This document shows positions 1 to 64,000 of a stretch of DNA of 64,000 bases, piece after piece. How positions within the stretch are numbered: the stretch's first letter is position 1; every line of letters begins with the position of its first letter. The DNA is from Acidimicrobiales bacterium. Lineage in GTDB: Bacteria; Actinomycetota; Acidimicrobiia; Acidimicrobiales; DATDAH01. Under the pieces are notes generated by a model. That model was not told the origin of the DNA and ran no database searches. It saw only the letters and a program-made list of their open reading frames with translations. The stretch covers positions 1-64,000 of the forward strand of contig JAEUJM010000029.1 in assembly GCA_016794585.1 (NCBI GenBank), given 5' to 3'. A program made the translations under genes and the position numbers.

Positions 1-26
1 CTGGGGGCGCCGTCCGCGTGGGTCAT
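1..26 (-). CDS. Start of an unidentified gene running off the left edge
   Basis: An ATG on the minus strand at 26-24 overlaps the stop codon of the preceding gene (23-277) as ATGA, the same coupling seen at many gene joints in this window. Only eight codons (M-T-H-A-D-G-A-P) are visible, so no product can be named. The call rests only on the overlap geometry and could be chance. Confidence 0.35.
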
Positions 27-277
27 CCCGGGTCCTCTCCCAACTCTCGCAAGGCGTCGTGGAGGGCGGTGCGGAGGCGGCGGGTGAGTGCCGGGGTGAG
101 GTGCAGGACGAGGCCCTCGCCGGCGCGGCCGACCTCCTCGACGGTGAGCACGACCCGGGGCTCGGCGTCCTCGTAGTCGTCCGAGATGGCGACCGCCCAG
201 GAGAGGCGGGCCAGGTCGTCGTCGTCGGGCGGCTGGTCCGCGGGGTCGAAGGGGTGGTCGTCGATGGATCGCCGCAT
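23..277 (-). CDS. Hypothetical acidic protein, 84 aa
   Basis: This small protein is not recognised. The N-terminal 27 residues are rich in Asp and Pro (HPFDPADQPPDDDD), followed by a compact mixed alpha/beta segment with the strand-like stretch RVVLTVEEVG and a basic helix near the C-terminus (TRRLRTALHDALREL). There is no signal peptide or membrane segment. The ATG at 277 was chosen because the reading frame beyond it is the antisense of hemE. It diverges from hemE with about 24 bp between the starts, so the two may share a promoter region. Function unknown. Confidence 0.6.
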   Translation of the reverse strand: MRRSIDDHPFDPADQPPDDDDLARLSWAVAISDDYEDAEPRVVLTVEEVGRAGEGLVLHLTPALTRRLRTALHDALRELGEDPG

Positions 278-301
278 GACCCCTGACGGTACGTTGAGGT
301 C

Positions 302-1378
302 GTGCCCGCCGCTCCCGCCGACCCCACCTCGCTGGCCGCGACCAGCGACTTCCTGCGCGCCTGCCGCAGCGAGCCCGTCGACCGCATCCCCGTCTGGTTC
401 ATGCGCCAGGCCGGGCGCTCGCTGCCCGAGTACCGGGCCGTGCGGGGGGAGGGCAGCATCCTCCAGGCCATCAAGGACCCGGAGCTGTCGGCCACGATCA
501 CCCGCCAGCCGGTCGAGCGCTACGACGTCGACGCGGCCATCCTCTACTCCGACATCGTCGTGCCCGCGGAGGCCATCGGCTTCGGGGTGGACGTGGTGCC
601 GGGCGTCGGCCCCGTCATCGCCGAGCCCTTCTCGTCGGCCGCCGACCTCCAGCGCCTCCGTCCACTCGACCCCGAGGCCGACACGCCCTACGTGCTCGAG
701 ACCGTGCGCCTGCTGGTCGAGCAGCTCGACGTCCCGCTGATCGGCTTCGCCGGCGCGCCCTTCACCGTGGCCAGCTACCTGATCGAGGGTCGCCCCTCGA
801 GGACCTACGCCAAGACCAAGGCCCTCATGCACGGCGACCCGGCGCTCTGGGAGAAGCTCGTCGACGCCCTCGCCGACCTGGCCCTCGCCTCCCTGCGGTC
901 CCAGGTGGCCGCCGGCGCCTCGGCCATCCAGCTCTTCGACAGCTGGGCGGGCGCCCTGTCCCCCGAGGACTACCGCCGCTTCGTGCTGCCCGCCAGCGCC
1001 AAGGTGCTCGAGGGCATCGGCGAGACCGGGGTGCCCCGCATCCACTTCGGGGTGGGCACGGGCGAGCTGCTCGGCCTGCTGGGCGAGGCCGGTGCCGACG
1101 TCGTGGGCGTCGATTGGCGGGTGCCCCTCGACGAGGCCCGCCGGCGGGTCGGCGGTCGCGCCCTCCAGGGCAACCTGGACCCGGCGCTGTGCCTGGCCCC
1201 GTGGCCCGTGGTGGCCGACGCCACCCGCGAAGTGCTGCGCCGCGGCGGCGGCCTCGGCCACGTGTTCAACCTGGGCCACGGCGTCCTGCCCGAGACCGAC
1301 CCGACCGTGCTCGAGAAGGTCGTGGCGCTCGTCCACGACGAAGGCGTCGCCCTCGGCGCCGAAGGAGTCGCATCGTGA
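302..1378 (+). CDS. hemE: Uroporphyrinogen decarboxylase
   Basis: Decarboxylates the four acetate side chains of uroporphyrinogen III to give coproporphyrinogen III in cytosolic heme synthesis. The 358-aa length is normal for the family. The N-terminal signature [10 protein letters not shown] lies at residues 30-39 with its substrate-carboxylate Arg residues, the conserved Asp is in LYSDIVVP (about D84), GAPFT is mid-protein, and [11 protein letters not shown] is near the C-terminus. The start is GTG at 302. The stop overlaps the hemH GTG by 4 bp (GTGA), so hemE and hemH are translationally coupled. It is the first gene of hemE-hemH-hemY. Confidence 0.96.
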
Positions 1379-2307
1379 CCGGTCCCGCGCCCGTCGGCGT
1401 CGTGGTCATGGCCTACGGCACGCCGAAGCGACCCGAGGACGTCGAGGCCTACTACACCCACATCCGCCGCGGCCGTCCGCCCGAGCCCGAGCAGCTGGCC
1501 GACCTCCAGCGCCGCTACGACGCCCTCGGCGGCGTCTCCCCCCTCGCGCAGCGCACCGAGGCGCAGCGGGCCGCCATCGAGGCCGCGCTCGAGACCCGCG
1601 TGCCCGGCGGCTACCGGGTGGTGCTGGGTCAGAAGCACGCCAGCCCCTTCATCGAGGACGCCGTCGGTACCCTTGCCGACGACGGCGTCACCCGGACGGT
1701 GGGCCTCGTCCTCGCCCCCCACTACTCCGGCTTCAGCGTCGGCGAGTACCAGAAGCGCCTGGCCGAGGCCGCCGCCGAGCGGGGCGTCACCGCCGCCGGC
1801 ATCGAGAGCTGGCACCTCCAGCCCGCCTACCTGGACTTCCTCGCCGGCGCCCTGCGGGACACCCTCGCCGGCCTGCCCGAACGCACCCGGGTGGTCTTCA
1901 CCGCCCACTCCCTCCCCGAGCGGGTGCTGCAGGGCGACCCGTACCCGGACCAGCTGCGCGCCAGCGCCGCCGCGGTCGTCGAGCGCGTCGGTGCCGCGGC
2001 GCAGGACTGGGGCGTCGCCTGGCAGAGCGCCGGCCGCACGCCCGAGCCGTGGCGCGGCCCCGACATCCTCGACGTCATCCGGGAGGTCGCCGCCGGCGGC
2101 CAGCACGACGGAATCGCCGTGTGCGCGCAGGGCTTCGTGGCCGACCACCTCGAGGTGCTCTACGACCTCGACATCGAGGCCAAGGCCGTGGCCGACGAGG
2201 TCGCCCTCGCCTTCGGCCGCACCGCTTCGCTCAACGCCGAACCCACCGTGATGGCCGCCCTCGCCGACCTGGTCGTGGCCGCCACCCCACCCGAGGAGCC
2301 CACCTGA
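1375..2307 (+). CDS. hemH: Ferrochelatase (coproporphyrin type inferred)
   Basis: Inserts Fe2+ into the porphyrin ring; with ChdC encoded at 46.2 kb and HemY next door, the likely substrate is coproporphyrin III (CpfC activity, inferred). The 310-aa protein starts with GTG overlapping the hemE stop. It has the N-terminal MAYGTP motif, the metal-binding His in [10 protein letters not shown] (H178) and the partner Glu in GFVADHLE (E260). Only one Cys (C250) is present, so it cannot carry the four-Cys [2Fe-2S] cluster described for mycobacterial ferrochelatases. The frame is open well upstream, but earlier starts would overlap hemE heavily. Confidence 0.93.
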
Positions 2308-2341
2308 TGCCCTCCCCCACCCGAAACGCCCGAACTCGAGC

Positions 2342-2370
2342 CGATGGCGCGCGCCGGGCGCGCGCCATCG
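2342..2370. terminator. Perfect 14-bp inverted repeat between hemH and hemY
   Basis: CGATGGCGCGCGCC and its exact reverse complement flank a single G, in the 112-bp gap between hemH and hemY. Pairing extends outward to about 2331-2381 after one mismatch (CTCGAG against CCTCGGG with a wobble). No U-tract follows, so it may be a factor-assisted terminator, an attenuator or an mRNA-stability hairpin rather than a classical intrinsic terminator. Confidence 0.55.
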
Positions 2371-2419
2371 CCTCGGGAACGGGATCGAACGCCGCCGCCG
2401 GGGTCCCGGGGGTGAGGCG

Positions 2420-3826
2420 ATGAGCCGCGTCGTCATCGTCGGCGGCGGCATCGCCGGCCTCGCCGCCGCGTATGAACTGGCCAAGCACCCCGAGGCCGAC
2501 GTCGTCCTGCTCGAGGCGGGCCCCCGTCTCGGCGGCAAGATCGAGACGCAGCCCTTCGCCGGCCTGCCGGTCGAGCTCGGCCCGGACACGTTCCTCGCCC
2601 GCGTGCCGTGGGCGGTCGACCTGTGCAAGGAGCTGGGCCTGTTCGACGAGTTGGTCAGCCCCGAGCAGACCACCGCCTACCTGTGGGTCCGGGGTGCCCT
2701 GCGCCGGCTGCCCGAGGCCCACGTCCTGGGCGTGCCCACCGACTTCGACCAGCTCGCGGCCAGCGGCCTGGTGTCGCCCGAGGCCGTCGCCATCGCCCGC
2801 CGTGACCTCGACCACCCGGAGGACGCGCCTGGGCGGCTGCCCGGTGACGGGGCCGAGGGTGACTGCTCCGTGGGCGAGCTGATCCGCTCGCGCCTCGGCG
2901 ACGAGGTGCTCGAGCGCATCGTCGACCCGCTCATCGGCGGCATCAACGCCGGCGACTCCGACCGCCTCAGCGTGGCTGCCGCCGCTCCCCAGATCGCCGG
3001 CGCCGCACAGAGCAACGCCAGCCTGGTGCGGGGCCTCCTGGCCATGAAGGCGGCGGCGCCCCCCGATCCCGGGACGCCGATGTTCTACAGCCTGCCCGGC
3101 GGCCTCCAGCGCCTCGTCGACCGGGTGGTGGACGCCATCACGGCCGAGGTGCACCTGGGCACACCGGCCATCAGCGTCGAACGTCGGTCCGGCGGCGGGT
3201 ACGCCGTGCACACCGCCGGCGGCCCCATCGAGGCCGACGCCGTCGTGCTCGCCAGCCCCGCCTTCGCCGACGCCCGACTGCTCGAGGCCGTCGCCCCCGG
3301 GCCCGCCGCCGCGCTCGGCGCCATCGACTACTCGTCGGTCGCCCTCGTCACCCTGGCCGTGCCCGCCGACGCGGTCGAGCGCCCCCTCGACGCCAGCGGC
3401 TACCTCGTCCCCCGCACCGAGGGCTGCCTCATCACCGCCTGTACCTGGGCGTCGAGCAAGTGGGCCCACCTCGCCGCCCCCGGTCAGGTGCTGCTCCGGG
3501 CGTCGGCCGGCCGCTACGGCGACGAGCGCATCGCCGACCTCGACGACGACGCCCTGGTCGCCGGCGTGCGGGCCGACCTCGCCACCACCATGGGTCTCGA
3601 CGCGGCGCCGACCGACGTGCGCATCGTGCGCTGGACCGACTCGTTCCCGCAGTACACGCCCGGCCACCTCCAGCGCATGACCGCGCTCGACGAGCAGCTC
3701 GCCGCCGAGGTGCCCGGCGTGGTCCTCGCCGGCGCCGTGCAGAAGGGCGTGGGCATCCCCGCTTGCATCCGCCAGGGCCGCGAGGCGGCGAACGCCGTCC
3801 TCACCGCCACCGGCGCCGGCGCCTGA
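2420..3826 (+). CDS. hemY: Coproporphyrinogen/protoporphyrinogen oxidase, HemY type
   Basis: FAD enzyme that oxidises coproporphyrinogen III to coproporphyrin III in the actinobacterial/firmicute heme route (CgoX role inferred from the neighbouring ferrochelatase and ChdC at 46.2 kb). The 468-aa length is standard. The N-terminus carries the dinucleotide motif VVIVGGGIAGLAAA (about residues 4-17) and the flavin-monooxidase segment LEAGPRLGGK. The C-terminus has the second FAD region with VVLAGAVQKGVGIP and an ESG-like end. The ATG at 2420 follows a purine-rich GGGGGTGAGG site. It lies 112 bp after hemH, behind a strong hairpin, so its level may be set separately from hemEH. Confidence 0.92.
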   Translation: MSRVVIVGGGIAGLAAAYELAKHPEADVVLLEAGPRLGGKIETQPFAGLPVELGPDTFLARVPWAVDLCKELGLFDELVSPEQTTAYLWVRGALRRLPEAHVLGVPTDFDQLAASGLVSPEAVAIARRDLDHPEDAPGRLPGDGAEGDCSVGELIRSRLGDEVLERIVDPLIGGINAGDSDRLSVAAAAPQIAGAAQSNASLVRGLLAMKAAAPPDPGTPMFYSLPGGLQRLVDRVVDAITAEVHLGTPAISVERRSGGGYAVHTAGGPIEADAVVLASPAFADARLLEAVAPGPAAALGAIDYSSVALVTLAVPADAVERPLDASGYLVPRTEGCLITACTWASSKWAHLAAPGQVLLRASAGRYGDERIADLDDDALVAGVRADLATTMGLDAAPTDVRIVRWTDSFPQYTPGHLQRMTALDEQLAAEVPGVVLAGAVQKGVGIPACIRQGREAANAVLTATGAGA

Positions 3827-3840
3827 ACCCCTCCCCTCCA

Positions 3841-3894
3841 TCGTTCTGGTACGTCCCCGGCAACACTGATGTTGCCAACTCGTGACCAGAACGA
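3841..3894. repeat. Nested palindromic repeat, copy 1
   Basis: A 54-bp element with outer 10-bp arms TCGTTCTGGT (3841-3850) and ACCAGAACGA (3885-3894) and inner 7-bp arms GGCAACA/TGTTGCC (3859-3876) around CTGA. It starts 14 bp after hemY. It is nearly identical to copy 2 (3948-4001) and related to copies at 53.6 and 58.0 kb. It has no coding potential and no T-tract. Confidence 0.85.
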
Positions 3895-3947
3895 GCCGAC
3901 CGAACAGCCGTTCCGGCACGCCGCCGGCGCCTCAGCCCTCCCCTCCA

Positions 3948-4001
3948 TCGTTCTGGTATGTCCCCGGCAACACTGATGTTGCCAACTCGTGACCAGAACG
4001 A
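3948..4001. repeat. Nested palindromic repeat, copy 2
   Basis: Differs from copy 1 by one base inside the 54-bp element (TATG for TACG after the left arm) and lies exactly 107 bp downstream. The flanks (CTCCCCTCCA before the arm and GGCGCCT further left) are also shared, so copies 1 and 2 look like a local tandem duplication that includes the extreme 3' end region of hemY. Confidence 0.85.
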
Positions 4002-4064
4002 ACCGAGCCCGTACCGGACGGGCGTGACTGGCCGCCGGGCCGCCGGGCGACGAAGATCGGCGCC

Positions 4065-5660
4065 TTGACCGAGCCCACCACCGACGCCGATCCGGCCGAC
4101 GACCCGACGAGCGCGGGCACCGTCGCTGCCGACCGACCGGCGATGACGCGCGGCGCCAAGGCGCTGCTCGCGCTGCGCTGCGTCGGCACCGGCCTCGTCC
4201 TCGCTGCCTCGGTGCCGCCGTGGGGCTGGTGGCCCCTGGCCTTCGTCGGCATCGCCCTGCTCGACCGCCTCATCGCCGGCCAGGCCCGCAAGGCCCGGTT
4301 CCGGCGCACCTGGCTGGTGTGCGCCGCCTGGCTGTACCCGTCGATGCTCTGGATGGTCGACCTCACCCTGCCCGGCTACCTGATCGCCTGTGCCACCTAC
4401 GCCGCCTACTTCGGCGTCACGGTGGCGCTGCTGCCGTCGAGCCGGTGGCGCTGGCTGGGGCTCCCGGGAGCCTTCGTGCTCGCCGAGTGGGCTCGCTGGT
4501 CGTGGCCGTTCGGCGGTGTGCCCCTGTCCACGCTGGCCATGAGCCAGGCCGCCGCACCCCTCGCCTTCACGGTGCGCCTCGCCGGCAGCCTCGTCCTGGT
4601 GCTCATCGTCGTGCTCGTCGGTGTCGCCCTGTCCGCCCTGTGGGAGCGGGCGCCCCAACAGGCCGGACTCGCCCTCGGCGCCGTCGCCCTCATCGCCCTG
4701 GGCGCCTGGGTGGCGCCGCGGGCCCACAGCGTCGAGGACCTCGACATCGCCATCGTGCAGGGTGGAGGCCCCCAGCGCACCCGGGCCAGCGAGACCGACC
4801 CCCGGGACGTCTTCGAACGCCACCTCGAAGCCAGCGAGGAGGTCGACACCCCCGTCGACCTCGTCCTGTGGCCGGAGAACGTGATCAACGTCGAAGGCAG
4901 CCTCGAGGTCAACCCCGAGAACGAGGAGCTGGCCGAGCTGGCCCGCCGCCTCGACACCACGCTGATCGTCGGGGCGGTCGAGGGCGCCGACGACAACTTC
5001 CTCAACGCGGCGGTGGTCTACGCACCCGACGGTCGCATCGTCGACCGCTACGACAAGGTCAAGCGGGTGCCCTTCGGTGAGTACGTGCCGCTGCGGGGCC
5101 TGTTGGAGCGCTTCAACAGCGAGCTCCCCGGCCGCGACGCCCTCGCCGGCGACACCCCCGCCATCGTGCAGACGCCCGCCGGCAAGTTCGGCGTGGTCAT
5201 CTCCTGGGAGGTGTTCTTCAGCACCCGCGGGCGCGACGCCATCGGCAACGGCGGCGACGTCCTGCTCAACCCCACCAACGGCTCCTCCTACTGGCTCACC
5301 CAGGTGCAGAGCCAGCAGGTGGCCTCCTCCCGCCTCCGGGCCCTCGAGAACGACCGCTGGGTGCTCCAGGCGGCGCCGACGGGGTTCTCGGCCATCGTCA
5401 GCCCGGAGGGTCGGGTGGTCGACCGGACCGGCGTCAGCGAGCAGCGCGTCCTCCAGGACACCATCACCCGCCGCCAGGGCGAGACCCTCGCCACCCGCGT
5501 CGGCGACCTCCCCGTGCTCGTCGTGGCGATCGCCCTGATGCTCGCCGCCCACCTCCTCGACCGCCGCTCGCGCCGTGTCGTCACCGCCGCGGCGTCCGAC
5601 GGGCCGACCGCGGGCGACGACCCGGGCGCCACCCCGCCGACCGGTAGCGTCGGGGCGTGA
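4065..5660 (+). CDS. lnt: Apolipoprotein N-acyltransferase-like membrane protein
   Basis: Lnt attaches the third acyl chain to the N-terminal Cys of lipoproteins in the membrane. The 531-aa length, several hydrophobic N-terminal segments (about residues 45-225) and a C-terminal carbon-nitrogen hydrolase domain (about 230-490) fit the family. The Glu (LWPEN, E271) and Lys (RYDK, K331) of the catalytic triad are present, but the nucleophile region reads VVISWEVFF, so the family Cys is Ser380. It may be a variant acyltransferase or an inactive or repurposed homologue. The TTG at 4065 gives the longest form; an ATG at 4143 (MTRGAK) is an alternative start. The stop overlaps the next gene. Confidence 0.82.
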   Translation: MTEPTTDADPADDPTSAGTVAADRPAMTRGAKALLALRCVGTGLVLAASVPPWGWWPLAFVGIALLDRLIAGQARKARFRRTWLVCAAWLYPSMLWMVDLTLPGYLIACATYAAYFGVTVALLPSSRWRWLGLPGAFVLAEWARWSWPFGGVPLSTLAMSQAAAPLAFTVRLAGSLVLVLIVVLVGVALSALWERAPQQAGLALGAVALIALGAWVAPRAHSVEDLDIAIVQGGGPQRTRASETDPRDVFERHLEASEEVDTPVDLVLWPENVINVEGSLEVNPENEELAELARRLDTTLIVGAVEGADDNFLNAAVVYAPDGRIVDRYDKVKRVPFGEYVPLRGLLERFNSELPGRDALAGDTPAIVQTPAGKFGVVISWEVFFSTRGRDAIGNGGDVLLNPTNGSSYWLTQVQSQQVASSRLRALENDRWVLQAAPTGFSAIVSPEGRVVDRTGVSEQRVLQDTITRRQGETLATRVGDLPVLVVAIALMLAAHLLDRRSRRVVTAAASDGPTAGDDPGATPPTGSVGA

Positions 5661-6463
5661 TCGAGCTCTCCGCCGGCCAGGCCCGGGCCACCCTCGACCC
5701 CGACGCCGGCGGGCGCCTCGCCCAGCTCTCCGTCGACGGTCTCGACCTGCTGGTCGAGCGGCAGGAGTCGCCCACCCAATGGGGGTGCTTCCCCATGGCG
5801 CCGTGGGCGGGGCGCATCCGCAACGGTCGATTCACGTGGGAGGGCACCGAGTACCAGCTCCCTCGGAACAAGGCCCCCCATGCCATACACGGCGTCACCT
5901 ACGACCGCCCCTGGACCGTGGTCGATGCCACCGAGACCAACGCCACCCTGCGCATCGACCTCGACGAGCGGTGGCCCCTCGGGGGTTGGGTCCTCCAGAC
6001 GTTCACCCTCGACCACGACAACCTGCACCTGCGCATGGAGGTCCACGCCGGCGACCGCCCGATGCCCGCCAGCTGCGGCTGGCACCCGTGGTTCCGCCGC
6101 CAGCTCGAGCGGGGCGGGCCCCTCCAGCTCGACTTCCAGGCCGGGATGATGTGGCACAAGGACGACGAGGGCATCCCCTCGGGTGCGGTCACCAGCCCCA
6201 CGCCGCCGCCGTGGGACGACTGCTTCACCGACATGGTCGACCCGCCCGAGCTGCGCTGGCCCGGCGCGCTCCAGCTCGACATCGAGTCGCACTGCACCGA
6301 CTGGGTGATCTACACCGAGCCCGACCACGCCCTGTGCGTCGAGCCCCAGACGGGGCCGCCCGACGTGCTCAACCTCGATCCCGCCGAGGCTGCGCCTGGC
6401 ACCGACGGCGGCCCGGACCACCCCGTGATCGCCACCGCCACGTTCCGCTGGTGGGCCGACTGA
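5657..6463 (+). CDS. Aldose 1-epimerase family protein
   Basis: Galactose-mutarotase-fold protein expected to interconvert alpha and beta anomers of a sugar or sugar phosphate in the cytosol. Family residues seen are the His in HAIHG (H78), the His in CGWHPWF (H143) and the general-base Glu in CVEPQTGPPD (about residue 225). The 268-aa length is at the short end, typical of bacterial YeaD/GalM-like members. It starts with GTG overlapping the lnt stop (GTGA), so it is co-translated with lnt, although no functional link between lipoprotein acylation and sugar mutarotation is evident. Confidence 0.87.
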   Translation: MIELSAGQARATLDPDAGGRLAQLSVDGLDLLVERQESPTQWGCFPMAPWAGRIRNGRFTWEGTEYQLPRNKAPHAIHGVTYDRPWTVVDATETNATLRIDLDERWPLGGWVLQTFTLDHDNLHLRMEVHAGDRPMPASCGWHPWFRRQLERGGPLQLDFQAGMMWHKDDEGIPSGAVTSPTPPPWDDCFTDMVDPPELRWPGALQLDIESHCTDWVIYTEPDHALCVEPQTGPPDVLNLDPAEAAPGTDGGPDHPVIATATFRWWAD

Positions 6464-6656
6464 GGCCACGGCCGGCCGCCGGCGGACGCGAGACACCGCC
6501 GGCACACCCCGAGAACGCGGCCGCCACGTCCCTGGGACGGCTCCCTCCGCACCGCTCCGACACCGCGCGCGCACGGCCGGGAGGGGCCCGGAGGCCGTTC
6601 GCAACCGCCCCGGGCGGCCCTTGCCACTTCGGTTCTCGCCGCCCGCCCCCGTACAC

Positions 6657-6672
6657 TTGACCGACCGGTCAA
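6657..6672. promoter_or_regulatory. TTGACC-GACC-GGTCAA palindrome, possible operator
   Basis: A perfect 6-bp inverted repeat with a 4-bp spacer, 22 bp upstream of the TTG start of the GT4 gene, inside a 231-bp gap. Its size and symmetry fit a TetR- or GntR-type repressor site. No regulator gene is adjacent, so the assignment is inference only. Confidence 0.4.
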
Positions 6673-6694
6673 CGCCCGGAAAGGCTCCGATCAC

Positions 6695-8071
6695 TTGGCA
6701 TCCACCCCGCACGACGACGATCCCCTCCGGATCGCCCTGCTCACCTACCGCGGCAAGAAGCACTGCGGGGGCCAAGGCGTCTACGTCCGCCACCTCTCGA
6801 AGGCCCTGACCCTCCTCGGGCACCACGTCGAGGTGCTGAGCGGGCCGCCCTATCCCGAGACCGTCGACGAGGTGCCGCTCATCGAGCTGCCCAGCCTCGA
6901 GATCTACAACGACCACTTCCCCATGCGCTTCCCCGCCATCTGGGAGCTGAAGAACTGGACCGACGTCGCCGAGGTCCTCTCGTTCTCGTCCGGCACCTTC
7001 CCGGAGCCGCTCGCGTTCAGCCTGCGGGCCTGGGACCACCTCAAGCACCGGGTCGACGAGTTCGACATCGTCCAGGACAACCAGTCCATGGGCTACGGCC
7101 TGCTCGGCATCGAGCGCGCCGGCCTGCCCGTCCTCGGCACCATCCACCACCCCATCACCGTGGACCGCAAACTCGAGATGGAGCACGCCGAGACGCCCTA
7201 CCAGCGCTTTGCCAAGGGCCGCTGGTACGCCTTCACGAAGATGCAGAGCCGGGTCGCCCAGCGCCTCACCCGCATCCTGACCGTCTCCGAGTCGTCCCGT
7301 GGCGACATCATCAAGGACCACGGCGTCGACCCCGACCGCCTGCACGTCGTGCCGGTGGGCGTCGACCCCGAGACCTTCCTGCCCGTCCCGGGAGTGACGC
7401 CGGTTCCCGGGCGCATCATCACCACCGCCAGCGCCGACGTGGCCATGAAGGGCCTCGTGTACCTGCTCGAGGCCGTGGCCAAGCTGCGCACCGAGAACCC
7501 CGACATCCACCTCGTGGTCATCGGCAAGCCCAAGGAGGAAGGCCGCACGGCCCGCACCCTCGCAGAGCTGGGCCTGAGCGACGCCGTCGAGTTCGTCAGC
7601 GGCGTGTCCGAGCAGCGCATCGTCGAGCTGTACTCCGAGTCCGAGCTCGCGGTCGTGCCCTCGCTCTACGAGGGCTTCTCGCTCCCCGCCATCGAGGCCA
7701 TGTCGTGCTCGGTGTGCCTCGTGGCCACCACCGGCGGAGCCATCCCCGAGGTCGTGGGCAAGGACGGCGAGACCGCCCTGCTCGTGCCCCCCGGCGACAG
7801 CGAGGCCCTCGCGGTGGCCCTGCGCCGCGGCCTCGACGACCCGGATCTGCGGGCCCGCATCGGCGCCGCCGGCCGCCAGCGCATCATCGAGCGCTGGAGC
7901 TGGACGGTCACCGCGGAGAAGACGGTCGAGCAGTACCGCGCCCGCCTCGCCGAGCCCACCATCAGCACCCAAGTCCCGGGCCTGGGCGAGCTCCCGTCCC
8001 TCCCCGGTCTGCCGTCGCTCGACGACGTCGGCGGGGCGCTCGCCGGCCTGCGCCGCCGGCTGCCGGTCTGA
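6695..8071 (+). CDS. GT4-family glycosyltransferase
   Basis: A retaining GT-B glycosyltransferase that probably transfers a sugar from a nucleotide donor to a cell-envelope glycan or lipid. The N-terminal half begins with IALLTYRGK and has the Gly-rich CGGQGVYVRHLS loop. The C-terminal donor domain contains the EX7E motif in YEGFSLPAIEAM (E326 and E334) and a GGAIPEVV donor loop. The start is TTG at 6695 with GGAAAGG upstream; no ATG lies near. A Pro/Leu/Gly-rich tail of about 40 residues follows the GT domain. It is the first gene of a three-gene unit with a methyltransferase and a toroid protein. The acceptor is unknown. Confidence 0.88.
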   Translation: MASTPHDDDPLRIALLTYRGKKHCGGQGVYVRHLSKALTLLGHHVEVLSGPPYPETVDEVPLIELPSLEIYNDHFPMRFPAIWELKNWTDVAEVLSFSSGTFPEPLAFSLRAWDHLKHRVDEFDIVQDNQSMGYGLLGIERAGLPVLGTIHHPITVDRKLEMEHAETPYQRFAKGRWYAFTKMQSRVAQRLTRILTVSESSRGDIIKDHGVDPDRLHVVPVGVDPETFLPVPGVTPVPGRIITTASADVAMKGLVYLLEAVAKLRTENPDIHLVVIGKPKEEGRTARTLAELGLSDAVEFVSGVSEQRIVELYSESELAVVPSLYEGFSLPAIEAMSCSVCLVATTGGAIPEVVGKDGETALLVPPGDSEALAVALRRGLDDPDLRARIGAAGRQRIIERWSWTVTAEKTVEQYRARLAEPTISTQVPGLGELPSLPGLPSLDDVGGALAGLRRRLPV

Positions 8072-8092
8072 GCGGGGCGGGCACACCACACG

Positions 8093-8902
8093 ATGCTGAC
8101 CGTCGACTACGACCGTCTCGGCCTCCAGGCCGGTGACCTGCTCCTCGACATGGGCTGCGGCGCGGGCCGCCACGCCTTCGAGTCCTACCGGCGCGGTGCT
8201 CGCGTCATCGCCTTCGACTACTCGCACCCCGAGTTGGTCGACGTGCGGGGCATCTTCGGGGCCATGCAACAGGCCGGCGAGGGACCGAAGCACGGTCTCG
8301 CGACGGGCGTGAACGGCGACGCGGTGAAGCTGCCGTTCCCCGACGACACCTTCGACCGCATCATCGCCTCCGAGGTGCTCGAGCACGTCCCCGACGACGA
8401 GGGCGCCCTCGACGAGCTGATGCGGGTCCTACGCCCCGGCGGGATCATCGCCGCCACCATCCCGGCGTGGTTCCCCGAGAAGGTCTGCTGGGCCCTCTCG
8501 GACGAGTACCACGCCCCCTTCGTGGTGGGCGGGCACGTCCGCATCTACACCGAGGACGAGCTCCGCCAGAAGATGAAGGCGGCGGGCCTCGAGCCCGGCC
8601 CCAGCCACCACGCCCACGCCCTGCACTCGCCGTACTGGTGGCTCAAGTGCGCGGTCGGTCCCACCAACGACGAGAACCCGCTCGTGAAGGCGTACCTGCG
8701 CCTCCTCACCTGGGACATCATGAAGCAGCCCCTCGTCCTCCAGGTCGCCGAGAAGGTGCTCCAGCCCCTCATGGGCAAGAGCCTGATCGTCTACGCCCGC
8801 AAGCCCCTGGCCACGGTGGCCCCGCCGGCGCCCCGGGTCTCGGCCACGGCCACGCCCGAGACCGCCCCTCCCACCGAAAGGCAGACCGCCGATGTCGCGT
8901 GA
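8093..8902 (+). CDS. Class I SAM-dependent methyltransferase
   Basis: The Rossmann-type SAM-binding motif I, LLDMGCGAGRHAF, lies at residues 17-29 and acidic motif II is IAFDYS. The motif IASEVLEHVPDD and the post-II segment LRPGGIIAATIP are typical of the Methyltransf_11 family. The 269-aa length is usual. The substrate is not predictable; context (GT4 upstream, toroid protein overlapping downstream by 11 bp) suggests O-methylation of a glycan or glycolipid. The start is ATG, 21 bp after the GT4 stop, so it is probably in one transcript. Confidence 0.85.
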   Translation: MLTVDYDRLGLQAGDLLLDMGCGAGRHAFESYRRGARVIAFDYSHPELVDVRGIFGAMQQAGEGPKHGLATGVNGDAVKLPFPDDTFDRIIASEVLEHVPDDEGALDELMRVLRPGGIIAATIPAWFPEKVCWALSDEYHAPFVVGGHVRIYTEDELRQKMKAAGLEPGPSHHAHALHSPYWWLKCAVGPTNDENPLVKAYLRLLTWDIMKQPLVLQVAEKVLQPLMGKSLIVYARKPLATVAPPAPRVSATATPETAPPTERQTADVA

Positions 8903-9950
8903 GCTCCACCTCCCTGAGGTGCCCGACCTCGTGACCGCCGACGAGATGCTGGCCACCGCCGCCGCCATCGTCGAGTGGCAGCTGCCCTCGGGCATGATCC
9001 CCTGGTTCCCCGGCGGCCACGCCGACGTGTGGAACCACGTCGAGGCGGCCATGGCCCTCGACCTCTGCGGCTTCCACGAGGAGGCACTCGCCGCCTACCA
9101 GTGGCTGGTCGGCCTCCAGCGCCCCGACGGCGCCTGGCACCAGTACTACCTCGAGGACGGCATCGAGCAGGACAAGCTCGACGCCAACACCTGCGCCTAC
9201 GTGGCCGCCGGCGTGTGGCACCACTACCTGCTCACCCGGGACCTGAAGTTCCTCGAGTCGATGTGGTCGATGGTCGAGCCCGCCATCGACTTCGTGCTCG
9301 ACCTCCAGACGCCGCGCGGTGAGATCCTCTGGGCCCGCCACGCCGACGGCACCCCCTGGTCGTTCGCCCTGCTCACCGGCTCGTCGAGCATCTGCCACTC
9401 GCTGCGGTGCGCCATCGCCATCGCGGAGGAGCTCGGCCACGAGCGCCCCGACTGGGAGCTCAGCGTCGCCCGTCTCGCCCGCGTCATCGCCACCGAACCC
9501 GACGCCTTCGCCCCCAAGCACCGCTGGGCCATGGACTGGTACTACCCGGTGCTCGCCGGCGTGCTCACCGGCGACGCCGGCCGCACCCATCTCGCCGAGC
9601 GCCGCGGCACCTTCCTCTTCGAGGACAAGGGCATCCGCTGCGTGTCCGACCGTCCGTGGATCACCGCGGCCGAGACCTGCGAGTGCCTCATCGCCCACCT
9701 CGCCGTGGGCGAGGTCGAGCTGGCCACGGACCTGTTCGCCATGGCGCAGGGCCACCGGGCCGACAACGGCCGCTACTGGACGGGCATCGTCTACCCCGAG
9801 GAAGCCACCTTCCCCGGCGGCGAGCAGTCCACCTACACCGCCGCCTCGGTGATCCTGGCCGCCGACGCCCTCACCGGCGCCACCCAGGCCAGCAAGCTCT
9901 TCGTCGACCACGACGCGGTGCTGCCCCCGCTCCTCCCCCTCGACGACTAG
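8892..9950 (+). CDS. Alpha-toroid protein, prenyltransferase/cyclase-like
   Basis: A 352-aa, almost wholly helical soluble protein with repeated aromatic-rich motifs (WQLPSGMIPWFPGG, WLVGLQRPDGAWHQYY, QTPRGEILWARH) resembling the QW/toroid repeats of squalene cyclases, prenyltransferases and six-hairpin glycosidases. I see no DXDD cyclase acid motif and no signal peptide. It begins inside the methyltransferase gene (11-bp overlap), a strong sign of coupling. Its activity is unknown: it could process a prenyl chain or a glycan made by the two upstream genes. GT4-methyltransferase-toroid triads look familiar from other actinobacteria, but I cannot verify this here. Confidence 0.7.
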   Translation: MSRELHLPEVPDLVTADEMLATAAAIVEWQLPSGMIPWFPGGHADVWNHVEAAMALDLCGFHEEALAAYQWLVGLQRPDGAWHQYYLEDGIEQDKLDANTCAYVAAGVWHHYLLTRDLKFLESMWSMVEPAIDFVLDLQTPRGEILWARHADGTPWSFALLTGSSSICHSLRCAIAIAEELGHERPDWELSVARLARVIATEPDAFAPKHRWAMDWYYPVLAGVLTGDAGRTHLAERRGTFLFEDKGIRCVSDRPWITAAETCECLIAHLAVGEVELATDLFAMAQGHRADNGRYWTGIVYPEEATFPGGEQSTYTAASVILAADALTGATQASKLFVDHDAVLPPLLPLDD

Positions 9951-9956
9951 CTACCA

Positions 9957-10084
9957 GGCTCCTCCTCCGTCGGAGCGCCTTCGCCACCCGGTTCGTTCCT
10001 CGCAGCGGCTCCGCTCCGCTCCGCCACGTCACCCCGCCCCTGACCGGCTCCTCCTCCGTCGCAGCGCCTTCGCCACCCGGTTCG
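9957..10084. repeat. Two 39-bp direct repeats, 89-bp period
   Basis: The 39-bp block beginning GGCTCCTCCTCCGTC and ending CACCCGGTTCG occurs at 9957-9995 and 10046-10084 with a single mismatch (G/C at the sixteenth base). The blocks fill the convergent junction between the toroid gene (+) and a methyltransferase (-). No gene is visible in this gap. Confidence 0.8.
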
Positions 10085-10103
10085 CCGGCGCTCGCGGCGT
10101 CTC

Positions 10104-10733
10104 TCAGGTGGGGCGGGTGAGGACGCGCAGGCTGCCGGTCGCTCCGACCTCGGCGAAGCCGTCGTCGAGGGCCCGCAGGAAGATCTCGTAGGGCGGTCGG
10201 CCGCCGTCGGCGGGGTCGGGGAACACGTCGTGGATGGCCAGCGTGCCCCCGGGCGCCACGTGGGGCGTCCAGAGCTCGTAGTCGCGGTGGGCGGGCTCGG
10301 TGCCGTGGCCGCCGTCGATGAAGAGGAAGGTGAGGGGCGTGGTCCAGAAACGCCCGACGGTGGCGGACTCACCCACGACGGCCACGACCGACGCCTCGAG
10401 GCCGGCGTCGTAGAGCGTGCGGCGGAACACCGGCAAGGTGTCCATGAGGCCGATCCCGGGGTCGACGAGGTCGGACTCGTGGTGCTCCCAGCCCGCCTGG
10501 TTCTCCTCGGAGCCGCGGTGGTGGTCCAGCGAGAACAGGACGGTGCCCGTGGCCCGGGCGGCGCCGGCGAGGTAGATGGCCGACTTGCCGCAGTAGGCGC
10601 CGATCTCGAAGAAGGGCCCGCCGGCGGCCGGACCCGCGCCGGCGGCGAGGGCGGCCTCATGCAGGGCCACGCCCTCGTCGGGGGGCATGAAGCCGCGGGC
10701 CGCCTCGGCGGAGCGGCGCAGCTCGGCGTCCAT
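10104..10733 (-). CDS. Class I SAM methyltransferase, Methyltransf_24 type
   Basis: A 209-aa protein with SAM motif I FFEIGAYCGKSA (residues 41-52), an SLDHH acidic region and the FLFIDGGHG segment typical of the Methyltransf_24 family found in surface-glycan and secondary-metabolite clusters. IHDVFPDP is the usual post-III motif. ATG start at 10733. It is convergent with the GT4/methyltransferase/toroid unit and lies 62 bp downstream of the GtrA-like gene on the same strand, with which it may be co-transcribed. Substrate unknown. Confidence 0.82.
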   Translation of the reverse strand: MDAELRRSAEAARGFMPPDEGVALHEAALAAGAGPAAGGPFFEIGAYCGKSAIYLAGAARATGTVLFSLDHHRGSEENQAGWEHHESDLVDPGIGLMDTLPVFRRTLYDAGLEASVVAVVGESATVGRFWTTPLTFLFIDGGHGTEPAHRDYELWTPHVAPGGTLAIHDVFPDPADGGRPPYEIFLRALDDGFAEVGATGSLRVLTRPT

Positions 10734-10795
10734 CAGGTCACGGCTCCGTGGCGGTCAGCGAGGGGCGGGTGCGGTGGGCGACGCAGCAGCGGGCG

Positions 10796-11332
10796 TCAGG
10801 CCCACTTGGCCTCGAAGTCGCCCTCGACGAACCCGTCGGCGACGAGCTCCTCCTCGGTGACGTCCGCTTCCTCCAGCACCGACTCGTCGATGGGGAAGTG
10901 CCGCTCGCGACCGAACATCGCCTTGTCGAGCACGAAGAACTTGAGCAACCAGACGCACCCGAAGCCGAAGGCGTTGGCCACGTTGACCATGATGGGCGAG
11001 TTGAAGTGGCTCTCGGCGAAGGCCACGAAGATGGTGGAGATGACGAGGCCGAGCAGGGTCATGCCCCAGAACGGCAGGATCTCGGTGACGAAGTTGTTCT
11101 TGTCGCGCTTGCCCCACACCCAGTAGCGGTTGAGCACGTAGACGGGCACGACGGTCACGGCCACGGCCATGGTGTTGGCCTCGAGGCCGTTCCACCCCAG
11201 CCCGTACTGGAACACGAGCAGGATGATCTGCGTCATCGGGACGGCGATGAACGACACCGCGGAGTAGCGGAGCACCTTTCGGTGGTCGATCGCCTTGATG
11301 CGCGCGATCGCATCGGCAGTCCTCATGCTCAT
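10796..11332 (-). CDS. GtrA-like four-helix membrane protein
   Basis: GtrA proteins are small membrane proteins proposed to flip or position undecaprenyl-linked sugars for surface-glycan modification. This 178-aa protein has four hydrophobic segments (around residues 25-45, 50-67, 85-105 and 115-135) and the motif VLNRYWVW at the end of helix 2, which is characteristic of GtrA. An acidic cytosolic tail of about 40 residues follows helix 4. Start codons at 11332 (MSMRT) and 11326 (MRT) are both possible. With the nearby glycosyltransferase and methyltransferases it supports a glycan-modification role. Confidence 0.82.
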   Translation of the reverse strand: MSMRTADAIARIKAIDHRKVLRYSAVSFIAVPMTQIILLVFQYGLGWNGLEANTMAVAVTVVPVYVLNRYWVWGKRDKNNFVTEILPFWGMTLLGLVISTIFVAFAESHFNSPIMVNVANAFGFGCVWLLKFFVLDKAMFGRERHFPIDESVLEEADVTEEELVADGFVEGDFEAKWA

Positions 11333-11420
11333 CTATCGGAGCCTAACGATCGCGGCGTGAGCGGGGACAGTCCCGAATGGTCGACCTTCGTCCCGTCGCT
11401 CATCGGAGTGGCACCGTAGT

Positions 11421-12302
11421 GTGCAGGCCATGTCCCAGGGAGCGGTCGACGCGCTGATCGAGCTGCTCGACCTCGAGGCCATCGAGGTCAACATCTTCCG
11501 GGGCAGCAGCCCCGACGAAGACCGCCAGCGCACCTTCGGCGGACAGGTGGCGGGCCAGGCCCTCGTCGCCGCGGCGCGGACGGTCGAGCCCGAGCGCGCC
11601 GTCCACTCCCTCCACGCCTACTTCCTGCGCCCGGGTGACCCCCGCGTGCCCATCCTGTACGAGGTGGACCGCATCCGGGACGGACGATCCTTCACCACCC
11701 GCCGGGTGGTGGCCATCCAGCACGGCAAGGCCATCTTCAACCTCGCAGCGTCGTTCCAGGTGCACGAGACCGGCCTCGAGCACCAGCTGGCCCTGGCGGA
11801 CGTGATGTTCGACGGGCGTCTGCCGCCCGCCCCCGAGACGCTCCCCGACTGGCGTGAGCGCATGGCTCCCTGGAAGGACCGCATCGGCGACTGGTACGAC
11901 CGGCCGAGGCCCATCGACCACCGCCAGTGCGACTTCGAGCCCATGGACCGCCGGGAGAAGCTCCCACCCCACCAGCGCACCTGGCTGCGGGCCGACGGCG
12001 TCCTGCCCGACGATCCCGTCCTGCACGCCTGTGTGCTGACGTACGCGTCGGACATGACCCTGCTCGACACCAGCATCCTCCCCCACGGTCTGGGCACCAT
12101 GGACGAGGCCCTGATGATGGCCAGCCTCGACCACGCCATGTGGTTCCACCGCCCGTTTCGCGCCGACCAATGGCTGCTCTACGTGCAGGACACCCCCTCG
12201 GCTTCTGGAGGTCGGGGCACGTCCCGTGGCCTCATCTACACCGAAGACGGGCAGCTGGCGGTGTCCGTCGTGCAGGAAGGCCTGATACGAATCATGCGAT
12301 GA
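11421..12302 (+). CDS. tesB: Acyl-CoA thioesterase II
   Basis: Double-hotdog thioesterase that hydrolyses acyl-CoA to free fatty acid and CoA in the cytosol. The 293-aa length matches TesB. The N-terminal hotdog shows FGGQVAGQALVAA and the HSLHAYFLRPGDP strand; the C-terminal hotdog has the active-site Asp region SDMTLLDTS, HAMWFHRPF and the terminal Gln-containing VSVVQEGLIR. GTG at 11421 or ATG at 11430 may start it. Its stop overlaps the ATG of the following lipoprotein gene (ATGA). Confidence 0.92.
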   Translation: MQAMSQGAVDALIELLDLEAIEVNIFRGSSPDEDRQRTFGGQVAGQALVAAARTVEPERAVHSLHAYFLRPGDPRVPILYEVDRIRDGRSFTTRRVVAIQHGKAIFNLAASFQVHETGLEHQLALADVMFDGRLPPAPETLPDWRERMAPWKDRIGDWYDRPRPIDHRQCDFEPMDRREKLPPHQRTWLRADGVLPDDPVLHACVLTYASDMTLLDTSILPHGLGTMDEALMMASLDHAMWFHRPFRADQWLLYVQDTPSASGGRGTSRGLIYTEDGQLAVSVVQEGLIRIMR

Positions 12303-13615
12303 GCTCTGAGCCCCGGCGTCGTCCGACCCGTCCCCTCACCCGGGTCGCCTCCCGCACCGCCGTCGGCCTCGTGGCGGCGGCGTTGGCGCTCACCGCCTGC
12401 TACGGCGGCAGCGACGACCGACGGACGAGCTCGCCGACGGTGGACCCCGAGATCCGCTCGGCCACGTCCACCACCGCTGCGCCGGGCCCGGCGTCGACCC
12501 TCCCGGCGAGCGTCGGGTCGTTCGACGGGGCCAGCGTGGCGTACGAGCCCGTGACGACCCTCGACGACACGCCGATGGCGATGGCCGTGCGCGCCGGTGA
12601 CGACGACCTCGTCTACGTCGCACAGCGAGCCGGCACGCTGGTGCGCCTCGACCCGACGACGGGGCCCGACGCCGCGGCCGAGGTGGTGCTGGACTTCAGC
12701 AGCGACGTCACCATCGAGGGAGAGGGCGGCTTCCTGGGCGCGGCGTTCTCCCCGGACGGCGAGCACCTCTACGTCAGCTACACGAACACCGCCGGCGACA
12801 CCCGCATCGACGAGTACGCCGTGTCGGGCGAAGGCGGCGACGCCACCGTCGACGCCGACAGCCGCCGCGAGGTGTTCGCCCAGGACCAGCCGTTCTCGAA
12901 CCACAACGGCGGCAACATCGCGTTCGGCCCGGACGGCTTCCTGTACCTGGGCCTCGGCGACGGCGGCGCCGCCGGCGACCCGGACGACCGGGCCCAGAAC
13001 CCCACCGACCTCCTCGGCAAGGTGGTGCGCATCGACCCGACGGAAGGGGACACCCCCTACGGCGTGCCCGCGGACAACCCCTTCGCCGACGGCACCGACG
13101 GCCGACCCGAGATCTGGATCAGCGGGGTGCGCAACCCCTGGCGGTTCTCGTTCGATGCCGCCACGGGCGACCTGTGGATCGGCGACGTGGGCCAGAACGA
13201 GGTCGAGGAGATCGACTTCCTGCCCGCCGACGGCGAGGGCCTGAACGCCGGGCGGGGCGCCAACCTGGGCTGGAACCTGATGGAGGGCGACGCCGGCTAC
13301 GAGGGCGGCACGCCGCCGGCCGCCTACGTCCCGCCCATCGCCACCACCAGCCACGGCGACGGCAACTGCTCGATCACCGGTGGGTACGTGTACCGGGGCA
13401 CCGAGGTCCCCGCCCTCCAGGGCGCCTATCTCTTCTCGGACCTGTGCCGGTCCCGCCTCCAGGGTCTCCTGGTGGACGGCAGCCGGCAGGTGAACGACGA
13501 GGCCGACCTCGGCGAGCTCCCGTCCGGTGCCCCGATCTCGTTCGGCGAGGACGCCGCCGGCGAGCTCTACGTCCTCTTCCAGGACGGCCTGATCTCGAAG
13601 ATCACCGCCGGCTGA
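12299..13615 (+). CDS. Lipoprotein PQQ-dependent sugar dehydrogenase-like protein
   Basis: A beta-propeller of the soluble glucose/sorbosone dehydrogenase family that oxidises aldose sugars outside the membrane using PQQ. An Arg-rich N-terminus and hydrophobic segment end in the lipobox LALTAC (Cys34), followed by a Ser/Thr/Pro linker (about 40-75). Family motifs include EGGFLGAAFSPD, the catalytic-His region FSNHNGGNIAFGPDG, YLGLGDGG, SGVRNPWRFSFD and GDVGQNEVEEI. 438 aa. The ATG overlaps the tesB stop, so the two are translationally coupled despite unrelated roles. No PQQ biosynthesis gene is in the window. Confidence 0.88.
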   Translation: MSSEPRRRPTRPLTRVASRTAVGLVAAALALTACYGGSDDRRTSSPTVDPEIRSATSTTAAPGPASTLPASVGSFDGASVAYEPVTTLDDTPMAMAVRAGDDDLVYVAQRAGTLVRLDPTTGPDAAAEVVLDFSSDVTIEGEGGFLGAAFSPDGEHLYVSYTNTAGDTRIDEYAVSGEGGDATVDADSRREVFAQDQPFSNHNGGNIAFGPDGFLYLGLGDGGAAGDPDDRAQNPTDLLGKVVRIDPTEGDTPYGVPADNPFADGTDGRPEIWISGVRNPWRFSFDAATGDLWIGDVGQNEVEEIDFLPADGEGLNAGRGANLGWNLMEGDAGYEGGTPPAAYVPPIATTSHGDGNCSITGGYVYRGTEVPALQGAYLFSDLCRSRLQGLLVDGSRQVNDEADLGELPSGAPISFGEDAAGELYVLFQDGLISKITAG

Positions 13616-13637
13616 CCCGCGGCGGCCCGGGCGCTCG

Positions 13638-14066
13638 TCACCTCCGGTCGAGCGAGCGCACCCAACGACGCTGCCAGGGCGTCTCAACGGCACGGGGGTG
13701 GTACGCGCTCCGGACCCACGCCACGGCCTCGTCCGGGGCGACCCCTGACAGCACGGCGAGCACCGCCAACGCGGTCCCGGTGCGTCCGACCCCGCCGCCG
13801 CACGCGAGCTCGACCCGTTCGGTCACGGCGCGCTCGTGCGCTTCGCTCAGCATGGTCAGGGCGGCGTCCCGGTCGGCCGGTAGGCGGAAGTCGGGCCAGC
13901 GCACCCACCACGACCGCCAGGAGAACGGACCGGGCGCCGCGGCCACCAGGTAGACCCCCAGCTCGGGGTCCGGCCCGACGGGGACCGGCCGACGCAGCCC
14001 TCGTCCCCGGACCCGCCGCCCGTCGGGCAGCTCCACGACGCCCGGCCCCGGCTCCCAGGTTCCCAC
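13638..14066 (-). CDS. Protein tyrosine/dual-specificity phosphatase-like protein
   Basis: A 142-aa cytosolic protein with a phosphatase P-loop of the CX5R type in ACGGGVGRTGTALA (Cys89, Arg95). An upstream RWPDFRLPADRD segment may supply the general-acid Asp. The start is GTG at 14066 because the frame beyond it is antisense of the neighbouring amidohydrolase. It is the last of nine closely spaced minus-strand genes (28 bp after the amidohydrolase). The target is unknown; a phosphatase is an unexpected end to a catabolic operon. Confidence 0.75.
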   Translation of the reverse strand: MGTWEPGPGVVELPDGRRVRGRGLRRPVPVGPDPELGVYLVAAAPGPFSWRSWWVRWPDFRLPADRDAALTMLSEAHERAVTERVELACGGGVGRTGTALAVLAVLSGVAPDEAVAWVRSAYHPRAVETPWQRRWVRSLDRR

Positions 14067-14094
14067 CTCGCCGAGGGTAGGGGTGGCGCGTCCC

Positions 14095-15093
14095 TCAGCG
14101 CAGGCGATCGAGGCGGAGCAGGCGGCGGGCGTTGGCGTCGAAGTGCGCCGCGAGCGCGGCGTCCCCGTGACTGGGGTCGAGGGACTGGTCCCAGCCGGCC
14201 AGGTTGGTGCCGGCGACGAGGTGATCCGGCCCGAAGGCCGCGAGGAGCGCTCCCAGCGCCGTCGGGCCACCGACGTGGGCGTCCCACCACAGCCGGCGCA
14301 ACCGCTCGGCGACCGCTCCCGGCGGAGCGAGCGCGTCCGCCCCCCAGGGGCGGGTGCGGGCGGCGTGCTCCATGCGCTCGGCCAGCCAGGCCGTTGCGCC
14401 GCCCCCGTGGCTGATGCAGACGTCCAGGCCCGGGTGGCGGTCGAGCACCCCACCCAGGACCAGGGTCGACACGGCCAGGGTCTCCTCGTAGAGGAACCCG
14501 AGCCAGAGGTCACCGTCGAAGCGGGCGAGGCGCTCGTCGCGGCGGGGCCGGTCGATGCCGTCCGGCGCGGGATGGACGAAGAGGGGTACGTCGAGGGCCT
14601 CGCACGCCGACCACACGACGTCGAGGGCGGGGTCGTCCAGCGGCCGCCCCAGATCGGTGCCCACGTAGGCGCCGAGCAGACCGAGCTCGCCGACCGCTCG
14701 GCGCAGTTCGTCCGCGGCCCGGGGTGGGTCCTGCATCGGGAGCTGGGCCAGCCCGGCCAGCCGGTCCGGCGCCGTGGCCACGACGGCGGCGAGCCCGTCG
14801 TTGTGGCGGCGGGCGAAGGCCACGGCGGGGTCGGCCTCGACGTGGGAGAAGAAGGTCAACGGGTTGGGCGACAGCACCTGGCGCTCGATCCCGGCGTCGT
14901 CCATGACGGCCAGCCGGCGGTCGACGTCCATGAACGGGGTGTCCCGGTAGCGGACACCCATCAGCTCGTAGTCCCCCACCCGGAAGCAGGGGAGTCGCCC
15001 GTCGACCGGGTCGCCGTCGTCGAGCTCGGGCCCGAGGGGCCCGGCGGCGCCGAGCGTCGACTCGAGCACCACGTGGGCGTGGAGGTCGATCAC
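14095..15093 (-). CDS. Amidohydrolase-2 (ACMSD-like) family protein
   Basis: A TIM-barrel metal-dependent hydrolase or decarboxylase of the aminocarboxymuconate-semialdehyde/resorcylate decarboxylase group. The first strand carries HxH right at the N-terminus (IDLHAHV, H5 and H7). Further ligands are the His in FVHPAPDG and in CISHGGG. The position where relatives have a GxD metal Asp reads VAGTNLAGWD here, so the ligand may be Asn or the downstream Asp. GTG start at 15093, 22 bp after the P450 stop; the upstream open frame is antisense to P450 and was rejected. 332 aa. It probably acts on a ring-derived acid in the same pathway as the P450 and oxygenases (inference). Confidence 0.82.
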   Translation of the reverse strand: MIDLHAHVVLESTLGAAGPLGPELDDGDPVDGRLPCFRVGDYELMGVRYRDTPFMDVDRRLAVMDDAGIERQVLSPNPLTFFSHVEADPAVAFARRHNDGLAAVVATAPDRLAGLAQLPMQDPPRAADELRRAVGELGLLGAYVGTDLGRPLDDPALDVVWSACEALDVPLFVHPAPDGIDRPRRDERLARFDGDLWLGFLYEETLAVSTLVLGGVLDRHPGLDVCISHGGGATAWLAERMEHAARTRPWGADALAPPGAVAERLRRLWWDAHVGGPTALGALLAAFGPDHLVAGTNLAGWDQSLDPSHGDAALAAHFDANARRLLRLDRLR

Positions 15094-15115
15094 TGGATGG
15101 ACCCCGCAGGCACGC

Positions 15116-16321
15116 TCAGAACCGCACCGGGTAGGCGGACCAGTAGCCGCGGGCCGAGGTGGGGTCGAGCTGCGGTGGGCGGTCGGGGTCGGGGTGGGCG
15201 CCGGCGGCCAGCACGGCCTGGACGGCAACGGGGACGAGGCCGTAGAGGCGGTCCGGGCCGGTGTCGGCGGCCGGGTCGCCCCCCGCGGCCAGCTCCTGGC
15301 CGATGCAGGCGTGCATGCCCAGCCCGAAGCTGAGCCCCCACGGGGCCACCCCCGGCGACAGGGCGCGGTGGGGGTCGAACGCGTCGGCGTCGGGACCGAA
15401 CGCCGCCGGGTCGCGGTTGGCGGCCATCAGGTCGATGACCACCTCGTCACCCACGGCCACGGCCTGCCCGCCGGCCAGGGTCAGGGGCTCGAGGGCACGG
15501 CGCAGGGCGATGGGGCTCGAGGGCTGGAGGCGCACCGTCTCGTGGGTGCACCGCTGCAGGAAGGTGAGGTCGTCGCGGGCTCGCTCGGCGTCGGCCGGCG
15601 CGGTCTCGCTCATCTCGAAGACGTGGTCGAGCGTCCTGACGAACGCGGTGGCCGACGTGTGGGCGCCGGCGAGGAGGTAGAAGCACACCTCGCGGCGCAC
15701 CACCTCCGGCCCGAGCTCGAGCTGGTCCTCGTTGGCGAGCAGGACGGTGAGCACGTCCTGCGGCAGCTCGTCCGCGTCGAGGGCGCCGGCGGCCACGGCG
15801 TCGAGGGCCGCTCGGCGACGCTCGATCGACGGCTGGAGGAACTCGGCGTCGAAGGCATCCAGCGCGGCGGCGACCTCGGCCCGCTTGGCCTCACGATCGC
15901 CGGTGTAGTGGGCCAGGGTCGCCCCTTCGATGAAGCGCATCATGTACTCGTAGAGCCGGTGGGTCTCCTCCGGGCTGCGCTCGGGCCGGTCGACCCCGGC
16001 GGCCGTGGCCGCGAGGTTCATCATCATCTCGTGGCTGAGGCTCACCAGCTCGGCCCGACCGATGGCGACGTGGGGCGCCAGGGTCTCGGCCACGACGGCC
16101 GGGAAGCGCGTGCGCTCGTCGCGCTCGCGCGTGTCCCGCCGGAACAGTCGGTTCTCCAGCCGGCGGCGGGCCCGGTGGGCGTCGCCGTGGAGGTTGACGA
16201 GCACGTCGGCCATGACCACCTCGCCGGCGTCGTAGAGCGCCTGGCGCAGGTGCTTCTGGCGGAAGGCGTCGCGCGCTTCTTCGTAGGTGGTGACGGTGTG
16301 GACCGTGGGGGTGGCGCTCAT
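15116..16321 (-). CDS. Cytochrome P450
   Basis: Heme-thiolate monooxygenase that hydroxylates a hydrophobic substrate using electrons from an external ferredoxin/reductase, which is not encoded nearby. The heme-binding motif FGLGMHACIG places the thiolate at Cys339, the I-helix has LLAGAHTSATAF with the acid/alcohol pair shifted (AHTS), and the K-helix ExxR is ETVR. 401 aa, soluble, normal for bacterial CYPs. The start overlaps the ThuA-like gene stop by 4 bp (ATGA). It sits in a nine-gene operon with an SDR and two amidohydrolases, consistent with a stepwise degradation route. Confidence 0.92.
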   Translation of the reverse strand: MSATPTVHTVTTYEEARDAFRQKHLRQALYDAGEVVMADVLVNLHGDAHRARRRLENRLFRRDTRERDERTRFPAVVAETLAPHVAIGRAELVSLSHEMMMNLAATAAGVDRPERSPEETHRLYEYMMRFIEGATLAHYTGDREAKRAEVAAALDAFDAEFLQPSIERRRAALDAVAAGALDADELPQDVLTVLLANEDQLELGPEVVRREVCFYLLAGAHTSATAFVRTLDHVFEMSETAPADAERARDDLTFLQRCTHETVRLQPSSPIALRRALEPLTLAGGQAVAVGDEVVIDLMAANRDPAAFGPDADAFDPHRALSPGVAPWGLSFGLGMHACIGQELAAGGDPAADTGPDRLYGLVPVAVQAVLAAGAHPDPDRPPQLDPTSARGYWSAYPVRF

Positions 16322-17070
16322 GGATGGCTCCTCGCGGGCGCGTCGCCGGCGGCGGGGCCGGGCACGGTCGCCGCCGGGGACGCCGCCCAGGTGGCGGCCC
16401 GGGCGAGGACCCGGCGGTGGACGGGGTGCTCGAAGGCGGGTGGGCCGTGGCCCAGCAGATCGGTCACCACCCGGCCCTCGCCCACGGTGCGGGCCCAGAC
16501 CAGGGGGTGGGTGCGGCCGCCGTGGTCGGCGACGAGGAGGGGCGCGAGCCCCTCGACCTCGTCGAGGAAGCCGTAGGCCTCGTCCTCGACGATGAAGCCC
16601 CCGACGCCGCCGGTGACCTCGTGGGCGCGACCGGCCTCGGTTGGGGTGACCGTCACCGGGCCGAGCGGAGGGTGCGACGAGCGCTCCCAGTCCCAGGACG
16701 CGCCGCAGAGCGCGCGCCAGGTGGCCGCAGCGTCGAAGCAGATCACCGCCGTGTGCAGCGCCAACAGGCCGCCGCCGGACCGTACGAAGCGGTCGAGCAC
16801 CGCGAGATCCACGTCGTCCACCGCGACCGCGTGCTCGGCGCGCTCGTCGGCGTAGCGCTCCTGGTCCATGCGCCAGCGCAGGGCGTGCACCGTGACCAGG
16901 TCGACCCGCGGGCCCGTACCGGCCTCGGCGGCGCCGAGGCGAGCCAGCGCCTCGAACGGGTCGGTGACCACCGTGGTGGCGATGCCGTGGTCGGCGAGGA
17001 GGTCGACGAGCAGCGGTGTCGTGGACGCGAACGGGTGGGGCCCACCCGTGAGCAGCAGGTTGGTGGTCAC
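16318..17070 (-). CDS. ThuA-like domain protein
   Basis: A 250-aa protein resembling ThuA/trehalose-utilisation proteins, a glutamine-amidotransferase-like fold often found with carbohydrate or inositol catabolism. Seen motifs are LTGGPHPF at the N-terminus, GGGLLALHTAVICF (about residues 98-111), DEAYGF and the C-terminal GRVVTDLLGHG. The enzymatic activity of this family is not settled. GTG start at 17070, 7 bp after the SDR stop; overlaps P450 by 4 bp. Its presence hints that the substrate may carry a sugar or that the fold serves another hydrolytic step. Confidence 0.75.
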   Translation of the reverse strand: MTTNLLLTGGPHPFASTTPLLVDLLADHGIATTVVTDPFEALARLGAAEAGTGPRVDLVTVHALRWRMDQERYADERAEHAVAVDDVDLAVLDRFVRSGGGLLALHTAVICFDAAATWRALCGASWDWERSSHPPLGPVTVTPTEAGRAHEVTGGVGGFIVEDEAYGFLDEVEGLAPLLVADHGGRTHPLVWARTVGEGRVVTDLLGHGPPAFEHPVHRRVLARAATWAASPAATVPGPAAGDAPARSHP

Positions 17071-17077
17071 CGTGCCC

Positions 17078-17893
17078 TCACCCGCCCGGGGCCCCGTCGC
17101 CGACCGAGTCCACCGCCGCCGGCCGCGGGAGGGAGGTGATCACCGACGGGGTGACCCCGCCGTCGACGAGAAGCTCGGTGCCGGTGACGTAGCCCGCGGC
17201 GTCGGAGAGCAGGAACAGGACGACCGCGGCCACGTCGGCGGGCTCACCGAGGCGACCCAGCGGGACCCGCTGCTCGCGCCGCCGGCGGGTCTCGGGGTCG
17301 GCGTAGATGGGGGCGGACATACCGCCGTCGATGAGCCCGGGGGCAACGGCGTTGACCCGGATGCCGTGGGCCCCCCACTCGAGGGCCATCTGCTGGGTGA
17401 GGCGGGCCACGCCGGCCTTGGTGGCCCCGTAGGCGCCGGCGTTGGGGCCAGGGACCACCCCGTTCATGGACGTGACCGCCACGATCGAGCCGGGCCGGCC
17501 AGCGGCGACGAGGCGCCGGGCCACCGCCCGGGCCGTCACGAAGGTGCCGGTGAGGTTCACGTCGACCACCGCCCGCCAGTCGGCGAGGGTGGTGTCGAGC
17601 AGCGGGCCGAAGCGCACGATCCCGGCGTTGGCCACGAGGGCATCGGGCGCCGGCCGGTCCATGGCCGTCGCGAACTGGTCGAGGGCGGACTCGACCGCGG
17701 CCTCGTCGGTCGTGTCCGCGGCGAGGGCCACGCACCGGCCGCCGAGGGTCGCGGCAGCGCGATCCGCGGCGTCGCCGTCGCGGTCGAGCACGCCGACCGT
17801 CCAGCCCGCCTCGGCGGCGGCAGACGCGATCGCGGCCCCCAGGCCGGAGCCCCCGCCGGTCACCACCACGGTGCCGCTCCCTGGCTCGCTCAT
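17078..17893 (-). CDS. Short-chain dehydrogenase/reductase
   Basis: NAD(P)-dependent oxidoreductase of the classical SDR type. The cofactor motif TGGGSGLG is at residues 12-19, NAG is in LVANAGIV, the catalytic Ser is in AVTSMNG and the YxxxK pair is YGATK. 271 aa with a C-terminal extension after the usual LLVDGGVTPS ending. ATG at 17893, 13 bp after the amidohydrolase stop. In this operon it probably oxidises the alcohol made by the P450 or Rieske enzyme (inference). Confidence 0.92.
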   Translation of the reverse strand: MSEPGSGTVVVTGGGSGLGAAIASAAAEAGWTVGVLDRDGDAADRAAATLGGRCVALAADTTDEAAVESALDQFATAMDRPAPDALVANAGIVRFGPLLDTTLADWRAVVDVNLTGTFVTARAVARRLVAAGRPGSIVAVTSMNGVVPGPNAGAYGATKAGVARLTQQMALEWGAHGIRVNAVAPGLIDGGMSAPIYADPETRRRREQRVPLGRLGEPADVAAVVLFLLSDAAGYVTGTELLVDGGVTPSVITSLPRPAAVDSVGDGAPGG

Positions 17894-17906
17894 GTCCCCG
17901 CCCCGC

Positions 17907-19238
17907 TCATTCGCCGTGCACCAGGTCCCAGGTCAGGGGCTGCGCCGACCACAGGCCGACCTTCTCGCCCGGCAGGGGCGAGCGCTGGGGCCACGGCCGG
18001 TCGAGGTCGACCGGCGCTCCGCGGGAGAACACGTGACGGAGGCGCCGCCGGTCGGCGAGCACCGTCACGTCGGCAGACGGGTCGCCGTCGACCACGAGCA
18101 CGTCCGCGGCGGCGTCGGGGGCGATCACCCCGATGCTGTCGAGGGGCTCACGCAGGGCAAGGGCCCCGTTGCGGGTGGCACACGAGATGGCCTCGAGCGG
18201 GGAGAGGCCGAGCGCCTCGACGAACACCTCCAGCTCGCGTGCGTGCCAGTGCCCGTAGGGCGTGAGGGAGAACCCGCTCTCGGAGCCGCAGAGGAGCGGG
18301 ACCCCGGCGTCGTGGGCGGTCCGCAGCTTCTCGGCGGTGGCGGCGATCTCACCGCGGAAGAGGTCGACCTGGGTGGTCATGGCCCCCACCCGGTGGCCGT
18401 GGTCGGCGAGGTTGGCCAGGAAGGTGAAGGTCGGGGCCACGGCGGTGCCGGCCTCGACCAGCGCGGCCACGGCGGCGTCGTCGAGGAAGCTGGCGTGGAG
18501 GACGAGGTCGACGCCGGCCTCGGCCGCCAGCCGCGTGGACTCGGCGTTGCGGCAGTGCGCCACCGTCGGGGTGTCGAGGGCGTGGGCGGTCTCGGTGACG
18601 GCTCGGAGCTCGTCGAGGGTCCACACCGTGCGCTCGCCGCGGCGGTTCGGCAGCGACCCGGTGACGTGGATCTTCACCCAGTCGGCCCCCCGCTTGATCT
18701 GCTGACGGGTCACCCGCACCATCTCGTCACGGTCGCCCACCACGTGGGCGTAGCCGACCCGGCCCTCGTCGGGGATGAGCTTGCCGGCCGTCCCGCCCGC
18801 TGCGGTCAACAGCGCGTTCATGCCCGAGACCATCCGGGGCCCTTCGACCAGGCCGGCGGCGATGGCGTCGCGCAGGGCCGGCCCGACCTCGAAGATGCAG
18901 TCGGCGTCGAGGAAGCCGGTGACCCCGGCCCGCAGCAGCTTCTGGACGTCGAACGCGGCCACGAGGGCGGCGGTCGAGGGATCGCGGTGGAAGAACAGCT
19001 CGTCGTTGCTGGCGGGCTCGCCGAAGGTGATGTGGCAGTGGGCGTCGATCAGGCCGGGCAGCACGGTGAGCCCGGCCACGTCGAGGACCACGGTCTCGGG
19101 GGTCGCCGCCGCGGCGGCCTCGGGGCCGACGGCCACGATGCGATCAGGCTCGAGCAGCACGTCGGCGGGGTGCGGCGGCGTGCCCGTGCCGTCGATCACG
19201 GCGCCGCCGCGCAGCAGGATCGGCTGGGTCGCGGTCAT
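17907..19238 (-). CDS. Metal-dependent amidohydrolase (imidazolonepropionase-like)
   Basis: A composite-domain amidohydrolase of 443 aa: a beta-sandwich from both termini and a central TIM barrel. The N-terminus has LLRGGAVIDGTG and GLTVLPGLIDAHCH with the metal HxH at H67/H69; K189 (WVKIHVTG), H228 (VAHCRN) and H248 (VLHASF) follow. The usual final Asp of the metal site is Glu320 (CGSESG). The substrate is an unknown amide, lactam or lactone. Close homologues are often called Xaa-Pro dipeptidase-like or imidazolonepropionase-like without proof. ATG at 19238, 16 bp after the cupredoxin-like gene stop. Confidence 0.85.
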   Translation of the reverse strand: MTATQPILLRGGAVIDGTGTPPHPADVLLEPDRIVAVGPEAAAAATPETVVLDVAGLTVLPGLIDAHCHITFGEPASNDELFFHRDPSTAALVAAFDVQKLLRAGVTGFLDADCIFEVGPALRDAIAAGLVEGPRMVSGMNALLTAAGGTAGKLIPDEGRVGYAHVVGDRDEMVRVTRQQIKRGADWVKIHVTGSLPNRRGERTVWTLDELRAVTETAHALDTPTVAHCRNAESTRLAAEAGVDLVLHASFLDDAAVAALVEAGTAVAPTFTFLANLADHGHRVGAMTTQVDLFRGEIAATAEKLRTAHDAGVPLLCGSESGFSLTPYGHWHARELEVFVEALGLSPLEAISCATRNGALALREPLDSIGVIAPDAAADVLVVDGDPSADVTVLADRRRLRHVFSRGAPVDLDRPWPQRSPLPGEKVGLWSAQPLTWDLVHGE

Positions 19239-19254
19239 GGTCGCGTCCTCCGTC

Positions 19255-20358
19255 TCACGCCTCGAAGGCCGTCACGTAGCCGTCGAGCAGGTGGGGGCGG
19301 GGCTCTCCGGGGTCGGGCATGAAGTCGACGGCCAGGTAGGGGCCCGCGTCGAGGTCGAGGTGGAGATAGCCCTCGAAGCCGGCCGAGAGCGCGCCCATGC
19401 CGCCGACGGCGACGAGGTCCACGGCGGGGGTCGCGTTGGTGGCGAGGTCGTCGAGCAGCTGGTCGAGCTGGTCGTCATCGAGCGGTTGGTCGAGACCGAG
19501 CACGGCGAGCTCGTGGAGGCCCTCACCGCCCTCGCCCTCGTCGTTGTTCACCACCTGGTACCAGCCCGGCGGCACGGCGTCGGGGAACCGGTAGCCGCCG
19601 TCGGTCATCTCGATGGTGCCCTGCACCGTCTCGGGGTCACTCGTCTCCGGGTCACTCGTCTCCGGCGTGGCGCCGGGCTCGGGCTCGGCCACGGTGAGGG
19701 TGGTGGTCATGCCCATGAGCGCGTGGGCCACGCCGTGGGTGTCGGGCACGTAGCACATGGCCAGGACCATGCCCGGGGGCAGGTCGACGAGGGCCTCGAT
19801 GGACTGGCCCGGGCCGATGTAGCTGACGCCGCCCAGCATGTCGACGAACTCGATGGCGGCCGAGCCCGAGGAGTCACCGCCCGCGGTGTCGGCCAGTTCC
19901 GACAGGTCCACACCGTCCTTCAGCCGGGCGAACATCACCTGGTGGGCCTCGTCGCCCTCGTTGTGGAACTCGACGTGCGTCCAGCCCGAGGGCAGGGCAC
20001 CGCCCGCGGCGAGGTCGATCGGCGTCCCGTCGGCCGCGGTCGCGTCCAGCTCGAACGTGTACTCGGTGCCGACGATCTCGACCGTCGAGCCCGCTTCGGG
20101 CAACGCCACCGGCGTGGCGTCGACGTCGCCCTGGTCGGCGCTCGACGCGGTGACGGCATCGTCGGCACCCGTCCCGGTGGGGGTGGCATCGCTCCCGCAG
20201 CCGGCGACGAGGGCGGCGAGCAGGACCGCCACCAAGGCGACGGCCACCGCGGGGACCAGGCGGGTCGCCCGGTGACGTGGTGCGTGCCGGACGGCCGTCG
20301 GAGCCGCGTCCGCGACGGGGGCGGCACCGGTCGTGCGGGCTGCGGAGGGTCGGGTCAT
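19255..20358 (-). CDS. Cupredoxin-like lipoprotein, two domains
   Basis: A secreted lipoprotein of 367 aa. After an Arg-rich start and a hydrophobic segment the lipobox is LVAGC (about Cys51). The first domain has FHNEGDEAHQVMFARL and, about 85 residues on, MCYVPDTHGVAHALMGM, which supplies His, Cys, His and Met in the order of blue-copper proteins. A short Pro/Glu/Thr/Ser linker with ETSDP repeats leads to a second similar domain (WYQVVNNDEGEGGEGLHELAV) lacking the Cys. Copper binding is inferred. The start overlaps the esterase stop by 4 bp. A possible electron donor or substrate-binding protein for the surrounding oxygenases. Confidence 0.65.
   Translation of the reverse strand: MTRPSAARTTGAAPVADAAPTAVRHAPRHRATRLVPAVAVALVAVLLAALVAGCGSDATPTGTGADDAVTASSADQGDVDATPVALPEAGSTVEIVGTEYTFELDATAADGTPIDLAAGGALPSGWTHVEFHNEGDEAHQVMFARLKDGVDLSELADTAGGDSSGSAAIEFVDMLGGVSYIGPGQSIEALVDLPPGMVLAMCYVPDTHGVAHALMGMTTTLTVAEPEPGATPETSDPETSDPETVQGTIEMTDGGYRFPDAVPPGWYQVVNNDEGEGGEGLHELAVLGLDQPLDDDQLDQLLDDLATNATPAVDLVAVGGMGALSAGFEGYLHLDLDAGPYLAVDFMPDPGEPRPHLLDGYVTAFEA
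19634..19663. repeat. Two perfect 15-bp tandem repeats inside a CDS
   Basis: GGGTCACTCGTCTCC is repeated head to tail (19634-19648 and 19649-19663) and encodes the ETSDP repeats of the linker between the two domains of the cupredoxin-like lipoprotein. The length is a multiple of three, so the copy number can change without a frameshift. Confidence 0.8.
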
Positions 20359-21467
20359 GGGCGGGGGTGCTCCTCGAAGAAGGTCCAGATGAGGTCGGTC
20401 GCGTCGACGTCGAAGGTGGTGGGGCCGACGATGTCGGCGCTGGCCCGGGAGACGTCGCTCCCGGGCCACGCGTGGCCGCCGCCGTCGACCACGAAGAGCT
20501 CGACCGCAGCGTCGTCCGCGCAGTCGCCGTAGGCGATGACCTCGACCTCGTCGGACACGTCGGTGCGCGTCGGCTCAGGGTCGCAACCGTCGAGCTCGGC
20601 CCACCGGGCGGCGGCCTCGGTGAGGTCGCCGAAGACGAGCCCGTCGAAGGCCCGGCTGCTGTCGCCGTCCCAGGCCAGGTCGTCCAGTGCCGGGCCGCGA
20701 CCACCGGTGAAAGGCACGTACCGGTCGGCGGTCCCGTGGACGGCGAGGACGGGCACGGGGCGGGAGGGAGCGCAGTCCGCGGGCACGAGGAGGCCGGCGA
20801 CCGCGGCCACCGCCGCCACCCGATCGGCCAACTCGCACGCCACCAGCGAAGTGAGGAAGGCCCCGTTGGACATGCCGTCGACGTACACCCGGTCTGGGTC
20901 GATGCAGACGGCGGCGCTCACGTCGTCGATGACGTCGGCCACGAACCCCACGTCGTCGGGGAGGTCGGGGTGCGGGACCGCGTTCCAGTACGCCAGGTCG
21001 CCGTTGCCCTGGGGGGTGGCCAGGACGAACCCCTCGCGCTCGGCGGTGGCGCCGAACCCGCTCATGGCCGCCTGCCCCTCGGCTCCGCTCAGGTAGCCGT
21101 GCAGGTCGACGACGAGCGGGGTCGGCTCGCCGTCGTAGGCAGCGGGGACGAGCCGGTCGTACCAGCGGTCGGCACCACCCGACGAGAGCTCGACCCGCTC
21201 GGTGCCGGCCGCCGGCGGGGCCGTCACCGCGCATCCCGCGGCGGTGGTGGTCGAGGCGGTCGTGGTCGGGCGCTCGGCCCCACCGGTCGAGGTCACCGAC
21301 GTCGTCGGTGGGTCGGTCCCGTCGGCGCGCTCGGCGTCGTCGCCGCTCCCGCACCCCGCCCCGAGGCCCAGGACGAGCAGGCCGGTGAGCGCGGTCGCAC
21401 GGGCGGCGCGCCACACTTCGCCGCCGGGCCGGCGACGACGGGTGGTACGGGGAGCCGCGGGTGGCAC
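20355..21467 (-). CDS. Lipoprotein esterase of the LpqC/PHB-depolymerase type
   Basis: A secreted serine hydrolase of 370 aa. The signal segment LLVLGLGAGC forms a lipobox, followed by a Thr-rich linker. The alpha/beta hydrolase core has VDLHGYLSGAEG (oxyanion region), the nucleophile elbow GMSNGAFL, the acid in VHGTADRYVPF and the His in GGGHAWPGS. Relatives include LpqC, feruloyl esterases and polyester depolymerases. GTG at 21467 is chosen because GAGGA stands 9 bp upstream; GTG at 21416 would give a shorter signal peptide. It lies 5 bp after the carotenoid oxygenase and overlaps the next gene. It may release an ester-linked substrate outside the cell (inference). Confidence 0.85.
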   Translation of the reverse strand: MPPAAPRTTRRRRPGGEVWRAARATALTGLLVLGLGAGCGSGDDAERADGTDPPTTSVTSTGGAERPTTTASTTTAAGCAVTAPPAAGTERVELSSGGADRWYDRLVPAAYDGEPTPLVVDLHGYLSGAEGQAAMSGFGATAEREGFVLATPQGNGDLAYWNAVPHPDLPDDVGFVADVIDDVSAAVCIDPDRVYVDGMSNGAFLTSLVACELADRVAAVAAVAGLLVPADCAPSRPVPVLAVHGTADRYVPFTGGRGPALDDLAWDGDSSRAFDGLVFGDLTEAAARWAELDGCDPEPTRTDVSDEVEVIAYGDCADDAAVELFVVDGGGHAWPGSDVSRASADIVGPTTFDVDATDLIWTFFEEHPRP

Positions 21468-21472
21468 CCGGG

Positions 21473-22933
21473 TCAGTCCTCGGCGGCGAACCAGTTGGCG
21501 TGGAAGCCGAACGGCACCCGTCGGGGCAGGTGCACGGTGGCCACCGGGCCGGCGGCGACGTCCCGGGCGTCGAGCACCACGAGGTCGCTGGTGTCGGCGG
21601 CGGCGTCGTAGACGATGTTGAGCAGCCACCCGTCGTCCTCGGCCGAACCGCCGGGGTCAGGAGCGAACACGCTCTCGCCGACGTGGCCGTGGGGCCCCAT
21701 CGTCCAGTGGGTGCGACTGCCGTCGGTCTCGTCGTACTTCACGATGGTGTCGAAGTCGCCCATGCGGCGGTCGGGCTGCAGGAAGGCCGACAGGTACAGC
21801 CACCGCACCCGCTCGCCGTTGCGGGCGTCGTTGATGCGGTTGAAGTCGCCCCCCAGGTCGTCGATGGGCTCCCAGCCGGCCGAGCCCGCGGCCAGGTCGA
21901 TCCAGAAACGGGCGGGACGGCCCGGCGTGGGGTCGCCCACGGACTGGTCGAGGGGCGGCTCGGAGTCGATGCCGAAGTCGGGGGCGTCGAAGCGTGAGCC
22001 GCACAGCTCGATGCGATCCCCGTCGGCCCAACCGCTCCAGAAGTGCTGGACGTGGCCGGGCTCGATCTCGAACCAGCGGATGTCCTCGGCGCCGCCGCGG
22101 CGGGGGATGACGCCGAGCCGGGTGCCGTTCTCGGGCTGCCACGACACCATCGGGCCCTTCCCGAGGTTCGCCACGTTGAACACGATCGGCGAGTCCAGGA
22201 ACACGGTGTGCTCCTCGGTGATCACGCAGTCGTGCATCATCACCGGCGCCGGCAGGTCGAGCTCGACGGAGTGGACCAGCTCGCCCGTCGCGTCGATCAC
22301 GAAGTAGTGGAGCTTCGGCTCGAACACCGAGTAGCCGAAGCAGACCAGCTCGCCGGTACGGGGATCGAAGCGGGGGTGCGCGGTCATGGCGCCCCGCAAC
22401 CGACCGCCGAAGTCCCACTCCCCCACGGTGTCGAGCTCGGGCGTCACCTCGGTGGGCAGGCCGCCCTCCCAGAGCGCCAGCCAGCGTCCGGCGTGGCGGA
22501 TGACGTGGGTGTTGGCCACGTTCTTGACCGGGCCGGCGTCGCCGGTGAGCGAGCGAGGGGGGAAGTCCGTGACGCTGCCCAGGCCCGGGTAGATCGCCCG
22601 GCCCAGGGCGACTTCGGCCTGGAGCCCACGGGATCGGACCCAACGGTTGCGATAGGACGCGCGCCCGTCACCGAGGGTCACGCCGTGGAGCATCCCGTCG
22701 CCGTCGAGCAGGTGGTAGCGGCCGACGGGCTCGTACAGCGGGTTGGGGCCGTTGCGCACGAAGCTGCCCCGCAGGGCTGCGGGCAGCTCGCCGGTGACGG
22801 CCAGGTCGGCGACATCGAGCTCGTCGGGGACGGGCGCCAGGTTGCCCAGCAGGTCGGGCTGGTTCGCGGCGTTCGGGACCGCGCCGAGCAGGCGCGCCGT
22901 GCCCGAGGCAGGTACCTCGGTCGTGTCGGTCAT
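21473..22933 (-). CDS. Carotenoid cleavage oxygenase family protein 1
   Basis: A non-heme iron(II) dioxygenase that cleaves an alkene bond in carotenoids, apocarotenoids or stilbenes. The seven-bladed propeller's four iron-binding His are visible: H186 (AHPRFDP), H234 (MMHDCVITE), H297 (HVQHFW) and H478 (FGFHANW). 486 aa, cytosolic, with the typical NGPNPLYEP segment at about 61-69. ATG at 22933. It is the first gene of the nine-gene minus-strand operon and its start is 50 bp from a TTAAC palindrome shared with the divergent Rieske gene. The natural substrate is not predictable from sequence; bacterial members include lignostilbene and isoeugenol oxygenases. Confidence 0.92.
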   Translation of the reverse strand: MTDTTEVPASGTARLLGAVPNAANQPDLLGNLAPVPDELDVADLAVTGELPAALRGSFVRNGPNPLYEPVGRYHLLDGDGMLHGVTLGDGRASYRNRWVRSRGLQAEVALGRAIYPGLGSVTDFPPRSLTGDAGPVKNVANTHVIRHAGRWLALWEGGLPTEVTPELDTVGEWDFGGRLRGAMTAHPRFDPRTGELVCFGYSVFEPKLHYFVIDATGELVHSVELDLPAPVMMHDCVITEEHTVFLDSPIVFNVANLGKGPMVSWQPENGTRLGVIPRRGGAEDIRWFEIEPGHVQHFWSGWADGDRIELCGSRFDAPDFGIDSEPPLDQSVGDPTPGRPARFWIDLAAGSAGWEPIDDLGGDFNRINDARNGERVRWLYLSAFLQPDRRMGDFDTIVKYDETDGSRTHWTMGPHGHVGESVFAPDPGGSAEDDGWLLNIVYDAAADTSDLVVLDARDVAAGPVATVHLPRRVPFGFHANWFAAED

Positions 22934-22983
22934 CGGCCCTCCCCTCGCCGCCCTGGTCGGCGCTCGACCTCCGGGCACTGCTA

Positions 22984-23000
22984 GGTTAACGACGTTAACC
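22984..23000. promoter_or_regulatory. GGTTAACGACGTTAACC operator between divergent oxygenase genes
   Basis: A perfect 7-bp inverted repeat with a 3-bp centre, placed 50 bp before the carotenoid oxygenase 1 start and 54 bp before the Rieske gene start. A second version (13 of 17 bases identical) lies 53 bp before carotenoid oxygenase 2. The spacing suggests overlap with both divergent promoters. The nearest candidate regulator is the TetR gene at 26959-27573. Confidence 0.7.
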
Positions 23001-23054
23001 GACGGGGGTCGGCCGTGTCGCCCGCCGCCGTCCCGCCGACGCAAGGGGCAACCC

Positions 23055-24269
23055 GTGGACGCCGTCCTCGAGCAACGCATCCGCGACCGGATCGCCGTGG
23101 AGAAGTCCCGCACCGAGCCGCCGCCCGAGGCCGTGCCGGTGCCGCTCATCCCGACCGGACGCTACGTCGACCCCGCCTTCCACGAGCTCGAACGCGAGCA
23201 CCTGTTCCCGCGCACCTGGCTGTTCGCCGGCCACGAGTCCGAATGGCCAGAGCCGGGCTCGTACCGGCAGTTCACCCGCACCGGCGCCCCCCTCGTCATC
23301 GTGCGGGGCGAGGACGGCGTGCTGCGGGCCTTCTACAACGCCTGCCGGCACCGGGGCGCCCCGGTCACGCGCGACGAGTGCGGCACGGCCCGGCGCCTGA
23401 CCTGCCAGTACCACTCGTGGAGCTACGGCACCGATGGCGTGCTGAAGGGCGTGCCCGACGCTCGCAGCTTCGCCGGCCTCGACGTGGACGACCTGGGCCT
23501 CGTGCCGGTGCGCTGCGAGACCTCCGACGGCTGGGTCTTCGTCAAGGAGGCGCTGGACGGCCCGTCACTCGTCGAGTTCCTCGGGCCCGTCGCCGACCAG
23601 ATGCGCGACATCGACGGGCCCGCCATGCGCCTCGTCGGCACCCAGGTGCACCACCTCGCCTGCAACTGGAAGCTGATGGTGGACGCCTTCCTCGAGGTGT
23701 ACCACGTGCGCACGGTGCACCCCGACAATGCCGCCCTGCTCTACGACGACCAGGCCACCACGGTCACGATGCTCCCCCACGGCCACAGCCGCCTGACGGT
23801 GGACAAGCGCGACGAGCTGCGCGACTTCCCCATGGTGTCCCCCGAGTTCGACAACCCGTCGGTGCCGCTGCTGTGGCGCCAGACGTCGACCTCGTACGGC
23901 ATCTTCCCCAACCTGGTCGTACCCATGGACACCGGGGCCTTCACCTTCCTCTGCATGTGGCCGGTGGACGTGGACCACACCGAGCTCGAGCTGCGCTGGT
24001 ACGCGCCGGCGTGGGAGGGCGACGAGGTGCCCGAGGACCACACCGGCCGCATGGCCCTGTTCGAGACCGTCATGGCGCAGGACACCGCCAACATGGCCCC
24101 GATCCAGGCCTCGGTCTCGTCGCGTGGCGCTCGACCGTTCCAGCTCGGGTGGCACGAGCGCCTCATCCACCACTTCCAACGGGCGGTCGACCTGGCCATC
24201 GGGCCGGATCACCTGCCCGCCGACACCGCGGTCTCCGACGCCCTCGACGGCTTCGTGGAGCCGGCATGA
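23055..24269 (+). CDS. Rieske non-heme iron oxygenase, alpha subunit type
   Basis: Ring-hydroxylating or demethylating oxygenase. The Rieske [2Fe-2S] ligands are in ACRHRG and CQYHSW (CxH-x17-CxxH, about residues 95-120). The catalytic iron site appears in AFLEVYHVRTVH with its two His. 404 aa. GTG at 23055 follows AAGGGG at a good distance; the longer frame upstream runs through the operator. No ferredoxin or reductase partner and no beta subunit lies nearby, suggesting a homomeric enzyme with borrowed reductase. It is divergent from carotenoid oxygenase 1 and overlaps the next lipoprotein gene by 4 bp. Confidence 0.92.
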   Translation: MDAVLEQRIRDRIAVEKSRTEPPPEAVPVPLIPTGRYVDPAFHELEREHLFPRTWLFAGHESEWPEPGSYRQFTRTGAPLVIVRGEDGVLRAFYNACRHRGAPVTRDECGTARRLTCQYHSWSYGTDGVLKGVPDARSFAGLDVDDLGLVPVRCETSDGWVFVKEALDGPSLVEFLGPVADQMRDIDGPAMRLVGTQVHHLACNWKLMVDAFLEVYHVRTVHPDNAALLYDDQATTVTMLPHGHSRLTVDKRDELRDFPMVSPEFDNPSVPLLWRQTSTSYGIFPNLVVPMDTGAFTFLCMWPVDVDHTELELRWYAPAWEGDEVPEDHTGRMALFETVMAQDTANMAPIQASVSSRGARPFQLGWHERLIHHFQRAVDLAIGPDHLPADTAVSDALDGFVEPA

Positions 24270-25099
24270 AGGCGCTCGCCGGGGCTGCCCTCGCGATGGC
24301 GCTCGTGGTCGGCGCCGCCGCCTGCGCGAGTGACGGGTCCGACACGGGGACGGACGAGGCCGGCGCCGAGGGACGCGGAGACAGCGCCACCACGCTGTCG
24401 TCGATCCCCGGCGCCGACCTCGCCGGCCGCTGGGCCCACTACGACATCGTCGCCTACGAGGACGACACCCTGAAGACCATGATCGTGAGCTACGGCTTCA
24501 CCGACTTCGCGGTGAAGGACGGCGAGCTGATCGAGTCCGAGGAGTTCTGCACCGCCGAGCAGGTCACCGACCAGGCCATCGAGACCTCGGTCTCCGACGC
24601 CGCCACCCAGGCCATCCGGCCGGAGCCGACCCCCGTCGAGGTGTCCGGCGAGCCGGGCGCGTGGGAGGTGCACCGCCCCGCCACACCGACGCCCGTGGGG
24701 ATCCGCCTCGACGACCCGGTCGACGAGTCGCTGCCCGACGACCCCGACGATCCCCGCATCGTCGACGACGACGGGGACGGGAAGCCCGGCATCACCGTGG
24801 AGATCCGCATCGGCGACTCGGTGGAAGAGCTCTACATCGCCCGGCGGGAGATCTTCGCCTACGACCTGGTCCAGGACGGCCCCGACTCGATGACCGGCAC
24901 GGTGACGGACGGCTCCGAGCAGCTCGTCATCGGGGCCACCGACCCGATCTTCGAGGGCTCGGGCGGCGCCTGGGTGCAGGTGCCCGACCTCTCGTTCAGC
25001 CCGATCCTGCTGGAGCGGGTGGACGAGGACTGGGACTGCGACCGCCTCGTCGCCGAGCGCGACGACCTCTTCCCCCCCAATCCCCCCATCGAGTGGTGA
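24266..25099 (+). CDS. Lipoprotein of unknown function with a calcium-type loop
   Basis: A 277-aa secreted lipoprotein: MKALAG start, hydrophobic segment and lipobox GAAAC at about Cys20. The mature protein is strongly acidic and contains VDDDGDGKPG (about residue 170), which resembles the Asp-rich Ca2+ loop of dockerins or thrombospondin type 3 repeats, followed by beta-strand-like sequence. No enzyme motif is seen. The ATG overlaps the Rieske stop (ATGA), so it is co-translated with the oxygenase; it may bind or present the substrate at the cell surface (inference). Confidence 0.7.
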   Translation: MKALAGAALAMALVVGAAACASDGSDTGTDEAGAEGRGDSATTLSSIPGADLAGRWAHYDIVAYEDDTLKTMIVSYGFTDFAVKDGELIESEEFCTAEQVTDQAIETSVSDAATQAIRPEPTPVEVSGEPGAWEVHRPATPTPVGIRLDDPVDESLPDDPDDPRIVDDDGDGKPGITVEIRIGDSVEELYIARREIFAYDLVQDGPDSMTGTVTDGSEQLVIGATDPIFEGSGGAWVQVPDLSFSPILLERVDEDWDCDRLVAERDDLFPPNPPIEW

Positions 25100-25153
25100 C
25101 GGCCGGCGCCGCTTCCTCCGGAGCGGCGTCGACACCCCCCTCCCTCCACCCGA

Positions 25154-25170
25154 ACTTAACGCTGTTAACC
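25154..25170. promoter_or_regulatory. Second TTAACGnnGTTAACC operator
   Basis: ACTTAACGCTGTTAACC lies in the 124-bp gap before carotenoid oxygenase 2 and ends 53 bp before its ATG. It matches the 22984-23000 site at 13 of 17 positions, including all of TTAACG and GTTAACC. The same distance to the start codon at all three genes argues for a shared regulator. Confidence 0.65.
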
Positions 25171-25223
25171 TACCTGGAGACACCAGCCCGGCGCCGGCCG
25201 GGCGAGCGATCGAGGAGCCGGCC

Positions 25224-26930
25224 ATGCCCACCCCGCGCAGCCTGACCACCGCCCCCCACCGTGACTTCGACCTCGAGGTGGTGGCGGGCGAGTGGCCCAC
25301 CGACATCAGCGGCGAGGTGCTCTACTCGAGCCCGCTGAACGGCCACGGCATCCCCTACGCCATCTTCGACTTCGGCGCGATCTGCCGGCTCTCGCTCGAG
25401 GCGGGCTCCCGCGGCGCCGCCCCGGGCCGTTTCCGCTGGCAGAGCGTGGCCATCGACACGCCGAGCAAGCGGCTGTGGGAGCGCCACCCCGAGGTCTTCC
25501 GAGCCGGGCCCACGGGCTACACCTCGCCCTTCGGCTCGCCCAACGCGGCCAACACCGCCCCTCTGCCGTGGGGCGACCGGCTCTACGCCACCTGGGACGC
25601 GGGCCGGCCCGTCGAGCTGCACCCCGAGACCCTCGAGTACGTGTCCGAGGTCGGCCACATCGACACCTGGGGTGGGCCGTCGATGGGCCACGCCAACGTG
25701 TTGCCCTTCGTGCTCTCCTCCGCCCACCCCGTCGCCGACCCCGAGCGCCACTGCCTCTGGACGGTGAAGCTCGAGATCGGCGCCGCCGGCCTCGTGCCCT
25801 CCCTCGTGCGCTACGACCGCGCCGACGGCACGAAGGTGGCCCACTGGCCCCTCGAGGGGATCGCCTTCAACGGCTCGATCCACACCGTCAGCCAGACGCG
25901 CGACTGGGTCATCCTCTGCGACAGCGGCAACTTCAAGCCCGACCTCGACGAGATGCTCGGTGGCGAGCGCACCACCACCATCGACGCCGAGGTGCCGGTG
26001 TGGCTCATCCGCAAGGACGCCCTGGAGGGGCTGGCCCCGGGCACGCCCGTGGCGCCGGTGTGCTTCACCATGTCGCCCCCGAACGGGCACTACTACGCCC
26101 GCTGGGACGACACCGACGGCATCTCGGTCGTCTGGGAGGGCATGGACCTGATGGACCTCGCCCTCTACCTGCGCCCCGACGACGTCGACGTCAACGGCAA
26201 CCCCGTCGACCCCGCGGCGGTCGGGCTCTACAACATGTCGATGGCCCCGGAGACCATCTGCGAGGTGGTCTTCGACCCCGAGACCGGCAAGGTCCTCGAG
26301 CAGGGCGTGTTCAAGGAGGACTGGACCTACAACCTCCAGCTCTCGGCCATGGACTGGAGCACCGAGGGCATGAGCGCTCCCACCCTGCACCACGTCGACT
26401 ACCAGGGGTGCCGCCCCGGCAACGTCTCGGCGCGGGCCGCGCGGCTCTACGAGGGGCGGATCGACCTCGACCGTCTCCGCGAGGAGACCCCCGGGGCCCT
26501 CTGCTCGTTCGAGCGGGGCTCGATGGAGCTGAAGGCGCGTTGGGAGTACCCCGACACCGCCGACCACATCACCTCGCCGGCGTTCGCCCCGCGTGCGGTG
26601 GGCTCGGTCGCGGGCACCAGCGCCTACGCCGGGACCTCGCCCGGCGGCCACGACGGCTACGTCGTCCAGCCCGTGTGCAACGACGACGGCCTGCGCATCG
26701 AGCTCTTCGACGCCGCCCGCGTCGGCGACGGACCGATCGCCGTGCTGAAGGGCACCAACCGGGAGACCATCCCCTTCGTCCTGCACTCCGCCTGGTCGCC
26801 GTCGCACCACGAGCTGGTCGACGCCGAGCGCCTGACCTTCTCCTCCGAGCTGAGCGACGAGGCCCTGGCCTCGCTTCCCGAGGAGCTGCGCGCCGCGGTG
26901 CACGAGGTCGCCGCCGAGCTCGACGGCTGA
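25224..26930 (+). CDS. Carotenoid cleavage oxygenase family protein 2
   Basis: A 568-aa second member of the iron-dependent carotenoid/stilbene oxygenase family, only distantly similar to the one at 21473-22933. Candidate iron ligands are the His in SSAHPVADP, NGSIHTVSQ, PPNGHYYARW and FVLHSAWSP. The N-terminus has the family-like SGEVLYSSPLNGHG in place of the usual NGP motif. ATG at 25224 follows GAGGAG. Two paralogous cleavage enzymes in one regulon suggest two double-bond cleavages or two related substrates. It is convergent with the TetR gene. Confidence 0.86.
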   Translation: MPTPRSLTTAPHRDFDLEVVAGEWPTDISGEVLYSSPLNGHGIPYAIFDFGAICRLSLEAGSRGAAPGRFRWQSVAIDTPSKRLWERHPEVFRAGPTGYTSPFGSPNAANTAPLPWGDRLYATWDAGRPVELHPETLEYVSEVGHIDTWGGPSMGHANVLPFVLSSAHPVADPERHCLWTVKLEIGAAGLVPSLVRYDRADGTKVAHWPLEGIAFNGSIHTVSQTRDWVILCDSGNFKPDLDEMLGGERTTTIDAEVPVWLIRKDALEGLAPGTPVAPVCFTMSPPNGHYYARWDDTDGISVVWEGMDLMDLALYLRPDDVDVNGNPVDPAAVGLYNMSMAPETICEVVFDPETGKVLEQGVFKEDWTYNLQLSAMDWSTEGMSAPTLHHVDYQGCRPGNVSARAARLYEGRIDLDRLREETPGALCSFERGSMELKARWEYPDTADHITSPAFAPRAVGSVAGTSAYAGTSPGGHDGYVVQPVCNDDGLRIELFDAARVGDGPIAVLKGTNRETIPFVLHSAWSPSHHELVDAERLTFSSELSDEALASLPEELRAAVHEVAAELDG

Positions 26931-26935
26931 GCTCC

Positions 26936-26958
26936 TGCCGGGCGGGTCGGCCCGGCAG
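26936..26958. terminator. Hairpin between convergent genes
   Basis: CTGCCGG (26936-26942) pairs with CCGGCAG (26952-26958) across a 9-nt loop in the 28-bp gap between carotenoid oxygenase 2 and the TetR gene. It could end transcription from both sides. No T-tract. Confidence 0.45.
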
Positions 26959-27573
26959 TCAGCGGGTGGCGCCGTACCCGCGCAGGATGCGGTCGGTCAC
27001 CTCGGTGACGAGCGTCTCCTCGCCGGCGGCGTCGAGGCCGAGACCGAGCAGGCAGATGTTGGCCACGCCGTGGACCCCCGCCCAGATGCTGAGGGCGACG
27101 ACCATGGGGTCGTCCGCCTCGAGGTCGCCGGCGGCGATGGCGTCCTCCAGGGCGCCGGTGGCCATGCGGAACGCCTTGGTGGCCGCCGGCAGCTCCGTCG
27201 CCCCGGGCAGCGCCGCCAGCTCCCCGAAATCGGGCGGGAAGAGGAACATCACCCGGAACAGCTCCCGGTCCTCGCGCGCCATCCGCACGTAGTTGCGGCA
27301 CTGTGCCCGGACCCGGTCGAGGGGGCGGTCGGGGTCGGCGGCGGCGTCGATCTCGACGTACCGGGCCATCAGGTCGTCGAACTGGCGCTCGGCCACCGCG
27401 CGGAGGAGATCCTCCTTGTCGGTGAAGTGGGCGTAGAGCGCCGGCGCGCTCACCCCGAACCGGTTGCCGAGGGCACGCAGCGTGAGGGCGTCGAGTCCCT
27501 CGCTCGAGACCAGCGCCCGGGCCTCGTCGACGATCGCGTCCCGTCGCAGCGGCGGACGGGCGGCGGCGGACAC
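26959..27573 (-). CDS. TetR-family transcriptional regulator
   Basis: A 204-aa repressor with an N-terminal helix-turn-helix: ALTLRALGNRFGVSAPALYAHF at about residues 24-45 contains the turn GVSAPALY and the conserved FTDKEDLL that follows. The C-terminal domain (about 70-204) binds an unknown ligand and resembles the TetR_C WHG-type sequences. GTG start at 27573, 22 bp after the flavin monooxygenase stop, probably the same transcript. It is the only regulator near the three TTAAC palindrome-controlled starts and is the proposed repressor of that regulon (inference). Confidence 0.87.
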   Translation of the reverse strand: MSAAARPPLRRDAIVDEARALVSSEGLDALTLRALGNRFGVSAPALYAHFTDKEDLLRAVAERQFDDLMARYVEIDAAADPDRPLDRVRAQCRNYVRMAREDRELFRVMFLFPPDFGELAALPGATELPAATKAFRMATGALEDAIAAGDLEADDPMVVALSIWAGVHGVANICLLGLGLDAAGEETLVTEVTDRILRGYGATR

Positions 27574-27595
27574 GCGGGGATCGTACCCCCGGGCG

Positions 27596-28762
27596 TCAGT
27601 CCGCTTCCCCGGTGCCCGGGGTCCCCCCGGCACGACCGGTGCGGGCCGGACCCCCCAACGCCACCTCGTCGAAGCGCTGCCGGGTGATGCGGTCCGGGGT
27701 GAGGCGGAGCGCGAGGTCCCGGGCCCGGCGGGACAGGGGGCCACGGATGCGGCTCAGGCCGCCCAGGCGGCGGGCGTCGAGCTGGATCCGGCGCACGCGG
27801 TCGTGACGGGCTTCGACGTACGCGGCGAAGCCAGCGTCGAGATCGGTCGCCCCGGTGTCGCCGCCGAGCACCCGCCCGAGCACGACGGCGTCCTCGATGG
27901 CCATGGCGGCGCCCTGGCCGAGGTTCGGGGTCATGGCGTGGGAGGCGTCACCGAGCAGCGGGAGGCGGGCCGTGCCCCACAGGGGCTCGTCGAGCTCGCA
28001 CAGGTCGTGGTGCAGCGGCGGCGGCTCGTCGAGGCCGTCGATGACCGCGGCGGCCGGGGCGGGGAAGCCGGCGAAGCGGTGACGCAGGTCGTCGAGATCC
28101 ACGTCGCCCGACCGGCCTTCGGGGGCGGCCTGGACGAGGAAGTAGTAGACGCGGTCGCCCGGCACCTGCACGAGTCCGATGCGACTCCGTGGCCCCCACC
28201 ACTCGACCGCCGACTCCAGCCCGGGGTTGGGCGCGAAGCCCCGCCAGCACGTGTCACCCGAGTAGCGGACGTCGCCGCCGCCGTGGGCGAGGCGGCAGGA
28301 CGAGTGCAGGCCATCGGCGCCGACCACCAGGTCGAAGTCCTCGGGCGCGCTGCCCGCCACCGAGACCTCCGGCGCGGCCGGGTCCACCGCCGTGACCGCG
28401 GCCCCGAGGCGCAGATCCACCGGGGCGCCCGCGCCGAGGGCGGCGACGAGAGCGGCGTGGACGTCCGCCCGGGCGCAACCCAGGGTCGGCCCGAGGGTGT
28501 GCCGGTGGGCGGCGGCCGGCGACGCGGTGAGCAGGACGTCGTCCGAGCGGCGCAGCTCGATCGCCGGGAGCTCCACGCCGAGGGCGCCGACGTCGACTCC
28601 GACCCGGGCCAGGCACGCCACCGCGTTCGGGGCGAGCACGATGCCCGCGCCGACCGGCGCGAAGGCCGGCGCCGCCTCGAAGAGCGTCACCTCGTGCCGC
28701 TCCCGCAGCGCCAGCGCCGCGGTCAGCCCGCCGATCCCACCGCCCACGATCCCGATGCGCAC
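27596..28762 (-). CDS. FAD-dependent monooxygenase, group A
   Basis: An NAD(P)H-dependent single-component flavin hydroxylase of the p-hydroxybenzoate hydroxylase type. 388 aa with the N-terminal GIVGGGIGGLTAAL dinucleotide fold (residues 4-17), the DG motif in VGADGLHSSCR and the GD motif LLGDASHAMTPNLGQG. GTG at 28762. It is followed by the TetR gene 22 bp downstream. Its substrate is probably a phenolic or other ring compound; position beside the oxygenase regulon suggests it belongs to the same pathway, but no TTAAC site lies before it. Confidence 0.9.
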   Translation of the reverse strand: MRIGIVGGGIGGLTAALALRERHEVTLFEAAPAFAPVGAGIVLAPNAVACLARVGVDVGALGVELPAIELRRSDDVLLTASPAAAHRHTLGPTLGCARADVHAALVAALGAGAPVDLRLGAAVTAVDPAAPEVSVAGSAPEDFDLVVGADGLHSSCRLAHGGGDVRYSGDTCWRGFAPNPGLESAVEWWGPRSRIGLVQVPGDRVYYFLVQAAPEGRSGDVDLDDLRHRFAGFPAPAAAVIDGLDEPPPLHHDLCELDEPLWGTARLPLLGDASHAMTPNLGQGAAMAIEDAVVLGRVLGGDTGATDLDAGFAAYVEARHDRVRRIQLDARRLGGLSRIRGPLSRRARDLALRLTPDRITRQRFDEVALGGPARTGRAGGTPGTGEAD

Positions 28763-28798
28763 CCCGCCATCCTCGCGCCCGGCACCGCGGGCCCGCCG

Positions 28799-29245
28799 CT
28801 ACAGGGTGAAGCGGTAGATGTTGGTCTCGCGGGGGATGAAGCCGAGGCGCAGGTAGAGGCGGTTGGCGGCCTCGCGGGTGGGGCGGCTGGTGAGGTCCAC
28901 CGTCTTGGCGCCCTCGGCACGCGCCCGTTCGAGGGCGTGGCGGTTGAGGGCCTCGCCCACCCCCTGGCCGCGGGCGGCCTCGTCGACCACGACGTCCTCG
29001 ATCCAGGCGCGGATGCCCGTGGGGATGGGGAACACGACGAGGGTGAGCGAGCCGAGGATCCGGCCGGCCGGGTCATCGTCGCCGTCGCGCGCCACCAGCA
29101 GGATCGACGCCGGCGATTCGATGATGTGGCGTAGCTCGTCGTCGGTGGGCGGCGGGTTGGACGACGAGAGCTGCGGGACGAGGCGGTCGAAGGCCTCGCG
29201 CAGGTCGGCGGTGAGCTCGGTCTGCTCGCGGACCGAGACGGTCAC
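28799..29245 (-). CDS. GNAT-family N-acetyltransferase
   Basis: A 148-aa acetyl-CoA-dependent transferase. The acetyl-CoA loop RGQGVGEALNRHALERA (Q/RxxGxG/A) is at about residues 90-106, preceded by the strand WIEDVVVDEAA and followed by ANRLYLRLGFIPRETNIYR, which is typical of GNAT C-termini. The start is GTG at 29245, overlapping the citrate synthase stop (GTGA), so it is coupled to that gene. Acceptor unknown. Confidence 0.88.
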   Translation of the reverse strand: MTVSVREQTELTADLREAFDRLVPQLSSSNPPPTDDELRHIIESPASILLVARDGDDDPAGRILGSLTLVVFPIPTGIRAWIEDVVVDEAARGQGVGEALNRHALERARAEGAKTVDLTSRPTREAANRLYLRLGFIPRETNIYRFTL

Positions 29246-30810
29246 GGCGCGGGGACGGGTTGCGGCGGCGGCGGGCCGACGTAGCGGGCGCTGGGCCGGA
29301 TGATCCGGTTGTCCGCCGCCTGCTCGAGGATGTTGGCGCACCAGCCGATGACCCGGCTCGACGCGAACGTCGGCGTGAACATCTCGCGGGGCAGGCCGCA
29401 GCGGTCCATCACCACGCCGGCGTAGAACTCGACGTTGGCGTAGAGCTCGCGGCCGGGCTTCAGCTCGGCGAGGGTGTCGACCACGGCCTTCTCGACCTGC
29501 ACGGCGAAGGCGGCCTTGTCGCCCCCGAGGCGCTGCGCGACCGACTTCAGCAGCACCGAGCGGGGGTCGTCGGTCTTGTAGACGCGGTGACCGAAGCCCA
29601 TGATGCGGTCGCCGTTCTCGACGGCGTTGCGCACCCAGGCCTCGGTGTTCTCGGGCGAGCCGATCTCGTCGAGCATGGCCAGGGCCCGGCTGGGGGCCCC
29701 GCCGTGCAGCGGGCCGGACAGGGCGCCGATGCCGCCCACCACGGCGGCCACGAGGTCGGCGCCGGTGGAGGTGATGACCCGGGCGGTGAAGGTCGACGCG
29801 TTGAACCCGTGGTCGATGGTGGTGATGAGGTACTGCTCGACCCCCCGGGCCTCGTCGACACCGGGCTCCTCGCCGGTGAGCATGTAGAGGTAGTTCGCCG
29901 CGTAGCCGAGCGTCGGGTGGGGCTCGATGACCTCGTCGCCCTCACGGAGGCGGTACAGCGCGGTGAGGATCGTGGGGATCACCGCGCACACCTGCATCGC
30001 GTTCTGGCGCAATTCGGCGGCGCTGATGTCGAGCGACGCCTTGAAGTCGAGGCTGGCGCCGAGCAGCGACACCGCGGTGCGCAGGCCGTCGAGGGGCACG
30101 AACTCCTCCCCCGCCGAGGCGATGGCGGGCAGCTCGCGGCGGACGGAGTCGGGCAGGGTGCGGTTGGCCACGATCTCGTCCAGGAAGGACGCCCGCTGGG
30201 CCTCGGTGGGCAGCTCCCCCTCGAACAGCAGGTACCAGACGTCCTCCAACGAGCGCTTCTCGGCCAGCTCGACCGCCGAGTACTGGCGGTAGTGGTAGAA
30301 GCCCTCCTGGCCCCGGACGTCGCCGACCTCGGTCTCGGCCACGATCACGCCGGCGAGGCCTTTGGGCGCCTCGATGTGGCCCGGGTGGGTGACCGGTTCG
30401 ATGCTGGCCACCTTCATGAGGTCGCGCATCGACACGATGCCCACCAGGGCGCCGTTCTCGACCACCGGCAGATGGCGGTAGCCGGCCTCGGAGAGCTTCG
30501 TGAAGGCGGCGCCGGCGGAGACGTCGGCGCCGAGGGTGGCCGGCGCTTCGGTCATCCACTCGGCCACCTTGGTGCCGTCGGGATCGCTACCCGAGGCGGC
30601 GAAGCGCACGAGGTCGCGCTCGGTGAGGATGCCGATGGGGCGGTCCCCGTCGGCCACCACGACCGACCCCACCCCGTGCTCGACCATGCGGGCGCTGGCC
30701 TCGGCGATGGTCTCGGAGGGCACCGCGGTCACCACCGAACGGCTCATCACCTCACCGACGGTTCGTACGACGGCACCTTCGGCCACGAGCCCTCCACCTC
30801 TGTTCGTCAT
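29242..30810 (-). CDS. Citrate synthase with N-terminal CBS pair
   Basis: Condenses acetyl-CoA and oxaloacetate to citrate. The N-terminal 135 residues form two CBS motifs (VVTAVPSETIAEASARM and the GYRHLPVVENGALVGIVSMRDL repeat), a nucleotide-sensing Bateman module. The citrate synthase domain (about 155-505) has the His residues in DHGFNAST, GPLHGGAPS and GFGHRVYK. The catalytic Asp position reads NVEFYAG, so it is Glu, as in some actinobacterial CitA-type enzymes. 522 aa from ATG 30810; the frame is open further upstream without a better start. The fusion suggests direct control by adenylates or SAM (inference). Confidence 0.9.
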   Translation of the reverse strand: MTNRGGGLVAEGAVVRTVGEVMSRSVVTAVPSETIAEASARMVEHGVGSVVVADGDRPIGILTERDLVRFAASGSDPDGTKVAEWMTEAPATLGADVSAGAAFTKLSEAGYRHLPVVENGALVGIVSMRDLMKVASIEPVTHPGHIEAPKGLAGVIVAETEVGDVRGQEGFYHYRQYSAVELAEKRSLEDVWYLLFEGELPTEAQRASFLDEIVANRTLPDSVRRELPAIASAGEEFVPLDGLRTAVSLLGASLDFKASLDISAAELRQNAMQVCAVIPTILTALYRLREGDEVIEPHPTLGYAANYLYMLTGEEPGVDEARGVEQYLITTIDHGFNASTFTARVITSTGADLVAAVVGGIGALSGPLHGGAPSRALAMLDEIGSPENTEAWVRNAVENGDRIMGFGHRVYKTDDPRSVLLKSVAQRLGGDKAAFAVQVEKAVVDTLAELKPGRELYANVEFYAGVVMDRCGLPREMFTPTFASSRVIGWCANILEQAADNRIIRPSARYVGPPPPQPVPAP

Positions 30811-30992
30811 TCGTCCAAGTCCAGCGTGCGCTGCGTCCCGGCGGGACCACCGGAACGGTGGCGCACTCCGCACGGCGATCTTACCGAGCAAGGCCCCTCG
30901 GAGCGGCGGCCGGGAGGGAGGTGTCGGAGCCCGACGGCGCCCGTCGGGTCGGCAGGGGAGGCAGCACCGGAGGGGCTGGATAGCGTGAGGGG

Positions 30993-31844
30993 ATGCTCCG
31001 CTGGACCGCCCGTCCCCGGCTGCGCCGTCCGGTCATGGTCTGTGCGTTCGAGGGATGGAACGACGCCGGCGACGCCTCGTCGTACGCCGCCCGCTACCTG
31101 GCCGAGCGCTGGGACCTGCGCACCTTCGCCGACCTCGACCCCGAGGACTACTTCGACTTCACCAGCACCCGGCCCCGGGTGCGCCTCGACGACGGCCACC
31201 AGCGCGAGATCGTGTGGCCGGCCAACGAGCTCGCTGCCGGTTCCCTGCCGGGCACCGACCGTGACGTCATCATCCTCACCGGCACCGAGCCGCAGCTGCG
31301 GTGGCGCACCTTCTGCGAGCAGATCGTCGAGGTGGCCACCACCTTCGAGGTCGAGCTCGTGGTCACCCTCGGCGCCCTCCTGGCCGAGGTGCCGCACTCC
31401 CGGCCCGTGTCGGTGATCGGCACCGCCGTCGACCAGGGTCTCATCGACCGCCTCGGCCTGGCCCGCTCCAGCTACGAGGGCCCCACGGGCATCGTCGGCG
31501 TCCTCCAGGAGGCCTGCGCGCGTGCCGGCGTGCCCGCGGCGTCGCTGTGGGCCGCCGTCCCCACCTACGTGCCCGGCGCCCCCTCCCCCAAGGCCGCCCT
31601 CGCCCTCGTCGAGCGGACGTGCGGGCTGCTCGACGTCTCCGTCGCCGCCACCGACCTCGAGATCGCCACCGCCGCCTATGAGCGCCAGATCGACGAGCTC
31701 GTCGACGAAGACGACGAGACCGCCGACTACGTGGCCAACCTCGAGGCGCGCTTCGACGACGGTGAGATCGACGAGGAGCTCACCGACGTCAGCTCGCTCG
31801 TGGAAGAGGTCGAGCGCTTCCTGCGCTCCACCGGCGAGAACTGA
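30993..31844 (+). CDS. PAC2 family protein
   Basis: A 283-aa protein of the PAC2 family, related to the proteasome-assembly chaperone 2 fold; actinobacterial members are conserved and their role is not established. Seen features are MVCAFEGWNDAGDAS at residues 15-29, DVIILTGTEPQLRW mid-protein, a GALLAEVPHSRP segment and an acidic C-terminal helix (IDELVDEDDETADYVANLEARF region). ATG at 30993 follows GTGAGGGG. It is divergent from the citrate synthase gene and convergent with the NUDIX gene. Confidence 0.85.
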   Translation: MLRWTARPRLRRPVMVCAFEGWNDAGDASSYAARYLAERWDLRTFADLDPEDYFDFTSTRPRVRLDDGHQREIVWPANELAAGSLPGTDRDVIILTGTEPQLRWRTFCEQIVEVATTFEVELVVTLGALLAEVPHSRPVSVIGTAVDQGLIDRLGLARSSYEGPTGIVGVLQEACARAGVPAASLWAAVPTYVPGAPSPKAALALVERTCGLLDVSVAATDLEIATAAYERQIDELVDEDDETADYVANLEARFDDGEIDEELTDVSSLVEEVERFLRSTGEN

Positions 31845-31849
31845 CCGCC

Positions 31850-31867
31850 GACCGGCGCCGCCCGGTC
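31850..31867. terminator. Weak hairpin at a convergent junction
   Basis: GACCGG and CCGGTC are separated by six bases in the 23-bp gap between the PAC2 and NUDIX genes. The stem is short, so termination activity is only possible. Confidence 0.3.
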
Positions 31868-32557
31868 CTACTCGTCGTCGGGCGCGTCCCGCCACGGGGG
31901 TGTGCGGGGGGCGTCGAAGAGCACCTCGATGGCCTCGCCGCGGATGGCGGCGAACACGTGCTGGCCCCACTGCTCGAAGCCGGCGAGGGGCTCGGGCAGG
32001 GCGTCGGCCGGGAACCAGCCCACGTCCCGGCACTCGAGGGGGTGGGCGCGGAGCTCGCCGCCGGTGGCCCGGCAGTGGAACACGATCGAGTAGAGCGGCA
32101 CATGGGTGAAGCCGAGGCGCATGCCGTCGAGCACGGCGATGGGCCGGAGCACCTCGCACTCGATGCCGGTCTCCTCCTCGACCTCCTTCAGGGCGATCTC
32201 GGACGGCGAGTACCCGATGTCCGCCCACCCGGTCGGGTAGAGCCACACCCCCGAGTCGGCCCGCTGCACGAGCAGGATCTCGTCGGCGTCGTTGCTGACC
32301 ACGGCCCCGACGGCCACCTTGGGGGTGACGTAGCCGGGCACACCCTGGCCGACGTGCTTCATCCATTCGACCGCGATGGCGTCGGCGTCCCACTCGTGGG
32401 CGGCAGCGGCCCGGATGTCGGCGGCGACCGCCAGCACCTCCTGGAAGCGCTCCTGCTCGTAGAGGCTCTCGGTGAAGCCCAGGCCCGTCCGGGCGATCCC
32501 CGACAGCGCCTCGCTCCAGCGCAGGAGATCGGCGTGACTCGGGGGCTGGGGCGTCAT
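31868..32557 (-). CDS. NUDIX hydrolase with N-terminal NUDIX_N-type region
   Basis: Hydrolyses nucleoside diphosphates linked to another group, as in ADP-ribose pyrophosphatases. The NUDIX box is ADIGYSPSEIALKEVEEETG with Lys in place of the usual Arg before EVEEE, a tolerated change in several members. Residues 1-65 form a helical N-terminal domain as in NUDIX_N proteins, and VAVGAVVSNDADEILLVQR starts the catalytic fold. 229 aa, ATG at 32557. Neighbour of glnD on the same strand with 40 bp between. Confidence 0.88.
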   Translation of the reverse strand: MTPQPPSHADLLRWSEALSGIARTGLGFTESLYEQERFQEVLAVAADIRAAAAHEWDADAIAVEWMKHVGQGVPGYVTPKVAVGAVVSNDADEILLVQRADSGVWLYPTGWADIGYSPSEIALKEVEEETGIECEVLRPIAVLDGMRLGFTHVPLYSIVFHCRATGGELRAHPLECRDVGWFPADALPEPLAGFEQWGQHVFAAIRGEAIEVLFDAPRTPPWRDAPDDE

Positions 32558-32597
32558 CGCCGTCGACCCTACCGCCCCCGCCCGGTCGGTCGACCCG

Positions 32598-34889
32598 CTA
32601 CCTCAGCGCGAACAGCAGGGCCCGGCGCACCTCGCCCTGATGGTCCGGGTCGGTGATCTTCTCGCCGTCCGCGTCCAGGACGTAGAAGGCATCGACCACC
32701 TCGTCGCCCAGGGTCTGCACCTTGGCGGTGCGGATGTCGAGGTCGAGCTCGGCGAGGGCCCGGGTGATCCGGTTGAGCACACCGATGCCGTCGGTGGCGT
32801 GGACCTCGATGATGGTGGCCCGGTGGGTGGCCTCGTTGTCGAAGCGCACCTCGGGGGCGCGTGGCGGGGGCCCGGGTCGGGCGTAGGCCTTGGCCCGCTC
32901 GGCGAGACGGGCCGACAGCGCCAGGCGCCCCGCGAGGCAGCGGTCGAGATCGGCCTCGACGCGGTCCCAGTCGATGGCGGACCCGAAGCTGGAGGCCACC
33001 GTGAACTGACTCAGCGCCATGGCGTTCTCGGAGGCGGCCGCGGCCTCGAGCACGTCGAGCCCGTTGAGGGCGAGCACCCCGGCGACGCGACTGAACACGC
33101 CGGGACGGTCGGGCGCCACGACGGTGATGGTGTGGTCGTCGATGCGCACGGCCCGCTCGCCGGCGGCCATGAGCTCGCGCTGGCCCGCGTCGGGGAAGGG
33201 GGCCACGCGGTCGGTCTCGCCACCACCGCCGAGGCGGAACGCGGTGCGGGCGGTGAGCTGGGCCACGAGACCGGCCTTCCAATCCCCCCACGCCGCGGGG
33301 CCGGTGGCGATGGAGTCGGCCTCGGTCAGAGCAGCGAGCAGTTCGAGCGCCTCGAGCGAGCCGACCTCGTCGGCCACCCGCTCGATGGTGGCGTCGTCGC
33401 TCAGGTCGCGCCGGGTGGCCACGTCGGGGAGCAACAGGTGGTGGCGCACCATCAGCACGAGCAGCTCGACGTCCGCCGGGGGGTAGCCCATGCGGGTGGC
33501 CATGGTGGCCACGATCTCCTGCCCCACCTCGGTGTGGTCCCCCGGGTAGCCCTTGCCGATGTCGTGGAGCAGGGCACCGATGACCAGGAGGTCGGGCCGC
33601 CCGACGCGGTCGGCCAGCGCCGCCGCGCCCACGGCCGCCTCACACAGGTGACGATCCACGGTGAAGCGGTGGTAGGCGTTGCGCTGCGGGCGGCTGCGCA
33701 CGGGCTCCCACTCGGGCAGGATGCGCGAGAGCAGCCCCTTGTGGTCGAGCGACTCGAGCACCCCGATGGCGGGAACGCCGGTGAGGAGCAGCCCGGCCAG
33801 CAGGTCGCGGGCCCCCGACGGCCAGGGATCGGGGAAGAGCGGGACCTCGGCGGCCAGGCGCTCGAGCGACGACCGCTCGATGCGGGTGCGGTGGGCCGCG
33901 GCGGCCTGTGCCGCCCGCAGGACGAGCGCGGGGTCGTCCGCCGGCGAGGCGTCGGCCGACACGTGGACCTCGCCGTCGCGCAGCACCACGCCCTCGTCGA
34001 GGGGCCGATCACGCCCTGCGGTCCGTCGGCGGGGGCCCTCGAGGGACGACTCGACGCGGTCCCACGTCTCGTCGCTCACCCAGCCGATGGTGCGGGCCGC
34101 GGCCGCCACCCGCTTCATGAGGGCGTCGGCGCCGCCGTCGCCGGACTCGCCGAGAAGCGCGGCCACCCCGTCCTGGTCCTGGAGGTTGAGGCGGTCCCCC
34201 GCGCGCCCGGTGTGGCGGTGGAGGGCGACCCGAACGTCGAGGAGCGTGTCGTAGGCGCGGTGGAGCACCGCGTCGTCGCCCCCGTGCAGCAGCGGGTGGA
34301 CGAGCTCGGCCCAGTGCAGCGCGTGCACGTCCCGCAGGCCGCCGCGGCCCTCCTTCAGGTCGGGTTCGAGCAGGAAGGCCACCTCGCCGTACTGGGCGTG
34401 GCGCGCCGCCACACCCTGGTGCAGCTCGGTGAGCCACTTCTTCGGCCGTTTGCGCCACTGGGCCAGGGCCTGCTCACCGACGTGCTCGGTGAGCGCGGCG
34501 TCGCCAGCGAGGTGGCGGATCTGGAGGAGGGTGGTGGCGGTGTCGAGGTCGTCGGCGGCCAGGCTGAGCGTCTCCTTGGGCGTCCGGACGGCGTGACCCA
34601 GCTTCAGGCCCTCGTCCCAGATCGGGTACCAGAGCTGGTCGGCCACCTGCCCGACGGAGGTGACCTTGCCGTCGTGGAGGAGGAGCAGGTCGAGGTCGCT
34701 CTGCGGGGCCAGCTCGCGACGCCCGTAGCCGCCGGTGGCGGCCAGCGCGATGCCGGCGCCGTCGCCGGTCGCCCCGAGGAAGCGCTCGACCAGCCAGGCG
34801 TCGACCAGGTCGCTGAGGGCGCGACACCGCTCGCGACCCGAGAGGTCGGGAGCGTCGATGAGCGCCTCGCGCTCGGCTTTGAAGGTCAT
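32598..34889 (-). CDS. glnD: [Protein-PII] uridylyltransferase
   Basis: Bifunctional nitrogen sensor that uridylylates PII when glutamine is low and removes UMP when it is high. The 763-aa protein shows all domains in order: nucleotidyltransferase with GGYGRRELAPQSDLD (residues 53-67, metal Asp65 and Asp67), the PII-uridylyltransferase linker, an HD phosphohydrolase (LLHDIGKGYPGDHT) and two C-terminal ACT domains (about 600-670 and 690-763). ATG at 34889. No glnB or amtB lies in the window, unlike the frequent amtB-glnB-glnD arrangement of actinobacteria. Confidence 0.93.
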   Translation of the reverse strand: MTFKAEREALIDAPDLSGRERCRALSDLVDAWLVERFLGATGDGAGIALAATGGYGRRELAPQSDLDLLLLHDGKVTSVGQVADQLWYPIWDEGLKLGHAVRTPKETLSLAADDLDTATTLLQIRHLAGDAALTEHVGEQALAQWRKRPKKWLTELHQGVAARHAQYGEVAFLLEPDLKEGRGGLRDVHALHWAELVHPLLHGGDDAVLHRAYDTLLDVRVALHRHTGRAGDRLNLQDQDGVAALLGESGDGGADALMKRVAAAARTIGWVSDETWDRVESSLEGPRRRTAGRDRPLDEGVVLRDGEVHVSADASPADDPALVLRAAQAAAAHRTRIERSSLERLAAEVPLFPDPWPSGARDLLAGLLLTGVPAIGVLESLDHKGLLSRILPEWEPVRSRPQRNAYHRFTVDRHLCEAAVGAAALADRVGRPDLLVIGALLHDIGKGYPGDHTEVGQEIVATMATRMGYPPADVELLVLMVRHHLLLPDVATRRDLSDDATIERVADEVGSLEALELLAALTEADSIATGPAAWGDWKAGLVAQLTARTAFRLGGGGETDRVAPFPDAGQRELMAAGERAVRIDDHTITVVAPDRPGVFSRVAGVLALNGLDVLEAAAASENAMALSQFTVASSFGSAIDWDRVEADLDRCLAGRLALSARLAERAKAYARPGPPPRAPEVRFDNEATHRATIIEVHATDGIGVLNRITRALAELDLDIRTAKVQTLGDEVVDAFYVLDADGEKITDPDHQGEVRRALLFALR

Positions 34890-34932
34890 CGCAGTGCCTT
34901 TGAGAGTGGGACCTCGGACATCGGTGCCGACC

Positions 34933-36267
34933 TCAGAGCGCGGCCGACGCCGCCTGGCGAGCGGCGACGAGCACCGGGTCCCACAGCGGCGAGAGCGGCG
35001 GGGCGTAGGAGAGGTCGACGTCGACCATGTCCTGCACGGACATCGAGTTCCACAACGCGGTGGCGACGGTGTCGATGCGCTTCGCCGACGCGTCTCCGCC
35101 CACGATCTGGGCGCCGAGCAGGCGACCCGACCCGCGCTCGGCCACCATCTTCACCGTCATCACCTCGGCGTCGGGCAGGTACCCGGCCTGGTTGGTGGCC
35201 TCGATGGTGACGGCGACCGCATCGAGCCCGGCGCGGGCGGCCTCGCCCTCGGTCAGGCCCGTGCGGCCGATCTCCGTGTGGCAGATGCGGGTGACCGCAG
35301 TGCCCAGGACCCCGGGGAACGACGCTGCGCCCCCTCCCAGGTTGATGCCCGCGACGCGACTCTGGCGGTTGGCCACGGTCCCGAGGGCGATGTGGACCCA
35401 CTCGCGCGACACCAGGTGGTACGACTCGCAGCAGTCGCCGGCGGCCCACACGCCGTCGACGTGGGCCTGCTGGCGGGGCGTGACCCGGATCGCGTCCTTC
35501 ACCCCCAGCGGCACGCCGGCGGCGCCGGCCAGCGCCGTGTTGGGGGCCACCCCGATGCCCAGCACGACGAGGTCGGCCCGGATCGATCCCGCCGACGTGT
35601 GCACCATCCCGGGCTCGAAGCCCTCGACCGAGGTGCCGAGGCGCAGCTCGGCGCCCGCGCCGGTCAGCGCATCGGCCACGAGTGCGCCCATGTCGGGGTC
35701 GAGCGTGCGCATGGGCTGATCGGCGGCCTCGACGACCGTCACCTGGGCGCCGCGCTTGAGGAAGGTCTCGGCCATCTCGAGGCCGATGTACCCGCTGCCC
35801 ACGATCACGACGTGCTTGCACTCGACGGTGGCGGCGTGGTCGAGCAGGGCGGCGGCGTCGGCCAGGGTCTGCACCCCTCGCACCGACTCGTGGTCGATGC
35901 CGGGCAGGTCCGGGCGGATCGGGGACGCCCCCGTGGCCAACAGGAGCTCGTCGAAGCCGATCCGGATGGTCCGACCATGGCTGTGGTCGCGGACCTCGAC
36001 CTGGCCCTGGGCGAGGTCGATGGCCTTGACCTCGTGCTGCACCCGCACGTCCACGAGCAGCTTGTCCCGGAACTCCTGGGGGGTCCGCACCACCAGGTCG
36101 TCGATGCCGCCGAGGTCGCCCGCCACCAGGTACGGGATGCCGCACGACGAGTAGCTCGTCCAGTCGCCCTTCTCGAGCACCACGATCTCGAGGTCGCGGC
36201 GGCGCCGGCGCACCTGGCTGAGCGCGGTCATCCCGCCCGCGTTGCCTCCGATGACCACCAGTCGCAT
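34933..36267 (-). CDS. FAD/NAD(P) oxidoreductase, CoA-disulfide reductase-like
   Basis: A 444-aa flavoprotein of the NADH oxidase/CoA-disulfide reductase class. It has the FAD motif VIGGNAGGMTA (residues 5-15), the redox Cys in SYSSCGIPYLV (about Cys43), the NAD motif VVIVGSGYIGLEMAE (about 153-167) and the GVWAAGDC FAD-ribityl segment, plus a C-terminal dimerisation domain. The single active Cys suggests reduction of CoA disulfide or a related small-molecule disulfide, or of O2. It precedes glnD by 43 bp on the same strand. ATG at 36267. Confidence 0.87.
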   Translation of the reverse strand: MRLVVIGGNAGGMTALSQVRRRRRDLEIVVLEKGDWTSYSSCGIPYLVAGDLGGIDDLVVRTPQEFRDKLLVDVRVQHEVKAIDLAQGQVEVRDHSHGRTIRIGFDELLLATGASPIRPDLPGIDHESVRGVQTLADAAALLDHAATVECKHVVIVGSGYIGLEMAETFLKRGAQVTVVEAADQPMRTLDPDMGALVADALTGAGAELRLGTSVEGFEPGMVHTSAGSIRADLVVLGIGVAPNTALAGAAGVPLGVKDAIRVTPRQQAHVDGVWAAGDCCESYHLVSREWVHIALGTVANRQSRVAGINLGGGAASFPGVLGTAVTRICHTEIGRTGLTEGEAARAGLDAVAVTIEATNQAGYLPDAEVMTVKMVAERGSGRLLGAQIVGGDASAKRIDTVATALWNSMSVQDMVDVDLSYAPPLSPLWDPVLVAARQAASAAL

Positions 36268-36284
36268 GACGGCACACTAGAGGG

Positions 36285-36992
36285 ATGGCCGTCACGACCG
36301 TCCTGTTCGACTTCTACGGCACGCTGGCCGAGTCCGACTGGGAGTCGTGGTGGCTGGCCGAGATCCTCGAGGCCCGGGGATACGAGTTCCGACCCACCGC
36401 CGACAACACCTGGTCGGCCAACGCCTTCGACGGTCAGACCCACGACGAGCACTCGGTGGACGAGGCCGCGTACGAGGCCTGGGAGATGGACCGGTGGCGG
36501 GGCCTGCTGCGCGACCACGAGATCCACGACGACGACGTCGAGTCGATCGTGAAGGAGTTCCACACCCGCCGGGGAGAGTTCACGATGGTCGCCTACGAGG
36601 AGTCGCTCGAGGTGCTCCGGGAACTGCGAGGGCGAGGACTGCGCATCGCGATCTGCTCGAACTGGGACTGGGACCTCGACCGGCACCTCGACGAGACCGG
36701 GGTGCTGCCGCTCGTCGACGCCCGGGTGTCATCGGCGTGGGTGGGCGCCCGCAAGCCCCACCCCCGCATCTTCGAGGCCACCCTCGCCGAGGTGGGCGCG
36801 ACGGCGGCCGAGACGCTTTTCGTCGGCGACAACTGGAAGGCCGACGTCGAGGGCCCGCTCGCCCTCGGCATGTCCCCCGTCCACATCTGGCGCCACGACG
36901 ACGACCCGGGCGACTGGATCCCGAAGCCGCCCGCCGACGGTGGCGCCGTCCCCCGGATCGAGAACCTGCGCGAGCTCTACGACCTGCTCTGA
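36285..36992 (+). CDS. HAD-superfamily hydrolase
   Basis: A 235-aa phosphatase-like protein. Motif I is LFDFYGTLAE with Asp9 as the nucleophile and Tyr at the second acidic position, as in a common HAD subgroup. Motif II is IAICSNW, motif III is the Lys in ARKPHPRIF and motif IV is VGDNWKADVEG. A helical cap occupies about residues 20-90. ATG at 36285, only 17 bp from the divergent FAD oxidoreductase start. Substrate unknown. Confidence 0.87.
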   Translation: MAVTTVLFDFYGTLAESDWESWWLAEILEARGYEFRPTADNTWSANAFDGQTHDEHSVDEAAYEAWEMDRWRGLLRDHEIHDDDVESIVKEFHTRRGEFTMVAYEESLEVLRELRGRGLRIAICSNWDWDLDRHLDETGVLPLVDARVSSAWVGARKPHPRIFEATLAEVGATAAETLFVGDNWKADVEGPLALGMSPVHIWRHDDDPGDWIPKPPADGGAVPRIENLRELYDLL

Positions 36993-37029
36993 GCGCCGAC
37001 CGCGGACGGCAGGGTCCGGTGCGGCGGCC

Positions 37030-37545
37030 TCAGTCCTCGCGGGAGCGCCGGCGGGCCAGGTGGACGTAGGCCTTCGCCGCACCCCAGCGCATCCCCGGCT
37101 CGGTCAGGCGCTCGTCGACGTCGCCGAAGGCAGCCGGGCTGAGTGCGAACGGGTCGTCGGGGAAGGCCTGCACGGCGAAATCGTCGCGGTCGACCGGCGC
37201 GGCGCCGGCAGCCACCAGCACCTCGGTCGGGTAGCGCACCGCCTCGCGCAGCAGCGAGAGCGGGCCGGCCGCCTGGGCGTCGAGGTCGGTGGCGAGAAGC
37301 ACCTGAAGCCGGGGCACGACGTCGGCGCGGGCGGCTCGTCCGGCCGCGGCGGCCTCGGCACGCACGGCGCCCGGCACTTCGGCGCCCTGCTCGACGAGCA
37401 CCCGGACGACACAGCGCTCCACCCAGTCGACGATCACGGCGTCCACCGCGTCGGCCAGCTCCCGCCCGTAGCGAAGGAACGCGGCCTCGTCCTCGGAAGT
37501 CGGGCCCTGCGTGGTGCCCTCGCCGTCGTCGGCCGCCATGCTCAC
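37030..37545 (-). CDS. Hypothetical helical protein, 171 aa
   Basis: Not recognised. A predicted soluble helical protein with the segment FLRYGRELADAVDAVIVDWVERCVV-like helix near residue 24-47 and a basic C-terminal end. No signal peptide, metal motif or enzyme signature was seen. ATG at 37545 or 37539. The start is only 3 bp from the GTG of the divergent DUF427 gene, so their control regions must overlap coding sequence. Confidence 0.6.
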   Translation of the reverse strand: MSMAADDGEGTTQGPTSEDEAAFLRYGRELADAVDAVIVDWVERCVVRVLVEQGAEVPGAVRAEAAAAGRAARADVVPRLQVLLATDLDAQAAGPLSLLREAVRYPTEVLVAAGAAPVDRDDFAVQAFPDDPFALSPAAFGDVDERLTEPGMRWGAAKAYVHLARRRSRED

Positions 37546-37548
37546 AGT

Positions 37549-38043
37549 GTGCCCATCGAACGCGTCGAACCCGGCCCCGGCCAGGAGTCAGTGTGGGACT
37601 ACCCCCGCCCGCCCCGGCTCGAGGCGACCGGCCGCCACCTCGTCGTCCGCTTCGCCGGCGTGACCGTCGCCGACAGCCGCCGCGCCTACCGCGTCCTCGA
37701 GACCAGCCAGCCGCCGGCGTACTACCTGCCGCCCGACGACGTCGCCCTCGACCTGCTCGTGCCGAGCACCCACCGCACGTTCTGCGAGTGGAAGGGCACC
37801 GCCCGCTACTTCGACCTCGTCGTGGGCGAGCGGGTGAGCCGGGAGGCGGTGTGGTCCTACGACGACCCGACGCCGGGGTTCGCCCCGCTCACCGGGTACC
37901 TCGCCTTCTACGCCCAGCGGGTGGACGAGTGCCTCGTGGACGACGAGGTGGTGCAGGCCAACGAGGGCTCGTTCTACGGCGGGTGGATCACGTCGTGGGT
38001 GGTCGGGCCCTTCAAGGGCGGCGCCGGCACCGCCCACTGGTAG
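37549..38043 (+). CDS. DUF427 domain protein
   Basis: A 164-aa protein of the DUF427 family, small beta-rich cytosolic proteins whose biochemical role is unknown. The typical core VRFAGVTVADSRRAYRVLET, the YYLPPDDV motif, the FCEWKGTARYF segment and the YLAFYAQRVDECLVD strand are all present. GTG at 37549 gives a VPIERVEPGPGQES start like other members; the upstream frame is antisense of the divergent gene. Confidence 0.88.
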   Translation: MPIERVEPGPGQESVWDYPRPPRLEATGRHLVVRFAGVTVADSRRAYRVLETSQPPAYYLPPDDVALDLLVPSTHRTFCEWKGTARYFDLVVGERVSREAVWSYDDPTPGFAPLTGYLAFYAQRVDECLVDDEVVQANEGSFYGGWITSWVVGPFKGGAGTAHW

Positions 38044-38049
38044 CCGGGG

Positions 38050-38709
38050 TCAGCCGATGCCGCCGCCGGCGCCACCGAGGTAGGGACGCAGCGCGGCCGG
38101 CAGGGAGTCGGCACTGCACCGCAGCACGACCTTGGCCTGCTTCACCTCGGCCTCGGGCACGCAGGGGAAGTACTCGCTCTCCGAGATCGGGATGACCAGC
38201 TCACCCACCCCGTCCGCCGCCAAGGTGAGATCGCCCTCGGCGAGGGTGACGGTGGCGGTGCGGGGCTGACCGGCCACCTGGACGGTGGCGGTCCCGGGGG
38301 TGAAGGTGACCGGCACCCCGACGGCCTCGGTCGCCGCGGCTTCGGTGATCTCGGCCTTGATGACGGCCCGGTCGAGCTGCTGGACCTGGACCTGGGCGTT
38401 CATCAGCACCGAGCGGTCGAAGGTCAGCCCGTCGACCGTGATCTGGAACACCGCGAAGGTGACGCCCGGGGTGACCAGGTCCTCCAGGCGGAGGGAGAGG
38501 TGGTTGACCTCGCCCCGGAGGCCGAGGCCCGGGAGGAACGGGAAGGAGCCGACCTCGGCCTCGACGTTGCCCACGTCGATCTGCTCGTCGGCGCCTTCGA
38601 TCTCGGACTCGACCCGGCTCTCGAGCAGCCGGCGCACGCCCACGTCGACCGCGGCGCCGAGCAGCAGGAGCACGACCACGAAGATGAGGAGGTTGCGCAG
38701 GGCCCGCAC
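38050..38709 (-). CDS. DUF2993/LmeA-like lipid-binding protein
   Basis: A 219-aa exported protein with an uncleaved or cleaved N-terminal hydrophobic segment (LLIFVVVLLLLGAAVDVGV, residues 7-25) and a beta-rich domain resembling LmeA, which binds phospholipid and supports mannan elongation in mycobacteria. Motifs SFPFLPGL and VDGLTFDRSVLMN are family-like. The role here, probably envelope lipid or glycolipid handling, is inferred. GTG at 38709, 12 bp after larE. Confidence 0.8.
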   Translation of the reverse strand: MRALRNLLIFVVVLLLLGAAVDVGVRRLLESRVESEIEGADEQIDVGNVEAEVGSFPFLPGLGLRGEVNHLSLRLEDLVTPGVTFAVFQITVDGLTFDRSVLMNAQVQVQQLDRAVIKAEITEAAATEAVGVPVTFTPGTATVQVAGQPRTATVTLAEGDLTLAADGVGELVIPISESEYFPCVPEAEVKQAKVVLRCSADSLPAALRPYLGGAGGGIG

Positions 38710-38721
38710 GTCGCCGCGTCC

Positions 38722-39561
38722 TCAGCGCCCGCCGCCGAGGGCGGCGTTGAGGTTGCCCGACCGGAGCCCCTCGAGGTCGAGGGTGACGTACCGGTACCCG
38801 GCGGCGTGGACGGCATCGACCACCTCCGCGCGACGAGCGAGGACGGCGGGGAGGTCGGCGAGGGGTACCTCGAGGCGGGCGGTGTCGTCGTAGTGGCGCA
38901 CCCGCAGCGCCCGGAAGCCGAGCGCCCCCACCGCCGCCTCGGCCTCGGCCACCTGCTTCAGCACCGGGGTGCTCACGGGGGTGCCGTACGGCAGGCGTGA
39001 GGCCAGGCAGGCGGCGGCGGGCTTGTCCCAGGTGCGCAGGCCCAGCGCCCGGGAGGCGGCCCGGACGTCGGCCTTGGTGAAGCCGGCCTCGACGAGCGGG
39101 AAGGCGGCACCCCGGCCTGCCGCCGCCTGCTGCCCGGGGCGGTGGTCGCCGAGGTCGTCGAGATTCACGCCCAACACCACGGTGGCGTCCTCCGCGGCCA
39201 CCACCGGTTCGAGGGCGTCCATGAGGGCGTCCTTGCAGTGGAAGCACCGGTCCCCGGCGTTGGCCCGGTAGGCGGCGTTGGCCATCTCGTCGGTGGCCAC
39301 CGGCTGCCAGCGCAAGGACCACTCGGCGGCGAGCGCACGGCAGTCGTCGTGCTCCACGGGTGCCAGCGAGGGCGAGACGGCCGTGACCGCCAGGGCCCGG
39401 TCGGCGCCGAGGGTGTCGTGGGCCACCCACGCGAGGAACGCCGAGTCGGCACCGCCGCTGAAGGCCACCACGACCCGGTCGAGGTCGCGCAGCCGCGCTC
39501 GCAGCGCGTCGAGCGTCGGAGGGACGCCCTCCGGGGTGGTCGTCGACATCGTCTCGGTCAC
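38722..39561 (-). CDS. larE: ATP-dependent sacrificial sulfur transferase LarE
   Basis: LarE inserts sulfur into the pyridinium ring precursor of the nickel-pincer nucleotide used by lactate racemase and related enzymes. The PP-loop VVAFSGGADSAFLAW is at about residues 31-45 and the sacrificial Cys region reads KPAAACLASRLPYG. About 279 aa. GTG at 39561 overlaps the alaX stop (GTGA); ATG at 39549 is an alternative. Neither larB nor larC is in this window, so the cofactor route is completed elsewhere or the protein has another role. Confidence 0.87.
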   Translation of the reverse strand: MTETMSTTTPEGVPPTLDALRARLRDLDRVVVAFSGGADSAFLAWVAHDTLGADRALAVTAVSPSLAPVEHDDCRALAAEWSLRWQPVATDEMANAAYRANAGDRCFHCKDALMDALEPVVAAEDATVVLGVNLDDLGDHRPGQQAAAGRGAAFPLVEAGFTKADVRAASRALGLRTWDKPAAACLASRLPYGTPVSTPVLKQVAEAEAAVGALGFRALRVRHYDDTARLEVPLADLPAVLARRAEVVDAVHAAGYRYVTLDLEGLRSGNLNAALGGGR

Positions 39562-40283
39562 GGCCCGTCGATCTCGACCCGGAGGCGCTTGTTGCCCTTG
39601 CCCTTCGACTCGGTCTTCACCACCCGCAGTGTGCCCACCTCGTCGGTGGTCGCGACGTGCGTGCCGCCGTCGGCCTGCTTGTCGAGGCCCACGATGTCGA
39701 CCACGCGGATCTCGCTGACGCTCTCGGGGATGAGGTTGACCTTGGTGCGGATGAGGTCCTCGTCCTCCACGGCGGTCGAGCGGGGGAGGAACGACACCTC
39801 GATGGGCCGGGCGGCCGCCAGCTCGGCGTTGACCAGCTCCTCCACCCGCGGGCCGAAGCCTTCCGGCAGCGGGTCGAACTCGAAGTCCATGCGGGCGGCC
39901 AGGGGGGTCATGTTGCCGCCCGTCACCGCGGTCCCCCACTCGTTCCAGATGACCCCGCACAGGACGTGCAGGGCGGTGTGGGTACGCATGAGGGCGTGCC
40001 GGCGGTCCCAGTCGAGCTCGCCCGCCACCGGCGCGCCCACCGCGGGCAGGCCCCCGTCGAGCACGTGCCAGGCGTCGGCGCCCTTCTTGACCACGTCGGT
40101 GACCCGCGCCTCGCCCCCGTCCCACCGGAGCACGCCCTCGTCGTGGGGCTGGCCTCCGCCGGTCGGGTAGAACGCGGTGCGGTCGAGGGCGACCGCCCCG
40201 AGCTCCTCGTCCACCGCGGTGACCTCCGCCTCGAAGGCACGGAGGTAGGCGTCACGCAGGTAGAGCAGGTCGGTGCCGGCCAT
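39558..40283 (-). CDS. alaX: Alanyl-tRNA editing protein, AlaX family
   Basis: A free-standing editing domain that hydrolyses Ser or Gly wrongly attached to tRNA-Ala. 241 aa with the N-terminal FYPTGGGQPHDEG motif and the zinc pair HxxxH in RTHTALH. The second metal half is QADGGTHVATT, with Asp where AlaRS has Cys before GGTH, a form I recall from other AlaX proteins. The C-terminus is basic (SKGKGNKRLRVEI). ATG at 40283 is preferred over the longer frame. Overlaps larE, so the two are co-translated. Confidence 0.9.
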   Translation of the reverse strand: MAGTDLLYLRDAYLRAFEAEVTAVDEELGAVALDRTAFYPTGGGQPHDEGVLRWDGGEARVTDVVKKGADAWHVLDGGLPAVGAPVAGELDWDRRHALMRTHTALHVLCGVIWNEWGTAVTGGNMTPLAARMDFEFDPLPEGFGPRVEELVNAELAAARPIEVSFLPRSTAVEDEDLIRTKVNLIPESVSEIRVVDIVGLDKQADGGTHVATTDEVGTLRVVKTESKGKGNKRLRVEIDGP

Positions 40284-40344
40284 GGCCCCAAGTCTGGCCC
40301 AAGGGGCGCGACCCACAGAATTCACACGCAGCGGGCCCGCGCGA

Positions 40345-40374
40345 GCGACACGGCGGACGCGCGCCTCATATGCT
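40345..40374 (+). promoter_or_regulatory. Possible promoter of the substrate-binding protein gene
   Basis: GCGACA (40345-40350) and TATGCT (40369-40374) are 18 bp apart in a 137-bp gap and lie 46 bp before the ATG, which is a plausible housekeeping sigma arrangement. The -35 matches TTGACA at four positions. Prediction only. Confidence 0.35.
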
Positions 40375-40420
40375 CTGGTCGCTCCGGGTAACCGGGGACT
40401 ATCCACCAAGGGGAGATTCA

Positions 40421-41734
40421 ATGCGCAAGAAGGGCTTGTTCAGCCTCTTGGCTCTGTTCTTCGCCTTCGCTCTGATCGCCGCATCGTGCGGCAGTGACGA
40501 CGACGGCGGCGGCGACGAGTCGAGCGGCGACAGCACCACCACCACGGCGGCGAGTGACGACGAGGGCGGTGACGCTGCTCAGAACACGGGCGACGGCACC
40601 TTCACCGTTGGCACGCTGCTGCCCGAGACCGGCTCGCTCGCGTTCCTCGGCCCACCCGAGTTCGCAGGCGTCGACCTCGCGGTCGCGGACATCAACGAGG
40701 CCGGCGGCGTGAACGGCGAGGAGATCCCGGACGCCATCCAGGGCGACTCCGGCGACACCTCGACCGACATCGCCAGCCAGACGGCCGACCGCCTCCTGAG
40801 CGAGAACGCCGACGTCATCGTCGGTGCCGCCTCGTCGGGCGTGTCCCTCACCGTGATCGACAAGATCACCGGTGCGGGCGTCATCCAGTTCTCGCCGGCC
40901 AACACCGCCCCGGACTTCACGGACTACGACGACAACGGCCTGTACTTCCGTACCGCCCCGTCCGACGTCCTCCAGGGCCAGCTGCTCGGTGAGCTGATCG
41001 CCGGCGACGGCAACGCCACGCTGGGCATCCTGGCGCTGGACGACCCGTACGGCACCGGCCTCGCGGAGTTCGTCACGGAGTCCTTCACCGACTCCGGCGG
41101 CGAGGTGGTCGAGACGGTCATCTACGACCCGAACGCCACCAACTTCGACGCCGAGGTGCAGCAGGTCGCCGACGCCCAGCCCGACGCCGTGATCGTGATC
41201 GGCTTCGACGAGTCGGCCCGCATCCTCACCTCGATGATCGAGAAGGGCATCGGCCCGAGCGACATCCCGGTGTACGGCACCGACGGCAACATGGGCAACG
41301 CCCTCGCCGAGCAGTTCGATGACCCGAGCCAGATCGCCGGCATGAAGGGCACCACGCCCCTCACCGACCTCAGCTCGGACTTCACCGACCGCCTCGACGA
41401 GATCGATCCCAACCTCGAGGACTACAACTACGCCGGTGAGTCGTACGACGCGGTGATCATCACGGCCCTGGCCGCCGACATCGCCGGCACCGACGAGCCC
41501 TCGGCCGTCGCCGCCGAGATCAACGGCGTCACCAAGGACGGCGAGGTGTGCACCACCTACGCCGACTGCCTCGAGCTCATCGAGGCCGGCGAGGACATCG
41601 ACTACGACGGCATCACCGGTCCGCTGAGCTTCGGCGACGCCGGCGAGCCCTCGGAGGCGAGCTTCGGCGTCCTCGTGTTCGGTGACGACGGCATCGACGA
41701 CGCCCAGACCACCTTCGAGTTCGCCCAGATCTGA
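40421..41734 (+). CDS. livK: Branched-chain amino-acid ABC transporter substrate-binding lipoprotein
   Basis: Periplasmic-type receptor, lipid-anchored outside the membrane, that delivers branched-chain amino acids or related small amides or organic acids to LivHMGF. Lipobox LIAASC gives Cys24; an Asp/Gly/Ser/Thr-rich linker follows (about 25-58). The receptor domain starts VGTLLPETGSLAFLG and has the family segments VIVGAASSGVSLTV and VYGTDGN. 437 aa. ATG at 40421 follows AAGGGGAGA. It is convergent with the permease/ATPase operon and ends in a strong terminator. Confidence 0.92.
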   Translation: MRKKGLFSLLALFFAFALIAASCGSDDDGGGDESSGDSTTTTAASDDEGGDAAQNTGDGTFTVGTLLPETGSLAFLGPPEFAGVDLAVADINEAGGVNGEEIPDAIQGDSGDTSTDIASQTADRLLSENADVIVGAASSGVSLTVIDKITGAGVIQFSPANTAPDFTDYDDNGLYFRTAPSDVLQGQLLGELIAGDGNATLGILALDDPYGTGLAEFVTESFTDSGGEVVETVIYDPNATNFDAEVQQVADAQPDAVIVIGFDESARILTSMIEKGIGPSDIPVYGTDGNMGNALAEQFDDPSQIAGMKGTTPLTDLSSDFTDRLDEIDPNLEDYNYAGESYDAVIITALAADIAGTDEPSAVAAEINGVTKDGEVCTTYADCLELIEAGEDIDYDGITGPLSFGDAGEPSEASFGVLVFGDDGIDDAQTTFEFAQI

Positions 41735-41771
41735 TCTGAGCCGCTCGACGGTCTGACCGTCACGCAGTAGT

Positions 41772-41803
41772 GAGCGCCCCCGGCCTTCGGGCCGGGGGCG
41801 CTC
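41772..41803. terminator. Strong 14-bp stem with TTCG loop
   Basis: GAGCGCCCCCGGCC pairs perfectly with GGCCGGGGGCGCTC around a stable TTCG tetraloop, 38 bp after the livK stop. It is followed by the modest T-containing TCGCGTTCTCG. Intrinsic terminator for livK, and it may also block read-through from livF on the other strand. Confidence 0.9.
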
Positions 41804-41979
41804 TCGCGTTCTCGTCCGGGCAGGGCCGCCGACGTCAGCGACGGTGCACGACCTCGGGGGGCGGCCCTGCCCGGCCGGTTCACCTGCCGCCGCAACGCCG
41901 ACGGCACCGCCCTGCGACTCCCGATCGACCGCCGTGCGTCGGTTCACCTCCCGTCCCCCGGCTCAGGCCGGGCGACGGG

Positions 41980-42780
41980 TCACCTCGCCTTGACGAGGGT
42001 GCCGAGGTAGAGTTCGATGACCTTGGGGTCGACGAGCAGGGCCTCACCGGTGTCGGTGTAGGCGTTTCGGCCCTGGTCGAGCACGTACCCGCGGTGGCAG
42101 ATCTCGAGGCAACGCCGGGCGTTCTGCTCCACCATGACGATGGACACGCCGGCGGCGTTGATGCGCCGGCAGCGGATGAACACCTCGTCCTGGTACAGCG
42201 GCGACAGGCCCGCGGAGGGCTCGTCGAGGAGCAGCACGGACGGGTCCATCATGAGGGCCCGGCCCATGGCCAGCATCTGGCGCTCACCGCCCGAGAGCGA
42301 CCCGGCGCGCTGCTTCAGGCGCTCGGACAGCAGCGGGAACAGGTCGGAGACCACCCCGAGGCGCTCCTTGAAGCGCTTGGGCTCGAGGTACATGCCCATC
42401 TCGAGGTTCTCCTCGACCGTGAGCCGGGGGAACACGTTGTTGTTCTGGGGCACGTACCCGATGCCCTTGGCCACGAGGGAGTGGGCGGGCTCGCCGGTGA
42501 CGACCTCACCGCGGAAGGTGACGTCCCCCGACGAGACCTTGACCAGACCGAAGAGCGCCTTGAGCAGCGTGGACTTGCCGGCGCCGTTGGGACCGATGAT
42601 GGCGATGAGCTCGCCGTCGGCCAGGTGGAGGTCGCACCCGTTGAGGATGTTGACCTCCGGGGTGTACCCCGCGACGAGGTCGGTGGCCGACAGCACGATC
42701 TCGCCACCCGCGGGAGGCGGCGGGATGAGGGTCTCGTCCTCGGGGGCGGGCGCCTCGGAGGGCGCGGACTCGTCGCTCAC
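41980..42780 (-). CDS. livF: Branched-chain amino-acid ABC transporter ATPase
   Basis: Cytosolic ATPase of the LIV importer. 266 aa. Walker A is IGPNGAGKST, the ABC signature LSGGERQML and Walker B VLLLDEPSAGLSP. An acidic, Pro-rich N-terminal leader of about 28 residues precedes the ABC domain. GTG at 42780 overlaps the livG stop (GTGA). Last gene of livH-livM-livG-livF. Confidence 0.93.
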   Translation of the reverse strand: MSDESAPSEAPAPEDETLIPPPPAGGEIVLSATDLVAGYTPEVNILNGCDLHLADGELIAIIGPNGAGKSTLLKALFGLVKVSSGDVTFRGEVVTGEPAHSLVAKGIGYVPQNNNVFPRLTVEENLEMGMYLEPKRFKERLGVVSDLFPLLSERLKQRAGSLSGGERQMLAMGRALMMDPSVLLLDEPSAGLSPLYQDEVFIRCRRINAAGVSIVMVEQNARRCLEICHRGYVLDQGRNAYTDTGEALLVDPKVIELYLGTLVKAR

Positions 42781-43727
42781 AGGCCCAGCTCCTCTTCGCG
42801 CTCTTCTTCGATGGCTTCGAGCTTCGCCTCGACCTCTTCGAGCTCGGCCTCTTCCTCTTCGAGGGTGAGGGGCGCGTCGTGGTGGGCGCCGAGGTAGGCG
42901 TCGACCACGGCCTTGTTCTGGCCGACGGCCTCCGGCGGGCTCTCGGAGATGATGCGGCCCTCGGCCATCACCACCACCCAGTCGCTGATGCTCGACACCA
43001 CGTCCATGTCGTGCTCGATGAAGAGCACGGTGGCGCCGTCGGCGCGCATCTCCTTGATGTGCTCGAGCAGGGACTGGGTGAGGGCGGGGTTCACGCCGGC
43101 CATGGGCTCGTCGAGCATGATCATGCGCGGCTCGCACATGAGGGCCCGGGCCATCTCGAGCAGCTTGCGCTGACCGCCCGACAGGGTGCCGGCGAACTCG
43201 TTGCGCATGTGGTCCATCTTGAAGCGCTCGAGGAGCTGGTCGGCACGTTCCTCGACCTCACGCTCCTGGCGGCGCCACACCCCGGGGATGAGGGCGCGGA
43301 AGAGGTTCTCGCCCCGCTGGTTGGGGGCGGCCAGCTTCATGTTCTCGATGACCGTGAGCTTGGACAGGGCCTTGGTGAGCTGGAAGGTGCGCACCATGCC
43401 GGCGTGGGGGAACTTGTGGGCGGGCGCCTTGGACAGGGACGTGCCGTCGAAGCTCCACTCCCCCTCGTCGGGGTTGCCGAAGCCGGTGAGGCAGTTGAAG
43501 AACGTGGTCTTGCCAGCACCGTTGGGCCCGATGAGCGCGGTGATGGAGCCCCGCTGCACCTCGAGGTGCTCGACGTCGACGGCGGTGAGGCCGCCGAAGC
43601 GACGGGTCATGTTGTCGGCCACGAGGATGGGGTCGGGCTTGGCCACCCCCGGCTCGCTGGCGACGTCCTTCAGGGCCTCCGCCACGCGGGCGGCGTCGGC
43701 GGTGGTGTCGTAGGTGGTCTCACTCAT
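42777..43727 (-). CDS. livG: Branched-chain amino-acid ABC transporter ATPase
   Basis: Second ATPase of the LIV importer. 316 aa, longer than the usual 255-260. Walker A IGPNGAGKTT, signature LSGGQRKLL and Walker B MIMLDEPMAGVNP are intact, with the LivG-type VRTFQLTK. An N-terminal leader of about 33 residues and a C-terminal Glu-rich tail of about 35 residues (EEEEAELEEVEAKLEAIEEE) likely forming a charged coiled coil are extra. ATG at 43727; overlaps livM by 8 bp. Confidence 0.93.
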   Translation of the reverse strand: MSETTYDTTADAARVAEALKDVASEPGVAKPDPILVADNMTRRFGGLTAVDVEHLEVQRGSITALIGPNGAGKTTFFNCLTGFGNPDEGEWSFDGTSLSKAPAHKFPHAGMVRTFQLTKALSKLTVIENMKLAAPNQRGENLFRALIPGVWRRQEREVEERADQLLERFKMDHMRNEFAGTLSGGQRKLLEMARALMCEPRMIMLDEPMAGVNPALTQSLLEHIKEMRADGATVLFIEHDMDVVSSISDWVVVMAEGRIISESPPEAVGQNKAVVDAYLGAHHDAPLTLEEEEAELEEVEAKLEAIEEEREEELGL

Positions 43728-44709
43728 CGAGGGCCAACTCCCGCTTGTTGCCGAAGATGCCCTGTGGTCGGAAGACCATCAGCGCCACCAGGCCGACGCC
43801 GACGAGCATGAAGCGCACCTGCCCGACCTGCGTGCCCGAGATGATGGCCTCGGGCAGCTTGTCGTTGGCCACCAACTGGCGCAGCAGGCTGTCGGTGAAG
43901 GCCAGCAGGAACCAGAAGATGATCGCGCCGATCACCGGGCCCCACGTGGTGGCGGCGCCGCCGAGGATGAGGGCCGCGTAGGCGAAGAAGGTGAAGTCCG
44001 TGGAGTAGTTGTCCGGCTGCACCGACGTCTTCGCGATCGCGAAGGCGAAGCCCGCGATCGCGCCCATCATGCCGCCGAGGATGAGGCTCTGCATCTTGTA
44101 CCAGTAGGCGTTCTTGCCGAGGCTGCGCACGGCGTCCTCGTCCTCGCGGATGGCCTTGAGGACGCGGCCCCACGGGCTGCGCATGATCGTCCACACGAAG
44201 AGCGTGAGCAGGAGCACGGCCAGCCACCCGACGGTGACCAGCCACAGGTCGTTCGAGCTGAGCTGGATCGGCCCGAGGGTCTGCCTCCCGCTGCCGTACG
44301 GGTTGAGGTCGTAGAAGTCCCCGGCGAACTGGCTGAGGCCGGCGCTGCCGCCGGTGTACTCGTTGAAGGTGACCGAGCGGGCCACCAGGCGGATGATCTC
44401 GCCGGCGGCGATGGTCACGATGGCCAGGTAGTCAGCCCGGAGGCGCAGCGTCGGCAGGCCCAGCAGGAGCGCCAGCACCACTGCGGCGGCAAGGCCCACG
44501 GCCATGCCGGCCCACAGGCCCCAGCCCAGGTAGGTGACGCTGATGGCGATGCCGTAGGCGCCCACCGCGGCGAAGCCCACCTGGCCGAAGTTGAGCAGCC
44601 CCGTGTAGCCGAACTGGAGGTTCAGGCCGATGGCGGCGAGGGCGTAGATCACCGCGTCCACGCCCACCGCGGCGGAGAAGCTGTTGTCGATGACGGATCG
44701 GAAGTCCAT
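43720..44709 (-). CDS. livM: Branched-chain amino-acid ABC transporter permease
   Basis: Membrane permease subunit of the LIV importer. 329 aa, with about eight to nine hydrophobic helices, the family segment GYTGLLNFGQVGFAAVGAYG (about residues 34-53) and the ATPase-coupling loop GRVLKAIREDEDAVRSLG. ATG at 44709, 13 bp after livH; overlaps livG. Confidence 0.93.
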   Translation of the reverse strand: MDFRSVIDNSFSAAVGVDAVIYALAAIGLNLQFGYTGLLNFGQVGFAAVGAYGIAISVTYLGWGLWAGMAVGLAAAVVLALLLGLPTLRLRADYLAIVTIAAGEIIRLVARSVTFNEYTGGSAGLSQFAGDFYDLNPYGSGRQTLGPIQLSSNDLWLVTVGWLAVLLLTLFVWTIMRSPWGRVLKAIREDEDAVRSLGKNAYWYKMQSLILGGMMGAIAGFAFAIAKTSVQPDNYSTDFTFFAYAALILGGAATTWGPVIGAIIFWFLLAFTDSLLRQLVANDKLPEAIISGTQVGQVRFMLVGVGLVALMVFRPQGIFGNKRELALDE

Positions 44710-44722
44710 GTCGTCGCTCCCC

Positions 44723-46039
44723 TCAGCCGACTCGCTCGGATTGCCCGAGGATGCCTTGTGGGCGGACCAGCAGGATCAGGATCAGGATCACGAGGGCTCC
44801 CACGTTCTTCAGCTCCACCGGCACCCAGAGGGTCGAGACCTGCACGAAGATGCCGACGATCAAGCTGCCGACGAGCGCCCCGTAGGCGGTGCCGAGGCCA
44901 CCGAGGGTCACACCGGCGAACATGAGCAGCAGGAGGCGGAAGCCCATCTGGTAGCTCACCTGCTCGGTGACGCCGAACAGGACGCCGCCGAGGGCGGCGA
45001 GGCCGCCGCCGGCCGCCCACACGAAGAGGATGACCCGGTCGACGTCGATGCCCGACGAGGCGGCGAGGTCACGGTTGTCGGCCACGGCTCGCATGGCCTT
45101 GCCGATCTTGGTCCTGTTCAACAGCAGGCCGACTCCGGCGAGCACGACGATGGAGAGGGCGATGGAGATGAGGTCCTTCGGCGCGATCGAGATCGGGCCG
45201 ATGTCCATGCCCTGTTGCACCGCGTAGTCGCCGTAGGGCCGGGTCCGGCCCCCGAAGATGTAGAGGAAGAAGTAGCGGAACAAGATGGCCATGCCGATCG
45301 AGATGACGAGCATGGCGATGAGACCGGTGCCGCGGTTGCGCAGGCGCCGCCAGAAGGCGAAGTCGTAGAGCGCGGCCGCAGCGGCGCCGACCCCGATGGC
45401 CAGCACCGCGGCGGGGATGAGCGGGATGTCCATGTTGACGTTGAGCCACCACGCCACCATGGCCCCGAAGGTCACCATCTCGCCGTGGGAGAAGTTGGTG
45501 AGGCCGGTGGTGCCGAAGATGAGTGACAGGCCGATGGCGCCCATGGCGATGACGAGGCCGAACTTGATGCCCTCGACGAGCAGCTGGAGGAACTTCTCGA
45601 TGCCCGTCACCTCCTGCTTGTCGCTCTCACCGAGCGGGTAGAGCAGCGGGCGGGTCTGACCGGGCCGCAGGGTGAACTCGAGGGTGGCCCGATCCTCGTT
45701 GCGGAGGTTCACCCCGTCGGGGAGCGAGTCGACGTCGAGGGTGGCGCTGTAGTCGCCCGGTCCGGGCAGGGGGATGTCGTACGCGCCCTCCGCGTCGGTG
45801 GTGGCCTCACCGACCACGGCGCCGGAGGCGTCCTTGACCGTGATGGTGACGCCCTCGACGGGCTCGTCCTCGTTCTCGATGGTGCCGCGCACGCCGACGT
45901 CGCCGCCCGACGCGGTCGTGGTGGTGGTGGCTCCGCCGTCGCCCTCGGTGGTGTCGGTCTGTGCGCCCGCAGGGCCGCCCGACAACAACACCGAGCCACC
46001 GATCAGGACCGCGAGCACGATGAGAATCAGCTTGCGCAC
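44723..46039 (-). CDS. livH: LivH-type permease fused to an N-terminal Ig-like domain
   Basis: The C-terminal 290 residues are a LivH permease (LSLIFGTTGLTNFSHGEMVTFG region, and the coupling loop KAMRAVADNRDLAASSGID). Before it lies a secretion signal (VRKLILIVLAVLIGG, residues 1-29), a Thr-rich linker and a domain at about 48-135 with GTIENEDEPVEGVTITVKD and AEGAYDIPLPGPG typical of carboxypeptidase-regulatory/SpaA-like Ig folds. 438 aa against about 290-310 usual. GTG at 46039. The extra domain should face outside and might contact the binding lipoprotein or substrate (inference). First gene of the operon. Confidence 0.88.
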   Translation of the reverse strand: MRKLILIVLAVLIGGSVLLSGGPAGAQTDTTEGDGGATTTTTASGGDVGVRGTIENEDEPVEGVTITVKDASGAVVGEATTDAEGAYDIPLPGPGDYSATLDVDSLPDGVNLRNEDRATLEFTLRPGQTRPLLYPLGESDKQEVTGIEKFLQLLVEGIKFGLVIAMGAIGLSLIFGTTGLTNFSHGEMVTFGAMVAWWLNVNMDIPLIPAAVLAIGVGAAAAALYDFAFWRRLRNRGTGLIAMLVISIGMAILFRYFFLYIFGGRTRPYGDYAVQQGMDIGPISIAPKDLISIALSIVVLAGVGLLLNRTKIGKAMRAVADNRDLAASSGIDVDRVILFVWAAGGGLAALGGVLFGVTEQVSYQMGFRLLLLMFAGVTLGGLGTAYGALVGSLIVGIFVQVSTLWVPVELKNVGALVILILILLVRPQGILGQSERVG

Positions 46040-46154
46040 GTGTTGTCTCTCCCCTTCGGCGACCGGGGACCTCGCTCGAGGCGCCGCGGACCGCCGCGGC
46101 ACAGTAGCGAATCGTGACGCTGCAAGTGATCCACAGCGCCCGGTTAACCCAGGC

Positions 46155-46838
46155 TTAACCGATCGACAACACCGCGCCGAGGTCGTCCGCGCTCGTGACG
46201 TACCCCGTGTAGAAGGCGCCGAACTCGCCGTAGAGGGCGGACGCCTCGTCGAAGCGCATCGTGTAGACGACCTCCTTGAGGACGTCCGGGTGGGTGGCGA
46301 AGAGGGTGACGCCCCATTCGAAGTCGTCGAGTCCGGCCGAGCCGGTCACGACCTGCACCACCCGGCCGGCGAACTTCCGCCCGGACGCGCCGTGCTCGTA
46401 CATCAGGTCCTTGCGCTCGTCGTAGGGCAGCGTGAACCAATTGGCACCCACGTTGCGGCGCTTGGACATCGGGTAGAAGCACCAGGCCCGCATGTCCTCG
46501 GGGGGCAGCACCGGGTGGAGGCGCGCCTGGTTGCGCTCCGGCGGCAGCCCCTGGGCGTACTCCGAGAGCTCGGTGAGCGACACGTACGAGTCGACCACGG
46601 TGAGGCCGGCGGCCTGCACGTCGGTCTGGAAGCGGCGCAGGCGCACGACGTCCTCGCTCAGGACCATGAAGGCGGCGTCGGCCTTGTGGCCGAGCATGGC
46701 CACCGGCACCACCTGGTCGCCGTCGCCCTCGGCCCGCTTGACCGCGGCGGCGATGGCCTGGGCGTCGGCGCCCGGAAGGGGCTTCACGAAGAGGTGCAGG
46801 ACCGCGAGGCCGACCGAGGGAGACAGTGCGTCGCTCAT
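46155..46838 (-). CDS. chdC: Coproheme decarboxylase
   Basis: Final step of the coproporphyrin heme pathway: oxidative decarboxylation of coproheme III to heme b with H2O2. 227 aa with the chlorite-dismutase-like fold: WCFYPMSKRR, the WFTLPYDERKDLM motif with the Tyr region expected for ChdC, and the YEHGASGRKFAGRV His region mid-protein. Together with HemE, HemH and HemY at 0.3-3.8 kb it completes the route after uroporphyrinogen in one window. It stands apart from the other heme genes, between livH and fdhD. ATG at 46838. Confidence 0.92.
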   Translation of the reverse strand: MSDALSPSVGLAVLHLFVKPLPGADAQAIAAAVKRAEGDGDQVVPVAMLGHKADAAFMVLSEDVVRLRRFQTDVQAAGLTVVDSYVSLTELSEYAQGLPPERNQARLHPVLPPEDMRAWCFYPMSKRRNVGANWFTLPYDERKDLMYEHGASGRKFAGRVVQVVTGSAGLDDFEWGVTLFATHPDVLKEVVYTMRFDEASALYGEFGAFYTGYVTSADDLGAVLSIG

Positions 46839-46915
46839 GCTCCCAAGGCTAACGAGGGGGCCGAAGCGATCCGGCCCGCCGCACCGATCCGGCCGGGTCC
46901 ATCAGGCCGGGGCCA

Positions 46916-47725
46916 TCAGGCCGGACGCTCGGGGCTGTACAGGTTGAGGCCGCCGCCCCGGGTGAAACCAGCGAGGGTGAGGCCGGCCGTGCGGGCCGTC
47001 TCGACCGCGAGCGAGGACGGGCCGCTCACCGCCACGACGGCGGCGAAACCGGCGGCCCACGCCTTCTGGACCATCTCGAAGCTGGCCCGACCGCTCACGA
47101 ACAGACCGAGCCCGGTGGCCGGGAGGCGCCCGTCGAGCAGGAGGCGACCCACCACCTTGTCGACGGCGTTGTGGCGCCCGATGTCCTCGCGGACCAGGAA
47201 GGGTTCACCGGCCCGGTCGAAGGCGGCGGCCGCGTGTACCGCGCCCGTCGCGGCGAAGAGCTTCTGGTCGGGGACCACCCGGTCGGGGACGCCCGCCAGC
47301 AGCCCCAGCGGGAACGGCTCGGCGGGCGGCAGGGGCTCGAGGCGCGCCGCCAGGTCGTCCAGGCTCGTGCTCCCGCACAGCCCGCACGCCGCGGTCGCAG
47401 TCTGGAGGCGGGGCGTGGGCGTCGGGGCGACACCGCCCGTGTCGACGCTCACCACGTTGAACTCCGTGTCGACCGCCGAGCCCGTCCCGCAGTAGCGGCA
47501 GGTGACGATGGGCGCGTCGGCGAGGAACCCGTCACCGTGCAGGAAACCGGCGGCGAGCTCGAAGTCGTGGCCGGGGGTGCGCATGGTGGTGGCCACCAGC
47601 ACTCCGTCGAGATGGATGGCGAGCGGCTCCTCGACGATGACCTCGTCGGGGAGGCGACGGGCCTCGGTGCCGTCGAAGCGCCGGCTGAGCACCTTGGCCA
47701 CTCGTCCTCGGACCGCTCCAGCCAT
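46916..47725 (-). CDS. fdhD: Formate dehydrogenase accessory sulfurtransferase FdhD
   Basis: Transfers sulfur from a cysteine desulfurase to the molybdenum or tungsten cofactor before it enters formate dehydrogenase. 269 aa. The catalytic Cys pair is ACGLCGST (CxxC). Conserved FVSGRASFEMVQKA and the LVREDIGRHNAVDKV segment are diagnostic. An extra TCRYCGTG (CxxC) at about residue 75 is also seen. ATG at 47725, overlapping the promoter of the divergent diguanylate cyclase (26 bp). No formate dehydrogenase gene lies here. Confidence 0.93.
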   Translation of the reverse strand: MAGAVRGRVAKVLSRRFDGTEARRLPDEVIVEEPLAIHLDGVLVATTMRTPGHDFELAAGFLHGDGFLADAPIVTCRYCGTGSAVDTEFNVVSVDTGGVAPTPTPRLQTATAACGLCGSTSLDDLAARLEPLPPAEPFPLGLLAGVPDRVVPDQKLFAATGAVHAAAAFDRAGEPFLVREDIGRHNAVDKVVGRLLLDGRLPATGLGLFVSGRASFEMVQKAWAAGFAAVVAVSGPSSLAVETARTAGLTLAGFTRGGGLNLYSPERPA

Positions 47726-47751
47726 GGCCCGAGGGTACCGATGGAGGCTCC

Positions 47752-49146
47752 GTGACAGTATTGGACCCGGTGGGGGAGACGGCCGCGGACCGCGAGGAGC
47801 CCGACGACGAGCTGCTGGCGCGCGTCGTGCGCGACGACCCCGCGCCGGCTGCCATCCTCGACGAGGACTTCCGGGTCGTCTACGCGAACGAGGCCTTCCG
47901 GCGCTACGGCTGGGATCCCGAGGCGATCATCGGCGAGCACGCGTTCGACTGGCTTCACCCCGACGACCTGCGACGCGCCGCCAGCACGGTGGGGGTGCTG
48001 CACACGCAGTGGAGCGACGGGACGGCGCCCTACCGCCTGCGCCGCCACGACGGGGTGTACGAGACGCTCGACGTCGCCTCGGTGCGCATCCGCGACGACC
48101 ACGGGCGCCACTACGTGGCGTTCTCCCTCCGGCCCAACCCCTTCGATCGGGCCCGGACCGAGGCCTTCTCGGCCATGGTCGCCGGCGCCGGCCCGGAGGC
48201 ATCGCTGGCGGGCCTGGGCGAGCGGTTCTCGCCGAGCCGCCCCGGCGCGCTCATCGCCTTCGACAGTGCCGGCGAACGGACCGTCCTCGGGGTGCTGCCC
48301 CCGGAGCTGGGTGGGATCATCGACGGCCGCCAGGACCGGTCGCTCGGCGCGCCGTGGACCGTGGCCATGAAGGCGCTTCGACCCGTGACCCTCACGTCGC
48401 TCGACAGCCTGCCGGAGGCGGTGCGCCGCGTCGCCGCGGAGCGGGGCCTGCGCGTCGCTGCCTTCCGGGGCTCCCCCGATCCGGGCCGGGACCAGCCCGC
48501 CTTGCTGGCCGCATGGGCCGAGGACCCGGCGATGGCCGACCTCCTGGCGGTGAACCTCGGCGACATCGAGACGCTCGTCAGACTCGCCCTGGACCGCCGC
48601 GCCAGCAGCGAGCGCCTCGAGCACCTCGCCCACCACGACACGCTGACCGGCCTCGCCAACCGGGGTCGATTCTTCACGCTGCTGGAGGCAGCCGTCGACG
48701 ACGGTGTGCCGGTCGCCGTCGCCTACCTCGACCTCGACGGCTTCAAGGGTGTGAACGACGTACACGGCCACGCCGCGGGCGACCACCTCCTGGTCGAGCT
48801 CTCCGGGCGCTTCGCGCGGGAGATGCGCGCCGGTGACGTGGTGGCCCGCCTCGGCGGCGACGAGTTCGCCGTGCTGATCCACCGCCCCCCCGACGCAGCG
48901 GCCGCGGCGGCCGTGGTCGAGCGGCTCCTGGGCGCGGCCCGGTCCGCCGTGGCACTCCCCGACGGCGCCATCGTGTCCCTCGCGGCGTCCGCCGGGCTCA
49001 CCCTCGCCGATGGACCGAACGGGGCGGACCCCGACGCCATCGTCCACGAGGCCGACACTGCTCTCTACGAGGCGAAGCGCTCCGGCAAGGGCACTCTCGT
49101 GCTGGCCGGCGCCGGCCACCCTGCCCGCCGCCGCAGCGACGTCTGA
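47752..49146 (+). CDS. PAS-GGDEF diguanylate cyclase
   Basis: Makes cyclic di-GMP from two GTP. The N-terminal PAS domain is at about residues 25-125 (AAILDEDFRVVYANEAF), followed by a linker/GAF-like region (about 130-285) and the GGDEF domain (about 290-455). The active site RLGGDEFAVL is intact, and RAGD five residues before it fits the RxxD inhibitory I-site, so product inhibition is expected. No EAL domain. 464 aa; no membrane segment, so it is a cytosolic sensor of unknown signal. GTG at 47752 with GGAGG upstream. Confidence 0.92.
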   Translation: MTVLDPVGETAADREEPDDELLARVVRDDPAPAAILDEDFRVVYANEAFRRYGWDPEAIIGEHAFDWLHPDDLRRAASTVGVLHTQWSDGTAPYRLRRHDGVYETLDVASVRIRDDHGRHYVAFSLRPNPFDRARTEAFSAMVAGAGPEASLAGLGERFSPSRPGALIAFDSAGERTVLGVLPPELGGIIDGRQDRSLGAPWTVAMKALRPVTLTSLDSLPEAVRRVAAERGLRVAAFRGSPDPGRDQPALLAAWAEDPAMADLLAVNLGDIETLVRLALDRRASSERLEHLAHHDTLTGLANRGRFFTLLEAAVDDGVPVAVAYLDLDGFKGVNDVHGHAAGDHLLVELSGRFAREMRAGDVVARLGGDEFAVLIHRPPDAAAAAAVVERLLGAARSAVALPDGAIVSLAASAGLTLADGPNGADPDAIVHEADTALYEAKRSGKGTLVLAGAGHPARRRSDV

Positions 49147-49159
49147 GGGAAAAGTACGA

Positions 49160-49185
49160 GGACCGGGCCCCGCAGGGCCCGGTCC
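49160..49185. terminator. Bidirectional hairpin between diguanylate cyclase and groEL
   Basis: GGACCGGGCCC pairs perfectly with GGGCCCGGTCC around CGCA, in the 87-bp convergent gap. A second, imperfect hairpin (CCGCTCACC/GGTGGGCGG) follows at about 49192-49215. Either could stop transcription from both strands. Confidence 0.7.
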
Positions 49186-49233
49186 CCGTGACCGCTCACC
49201 GTGAGGTGGGCGGTGGAGGTGTTGCGGTGAGGA

Positions 49234-50944
<1,711 letters not shown>

Positions 50945-51153
50945 TCCACCACCGGAAGTCCCGGAAGGCCCCGGCTGGGGGGCGTCCGTGCCGCCACGAC
51001 ACGTGCCCTGCCCAGCCGGGGAGGTTCCCGCAGTGCTGGGGGGGATCGTCGGCGGACGGGACGCGCTCGAGCGCGAGGGGCCGATCGGCCCACGCCCCCG
51101 GACCCGAAAGGGCCGCGCGGCCTACCCGCGGGTCAGGACCCGGGCGTCGGGGT
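50945..51153. other. Gap between groEL control region and the CysO-like gene
   Basis: About 209 bp containing no convincing gene. It is the upstream region of groEL on one strand and the 3' flank of the CysO-like gene on the same strand. GC-rich; I see no further repeat or RNA gene. Confidence 0.5.
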
Positions 51154-51429
51154 TCAGCCGCCGGCGACGGCCGGGATGATCGACAGCGTCTCGCCGTCGG
51201 GCACCACCGTGTCGAGGCCGTCCATGAAGCGAACGTCGTCGTCGGCCACGAAGACGTTGACGAAGCGACGCAGCTTGCCCTCCTCGTCGAAGATCTTGTC
51301 CTTGAAGCCGGGGTGGGCGACGTCGAGGGCGGTGAGCACCGCGCCGACGGTCTCGCCCTCGACCGACACTTCGGACTCGCCCCCGGTGAGGGTGCGCAGG
51401 GTGGTGGGCACTCGGACGGTAACGCTCAT
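51154..51429 (-). CDS. MoaD/ThiS-family sulfur carrier, CysO-like
   Basis: A 91-aa ubiquitin-like sulfur carrier. It begins MSVTVRVPTTLR, has the GKLRRFVNVFVADDDVRF strands and ends in Ala-Val-Ala-Gly-Gly; the Gly-Gly end is the site of adenylation and thiocarboxylate formation. Length and sequence resemble CysO, which supplies sulfide for cysteine synthesis in mycobacteria. The ATG overlaps the stop of the threonine-synthase-like gene (ATGA), so the pair is co-translated. No cysM or Mec-type protease is in the window. Confidence 0.85.
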   Translation of the reverse strand: MSVTVRVPTTLRTLTGGESEVSVEGETVGAVLTALDVAHPGFKDKIFDEEGKLRRFVNVFVADDDVRFMDGLDTVVPDGETLSIIPAVAGG

Positions 51430-52703
51430 CGACTCGGATCCTCTGGTGCGTCGGAGAGCCCTTCGGACACGACGGCCGAGAGGGCAGAGACAGTGGGTGG
51501 GATCGTACCGGTCACCCGCCCCGGAGCGATCCCCGGCGCCGGGGCGGAGGCCCACCGGTCGTGGGTGCCCCCCGTGAGGCAGGCGACGACCCGGGTGCCG
51601 GCAGGCAGGCGGCCGGCGACGGCGAGGCGTGCCACCGCGGCCACCACCACGCCGCCCGCGGGCTCGGCCGCGATCCCCTCGGTGTCGGCCAGCAACTGCT
51701 GGGCCCCGGCGATCTCGTCCTCGGGTGCGGCGATCACCCCGCCGCCCGTGGCGCCGGCGACGGCAAGGACCTCGGGACCGTCGGGCGGATCGCCCATGGC
51801 CAGCGAGGAGGCCACCGTGGCGGGCCGCACGGGCCGGACGTCGGTGGCGCCCGCCGCGAACGCGTCGGCCACCGGGGCGCACCCGGCGGGCTGCGCCCCC
51901 CACAACGCCGGCGGCGGCCCGGGCTCGACCAACCCGACCGCGGCCAGGTCGAGGAAGGCCCGGTGCAGGGCGAGGGCCATCGCGCCCGAGGCGATCGGGG
52001 CGATCACGGCGTCGGGCACCGCCCAACCGAGTTGCTCGGCGATCTCGTGGGCGACGGTGGCCGAGCCCTCGACGTACCAGGGCCGCAGCCCGATGTTGCA
52101 CCACGCCCAGCTCGCGCTCAGCCCGTCCATCGAGGCCTCCGAGGCGAGGCGGTTCGCGGTGTCGTAGTCGCCCGCCACCGGCACGACGGTGGCGCCCGGC
52201 GCGGCCAGGGCCTCCTGCTCGGACGCCGGCAGTGCCTCGGAGACGAGAACGACGGCGCGGAGCCCCGCCCGGGCCGCAGCGCCGGCGAGTGCGTGGGCGA
52301 GGTTGCCGGTCGACGCCGCGGCGAGGACGGTGCGGCCCTCGGCCACCGCCCGCCCGAGCGCCGCCGCGACCACCCGGTCCTTGAACGACCCGCTGGGGTT
52401 GGCGGTGTCGTCCTTGAGCCACAGGTCGGTCACGCCGAGGGCGGCTCCCAGCGCCCGCGCCTCGACGAGCGGCGTGTTTCCCACTCGTCCGGCACCGGGT
52501 GGCTCGTCGAAGGGCAGGAGGTCGCGGTACCGCCACATCGAGGGCGGGCCGGCGACGACGCGCCGGCGCAGCTCCTCGCCCGTGACCTCCGGTGGCCCGA
52601 CCGCGACGTCGAGGGGGCCGAAGCACTCGTCGCAGTACTGGACGGTCGGCTGATCGGGCTCGTGCGAACACACCCGGCACCGGAGCGAGGAGGGACGGGC
52701 CAC
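51426..52703 (-). CDS. thrC: Threonine synthase-like PLP enzyme with zinc ribbon
   Basis: A 425-aa fold-type II PLP enzyme. The N-terminus has a zinc-ribbon-like CRVC...CDEC (residues 8-30). The PLP Lys is in NPSGSFKDRVV (about Lys115) and the phosphate loop is in AASTGNLAHAL. Threonine synthase (O-phosphohomoserine to threonine) is the default call, but coupling to a CysO-like carrier by a 4-bp overlap makes a sulfhydrylase role (a CysM substitute using O-phosphoserine) a real alternative. GTG at 52703, 10 bp from the divergent gpgS start. Confidence 0.82.
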   Translation of the reverse strand: MARPSSLRCRVCSHEPDQPTVQYCDECFGPLDVAVGPPEVTGEELRRRVVAGPPSMWRYRDLLPFDEPPGAGRVGNTPLVEARALGAALGVTDLWLKDDTANPSGSFKDRVVAAALGRAVAEGRTVLAAASTGNLAHALAGAAARAGLRAVVLVSEALPASEQEALAAPGATVVPVAGDYDTANRLASEASMDGLSASWAWCNIGLRPWYVEGSATVAHEIAEQLGWAVPDAVIAPIASGAMALALHRAFLDLAAVGLVEPGPPPALWGAQPAGCAPVADAFAAGATDVRPVRPATVASSLAMGDPPDGPEVLAVAGATGGGVIAAPEDEIAGAQQLLADTEGIAAEPAGGVVVAAVARLAVAGRLPAGTRVVACLTGGTHDRWASAPAPGIAPGRVTGTIPPTVSALSAVVSEGLSDAPEDPSR

Positions 52704-52713
52704 GGTCCCTACG

Positions 52714-53601
52714 ATGGCCGCCGTGACGTCGGCCCCGCCACCGACCTTCCACCACCGGGACTTCGCCCTCGCGGACCTGGTGGCGGCCAAGGGCGACACC
52801 AGCGTGTCCGTGTGTCTCCCCGCCCGGGACGAGGCGGCCACCGTGGGGGCCATCGTCGAGGCCATCCGCACCCACCTGGTGGACGGCGCGGGCCTCGTCG
52901 ACGAGCTGCTCGTCATCGACGACCACTCCTCCGACCGCACCGCTGCCGTCGCCGCCGACGCGGGCGCCGCCGTGGTGCGCACCACCGACGGACAGGGCAA
53001 GGGCGAGGCGCTGTGGACCTCCGTGGTGGCCTCGAAGGGCGACCTCATCGTCTGGTGCGACGCCGACGTGCGCGCCTTCGACCCCGCGTTCGTCACCGGG
53101 CTGCTCGGTCCCCTCCTCACCCGGCCGCAGGTGGGCTTCGTCAAGGGCTTCTACGAGCGACCCCTCAACGACCAGCAGGAAGGGGGCGGGCGGGTCACCG
53201 AGCTGGTGGCCCGTCCCCTCATCGCCCTGCTCTTCCCAGAGCTGGGCGGCATCGTGCAGCCCTTGTCGGGCGAGTACGCGGGTCGCCGTGACGTGCTCGA
53301 GCGGCTCCCGTTCGTCCAGGGCTACGGCGTGGACCTCGGCCTGCTGGTCGACGTCACCCGCCTGATCGGGCCGGAGGGCATCGCCCAGGTCGACCTCGGC
53401 GTGCGCCACCACCGCAACCGGTCGCTGGCCGAGCTGTCCCCCCAGGCGCTCGCGGTCATGGCGACGGCGTTGCGACGGGCCGGCGTCGACGCCGAGGACC
53501 CACCACTGCTGCGGCGCCCCGGGGCGCCCGACGTGCCCATCGGCACCGGTGAACGCCCCCCGCCCATCGAGTCACCGGCGTACCGCCGCCCCTCCCCCTG
53601 A
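52714..53601 (+). CDS. gpgS: Glucosyl-3-phosphoglycerate synthase
   Basis: GT81-type enzyme that transfers glucose from NDP-glucose to 3-phosphoglycerate, the first step to glucosylglycerate and, in mycobacteria, methylglucose lipopolysaccharide. 295 aa. Seen are VSVCLPARDEAATVG (UDP-glucose region), GQGKGEALWTS, the metal motif WCDADVR (DxD), VKGFYERP, GGGRVTELVARPL and QPLSGEYAGRR, all diagnostic. ATG at 52714 (GTG 52723 possible). Divergent from thrC. A GpgP phosphatase is not adjacent. It is followed by palindromic repeat copy 3. Confidence 0.92.
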   Translation: MAAVTSAPPPTFHHRDFALADLVAAKGDTSVSVCLPARDEAATVGAIVEAIRTHLVDGAGLVDELLVIDDHSSDRTAAVAADAGAAVVRTTDGQGKGEALWTSVVASKGDLIVWCDADVRAFDPAFVTGLLGPLLTRPQVGFVKGFYERPLNDQQEGGGRVTELVARPLIALLFPELGGIVQPLSGEYAGRRDVLERLPFVQGYGVDLGLLVDVTRLIGPEGIAQVDLGVRHHRNRSLAELSPQALAVMATALRRAGVDAEDPPLLRRPGAPDVPIGTGERPPPIESPAYRRPSP

Positions 53602-53613
53602 GCCACGCCCTTC

Positions 53614-53662
53614 CGTTCTGGTAGCGACCTGGCAACACCAGTGTTGCCAGGTACGCACCAGA
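53614..53662. repeat. Nested palindromic repeat, copy 3
   Basis: Left arm CGTTCTGGT (53614-53622), a long inner stem ACCTGGCAACAC/GTGTTGCCAGGT (12 bp, 53627-53652) around CA, and right arm ACCAGA (53657-53662). It fills the convergent junction of gpgS and the amidase gene, where no other hairpin exists, suggesting terminator use. Confidence 0.8.
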
Positions 53663-53690
53663 TGTGGCGCCGGGGAGTTTCCGGGGTGAC

Positions 53691-55133
53691 TCAGGCGTGG
53701 ACGGGCGGGCGCCGGTCGGCCCACGGGGCCGCCGCCTCGAGCTGCGAGGCCACCCGCAGGAGCAGGTCCTCGCGTCCGTAGGCGGCCACCAGCTGGATGC
53801 CGATGGGGAGGCCGTCGGCGCTCCAGTGCAGGGGCAGCGAGATGGCGGGCTGGCCCGTCGTGTTGAAGGGCGCGGTGAAGGGGACGATCTCCGCGGAGCG
53901 GAACAGCCCCACGAGGGGGTTGTCGGCGGTGCCGGTGAACTGGCCCAGCAGCGGCGGGGGCTCAGGGATGGTGGCGGTGAGCAGGAGGTCGAAGCCGTCG
54001 GCCCACCAGCTGGCGACGTCACGGGTGAACGAATGCATGTACTCGACCGCCGCGAGGTAGTCCGTGGCGCTGACCAGGCGGCCGGCCTCGGCGAGCGCCC
54101 ACGTCCCCGGCTCGACGTCGTCGGCGGTGACCGGCGTGCCGACCTTGTTGCCGAGGCGGTCGAGGTCCCGAGCGACCCACGAGTTGTAGGCGTTGATGAA
54201 GTGCACGACGAAGTTGGGATCGTCGAGGGCCAGCGGGGACGACGCCTCGAGGCGGTGCCCGAGCGACTCGAGCAGGGCGGCCGCACCCTCCACGGCAGCG
54301 ACCACCTCGGGGTGGGGGTCGGCCTCGATGCTGGGGGCGTCGAGTCGCCAGCCGATGCGCAGCGAGCCGGGGTCGGCACCGAGCTCGTCGACGTAGGGAC
54401 GGGCCGGGGGCGGTGCGGTGTAGGGGTCGCCGGGCATGGGGCCCTGCACGGCGTCGAGGACCGCGGCGGTGTCGCGGACGCTGCGGGTGACGGCGAGGCG
54501 GGCCACCAGGCCGCCCCAGGACTCCCCCACCTCGGGGCCGACCGAGTGACGCCCGCGGGAGGGCTTCAAGCCGACGAGGCCACACTCGCTGGCGGGGATG
54601 CGGATCGAGCCGCCGCCGTCGCCGGCGTGGCCCATCGCCACCATGCCCGAGGCCACGGCTGCGGCCGAGCCGCCGCTCGACCCACCGGTGGAGCGGGTCG
54701 TGTCCCAGGGGTTCCGGGAGGGGCCGTAGGTGGCGGGCTCGGTGGTGGGCACCAGGCCGAGCTCGGGGGTGTTGGTGCGTCCCACGCAGATGAGGCCGGC
54801 GGCCCGGAACTTCTCGGTGAGGTAGGTGTCGCGCTCCGGCCGCCAGTCGTGGTCGCGCAGGAACTTGGTGCCGCCGTAGTAGGGGTCGCCCGCACTGAAG
54901 CCGTCGAGGTCCTTCACCACGAAGGGGACACCCCGGAACGGCCCGTCGGGCACGTCGGCCGCGGCTTCGGCCCTCGCCTTGTCGAAGCGCTCGTGGATGA
55001 CGGCGTTCAGCTGGGGGTTGAGGCGCTCGATGCGCTCGATCGCGGCGTCGACCAGCTCGAGGGGGCTGGCCTCGCCCGAGCGCACCAGCTCGGCCTGCGC
55101 GGTGGCGTCGAGGAAGGCGGCGTCAGAATCCAT
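53691..55133 (-). CDS. Amidase signature family hydrolase
   Basis: Hydrolyses an amide bond with the Ser-cisSer-Lys triad. Lys is in PFVVKDLDG (about residue 75), the signature is [16 protein letters not shown] (about 148-163) and the nucleophile region is [11 protein letters not shown]. 480 aa, cytosolic. ATG at 55133 (MDSDAAF) is chosen; the longer frame would need a start inside the next gene's promoter. Not GatA, since no gatB/gatC is near and the sequence is of the stand-alone 6-aminohexanoate/peptide amidase type. Divergent from a small membrane protein. Confidence 0.9.
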
Positions 55134-55156
55134 GGGAGCGAGCGTAGGGTTTGGCG

Positions 55157-55390
55157 ATGGCACCGGGTGACGAGCTCGAGCGGCGAGGCGGCGACGATTT
55201 GGAACGGCCGCCGATGGCGTGGCTCCCGGTCGTCGTCATCGGCGGTCTGGCCCTCTTCGGGGCGTGGAGCCTGTTCAGCTTCGTGCTCGCCACCTTCTAC
55301 ACGTTGGTGAAGTTGGGCATCGTCGTGGCGGTGGTCGGCGCCGTGGGTTGGGTGCTGGTCAAGGGCTACAAGGGCCCGCCCGACTCCTGA
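55157..55390 (+). CDS. Small membrane protein, 77 aa
   Basis: Not recognised by name. A charged N-terminal 20 residues (GDELERRGGDDLERP) is followed by two adjacent hydrophobic stretches (WLPVVVIGGLALFGAWSLF and LVKLGIVVAVVGAVGWVLV), so one hairpin or two membrane helices with both ends probably cytosolic. ATG at 55157; TTG at 55151 is an alternative. It ends 3 bp from the convergent glycerate kinase stop. Confidence 0.65.
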   Translation: MAPGDELERRGGDDLERPPMAWLPVVVIGGLALFGAWSLFSFVLATFYTLVKLGIVVAVVGAVGWVLVKGYKGPPDS

Positions 55391-55393
55391 CCC

Positions 55394-56410
55394 TCAGGTC
55401 GCGGGGCCGAGGGTGGTCAGGTGGGCCGCCACTGCCTCGGTGACGCACGCCGCGGTGTCGTGCAACGCCCGCTCCTCCCCGAAGCGCTCGACGAGGGAGA
55501 TCACCGGCACGCGGTCGTGGACGTCGTCGTAGACCTGCCCGACCACCGCCAGCACCGGCACCTCGAACTCGGCGGCGAGCGCGGTCACGCCGCCCACCAC
55601 CTTGCCCTCGAAGGAGGCGGCGTCGAGGAAGCCCTCGCCCGTCACCACCAGGTCGGCGCCCTCGATGGTCTCGTCGAGGCCCACCTCGTCGGCCACCACG
55701 TCGAAGCCTTCGACGAGACGGGCGCCGGCGGCGGCCAGCCCCCCGGCCAGCCCACCGGCGGCGCCGGCGCCCCGCAGTGCGCTGACGTCGACGCCGTGCT
55801 CGTCCTCGTACACCTGCACGAGCCGTTCGAGGCGGCGCTGGAGCAGCTTCACCTGTGCCGGCGAGGCGCCCTTCTGGGGGGCGAAGCGCTCGGCGGCGTC
55901 GACGAAGGGGATGGTGACGTCGCAGGCAACCACGATCTCGACGCCCTTCAGTCGTTGCAGCGGGTAGAGGGCCCGCAGCGCTCCGAGCCCGCCGTCGGTG
56001 GTGGCGGAGCCCCCGACGCCCACGATCACCCGTCGGGCGCCGGCCTCCACCGCCTCGCCGATGAGCTCACCCGTCCCGTAGGTGGAGGCGGCCATGGGGT
56101 CGTTCCCGTCGGCGCCACCGACGAGAGACAGCCCGGAAGCGAGCGCCATCTCGACCACCGCGGTGGAGCGGTCCAGTCGCCACGGAGCATCGACGGGATC
56201 GCCAAGGGGTCCGGTGACCGTGGACGTGCGGTTGGCCCCACCGAGCGCCTCGAGCAGTCCCTCGCCTCCGTCGGCCATGGGCAGCTCGTCGCAGGTCCAC
56301 CCCGCCTCCCAGGCGGCGCGGCCGATGGCATCGGCGACCTCGGTCGCCGACGCGGTCCCCCGGAACTTGTCGGGCGCGGCGACGACTCTCACCCGACGAG
56401 TCTGGCCCAT
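55394..56410 (-). CDS. Glycerate kinase, GlxK family
   Basis: Phosphorylates D-glycerate, in this family to 2-phosphoglycerate. 338 aa with the N-terminal VVAAPDKFRGTASA, the MADGGEG loop, the nucleotide-binding GVGGSATTDGGLGALRAL and the C-terminal VVTGEGFLDAASFEGK, all diagnostic of glycerate kinase type 1. ATG at 56410; an internal GTG (VRVVAAP) is an alternative. Neighbouring gpgS makes a glycerate derivative, so it may salvage glycerate released from glucosylglycerate (inference). Confidence 0.9.
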   Translation of the reverse strand: MGQTRRVRVVAAPDKFRGTASATEVADAIGRAAWEAGWTCDELPMADGGEGLLEALGGANRTSTVTGPLGDPVDAPWRLDRSTAVVEMALASGLSLVGGADGNDPMAASTYGTGELIGEAVEAGARRVIVGVGGSATTDGGLGALRALYPLQRLKGVEIVVACDVTIPFVDAAERFAPQKGASPAQVKLLQRRLERLVQVYEDEHGVDVSALRGAGAAGGLAGGLAAAGARLVEGFDVVADEVGLDETIEGADLVVTGEGFLDAASFEGKVVGGVTALAAEFEVPVLAVVGQVYDDVHDRVPVISLVERFGEERALHDTAACVTEAVAAHLTTLGPAT

Positions 56411-56557
56411 GGATCGGTCACCCGGTCCCGCGTGGATCCACGGACCGACGACCCGCCGATCTCGACGCCGCGTGCGCACCCGGTGCACGCCGGCCGAGCG
56501 GCGGCGCTCGTCGAGAGGCTGCGCTCGGCCGACCCGGGGGCGGGTAGGTTCGCCGAT

Positions 56558-57931
56558 GTGGCCGACCGACCCATCGTCATCGTGTCCAACCGTGGCCCGG
56601 TGTCGTTCCGCTACGGCGACGACGGCGAACTGGTGGCCAAGCGGGGCGCCGGCGGGCTCGTGTCGGGCATCGGCCCGTTGGTAGCGGGCACCGACGCCAC
56701 GTGGATCGCCGCGGCCATGTCCGACGCCGACCGTGAGGCGGCAGCCGGCGGGGTGATCGAAGCCGAGGGCTTCCGGGTGCGGGCGCTGGCCGTCGACCCC
56801 GACGACTTCCGCCTGGCCTATGACGTCGTCTGCAACGCCGTGCTCTGGTTCGTGCACCACGGCCTCTTCGAGACGGCCCGCCGGCCCCGGTTCGACCGGC
56901 GCTGGCAGGAGGCGTGGGCCGCCTACCGCCGGGTCAACGACGCCTTCGCCGACGCCGTGATCGCCGACGCCCCCGAGGGCGCCGCCGTGCTCGTGCAGGA
57001 CTACCACCTGTGCCTGATGGCCCCGCGTGTGGCCGAACACCGACCCGATCTGGCCCTGATCCACTTCAGCCACACCCCCTTCGCCCCGCCCGAGCTCCTG
57101 CGGGTGCTCCCCGACGCCGAGGCCCGCGAACTGCTCGCCGGCATGGCCGCCCACGACGCCTGCGGATTCCACTGCACCCGCTGGGCGGCCGACTTCGAGG
57201 CCAGCGCCCGCCTCGTCCTGAGCGAGTCTCCCCGCACCTTCGTGTCCCCCCTGCCCTCGGATCCCGACGACCTCACCGCGGTGGCCACGTCCGACGCCGG
57301 CGTGGCGGCCCGGGCCGAGCTCGAACGCGAGGTGGGTGACCGCCGCCTGCTGGTCCGGGTCGACCGCATCGAGCTGTCGAAGAACCTGCTGCGGGGCTTC
57401 CTCGCGTTCGACGACCTGCTCGCCACCCACCCCGAGTGGTGCGAGCGGGTGGTCTTCGGCGCCTTCGTGTACCCGTCACGCGAGGGGCTGCCCGAGTACC
57501 TCGCCTATCGCCAGGAGGTCGAGCGGGTGGTGGCCGACATCAACCGGCGGTGGGCCACCCCCGGGTGGACACCCATCCTGTACGACGCCTCGGACGACTT
57601 CCCGCGCTCGCTCGCCGCGCTCGCCCTCGCCGACGTGCTGCTGGTCAACCCGGTGCGTGACGGTCTCAACCTCGTCGCCAAGGAGGGGACGCTGCTCAGC
57701 GCCCGTCAGTCGGTGTTGGCCCTCAGCCCCGAGGCCGGCGTGTGGGAGGAGGTCGGCCACACCGCACTGCGGGTGCATCCGTTCGACCTCGCCGGGACCG
57801 CCGACGCCCTCCACCAGGCCCTCTCGATGCCCCAGGGCGAGCGCGCCGACCAGCACGAGCGCCGCCTCGCCATCGTCGAGGCCCGCCGCCCGGCCGACTG
57901 GCTGGCCGACCTCCTCGCCGCCGCCACCTGA
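56558..57931 (+). CDS. otsA: Trehalose-6-phosphate synthase
   Basis: GT20 enzyme that joins glucose from NDP-glucose to glucose 6-phosphate. 457 aa. Motifs seen: VSNRGPVSF and KRGAGGLVSG at the N-terminus (acceptor and donor loop), QDYHLCLM, HFSHTPFAPPE, the donor-binding Arg/Lys in RIELSKNLLRG and VNPVRDGLNLVAKE. GTG at 56558; the longer open frame upstream is antisense of glycerate kinase. Convergent with otsB, with repeat copy 4 between. Confidence 0.94.
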   Translation: MADRPIVIVSNRGPVSFRYGDDGELVAKRGAGGLVSGIGPLVAGTDATWIAAAMSDADREAAAGGVIEAEGFRVRALAVDPDDFRLAYDVVCNAVLWFVHHGLFETARRPRFDRRWQEAWAAYRRVNDAFADAVIADAPEGAAVLVQDYHLCLMAPRVAEHRPDLALIHFSHTPFAPPELLRVLPDAEARELLAGMAAHDACGFHCTRWAADFEASARLVLSESPRTFVSPLPSDPDDLTAVATSDAGVAARAELEREVGDRRLLVRVDRIELSKNLLRGFLAFDDLLATHPEWCERVVFGAFVYPSREGLPEYLAYRQEVERVVADINRRWATPGWTPILYDASDDFPRSLAALALADVLLVNPVRDGLNLVAKEGTLLSARQSVLALSPEAGVWEEVGHTALRVHPFDLAGTADALHQALSMPQGERADQHERRLAIVEARRPADWLADLLAAAT

Positions 57932-57953
57932 CCCTCTCGCGCCAGCACTGCGG

Positions 57954-58006
57954 CGCTTGTGGTCATCACCTGGCAACACCTGTGTAGCCAGTGAGCTACC
58001 AGAACG
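57954..58006. repeat. Nested palindromic repeat, copy 4
   Basis: Inner stem CTGGCAACAC/GTGTAGCCAG (57970-57991) with one mismatch, intact right arm ACCAGAACG (57998-58006) and a degenerate left arm (CTTGTGGT). The intervening GTGAGCT before the right arm and the wording of copy 3 suggest an ancestral full palindrome. It lies in the otsA/otsB convergent gap. Confidence 0.75.
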
Positions 58007-58013
58007 GTCTCGG

Positions 58014-58787
58014 TCAGGCGTGGGTGAGGCGCTGGAGGAGGTCGCGCACGCCGGCGGGGCCCTCGACCACGAGATCGGCCTGGTCGAGCAGCTCGGCGGC
58101 GGACTCGTCGCTGCGCACCGCCACCCGCAGGGTCTCTCGACCCTCCTCGGCGAGCGCGTCGAGCTGGGCGAAGGCGGACAGGTCGCCGACGTCGTCGCCG
58201 ATGTAGAGCACCGAGTGCACGCCGCTGGCGATGTTGCGCACCGCGGTGCCCTTGTCGACGTCGATGGGCGGGTGCAGCTCGTAGGACATCCGCGCCGGGC
58301 GGCAACGCAGGCCGGACCGGGTGGCCTGCGTGGTGGCCCACTCGTGCACCTCGGCCTCGATCTCGGGGTGGGTGCGGAAGTGCAGGGTGAGCGAGAGGCC
58401 CTTGCGCTCGACGAGCATCCCGGCGGGGCCGCGTACCTCGCCGAGGGACGCGACGTCGTCGATGACCTCGCGCCAGGCACCGCCTTGGGGGTGGTCGAAG
58501 CGCCGGTCGCCGCTCAGCGCCTCGAGGCCGTACAGGCCGGTGAGGATGAGCGAGTGGGGCAGGACGTCGAGCAGGAAGGCGAGGGGCCGGCCCGACACCA
58601 CCGCGACCCGGGCGTAGCGGCGGGTGAGCTCGTCGAGCAGCTCCGGCACGCCGTCGAGGGGCAGCGCCTGCGTGGGGTCGTCGACGATGGGCGACAGGGT
58701 GCCGTCGTAGTCGATGATGATGGCGGCGTCCTCGGGCTGGGCGAGGAAGGGCGCAAGGGCGTCGGTCGACGCGGTCTCGCCGGTCAC
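58014..58787 (-). CDS. otsB: Trehalose-6-phosphate phosphatase
   Basis: HAD-type phosphatase that removes phosphate from trehalose 6-phosphate. 257 aa. Motif I is IIDYDGTLSP with Asp26 (nucleophile) and Asp28, motif II VVSGRPL, the Lys region is PPIDVDKGTAVRNI and motif IV YIGDDVGD. GTG at 58787. Convergent with otsA rather than in an operon with it, so the two steps can be regulated separately. Confidence 0.93.
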   Translation of the reverse strand: MTGETASTDALAPFLAQPEDAAIIIDYDGTLSPIVDDPTQALPLDGVPELLDELTRRYARVAVVSGRPLAFLLDVLPHSLILTGLYGLEALSGDRRFDHPQGGAWREVIDDVASLGEVRGPAGMLVERKGLSLTLHFRTHPEIEAEVHEWATTQATRSGLRCRPARMSYELHPPIDVDKGTAVRNIASGVHSVLYIGDDVGDLSAFAQLDALAEEGRETLRVAVRSDESAAELLDQADLVVEGPAGVRDLLQRLTHA

Positions 58788-58811
58788 GGCTTCATCACAG
58801 ACCCGGCGGGA

Positions 58812-59366
58812 TCAGCCCGCTGGGGCCGCCTGCGCGAGGTCGGGACCCAGCCACACGACCACCACGGCGTTCTTGATGTCGAAGCCCGGGTCCGCCGGCA
58901 GGGGCTGCACGGCGGTGGGCTGGGCGCCCAACGTGGCCGCCACGGCCTGGGCGTCGGCCTGGTAGCTCGTCGTGGCGTCCTCGAAGTAGTAGACGATCGT
59001 CGTCGGGGTGTTCGGCGCCGAGCCCTCGGGCGGGATGGCGGCGGTGTACCCCGCCGCCGTCAAGGTGGTGGTGGCCACGCCGGCCGCGCCGGCCACCCCC
59101 GATCCGTTGGCCACGTACACCGGCAGTGCACCCGGCGCCACGACGGTGGTGCCGGTGCCGGCGATGACGTCGGTCGAATCGGTGCTGTCGGTGCCGGAGC
59201 CCACGTCCACGGGCACGGTGGTGTCGCTCGACGACGGCAGGTCGCCGGTCGAGAGGTCGACGCCGCCGTTGTCGAAGCCCTTGCTCAGGAAGAGGAAGCC
59301 GATGAGCACGGCCGCACCGATGAGCAGCAGGCCTCGGACGGGTGCGGCTTCAGCTTGGTTCGCCAT
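58812..59366 (-). CDS. LytR C-terminal-domain membrane protein
   Basis: A 184-aa single-pass membrane protein: hydrophobic GLLLIGAAVLIGFLFL (residues 12-27), a Ser/Thr/Asp-rich linker (about 30-75) and a C-terminal domain starting PVYVANGSGVAGAAGVATTTL, typical of the LytR_C domain found after LytR-CpsA-Psr enzymes or alone. The enzyme part is absent. It probably acts at the cell wall; its exact role is unknown. ATG at 59366, close to DUF3263 (3 bp). Confidence 0.85.
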   Translation of the reverse strand: MANQAEAAPVRGLLLIGAAVLIGFLFLSKGFDNGGVDLSTGDLPSSSDTTVPVDVGSGTDSTDSTDVIAGTGTTVVAPGALPVYVANGSGVAGAAGVATTTLTAAGYTAAIPPEGSAPNTPTTIVYYFEDATTSYQADAQAVAATLGAQPTAVQPLPADPGFDIKNAVVVVWLGPDLAQAAPAG

Positions 59367-59369
59367 GGC

Positions 59370-59648
59370 TCACCGTCCGGGGTGTTGGCCGACCGACGGA
59401 CCCACGAACCGGGCGCGACGGCGCTCGGTCCGGAGCTTCCGGAGTCGGCGGACCACCAGCGGGTCGTACTCGTGCGCCTCGGGGTCGTCGAGGAGCTGGT
59501 TGAGCAGCTGGTAGTAGCGAGTGGGTGACAATTCGAACTGCGAGCGGATCGCGTTCTCCTTCGGTCCGTCCTGGGTCCACCAGGTACGTTCGAAGTCGAG
59601 GATAGACCGGTCGCGGTCGCTCAAACCCATCACCTTCGAGCGTGGCAC
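59370..59648 (-). CDS. DUF3263 family protein
   Basis: A small actinobacterial protein with LSDRDRSILDFERTWW at the N-terminus and the helix pair PTRYYQLLNQLLDDPEA followed by VVRRLRKLRTERRR, resembling a DNA-binding helix-turn-helix. Members are nearly always next to a LytR_C protein, as here, and likely co-transcribed; the role is unproven. GTG at 59648 has GAGGG upstream; ATG at 59630 (MGLSDRD) is an alternative. 92 or 86 aa. Confidence 0.85.
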   Translation of the reverse strand: MPRSKVMGLSDRDRSILDFERTWWTQDGPKENAIRSQFELSPTRYYQLLNQLLDDPEAHEYDPLVVRRLRKLRTERRRARFVGPSVGQHPGR

Positions 59649-59699
59649 GCCGCCACCCTCAGATCGCGGACCCTCCCCCGTTCCCGTTGCGACGGCGGG

Positions 59700-61124
59700 T
59701 CACGAGTCGAAGCCGATGCCGAAGCGGTCGAGCAGGCCCAGCCAGGGGCCGCGGCGGCCCTCCCTGGCGTCCGAGCGCTGGATGGCCCGCCGGGTGAGCG
59801 CCACGCCCGCCCAGCGCAGCGGCTCGGGCGGGAAGGGGAAGGGCGGCCGGCGCACCATCGTGAGCTCGGTGCGCTCGGTCGGGGCGCCGGCGAGCAGGTC
59901 GAGCGCCACCCGGGCGCCGAAGCGGCTGGCCGCGACCCCGAGGCCCGTGTAGCCGGCCACCCACACCACCCCGCCGCCGTGGCTCGTCCCCCAGGCGGCG
60001 GTGAAGCGGGTGGTCGTGGCGATGGGGCCGCCCCAGCGGTGGGTGAAGCGAAGCCCCTCGAGCTGGGGGAACGTCGCGAAGAAGTGCTGGGCCAGGAGGC
60101 CGTGGGTCTCGTCGCTCTGATCGTGGGCCGGCCCCACCCCGTTGCCGAAGTGATAGGTGGCGTCGTAGCCGCCGTAGAGGATGCGGCCGTCCTCCGTGGG
60201 CCGGTAGTAGTGGAACTGGTTGGCGGCGTCCGACAAGCCGGCGCCGCCCGCCCAGCCGACCGCGTCCCACTGCGCCGCCGAGAGCGGTTCGGTCACCAGC
60301 ACGTGGTCGTACACCGGGATCACGTAGCGGCGGGTGCGGCGGACCGGCCCCCGGTAGGCGTTGGTGGCCACCAGCACCTGATCGGCGGTGATGGTGACGC
60401 CGGCCACCCGCACCGAGAGCCCGCCGCGGCGATCCGCGTCGATGCCCTCGACGCGGACATGCTCGAACACGGTCGCTCCCAGTGACTCGGCCGCCGCCCG
60501 CAGGCCCCAGACCAGGCGGGCCGGGTCCACCAGGGCGAAGTCGTTGTGGCGGACGAGGGCTCCGAGATAGGTGGGCGAGTGGACCAGCGCCTGCATCTGC
60601 GCCCGGTCGAGCAGTTCGACGTCGTCGCCGACCGCCCGATGGGTGGCGACGGTGGACTCGAGGTCAGCCAGCTGCCAGGGAGCGGAGGCGACGGCCACCT
60701 CGTCGGCCCGGCGGAACGCGGCCTCGACCGCGTGGCGGGCGAGGGTCGCTTCCAGCGCGTCGAAGTTCTCCCGGCCGAGGCGGGTGAGCACGTCCATCTC
60801 GTCGGGCCAGTGCGAGAAGCCGTTCTCGACGCCATGGGTCAGCGAGGCGTCGCAGAACCCACCGTTGCGCGAGCTGGCGCCGAACCCGCACCGCTCGGCC
60901 TCGAGCACCACGACCCGCCGACCGGGCTCGTCCTCCAACGCCTGGATCGCCGCCCAGAGCCCGGTGAACCCGCCCCCGACCACCACGAGGTCGGCGTGCA
61001 ACGGCGCGGCCCGGGTGGTCAGCGCGGGCGCCGCCGGCGGCGCGTCCGGCCGGTCCGACCAGAACACGACGGGTGCGGCGTGGTCGAGCGCCTCCCCCGG
61101 CCAGCTCGACGGTGCGGCCACCAC
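59700..61124 (-). CDS. FAD-dependent oxidoreductase, DAO family
   Basis: A 474-aa flavoenzyme of the D-amino-acid/glycine oxidase-like class that oxidises an amine or amino acid. The FAD motif VVVGGGFTGLWAAI is at about residues 47-60, with the EAERCGFGASSRNGGFCD segment typical of gamma-glutamylputrescine oxidase/sarcosine oxidase relatives and GYTGLGVAASRFGARVALDLLAG near the C-terminus. GTG at 61124 (or 61121); the longer frame crosses the tRNA gene and is rejected. Substrate unknown. Confidence 0.87.
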   Translation of the reverse strand: MVAAPSSWPGEALDHAAPVVFWSDRPDAPPAAPALTTRAAPLHADLVVVGGGFTGLWAAIQALEDEPGRRVVVLEAERCGFGASSRNGGFCDASLTHGVENGFSHWPDEMDVLTRLGRENFDALEATLARHAVEAAFRRADEVAVASAPWQLADLESTVATHRAVGDDVELLDRAQMQALVHSPTYLGALVRHNDFALVDPARLVWGLRAAAESLGATVFEHVRVEGIDADRRGGLSVRVAGVTITADQVLVATNAYRGPVRRTRRYVIPVYDHVLVTEPLSAAQWDAVGWAGGAGLSDAANQFHYYRPTEDGRILYGGYDATYHFGNGVGPAHDQSDETHGLLAQHFFATFPQLEGLRFTHRWGGPIATTTRFTAAWGTSHGGGVVWVAGYTGLGVAASRFGARVALDLLAGAPTERTELTMVRRPPFPFPPEPLRWAGVALTRRAIQRSDAREGRRGPWLGLLDRFGIGFDS

Positions 61125-61198
61125 CGGATCCTGACGGCCGGACCGTCGCCGGTCAACCACCCGACCCCGCCGGCGCCGTCGGTACGCTGGCCTCCCCC

Positions 61199-61271
61199 GC
61201 CGGGTTAGCTCAGTTGGTAGAGCACCTCTCTTGTAAAGAGGATGTCGTCGGTTCGATCCCGGCACCCGGCT
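61199..61271 (+). tRNA. tRNA-Thr (anticodon UGU)
   Basis: A complete cloverleaf: acceptor GCCGGGT/ACCCGGC, D arm GCTC...GAGC, anticodon stem CCTCT/AGAGG around CTTGTAA with anticodon TGT, T arm GTCGG/CCGGC around TTCGATC, discriminator T. No CCA is encoded. The anticodon reads ACA (Thr). No intron. Confidence 0.96.
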
Positions 61272-61376
61272 CTGACGACTTGGCTGGGACGCTGATCCTC
61301 CGCTCCTCCGCTCGGAGCGCCGGCGATGTGCCCAGGCGCCAGGTGGTACACAGGCGGTGACAAGGAGGCGTCCGTC

Positions 61377-61670
61377 ATGGCCTACGGCGTGGTGTTGTTG
61401 TTCGAAGGGGTGAGCGAGGACGAGTACTGGGCGGTGAACGCCCAGATGGGCATCGACGAGGACGGGACCACCGGCTGGCCCGACGCCCTCATCTCCCACA
61501 CTGCGGCGCTGACCGACACCGGACTCGCCGTCTCGGAGATCTGGCAGTCCAAGGACGACCAGGAGCGCTTCCTCGCGGAGCGCCTCGGCGCGGCGCTCGC
61601 GGCGGCGCAGGTCGAGCCGCCGACCCAGGTCATCGAGCTCGACGTCTTCAACTACCAGCACCCCGGCTGA
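61377..61670 (+). CDS. Small dimeric alpha/beta-barrel-like protein
   Basis: A 97-aa protein starting MAYGVVLLFEGV with AAGGAGG 10 bp upstream. It resembles the ferredoxin-fold, stress-responsive or ABM-type barrel proteins (WAVNAQMGI, VSEIWQSKDDQERFLAERL). No catalytic residue can be assigned. It follows tRNA-Thr and may be independent of it. Confidence 0.75.
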   Translation: MAYGVVLLFEGVSEDEYWAVNAQMGIDEDGTTGWPDALISHTAALTDTGLAVSEIWQSKDDQERFLAERLGAALAAAQVEPPTQVIELDVFNYQHPG

Positions 61671-61735
61671 CGCTCGACGGCCAACCAGCTCCCGCTGAAG
61701 TCGCCGGCGCCGCGGTCGCCCTCCACACTGGGGCG

Positions 61736-64000
61736 GTGAGCGACCGCCTCCTCGACCACCTGCGTCCGTCGATGGACGGTGACGAGGTGCTGCTCGCGGT
61801 CACCGAGTGGGCCGACGCGACGGGGCTCACGCTGTACCCCCACCAGGAGGAGGCCATCCTCGAGCTGCTGTCGGGGGCCAACGTCATCCTGGCCACGCCG
61901 ACCGGCTCGGGGAAGTCGATGGTGGCGCTCGCCGCCCACGCCCGGTCGGTCGCCGGCGGGGGTCGCAGCTGGTACACCGCGCCGGTCAAGGCGCTGGTGT
62001 CCGAGAAGTTCTTCGACCTGTGCCGCCAGCTCGGCCCCGAGAACGTCGGCCTGCTCACGGGCGACTCGTCCGTGAACGCCGACGCCCCGGTGATCTGCGC
62101 CACCACCGAGATCCTCGCCCACGTCGCTCTCCGGGACGGGGCCGAGGCCGACGTCGACACCGTCGTGCTCGACGAGTTCCACTACTACGGCGACCCCGAC
62201 CGGGGATGGGCCTGGCAGGTCCCGCTCCTCGAGCTCCCCCAGGCGTCGTTCCTGCTCATGTCCGCCACGCTCGGTGACGTCGCCTTCTTCCAGGAGGAGC
62301 TGACCCGGCGCACCGGTCGCCCCACCGCCGTGGTGGACGACGCCGTGCGCCCGGTACCACTGCGCTTCGAATACCACCGCACGCTGCTGCACCACACGGT
62401 CGAGGAGTTGCTGGACCGGGACGCGGCGCCGCTCTACATCGTCAACTTCTCGCAGAAGGACGCGGTTGCCCAGGCATCGGCCCTGGCCTCGGTCACCAAG
62501 CTGGACGAGCGGGGCAAGTCGATCGTCGCCGAGGAGCTGTCCCGGGCGAAGCTGCCCGCCGGCTTCGGCCGCGACCTCGCCCGGCTCCTGCGCAACGGCG
62601 TCGGCGTCCACCACGCCGGGATGCTCCCCCGCTACCGCCGCCTGGTCGAGCGCCTCACTCAGGAAGGCGTGCTGAAGGTGATCTCGGGCACGGACACCCT
62701 CGGAGTCGGGGTGAACCTGCCCATCCGCACCGTCGTGTTCACCCGCCTCTACAAGTACGACGGCACCGAGACCCGCCTGCTCAGTGCCCGTGAGTTCCAC
62801 CAGATCGCCGGCCGAGCCGGGCGCGCCGGCTACGACACCGAGGGCCTCGTCGTGGCCGTCGCGCCCGACCACGTGGCCGCCAACGACGCCGCCGACGCGA
62901 AGGCCAGCGACGACCCGAAGAAGAAGCGCAAGCTGAAGAAGGCGGCGCCGCCGCGCGGGTTCGTCCACTACGACGAGGACACCTTCACCCGCTTGCAGTC
63001 GGCGACCCCCGAGCCCCTCGTCTCGTCGTTCCGCATCACCCCGGGGATGCTCATGCAGCTCCTGGACCGGCCCGGTGACGCCTGGGTCCACGGCCGGGCG
63101 CTGCTGCTCGGCAACCACGAGCCGCGGGACCGCCAGCGCCGCCACGTCCGCACCACGCTGAGCCTCTACAAGGCGCTGCGCACCGCGAACGTCGTCCGCC
63201 TCCTCGAGACGCCCGACGAGTACGGGCGCTTCGTCGAGGTCGACCGCGCGCTCCAGGCCGACTTCGCCCTCGACCAGCTGCTGTCGCCGTTCCTGTTGAC
63301 CGCGGTCCCCCAGCTCGACGCCGACCACGAGTCCTACGCCCTCGCCCTGCTCGCCCTGGTCGAGGCCGTGGTGGACAACCCCTTCCCCATCCTGATGGCC
63401 CAGAAGGACAAGGCCAAGGACGAGGCCATGGCCGCGATGAAGGCCGCCGGGGTCGAGTACGAGGAGCGCATCGCCGAGCTCGAGAAGATCAACTACCCGC
63501 AGCCGCTGCGCGACGAGATCTACGACGTGTTCGACCGCTGGCGGGTGGCCAACCCGTGGATCGGCGACCGCAACATCGCCCCCAAGGGCGTGGTGCGCGA
63601 CCTGTGGGACCGCTCCATGGACTTCCCCTCGTTCGTGCGCTTCCTGGGCATCAAGCGCTCCGAGGGGCTCCTGCTGCGCTACCTGTCGGACGTGTACAAG
63701 ACGATGCTGCGCGCCGTCCCCGACGCGGCCAAGACCGACGAGGTCGACGAGCTGACCGACTGGCTGGGCGCGGTGATCCGCACGACCGACTCGTCCCTGC
63801 TGGACGAGTGGACGGCGATGTTCGACCCCGAAGCGGCCGTCGACCTCGACGCCCTGGAGGACGCCACCGAGGCCGTGGTGGACATCACCACCGACCGCCA
63901 TGCCTTCCGGGCCCTCGTCCGCTCCCGGGTGTTCCGGTGGGTGCAGTACGCCGCCACCGGCCAGTGGGAGGCGTGGTCGGAGGACCTCACCGAGATCGGC
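61736..64000 (+). CDS. Ski2-like DEAD/DEAH-box RNA helicase, 3' end cut
   Basis: 755 codons are visible from GTG 61736 and the frame is open at the window end. Motif I is ATPTGSGKS, motif II is DEFH (VLDEFHYYGD), motif III is SAT (LMSATLGD), and the second RecA domain has VGVHHAGMLPRYRR and QIAGRAGRAG. The C-terminal part (about 400 onward, with RTTDSSLLDEW near the end) matches the DUF3516-type extension of actinobacterial superfamily II helicases. Probably unwinds structured RNA. The C-terminus is outside the window. Confidence 0.92.
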   Translation, partial: MSDRLLDHLRPSMDGDEVLLAVTEWADATGLTLYPHQEEAILELLSGANVILATPTGSGKSMVALAAHARSVAGGGRSWYTAPVKALVSEKFFDLCRQLGPENVGLLTGDSSVNADAPVICATTEILAHVALRDGAEADVDTVVLDEFHYYGDPDRGWAWQVPLLELPQASFLLMSATLGDVAFFQEELTRRTGRPTAVVDDAVRPVPLRFEYHRTLLHHTVEELLDRDAAPLYIVNFSQKDAVAQASALASVTKLDERGKSIVAEELSRAKLPAGFGRDLARLLRNGVGVHHAGMLPRYRRLVERLTQEGVLKVISGTDTLGVGVNLPIRTVVFTRLYKYDGTETRLLSAREFHQIAGRAGRAGYDTEGLVVAVAPDHVAANDAADAKASDDPKKKRKLKKAAPPRGFVHYDEDTFTRLQSATPEPLVSSFRITPGMLMQLLDRPGDAWVHGRALLLGNHEPRDRQRRHVRTTLSLYKALRTANVVRLLETPDEYGRFVEVDRALQADFALDQLLSPFLLTAVPQLDADHESYALALLALVEAVVDNPFPILMAQKDKAKDEAMAAMKAAGVEYEERIAELEKINYPQPLRDEIYDVFDRWRVANPWIGDRNIAPKGVVRDLWDRSMDFPSFVRFLGIKRSEGLLLRYLSDVYKTMLRAVPDAAKTDEVDELTDWLGAVIRTTDSSLLDEWTAMFDPEAAVDLDALEDATEAVVDITTDRHAFRALVRSRVFRWVQYAATGQWEAWSEDLTEIG

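Follow-up and report, generated by a model that had tools for sequence, protein, structure and literature searches.

Lnt homologues with serine in place of the catalytic cysteine in Acidimicrobiales and other actinobacterial lineages

In Acidimicrobiales and at least three further actinobacterial lineages, the natural Lnt proteins are probably nitrilase-superfamily enzymes with a Ser nucleophile, which arose repeatedly from Cys enzymes, reverted once and would work through an oxyester acyl-enzyme and a retuned acceptor loop, the acceptor being either lipoproteins or a new acceptor in the envelope. In the nitrilase superfamily, Cys is, to our knowledge, regarded as the fixed nucleophile. Presence of a Ser-type Lnt as the sole copy across nearly the whole order suggests, as far as sequences can tell, a working serine version of the enzyme. 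Already known are a mycobacterial Ser paralogue that is thought to be inactive and the engineered C387S mutant of the Escherichia coli enzyme; an order-wide, sole-copy Ser-Lnt is new within the literature searched. This search for a natural sole-copy Ser-Lnt, a natural Ser nitrilase or an Lnt of Acidimicrobiia, which left most subscription papers outside its scope, returned nothing beyond the mycobacterial paralogue, and it uncovered no prior proof that a natural clade with Ser is active.

Results

The window encodes an Lnt homologue with Ser at the nucleophile position

The gene lies in a stretch of 64,000 nucleotides, hereafter the window, of an Acidimicrobiales genome (GenBank GCA_016794585.1, contig JAEUJM010000029.1, positions 1 to 64,000; Table 1). 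Its product scores 214.9 bits with the NCBIfam profile TIGR00546 (lnt), as compared to a cut-off of 132.9 bits, and shows the domain order of Lnt in Pfam, that is LNT_N followed by CN_hydrolase. Other branches of the nitrilase superfamily, in which CN_hydrolase occurs without LNT_N, were considered and rejected, as LNT_N is present here and TIGR03381 reached 28 bits versus 410. The start codon is uncertain: the alternative ATG is codon 27, and the alignments of many relatives begin only at about residues 25-40.

Table 1. Coordinates of the lnt homologue, its domains and active-site residues, and neighbouring genes in the window
Feature	Position	Strand	Basis or remark
lnt homologue	4065..5660	+	531 aa, TTG start; alternative ATG 4143; ORF, TIGR00546, PDB Lnt chains
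LNT_N membrane domain, residues 43-187	4191..4625	+	Pfam PF20154, 64.1 bits
CN_hydrolase (nitrilase) domain, residues 228-470	4746..5474	+	Pfam PF00795
Glu271 (E. coli E267, proposed general base)	4875..4877	+	E in 211/211 covering Ser proteins (2 gaps)
Lys331 (E. coli K335)	5055..5057	+	K in 211/211 covering Ser proteins (2 gaps)
Glu339 (E. coli E343)	5079..5081	+	E in 211/211 covering Ser proteins (2 gaps)
Ser380 (TCC), at the place of nucleophile C387	5202..5204	+	alignment, relatives' columns
Glu382 (E. coli E389)	5208..5210	+	E in 213/213 Ser proteins
Gly406 (E. coli D413, cavity-lining)	5280..5282	+	possible co-change; N/D in most Cys-type, rarely in Ser-type
Gln418 (E. coli H425, beside nucleophile)	5316..5318	+	Q also in nearest Cys clade
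FAD amine oxidoreductase (protoporphyrinogen oxidase-like), upstream neighbour	2420..3826	+	Pfam; match in 39/53 loci
Group 1 glycosyltransferase, downstream neighbour	6695..8071	+	Pfam; match in 41/53 loci
ORF without Pfam match	8892-9950	+	similar gene in 38/53 loci

Among PDB sequences the best matches of the protein are Lnt chains (phmmer, best E 3.8e-20), and its segment ISWEVFF is aligned by phmmer with ISYEIIL of 5vrh, which the structure search identifies as the E. coli C387S mutant. The AlphaFold model (mean pLDDT 84.2, pTM 0.85) retrieved PDB Lnt chains at ranks 1-24 of the structure search, with TM scores of 0.71-0.77 by query length. In this predicted structure, Ser380 opens a short elbow helix (H380-383) that follows the strand 373-377. 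The loop with Glu339 (residues 334-343) has a pLDDT below 50, so the predicted geometry of the active site is weakly based.

The Lnt proteins of E. coli and Pseudomonas aeruginosa (TIGR00546; PDB 5N6H, 5N6M) have in common with the window protein the membrane and nitrilase domains, the Glu and Lys of the triad, the equivalents of E343 and E389 and the predicted fold. However, as compared to E. coli Lnt, the window protein has Ser for Cys387, Gln for His425, Gly for Asp413, Leu for Trp148 and Ala for Trp237. Cysteines occur at just three positions (39, 86 and 109), none of them outside the membrane domain. A reading of the window from its letters alone (the sequence-only reading) had described an Lnt homologue with Ser in place of the catalytic Cys and with Glu271 and Lys331 kept; the alignment bears this out, since Ser380 aligns with C387, the nitrilase domain holds no Cys, and Glu271 and Lys331 match E. 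coli E267 and K335. As the Cys nucleophile of the classical family is absent, we file the protein as a Ser-type Lnt homologue and not as a classical Lnt.

Ser380 is invariant in the main Lnt clade of the order

Ser occupies the column in all 48 order relatives that cover it (29 and 19 in two sets) and in 80 of 80 named close relatives, which excludes chance. The latter are the best 80 of 483 relatives, scanned with patterns that leave out the nucleophile, and thus reflect close relatives; among these best 80 of 483, 54 titles name Acidimicrobiia, Acidimicrobiales, Acidimicrobiaceae, Microthrix or Microthrixaceae. The main Lnt clade of the order gave the same picture, with Ser in 160 of 160 distinct proteins (174 before removal of 14 identical rows; three extra Cys copies, L220-L222, left out and L199 from genome G266, labelled same class, left in). 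Ser380 belongs to 22 invariant columns of this clade, which also comprise E271, K331, E339 and E382.

Codon usage at this column was also followed. Of the 160 proteins, 135 have a TCN codon and 25 an AGY codon for Ser380, and the FastTree tree requires at least seven switches between the two classes (parsimony minimum). A switch of this kind is described in PMC6872785 as requiring a tandem substitution. It takes either such a tandem change or an intermediate Thr or Cys, and neither residue occurs at the column in the 160 proteins. A single base change would turn four of the six Ser codons (TCC, TCT, AGC and AGT) into a Cys codon. The only other columns with at least 85% Ser are S408 (156/160, 11 switches) and S442 (147/160, 29 switches), and at these Thr, or Thr and Gly, also occur. 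Codon switches in themselves are therefore not unusual; what is unusual at the Ser380 column is that no other residue is found. Judged by these alignments, the position bears every sign of selection for Ser.

The Ser-type Lnt is mostly the only copy

To place the protein among its relatives, the phylum, class and order were surveyed by searches with the window protein and with TIGR00546, and the stretches found were then read. This yielded 251 actinobacterial Lnts from 231 genomes, 126 of which had Ser-type Lnt only, 100 Cys-type only and 5 both, the sampling being weighted by design to the order and class of the window. For further matches in the order, 40 stretches were read. A copy is called the only Lnt when it was the only one read or, where TIGR00546 was used, the only one over the cut-off; searches with the window protein alone may miss a diverged second copy, as in G019.

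A single Ser copy was present in 89 of the 93 order genomes read, and G337 has two Ser copies. Three genomes, all of family f20 (G019, G300 and G328), have an extra Cys copy. The proteins concerned (L220 in G328, L221 in G300 and L222 in G019) carry the motif CFEE, stand beside the Ser type and belong to another clade, where they group with L086, L140 and the Ser copies of family f87. In f87, two genomes (G128 and G198) have one Ser and one Cys Lnt each. All eight genomes of f112, which are 0.9-1.1 Mb in size, have one Ser Lnt as the sole protein over the cut-off. The genome of the window itself has three CN_hydrolase matches in all and one TIGR00546 match over the cut-off; the second Lnt gene that the sequence-only reading proposed to look for is thus absent at this threshold. 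Over 148 genomes of the order, TIGR00546 had matches above the cut-off in 126 and none above it in 22, and 9 were without any match, which indicates that Lnt is not universal in the order.

Cys and Ser have replaced each other several times

A tree of 94 rows was computed with IQ-TREE after exclusion of the nucleophile column. L052, of which only a C-terminal piece is available, was excluded from the trees, and L216, which is below the cut-off and lacks the motif, from the alignment. The tree needs five changes between Cys and Ser, a number that is the same at the lower and the upper limit of the 5-95% bootstrap range, and the well-supported branches alone force four. Grouping of all Ser proteins into a single clade was rejected, as this costs 442 log units (AU p 1.4e-45, 47 rows). 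With Cys taken as ancestral, the tree may be read as four gains of Ser and one return to Cys, the proposed gains being those in the order, in further families of the class jointly with f95/f102, in f65 and in the second copies of f87. L088 and L091 (f120) are Cys enzymes nested inside a Ser clade and represent an apparent return from Ser to Cys.

The Ser clade of the order has a support of 100/100 and adjoins, in the midpoint-rooted tree, the Cys clade of f82/f87/f91/f94/f109 (97/97); the Ser second copies of f87 fall apart from it. FastTree on 211 rows also required five changes but placed f95/f102 beside the order with a support of 89, and this disagreement makes the placement of the three f95/f102 rows less sure. 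The sequence-only reading had taken the Ser as a feature of one gene, and in this respect it falls short: the residue is order-wide and has changed several times in the phylum. One further protein, L199 (G266:C8), comes from a genome labelled as the same class but not the same order, and its lnt lies inside the order's Ser clade near that of the window; either a mis-binned contig or a transfer would account for it. Five Acidimicrobiales-like Ser-type lnt genes (L264, L268, L271, L277 and L324) come from public records whose titles look wrong, four of them naming Bifidobacterium breve and one Acidobacteria.

Residues around the nucleophile

Residues reported as essential in Lnt include W237, E343, Y388 and E389 (PMC3850990). 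While E339 and E382 are kept in the window protein, position 388 is W and the W237 equivalent is A241. Cys-type Lnts too have F, Y or W at position 388, and the W237 column likewise varies among them. At column 413, part of the D413-F416 segment that is reported to line the cavity of E. coli Lnt (PMC5500890), 97 of 116 Cys proteins have N or D, versus 2 of 96 Ser proteins. In three of four Ser lineages this column differs from the compared Cys group, the exception being f87, and in f120 the Cys proteins share a Glu at it with their Ser kin. A co-change of column 413 with Ser is suggested by this pattern, for which a sign test cannot reach 0.05 with only four to five independent pairs.

His425 is described as adjacent to Cys387 in E. 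coli Lnt (PMC5500888), and nearly all proteins of the order have Gln or Glu at its column. A change from His to Gln as partner of the Ser change was considered but is not supported, since Gln is found in the nearest Cys clade too and His is retained by the f65 Ser proteins. In the order, L/M/I and V/L prevail at the positions equivalent to the lid-loop residues W148 and F146, respectively. In the other Ser lineages the W148 equivalent is mostly kept, so its change does not track Ser.

Genomic context

The lnt homologue is preceded by hemE, ferrochelatase and the protoporphyrinogen oxidase-like gene and followed by genes for an aldose epimerase, a glycosyltransferase and a methyltransferase (Pfam). 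Using tblastn (E 1e-10) on 53 named loci with a length of 9 kb or more, matches were counted for hemE in 35, the methyltransferase in 41, ferrochelatase in 5 and the epimerase in 1. A block at window positions 302-9950 (+), consisting of hemE, the oxidase-like gene, lnt, the glycosyltransferase, the methyltransferase and the ORF at 8892-9950, is kept in most named relatives.

Profile searches detected Lgt (221.5 bits) and LspA (111.4 bits) in the genome. Several lipoproteins had been noticed in the window before, and indeed a regular expression finds three ORFs with a convincing lipobox (12299, 24266 and 40370, all on the + strand) and a doubtful one (49448). Together, Lgt, LspA and the lipobox ORFs make a lipoprotein substrate likely.

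Discussion

A putative Ser nucleophile

It is reasonable to assume that the order's enzyme forms an acyl-enzyme on Ser380, which we regard as highly probable, and we lean towards an active Lnt that uses this Ser as its nucleophile and N-acylates lipoproteins. In the proposed mechanism, Glu271 would remove the proton from Ser380, which would attack the sn-1 ester of a phospholipid, the oxyanion being stabilised by Lys331, held by Glu339, and by the backbone of the elbow. An oxyester acyl-enzyme would thus be formed and lyso-phospholipid released, and the acyl chain would then be taken by the amino group of the diacylglyceryl-Cys of an apolipoprotein. Transfer to this amine would have to occur at a useful rate, perhaps aided by the loop changes after T404-N405. 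Support for this N-acyltransferase comes from the invariance of Ser380 and its codon switches, the sole copy, the kept equivalents of E267, K335, E343 and E389, the predicted Lnt fold, the lack of another candidate Cys, the presence of Lgt, LspA and lipobox ORFs, and the position of the order clade, which adjoins a Cys clade and is apart from the f87 second copies. That the enzyme may use Ser, one of the options offered by the sequence-only reading, is well supported by these features as far as conservation, codon switches, sole copy and the retained Glu and Lys are concerned.

Engineered E. coli C387S (PDB 5VRH, 8B0M) has the same Glu-Lys-Ser set as the window protein. It is, however, a laboratory mutant that serves as an inactive or low-activity form and was not tuned by evolution, whereas the Ser of the window protein is natural. 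According to PMC6828757, C387S forms the oxyester acyl intermediate, does not achieve acyl transfer and serves as an inactive control. PMC10313180 reports low activity and an N-acylated product, FP3, in the cryo-EM map. Both the acyl-enzyme of the former and the product of the latter favour an active Ser enzyme, but the two accounts disagree on step 2, which is the step that a natural Ser enzyme needed to improve.

Actinobacterial Lnts like that of the window are known from mycobacteria and corynebacteria (BCG_2070c/Rv2051c, MSMEG_3860 and Cg-Ppm2). N-acylation is reported as demonstrated for BCG_2070c, MSMEG_3860 and Cg-Ppm2 (PMC3850990, PMC3460810). BCG_2070c and Rv2051c keep Cys according to PMC3850990, whereas the window protein has Ser; the f82/f87 Cys clade, which has Gln at 425 and adjoins the order's Ser clade, probably includes these mycobacterial and corynebacterial enzymes. 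Ser at 387 is natural in BCG_2279c and Rv2262c/2261c, as stated in PMC3850990, and is thus common to BCG_2279c and the window protein. In that account, BCG_2279c did not compensate for loss of BCG_2070c, and a contributive role was favoured for it; Streptomyces scabies Lnt2 is described there as subsidiary. However, BCG_2279c is a second copy beside a Cys enzyme, and split in M. tuberculosis, whereas the copy of the order is mostly alone and no Cys-type Lnt accompanies it in the window's genome, which has a single TIGR00546 match. The Ser second copies of f87 may be orthologues of BCG_2279c.

Counted against an active N-acyltransferase in the order are the transfer failure of C387S in PMC6828757 and the inability of BCG_2279c to replace BCG_2070c in PMC3850990. 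To these are added the Gln in place of His beside the nucleophile, the replacement of W237 by A241, although this column varies in Cys-type Lnts too, the low confidence of the model at residues 334-343 and the 22 order genomes without a match over the cut-off. Moreover, as a matter of general chemistry, oxyesters donate acyl groups to amines less well than thioesters do, and this also weighs against such an activity.

Alternative explanations

Step 2 is also where a different outcome is conceivable, namely that the acyl chain is passed to a hydroxyl, as in a glycolipid, a polyprenyl sugar or a lyso-lipid, or to water, so that the protein would act as an O-acyltransferase or phospholipase and lipoproteins would stay diacylated. 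The reported ability of C387S to perform step 1 and not step 2 (PMC6828757) fits such a changed acceptor, as do the distribution of N/D at the cavity-lining column 413, the altered lid-loop equivalents of W148 and F146 in the order and the glycosyltransferase and methyltransferase genes near lnt. Yet the usual acceptor probably exists, given Lgt, LspA and the lipobox ORFs; the W148 equivalent is mostly kept in the other Ser lineages, the neighbouring genes may be merely a conserved block, and C387S gave an N-acyl product in one study (PMC10313180). We consider a changed acceptor rather unlikely, but it is the form in which the suggestion of the sequence-only reading that N-acylation may have been lost still competes; loss through decay of the enzyme is contradicted by conservation.

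The failure of BCG_2279c, which has the same change from Cys to Ser, to stand in for BCG_2070c (PMC3850990) could instead point to a catalytically silent, Lnt-like scaffold or partner, as suggested for that protein. This appears quite improbable for the order: BCG_2279c and S. scabies Lnt2 are second copies, whereas here the Ser protein is the only Lnt in nearly all order genomes read, its clade is distinct from that of the f87 second copies, and there is no evident reason why a silent protein should keep Glu, Lys, both further Glu residues and exactly Ser, rather than Cys, Ala or Thr, throughout. The sequence-only reading had also allowed for another residue as the nucleophile. A displaced Cys in this role is very unlikely, as the nitrilase domain is free of Cys in 152 of the 160 order-clade proteins, no Cys column exceeds 26% in this set, and the commonest, window residue 45, lies in the membrane domain, as do all five Cys columns above 10%. 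Alignment with actinobacterial Lnts revealed no Cys nucleophile elsewhere in the domain. A decaying gene, a sequencing error or a mis-set frame can hardly be entertained at all, being refuted by the conservation of Ser in the order (both sets of 48 and 80 relatives), and the gene order kept in most of the 53 loci and the well-modelled fold speak against it as well.

Implications

If most of the order runs its sole Lnt on Ser, Cys would not be needed for the chemistry, and annotation or inhibitor rules that demand it, as in the case of blockers of Lnt directed at a thiol, would not hold for these bacteria. The several Cys/Ser changes with one apparent reversal would then constitute a natural experiment in turning a thioester into an oxyester enzyme. 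The f20 genomes with both types offer a natural background for comparing Cys and Ser Lnt, and lipoprotein N-acylation in the order becomes a directly testable question.

A repeat upstream of lnt

Two 71-bp copies, 97% identical, lie between the oxidase-like gene and lnt at window positions 3829-3899 and 3936-4006 (+). Searches for the repeat core gave no further occurrence in the 5.49 Mb genome (3 mismatches allowed), none in 98 other genomes of the order (2 mismatches allowed) and none in viral contigs (exact match), and Rfam returned a single match far under its gathering score and none over threshold. The first copy (3829-3899) folds with a strong hairpin (z -6.2).
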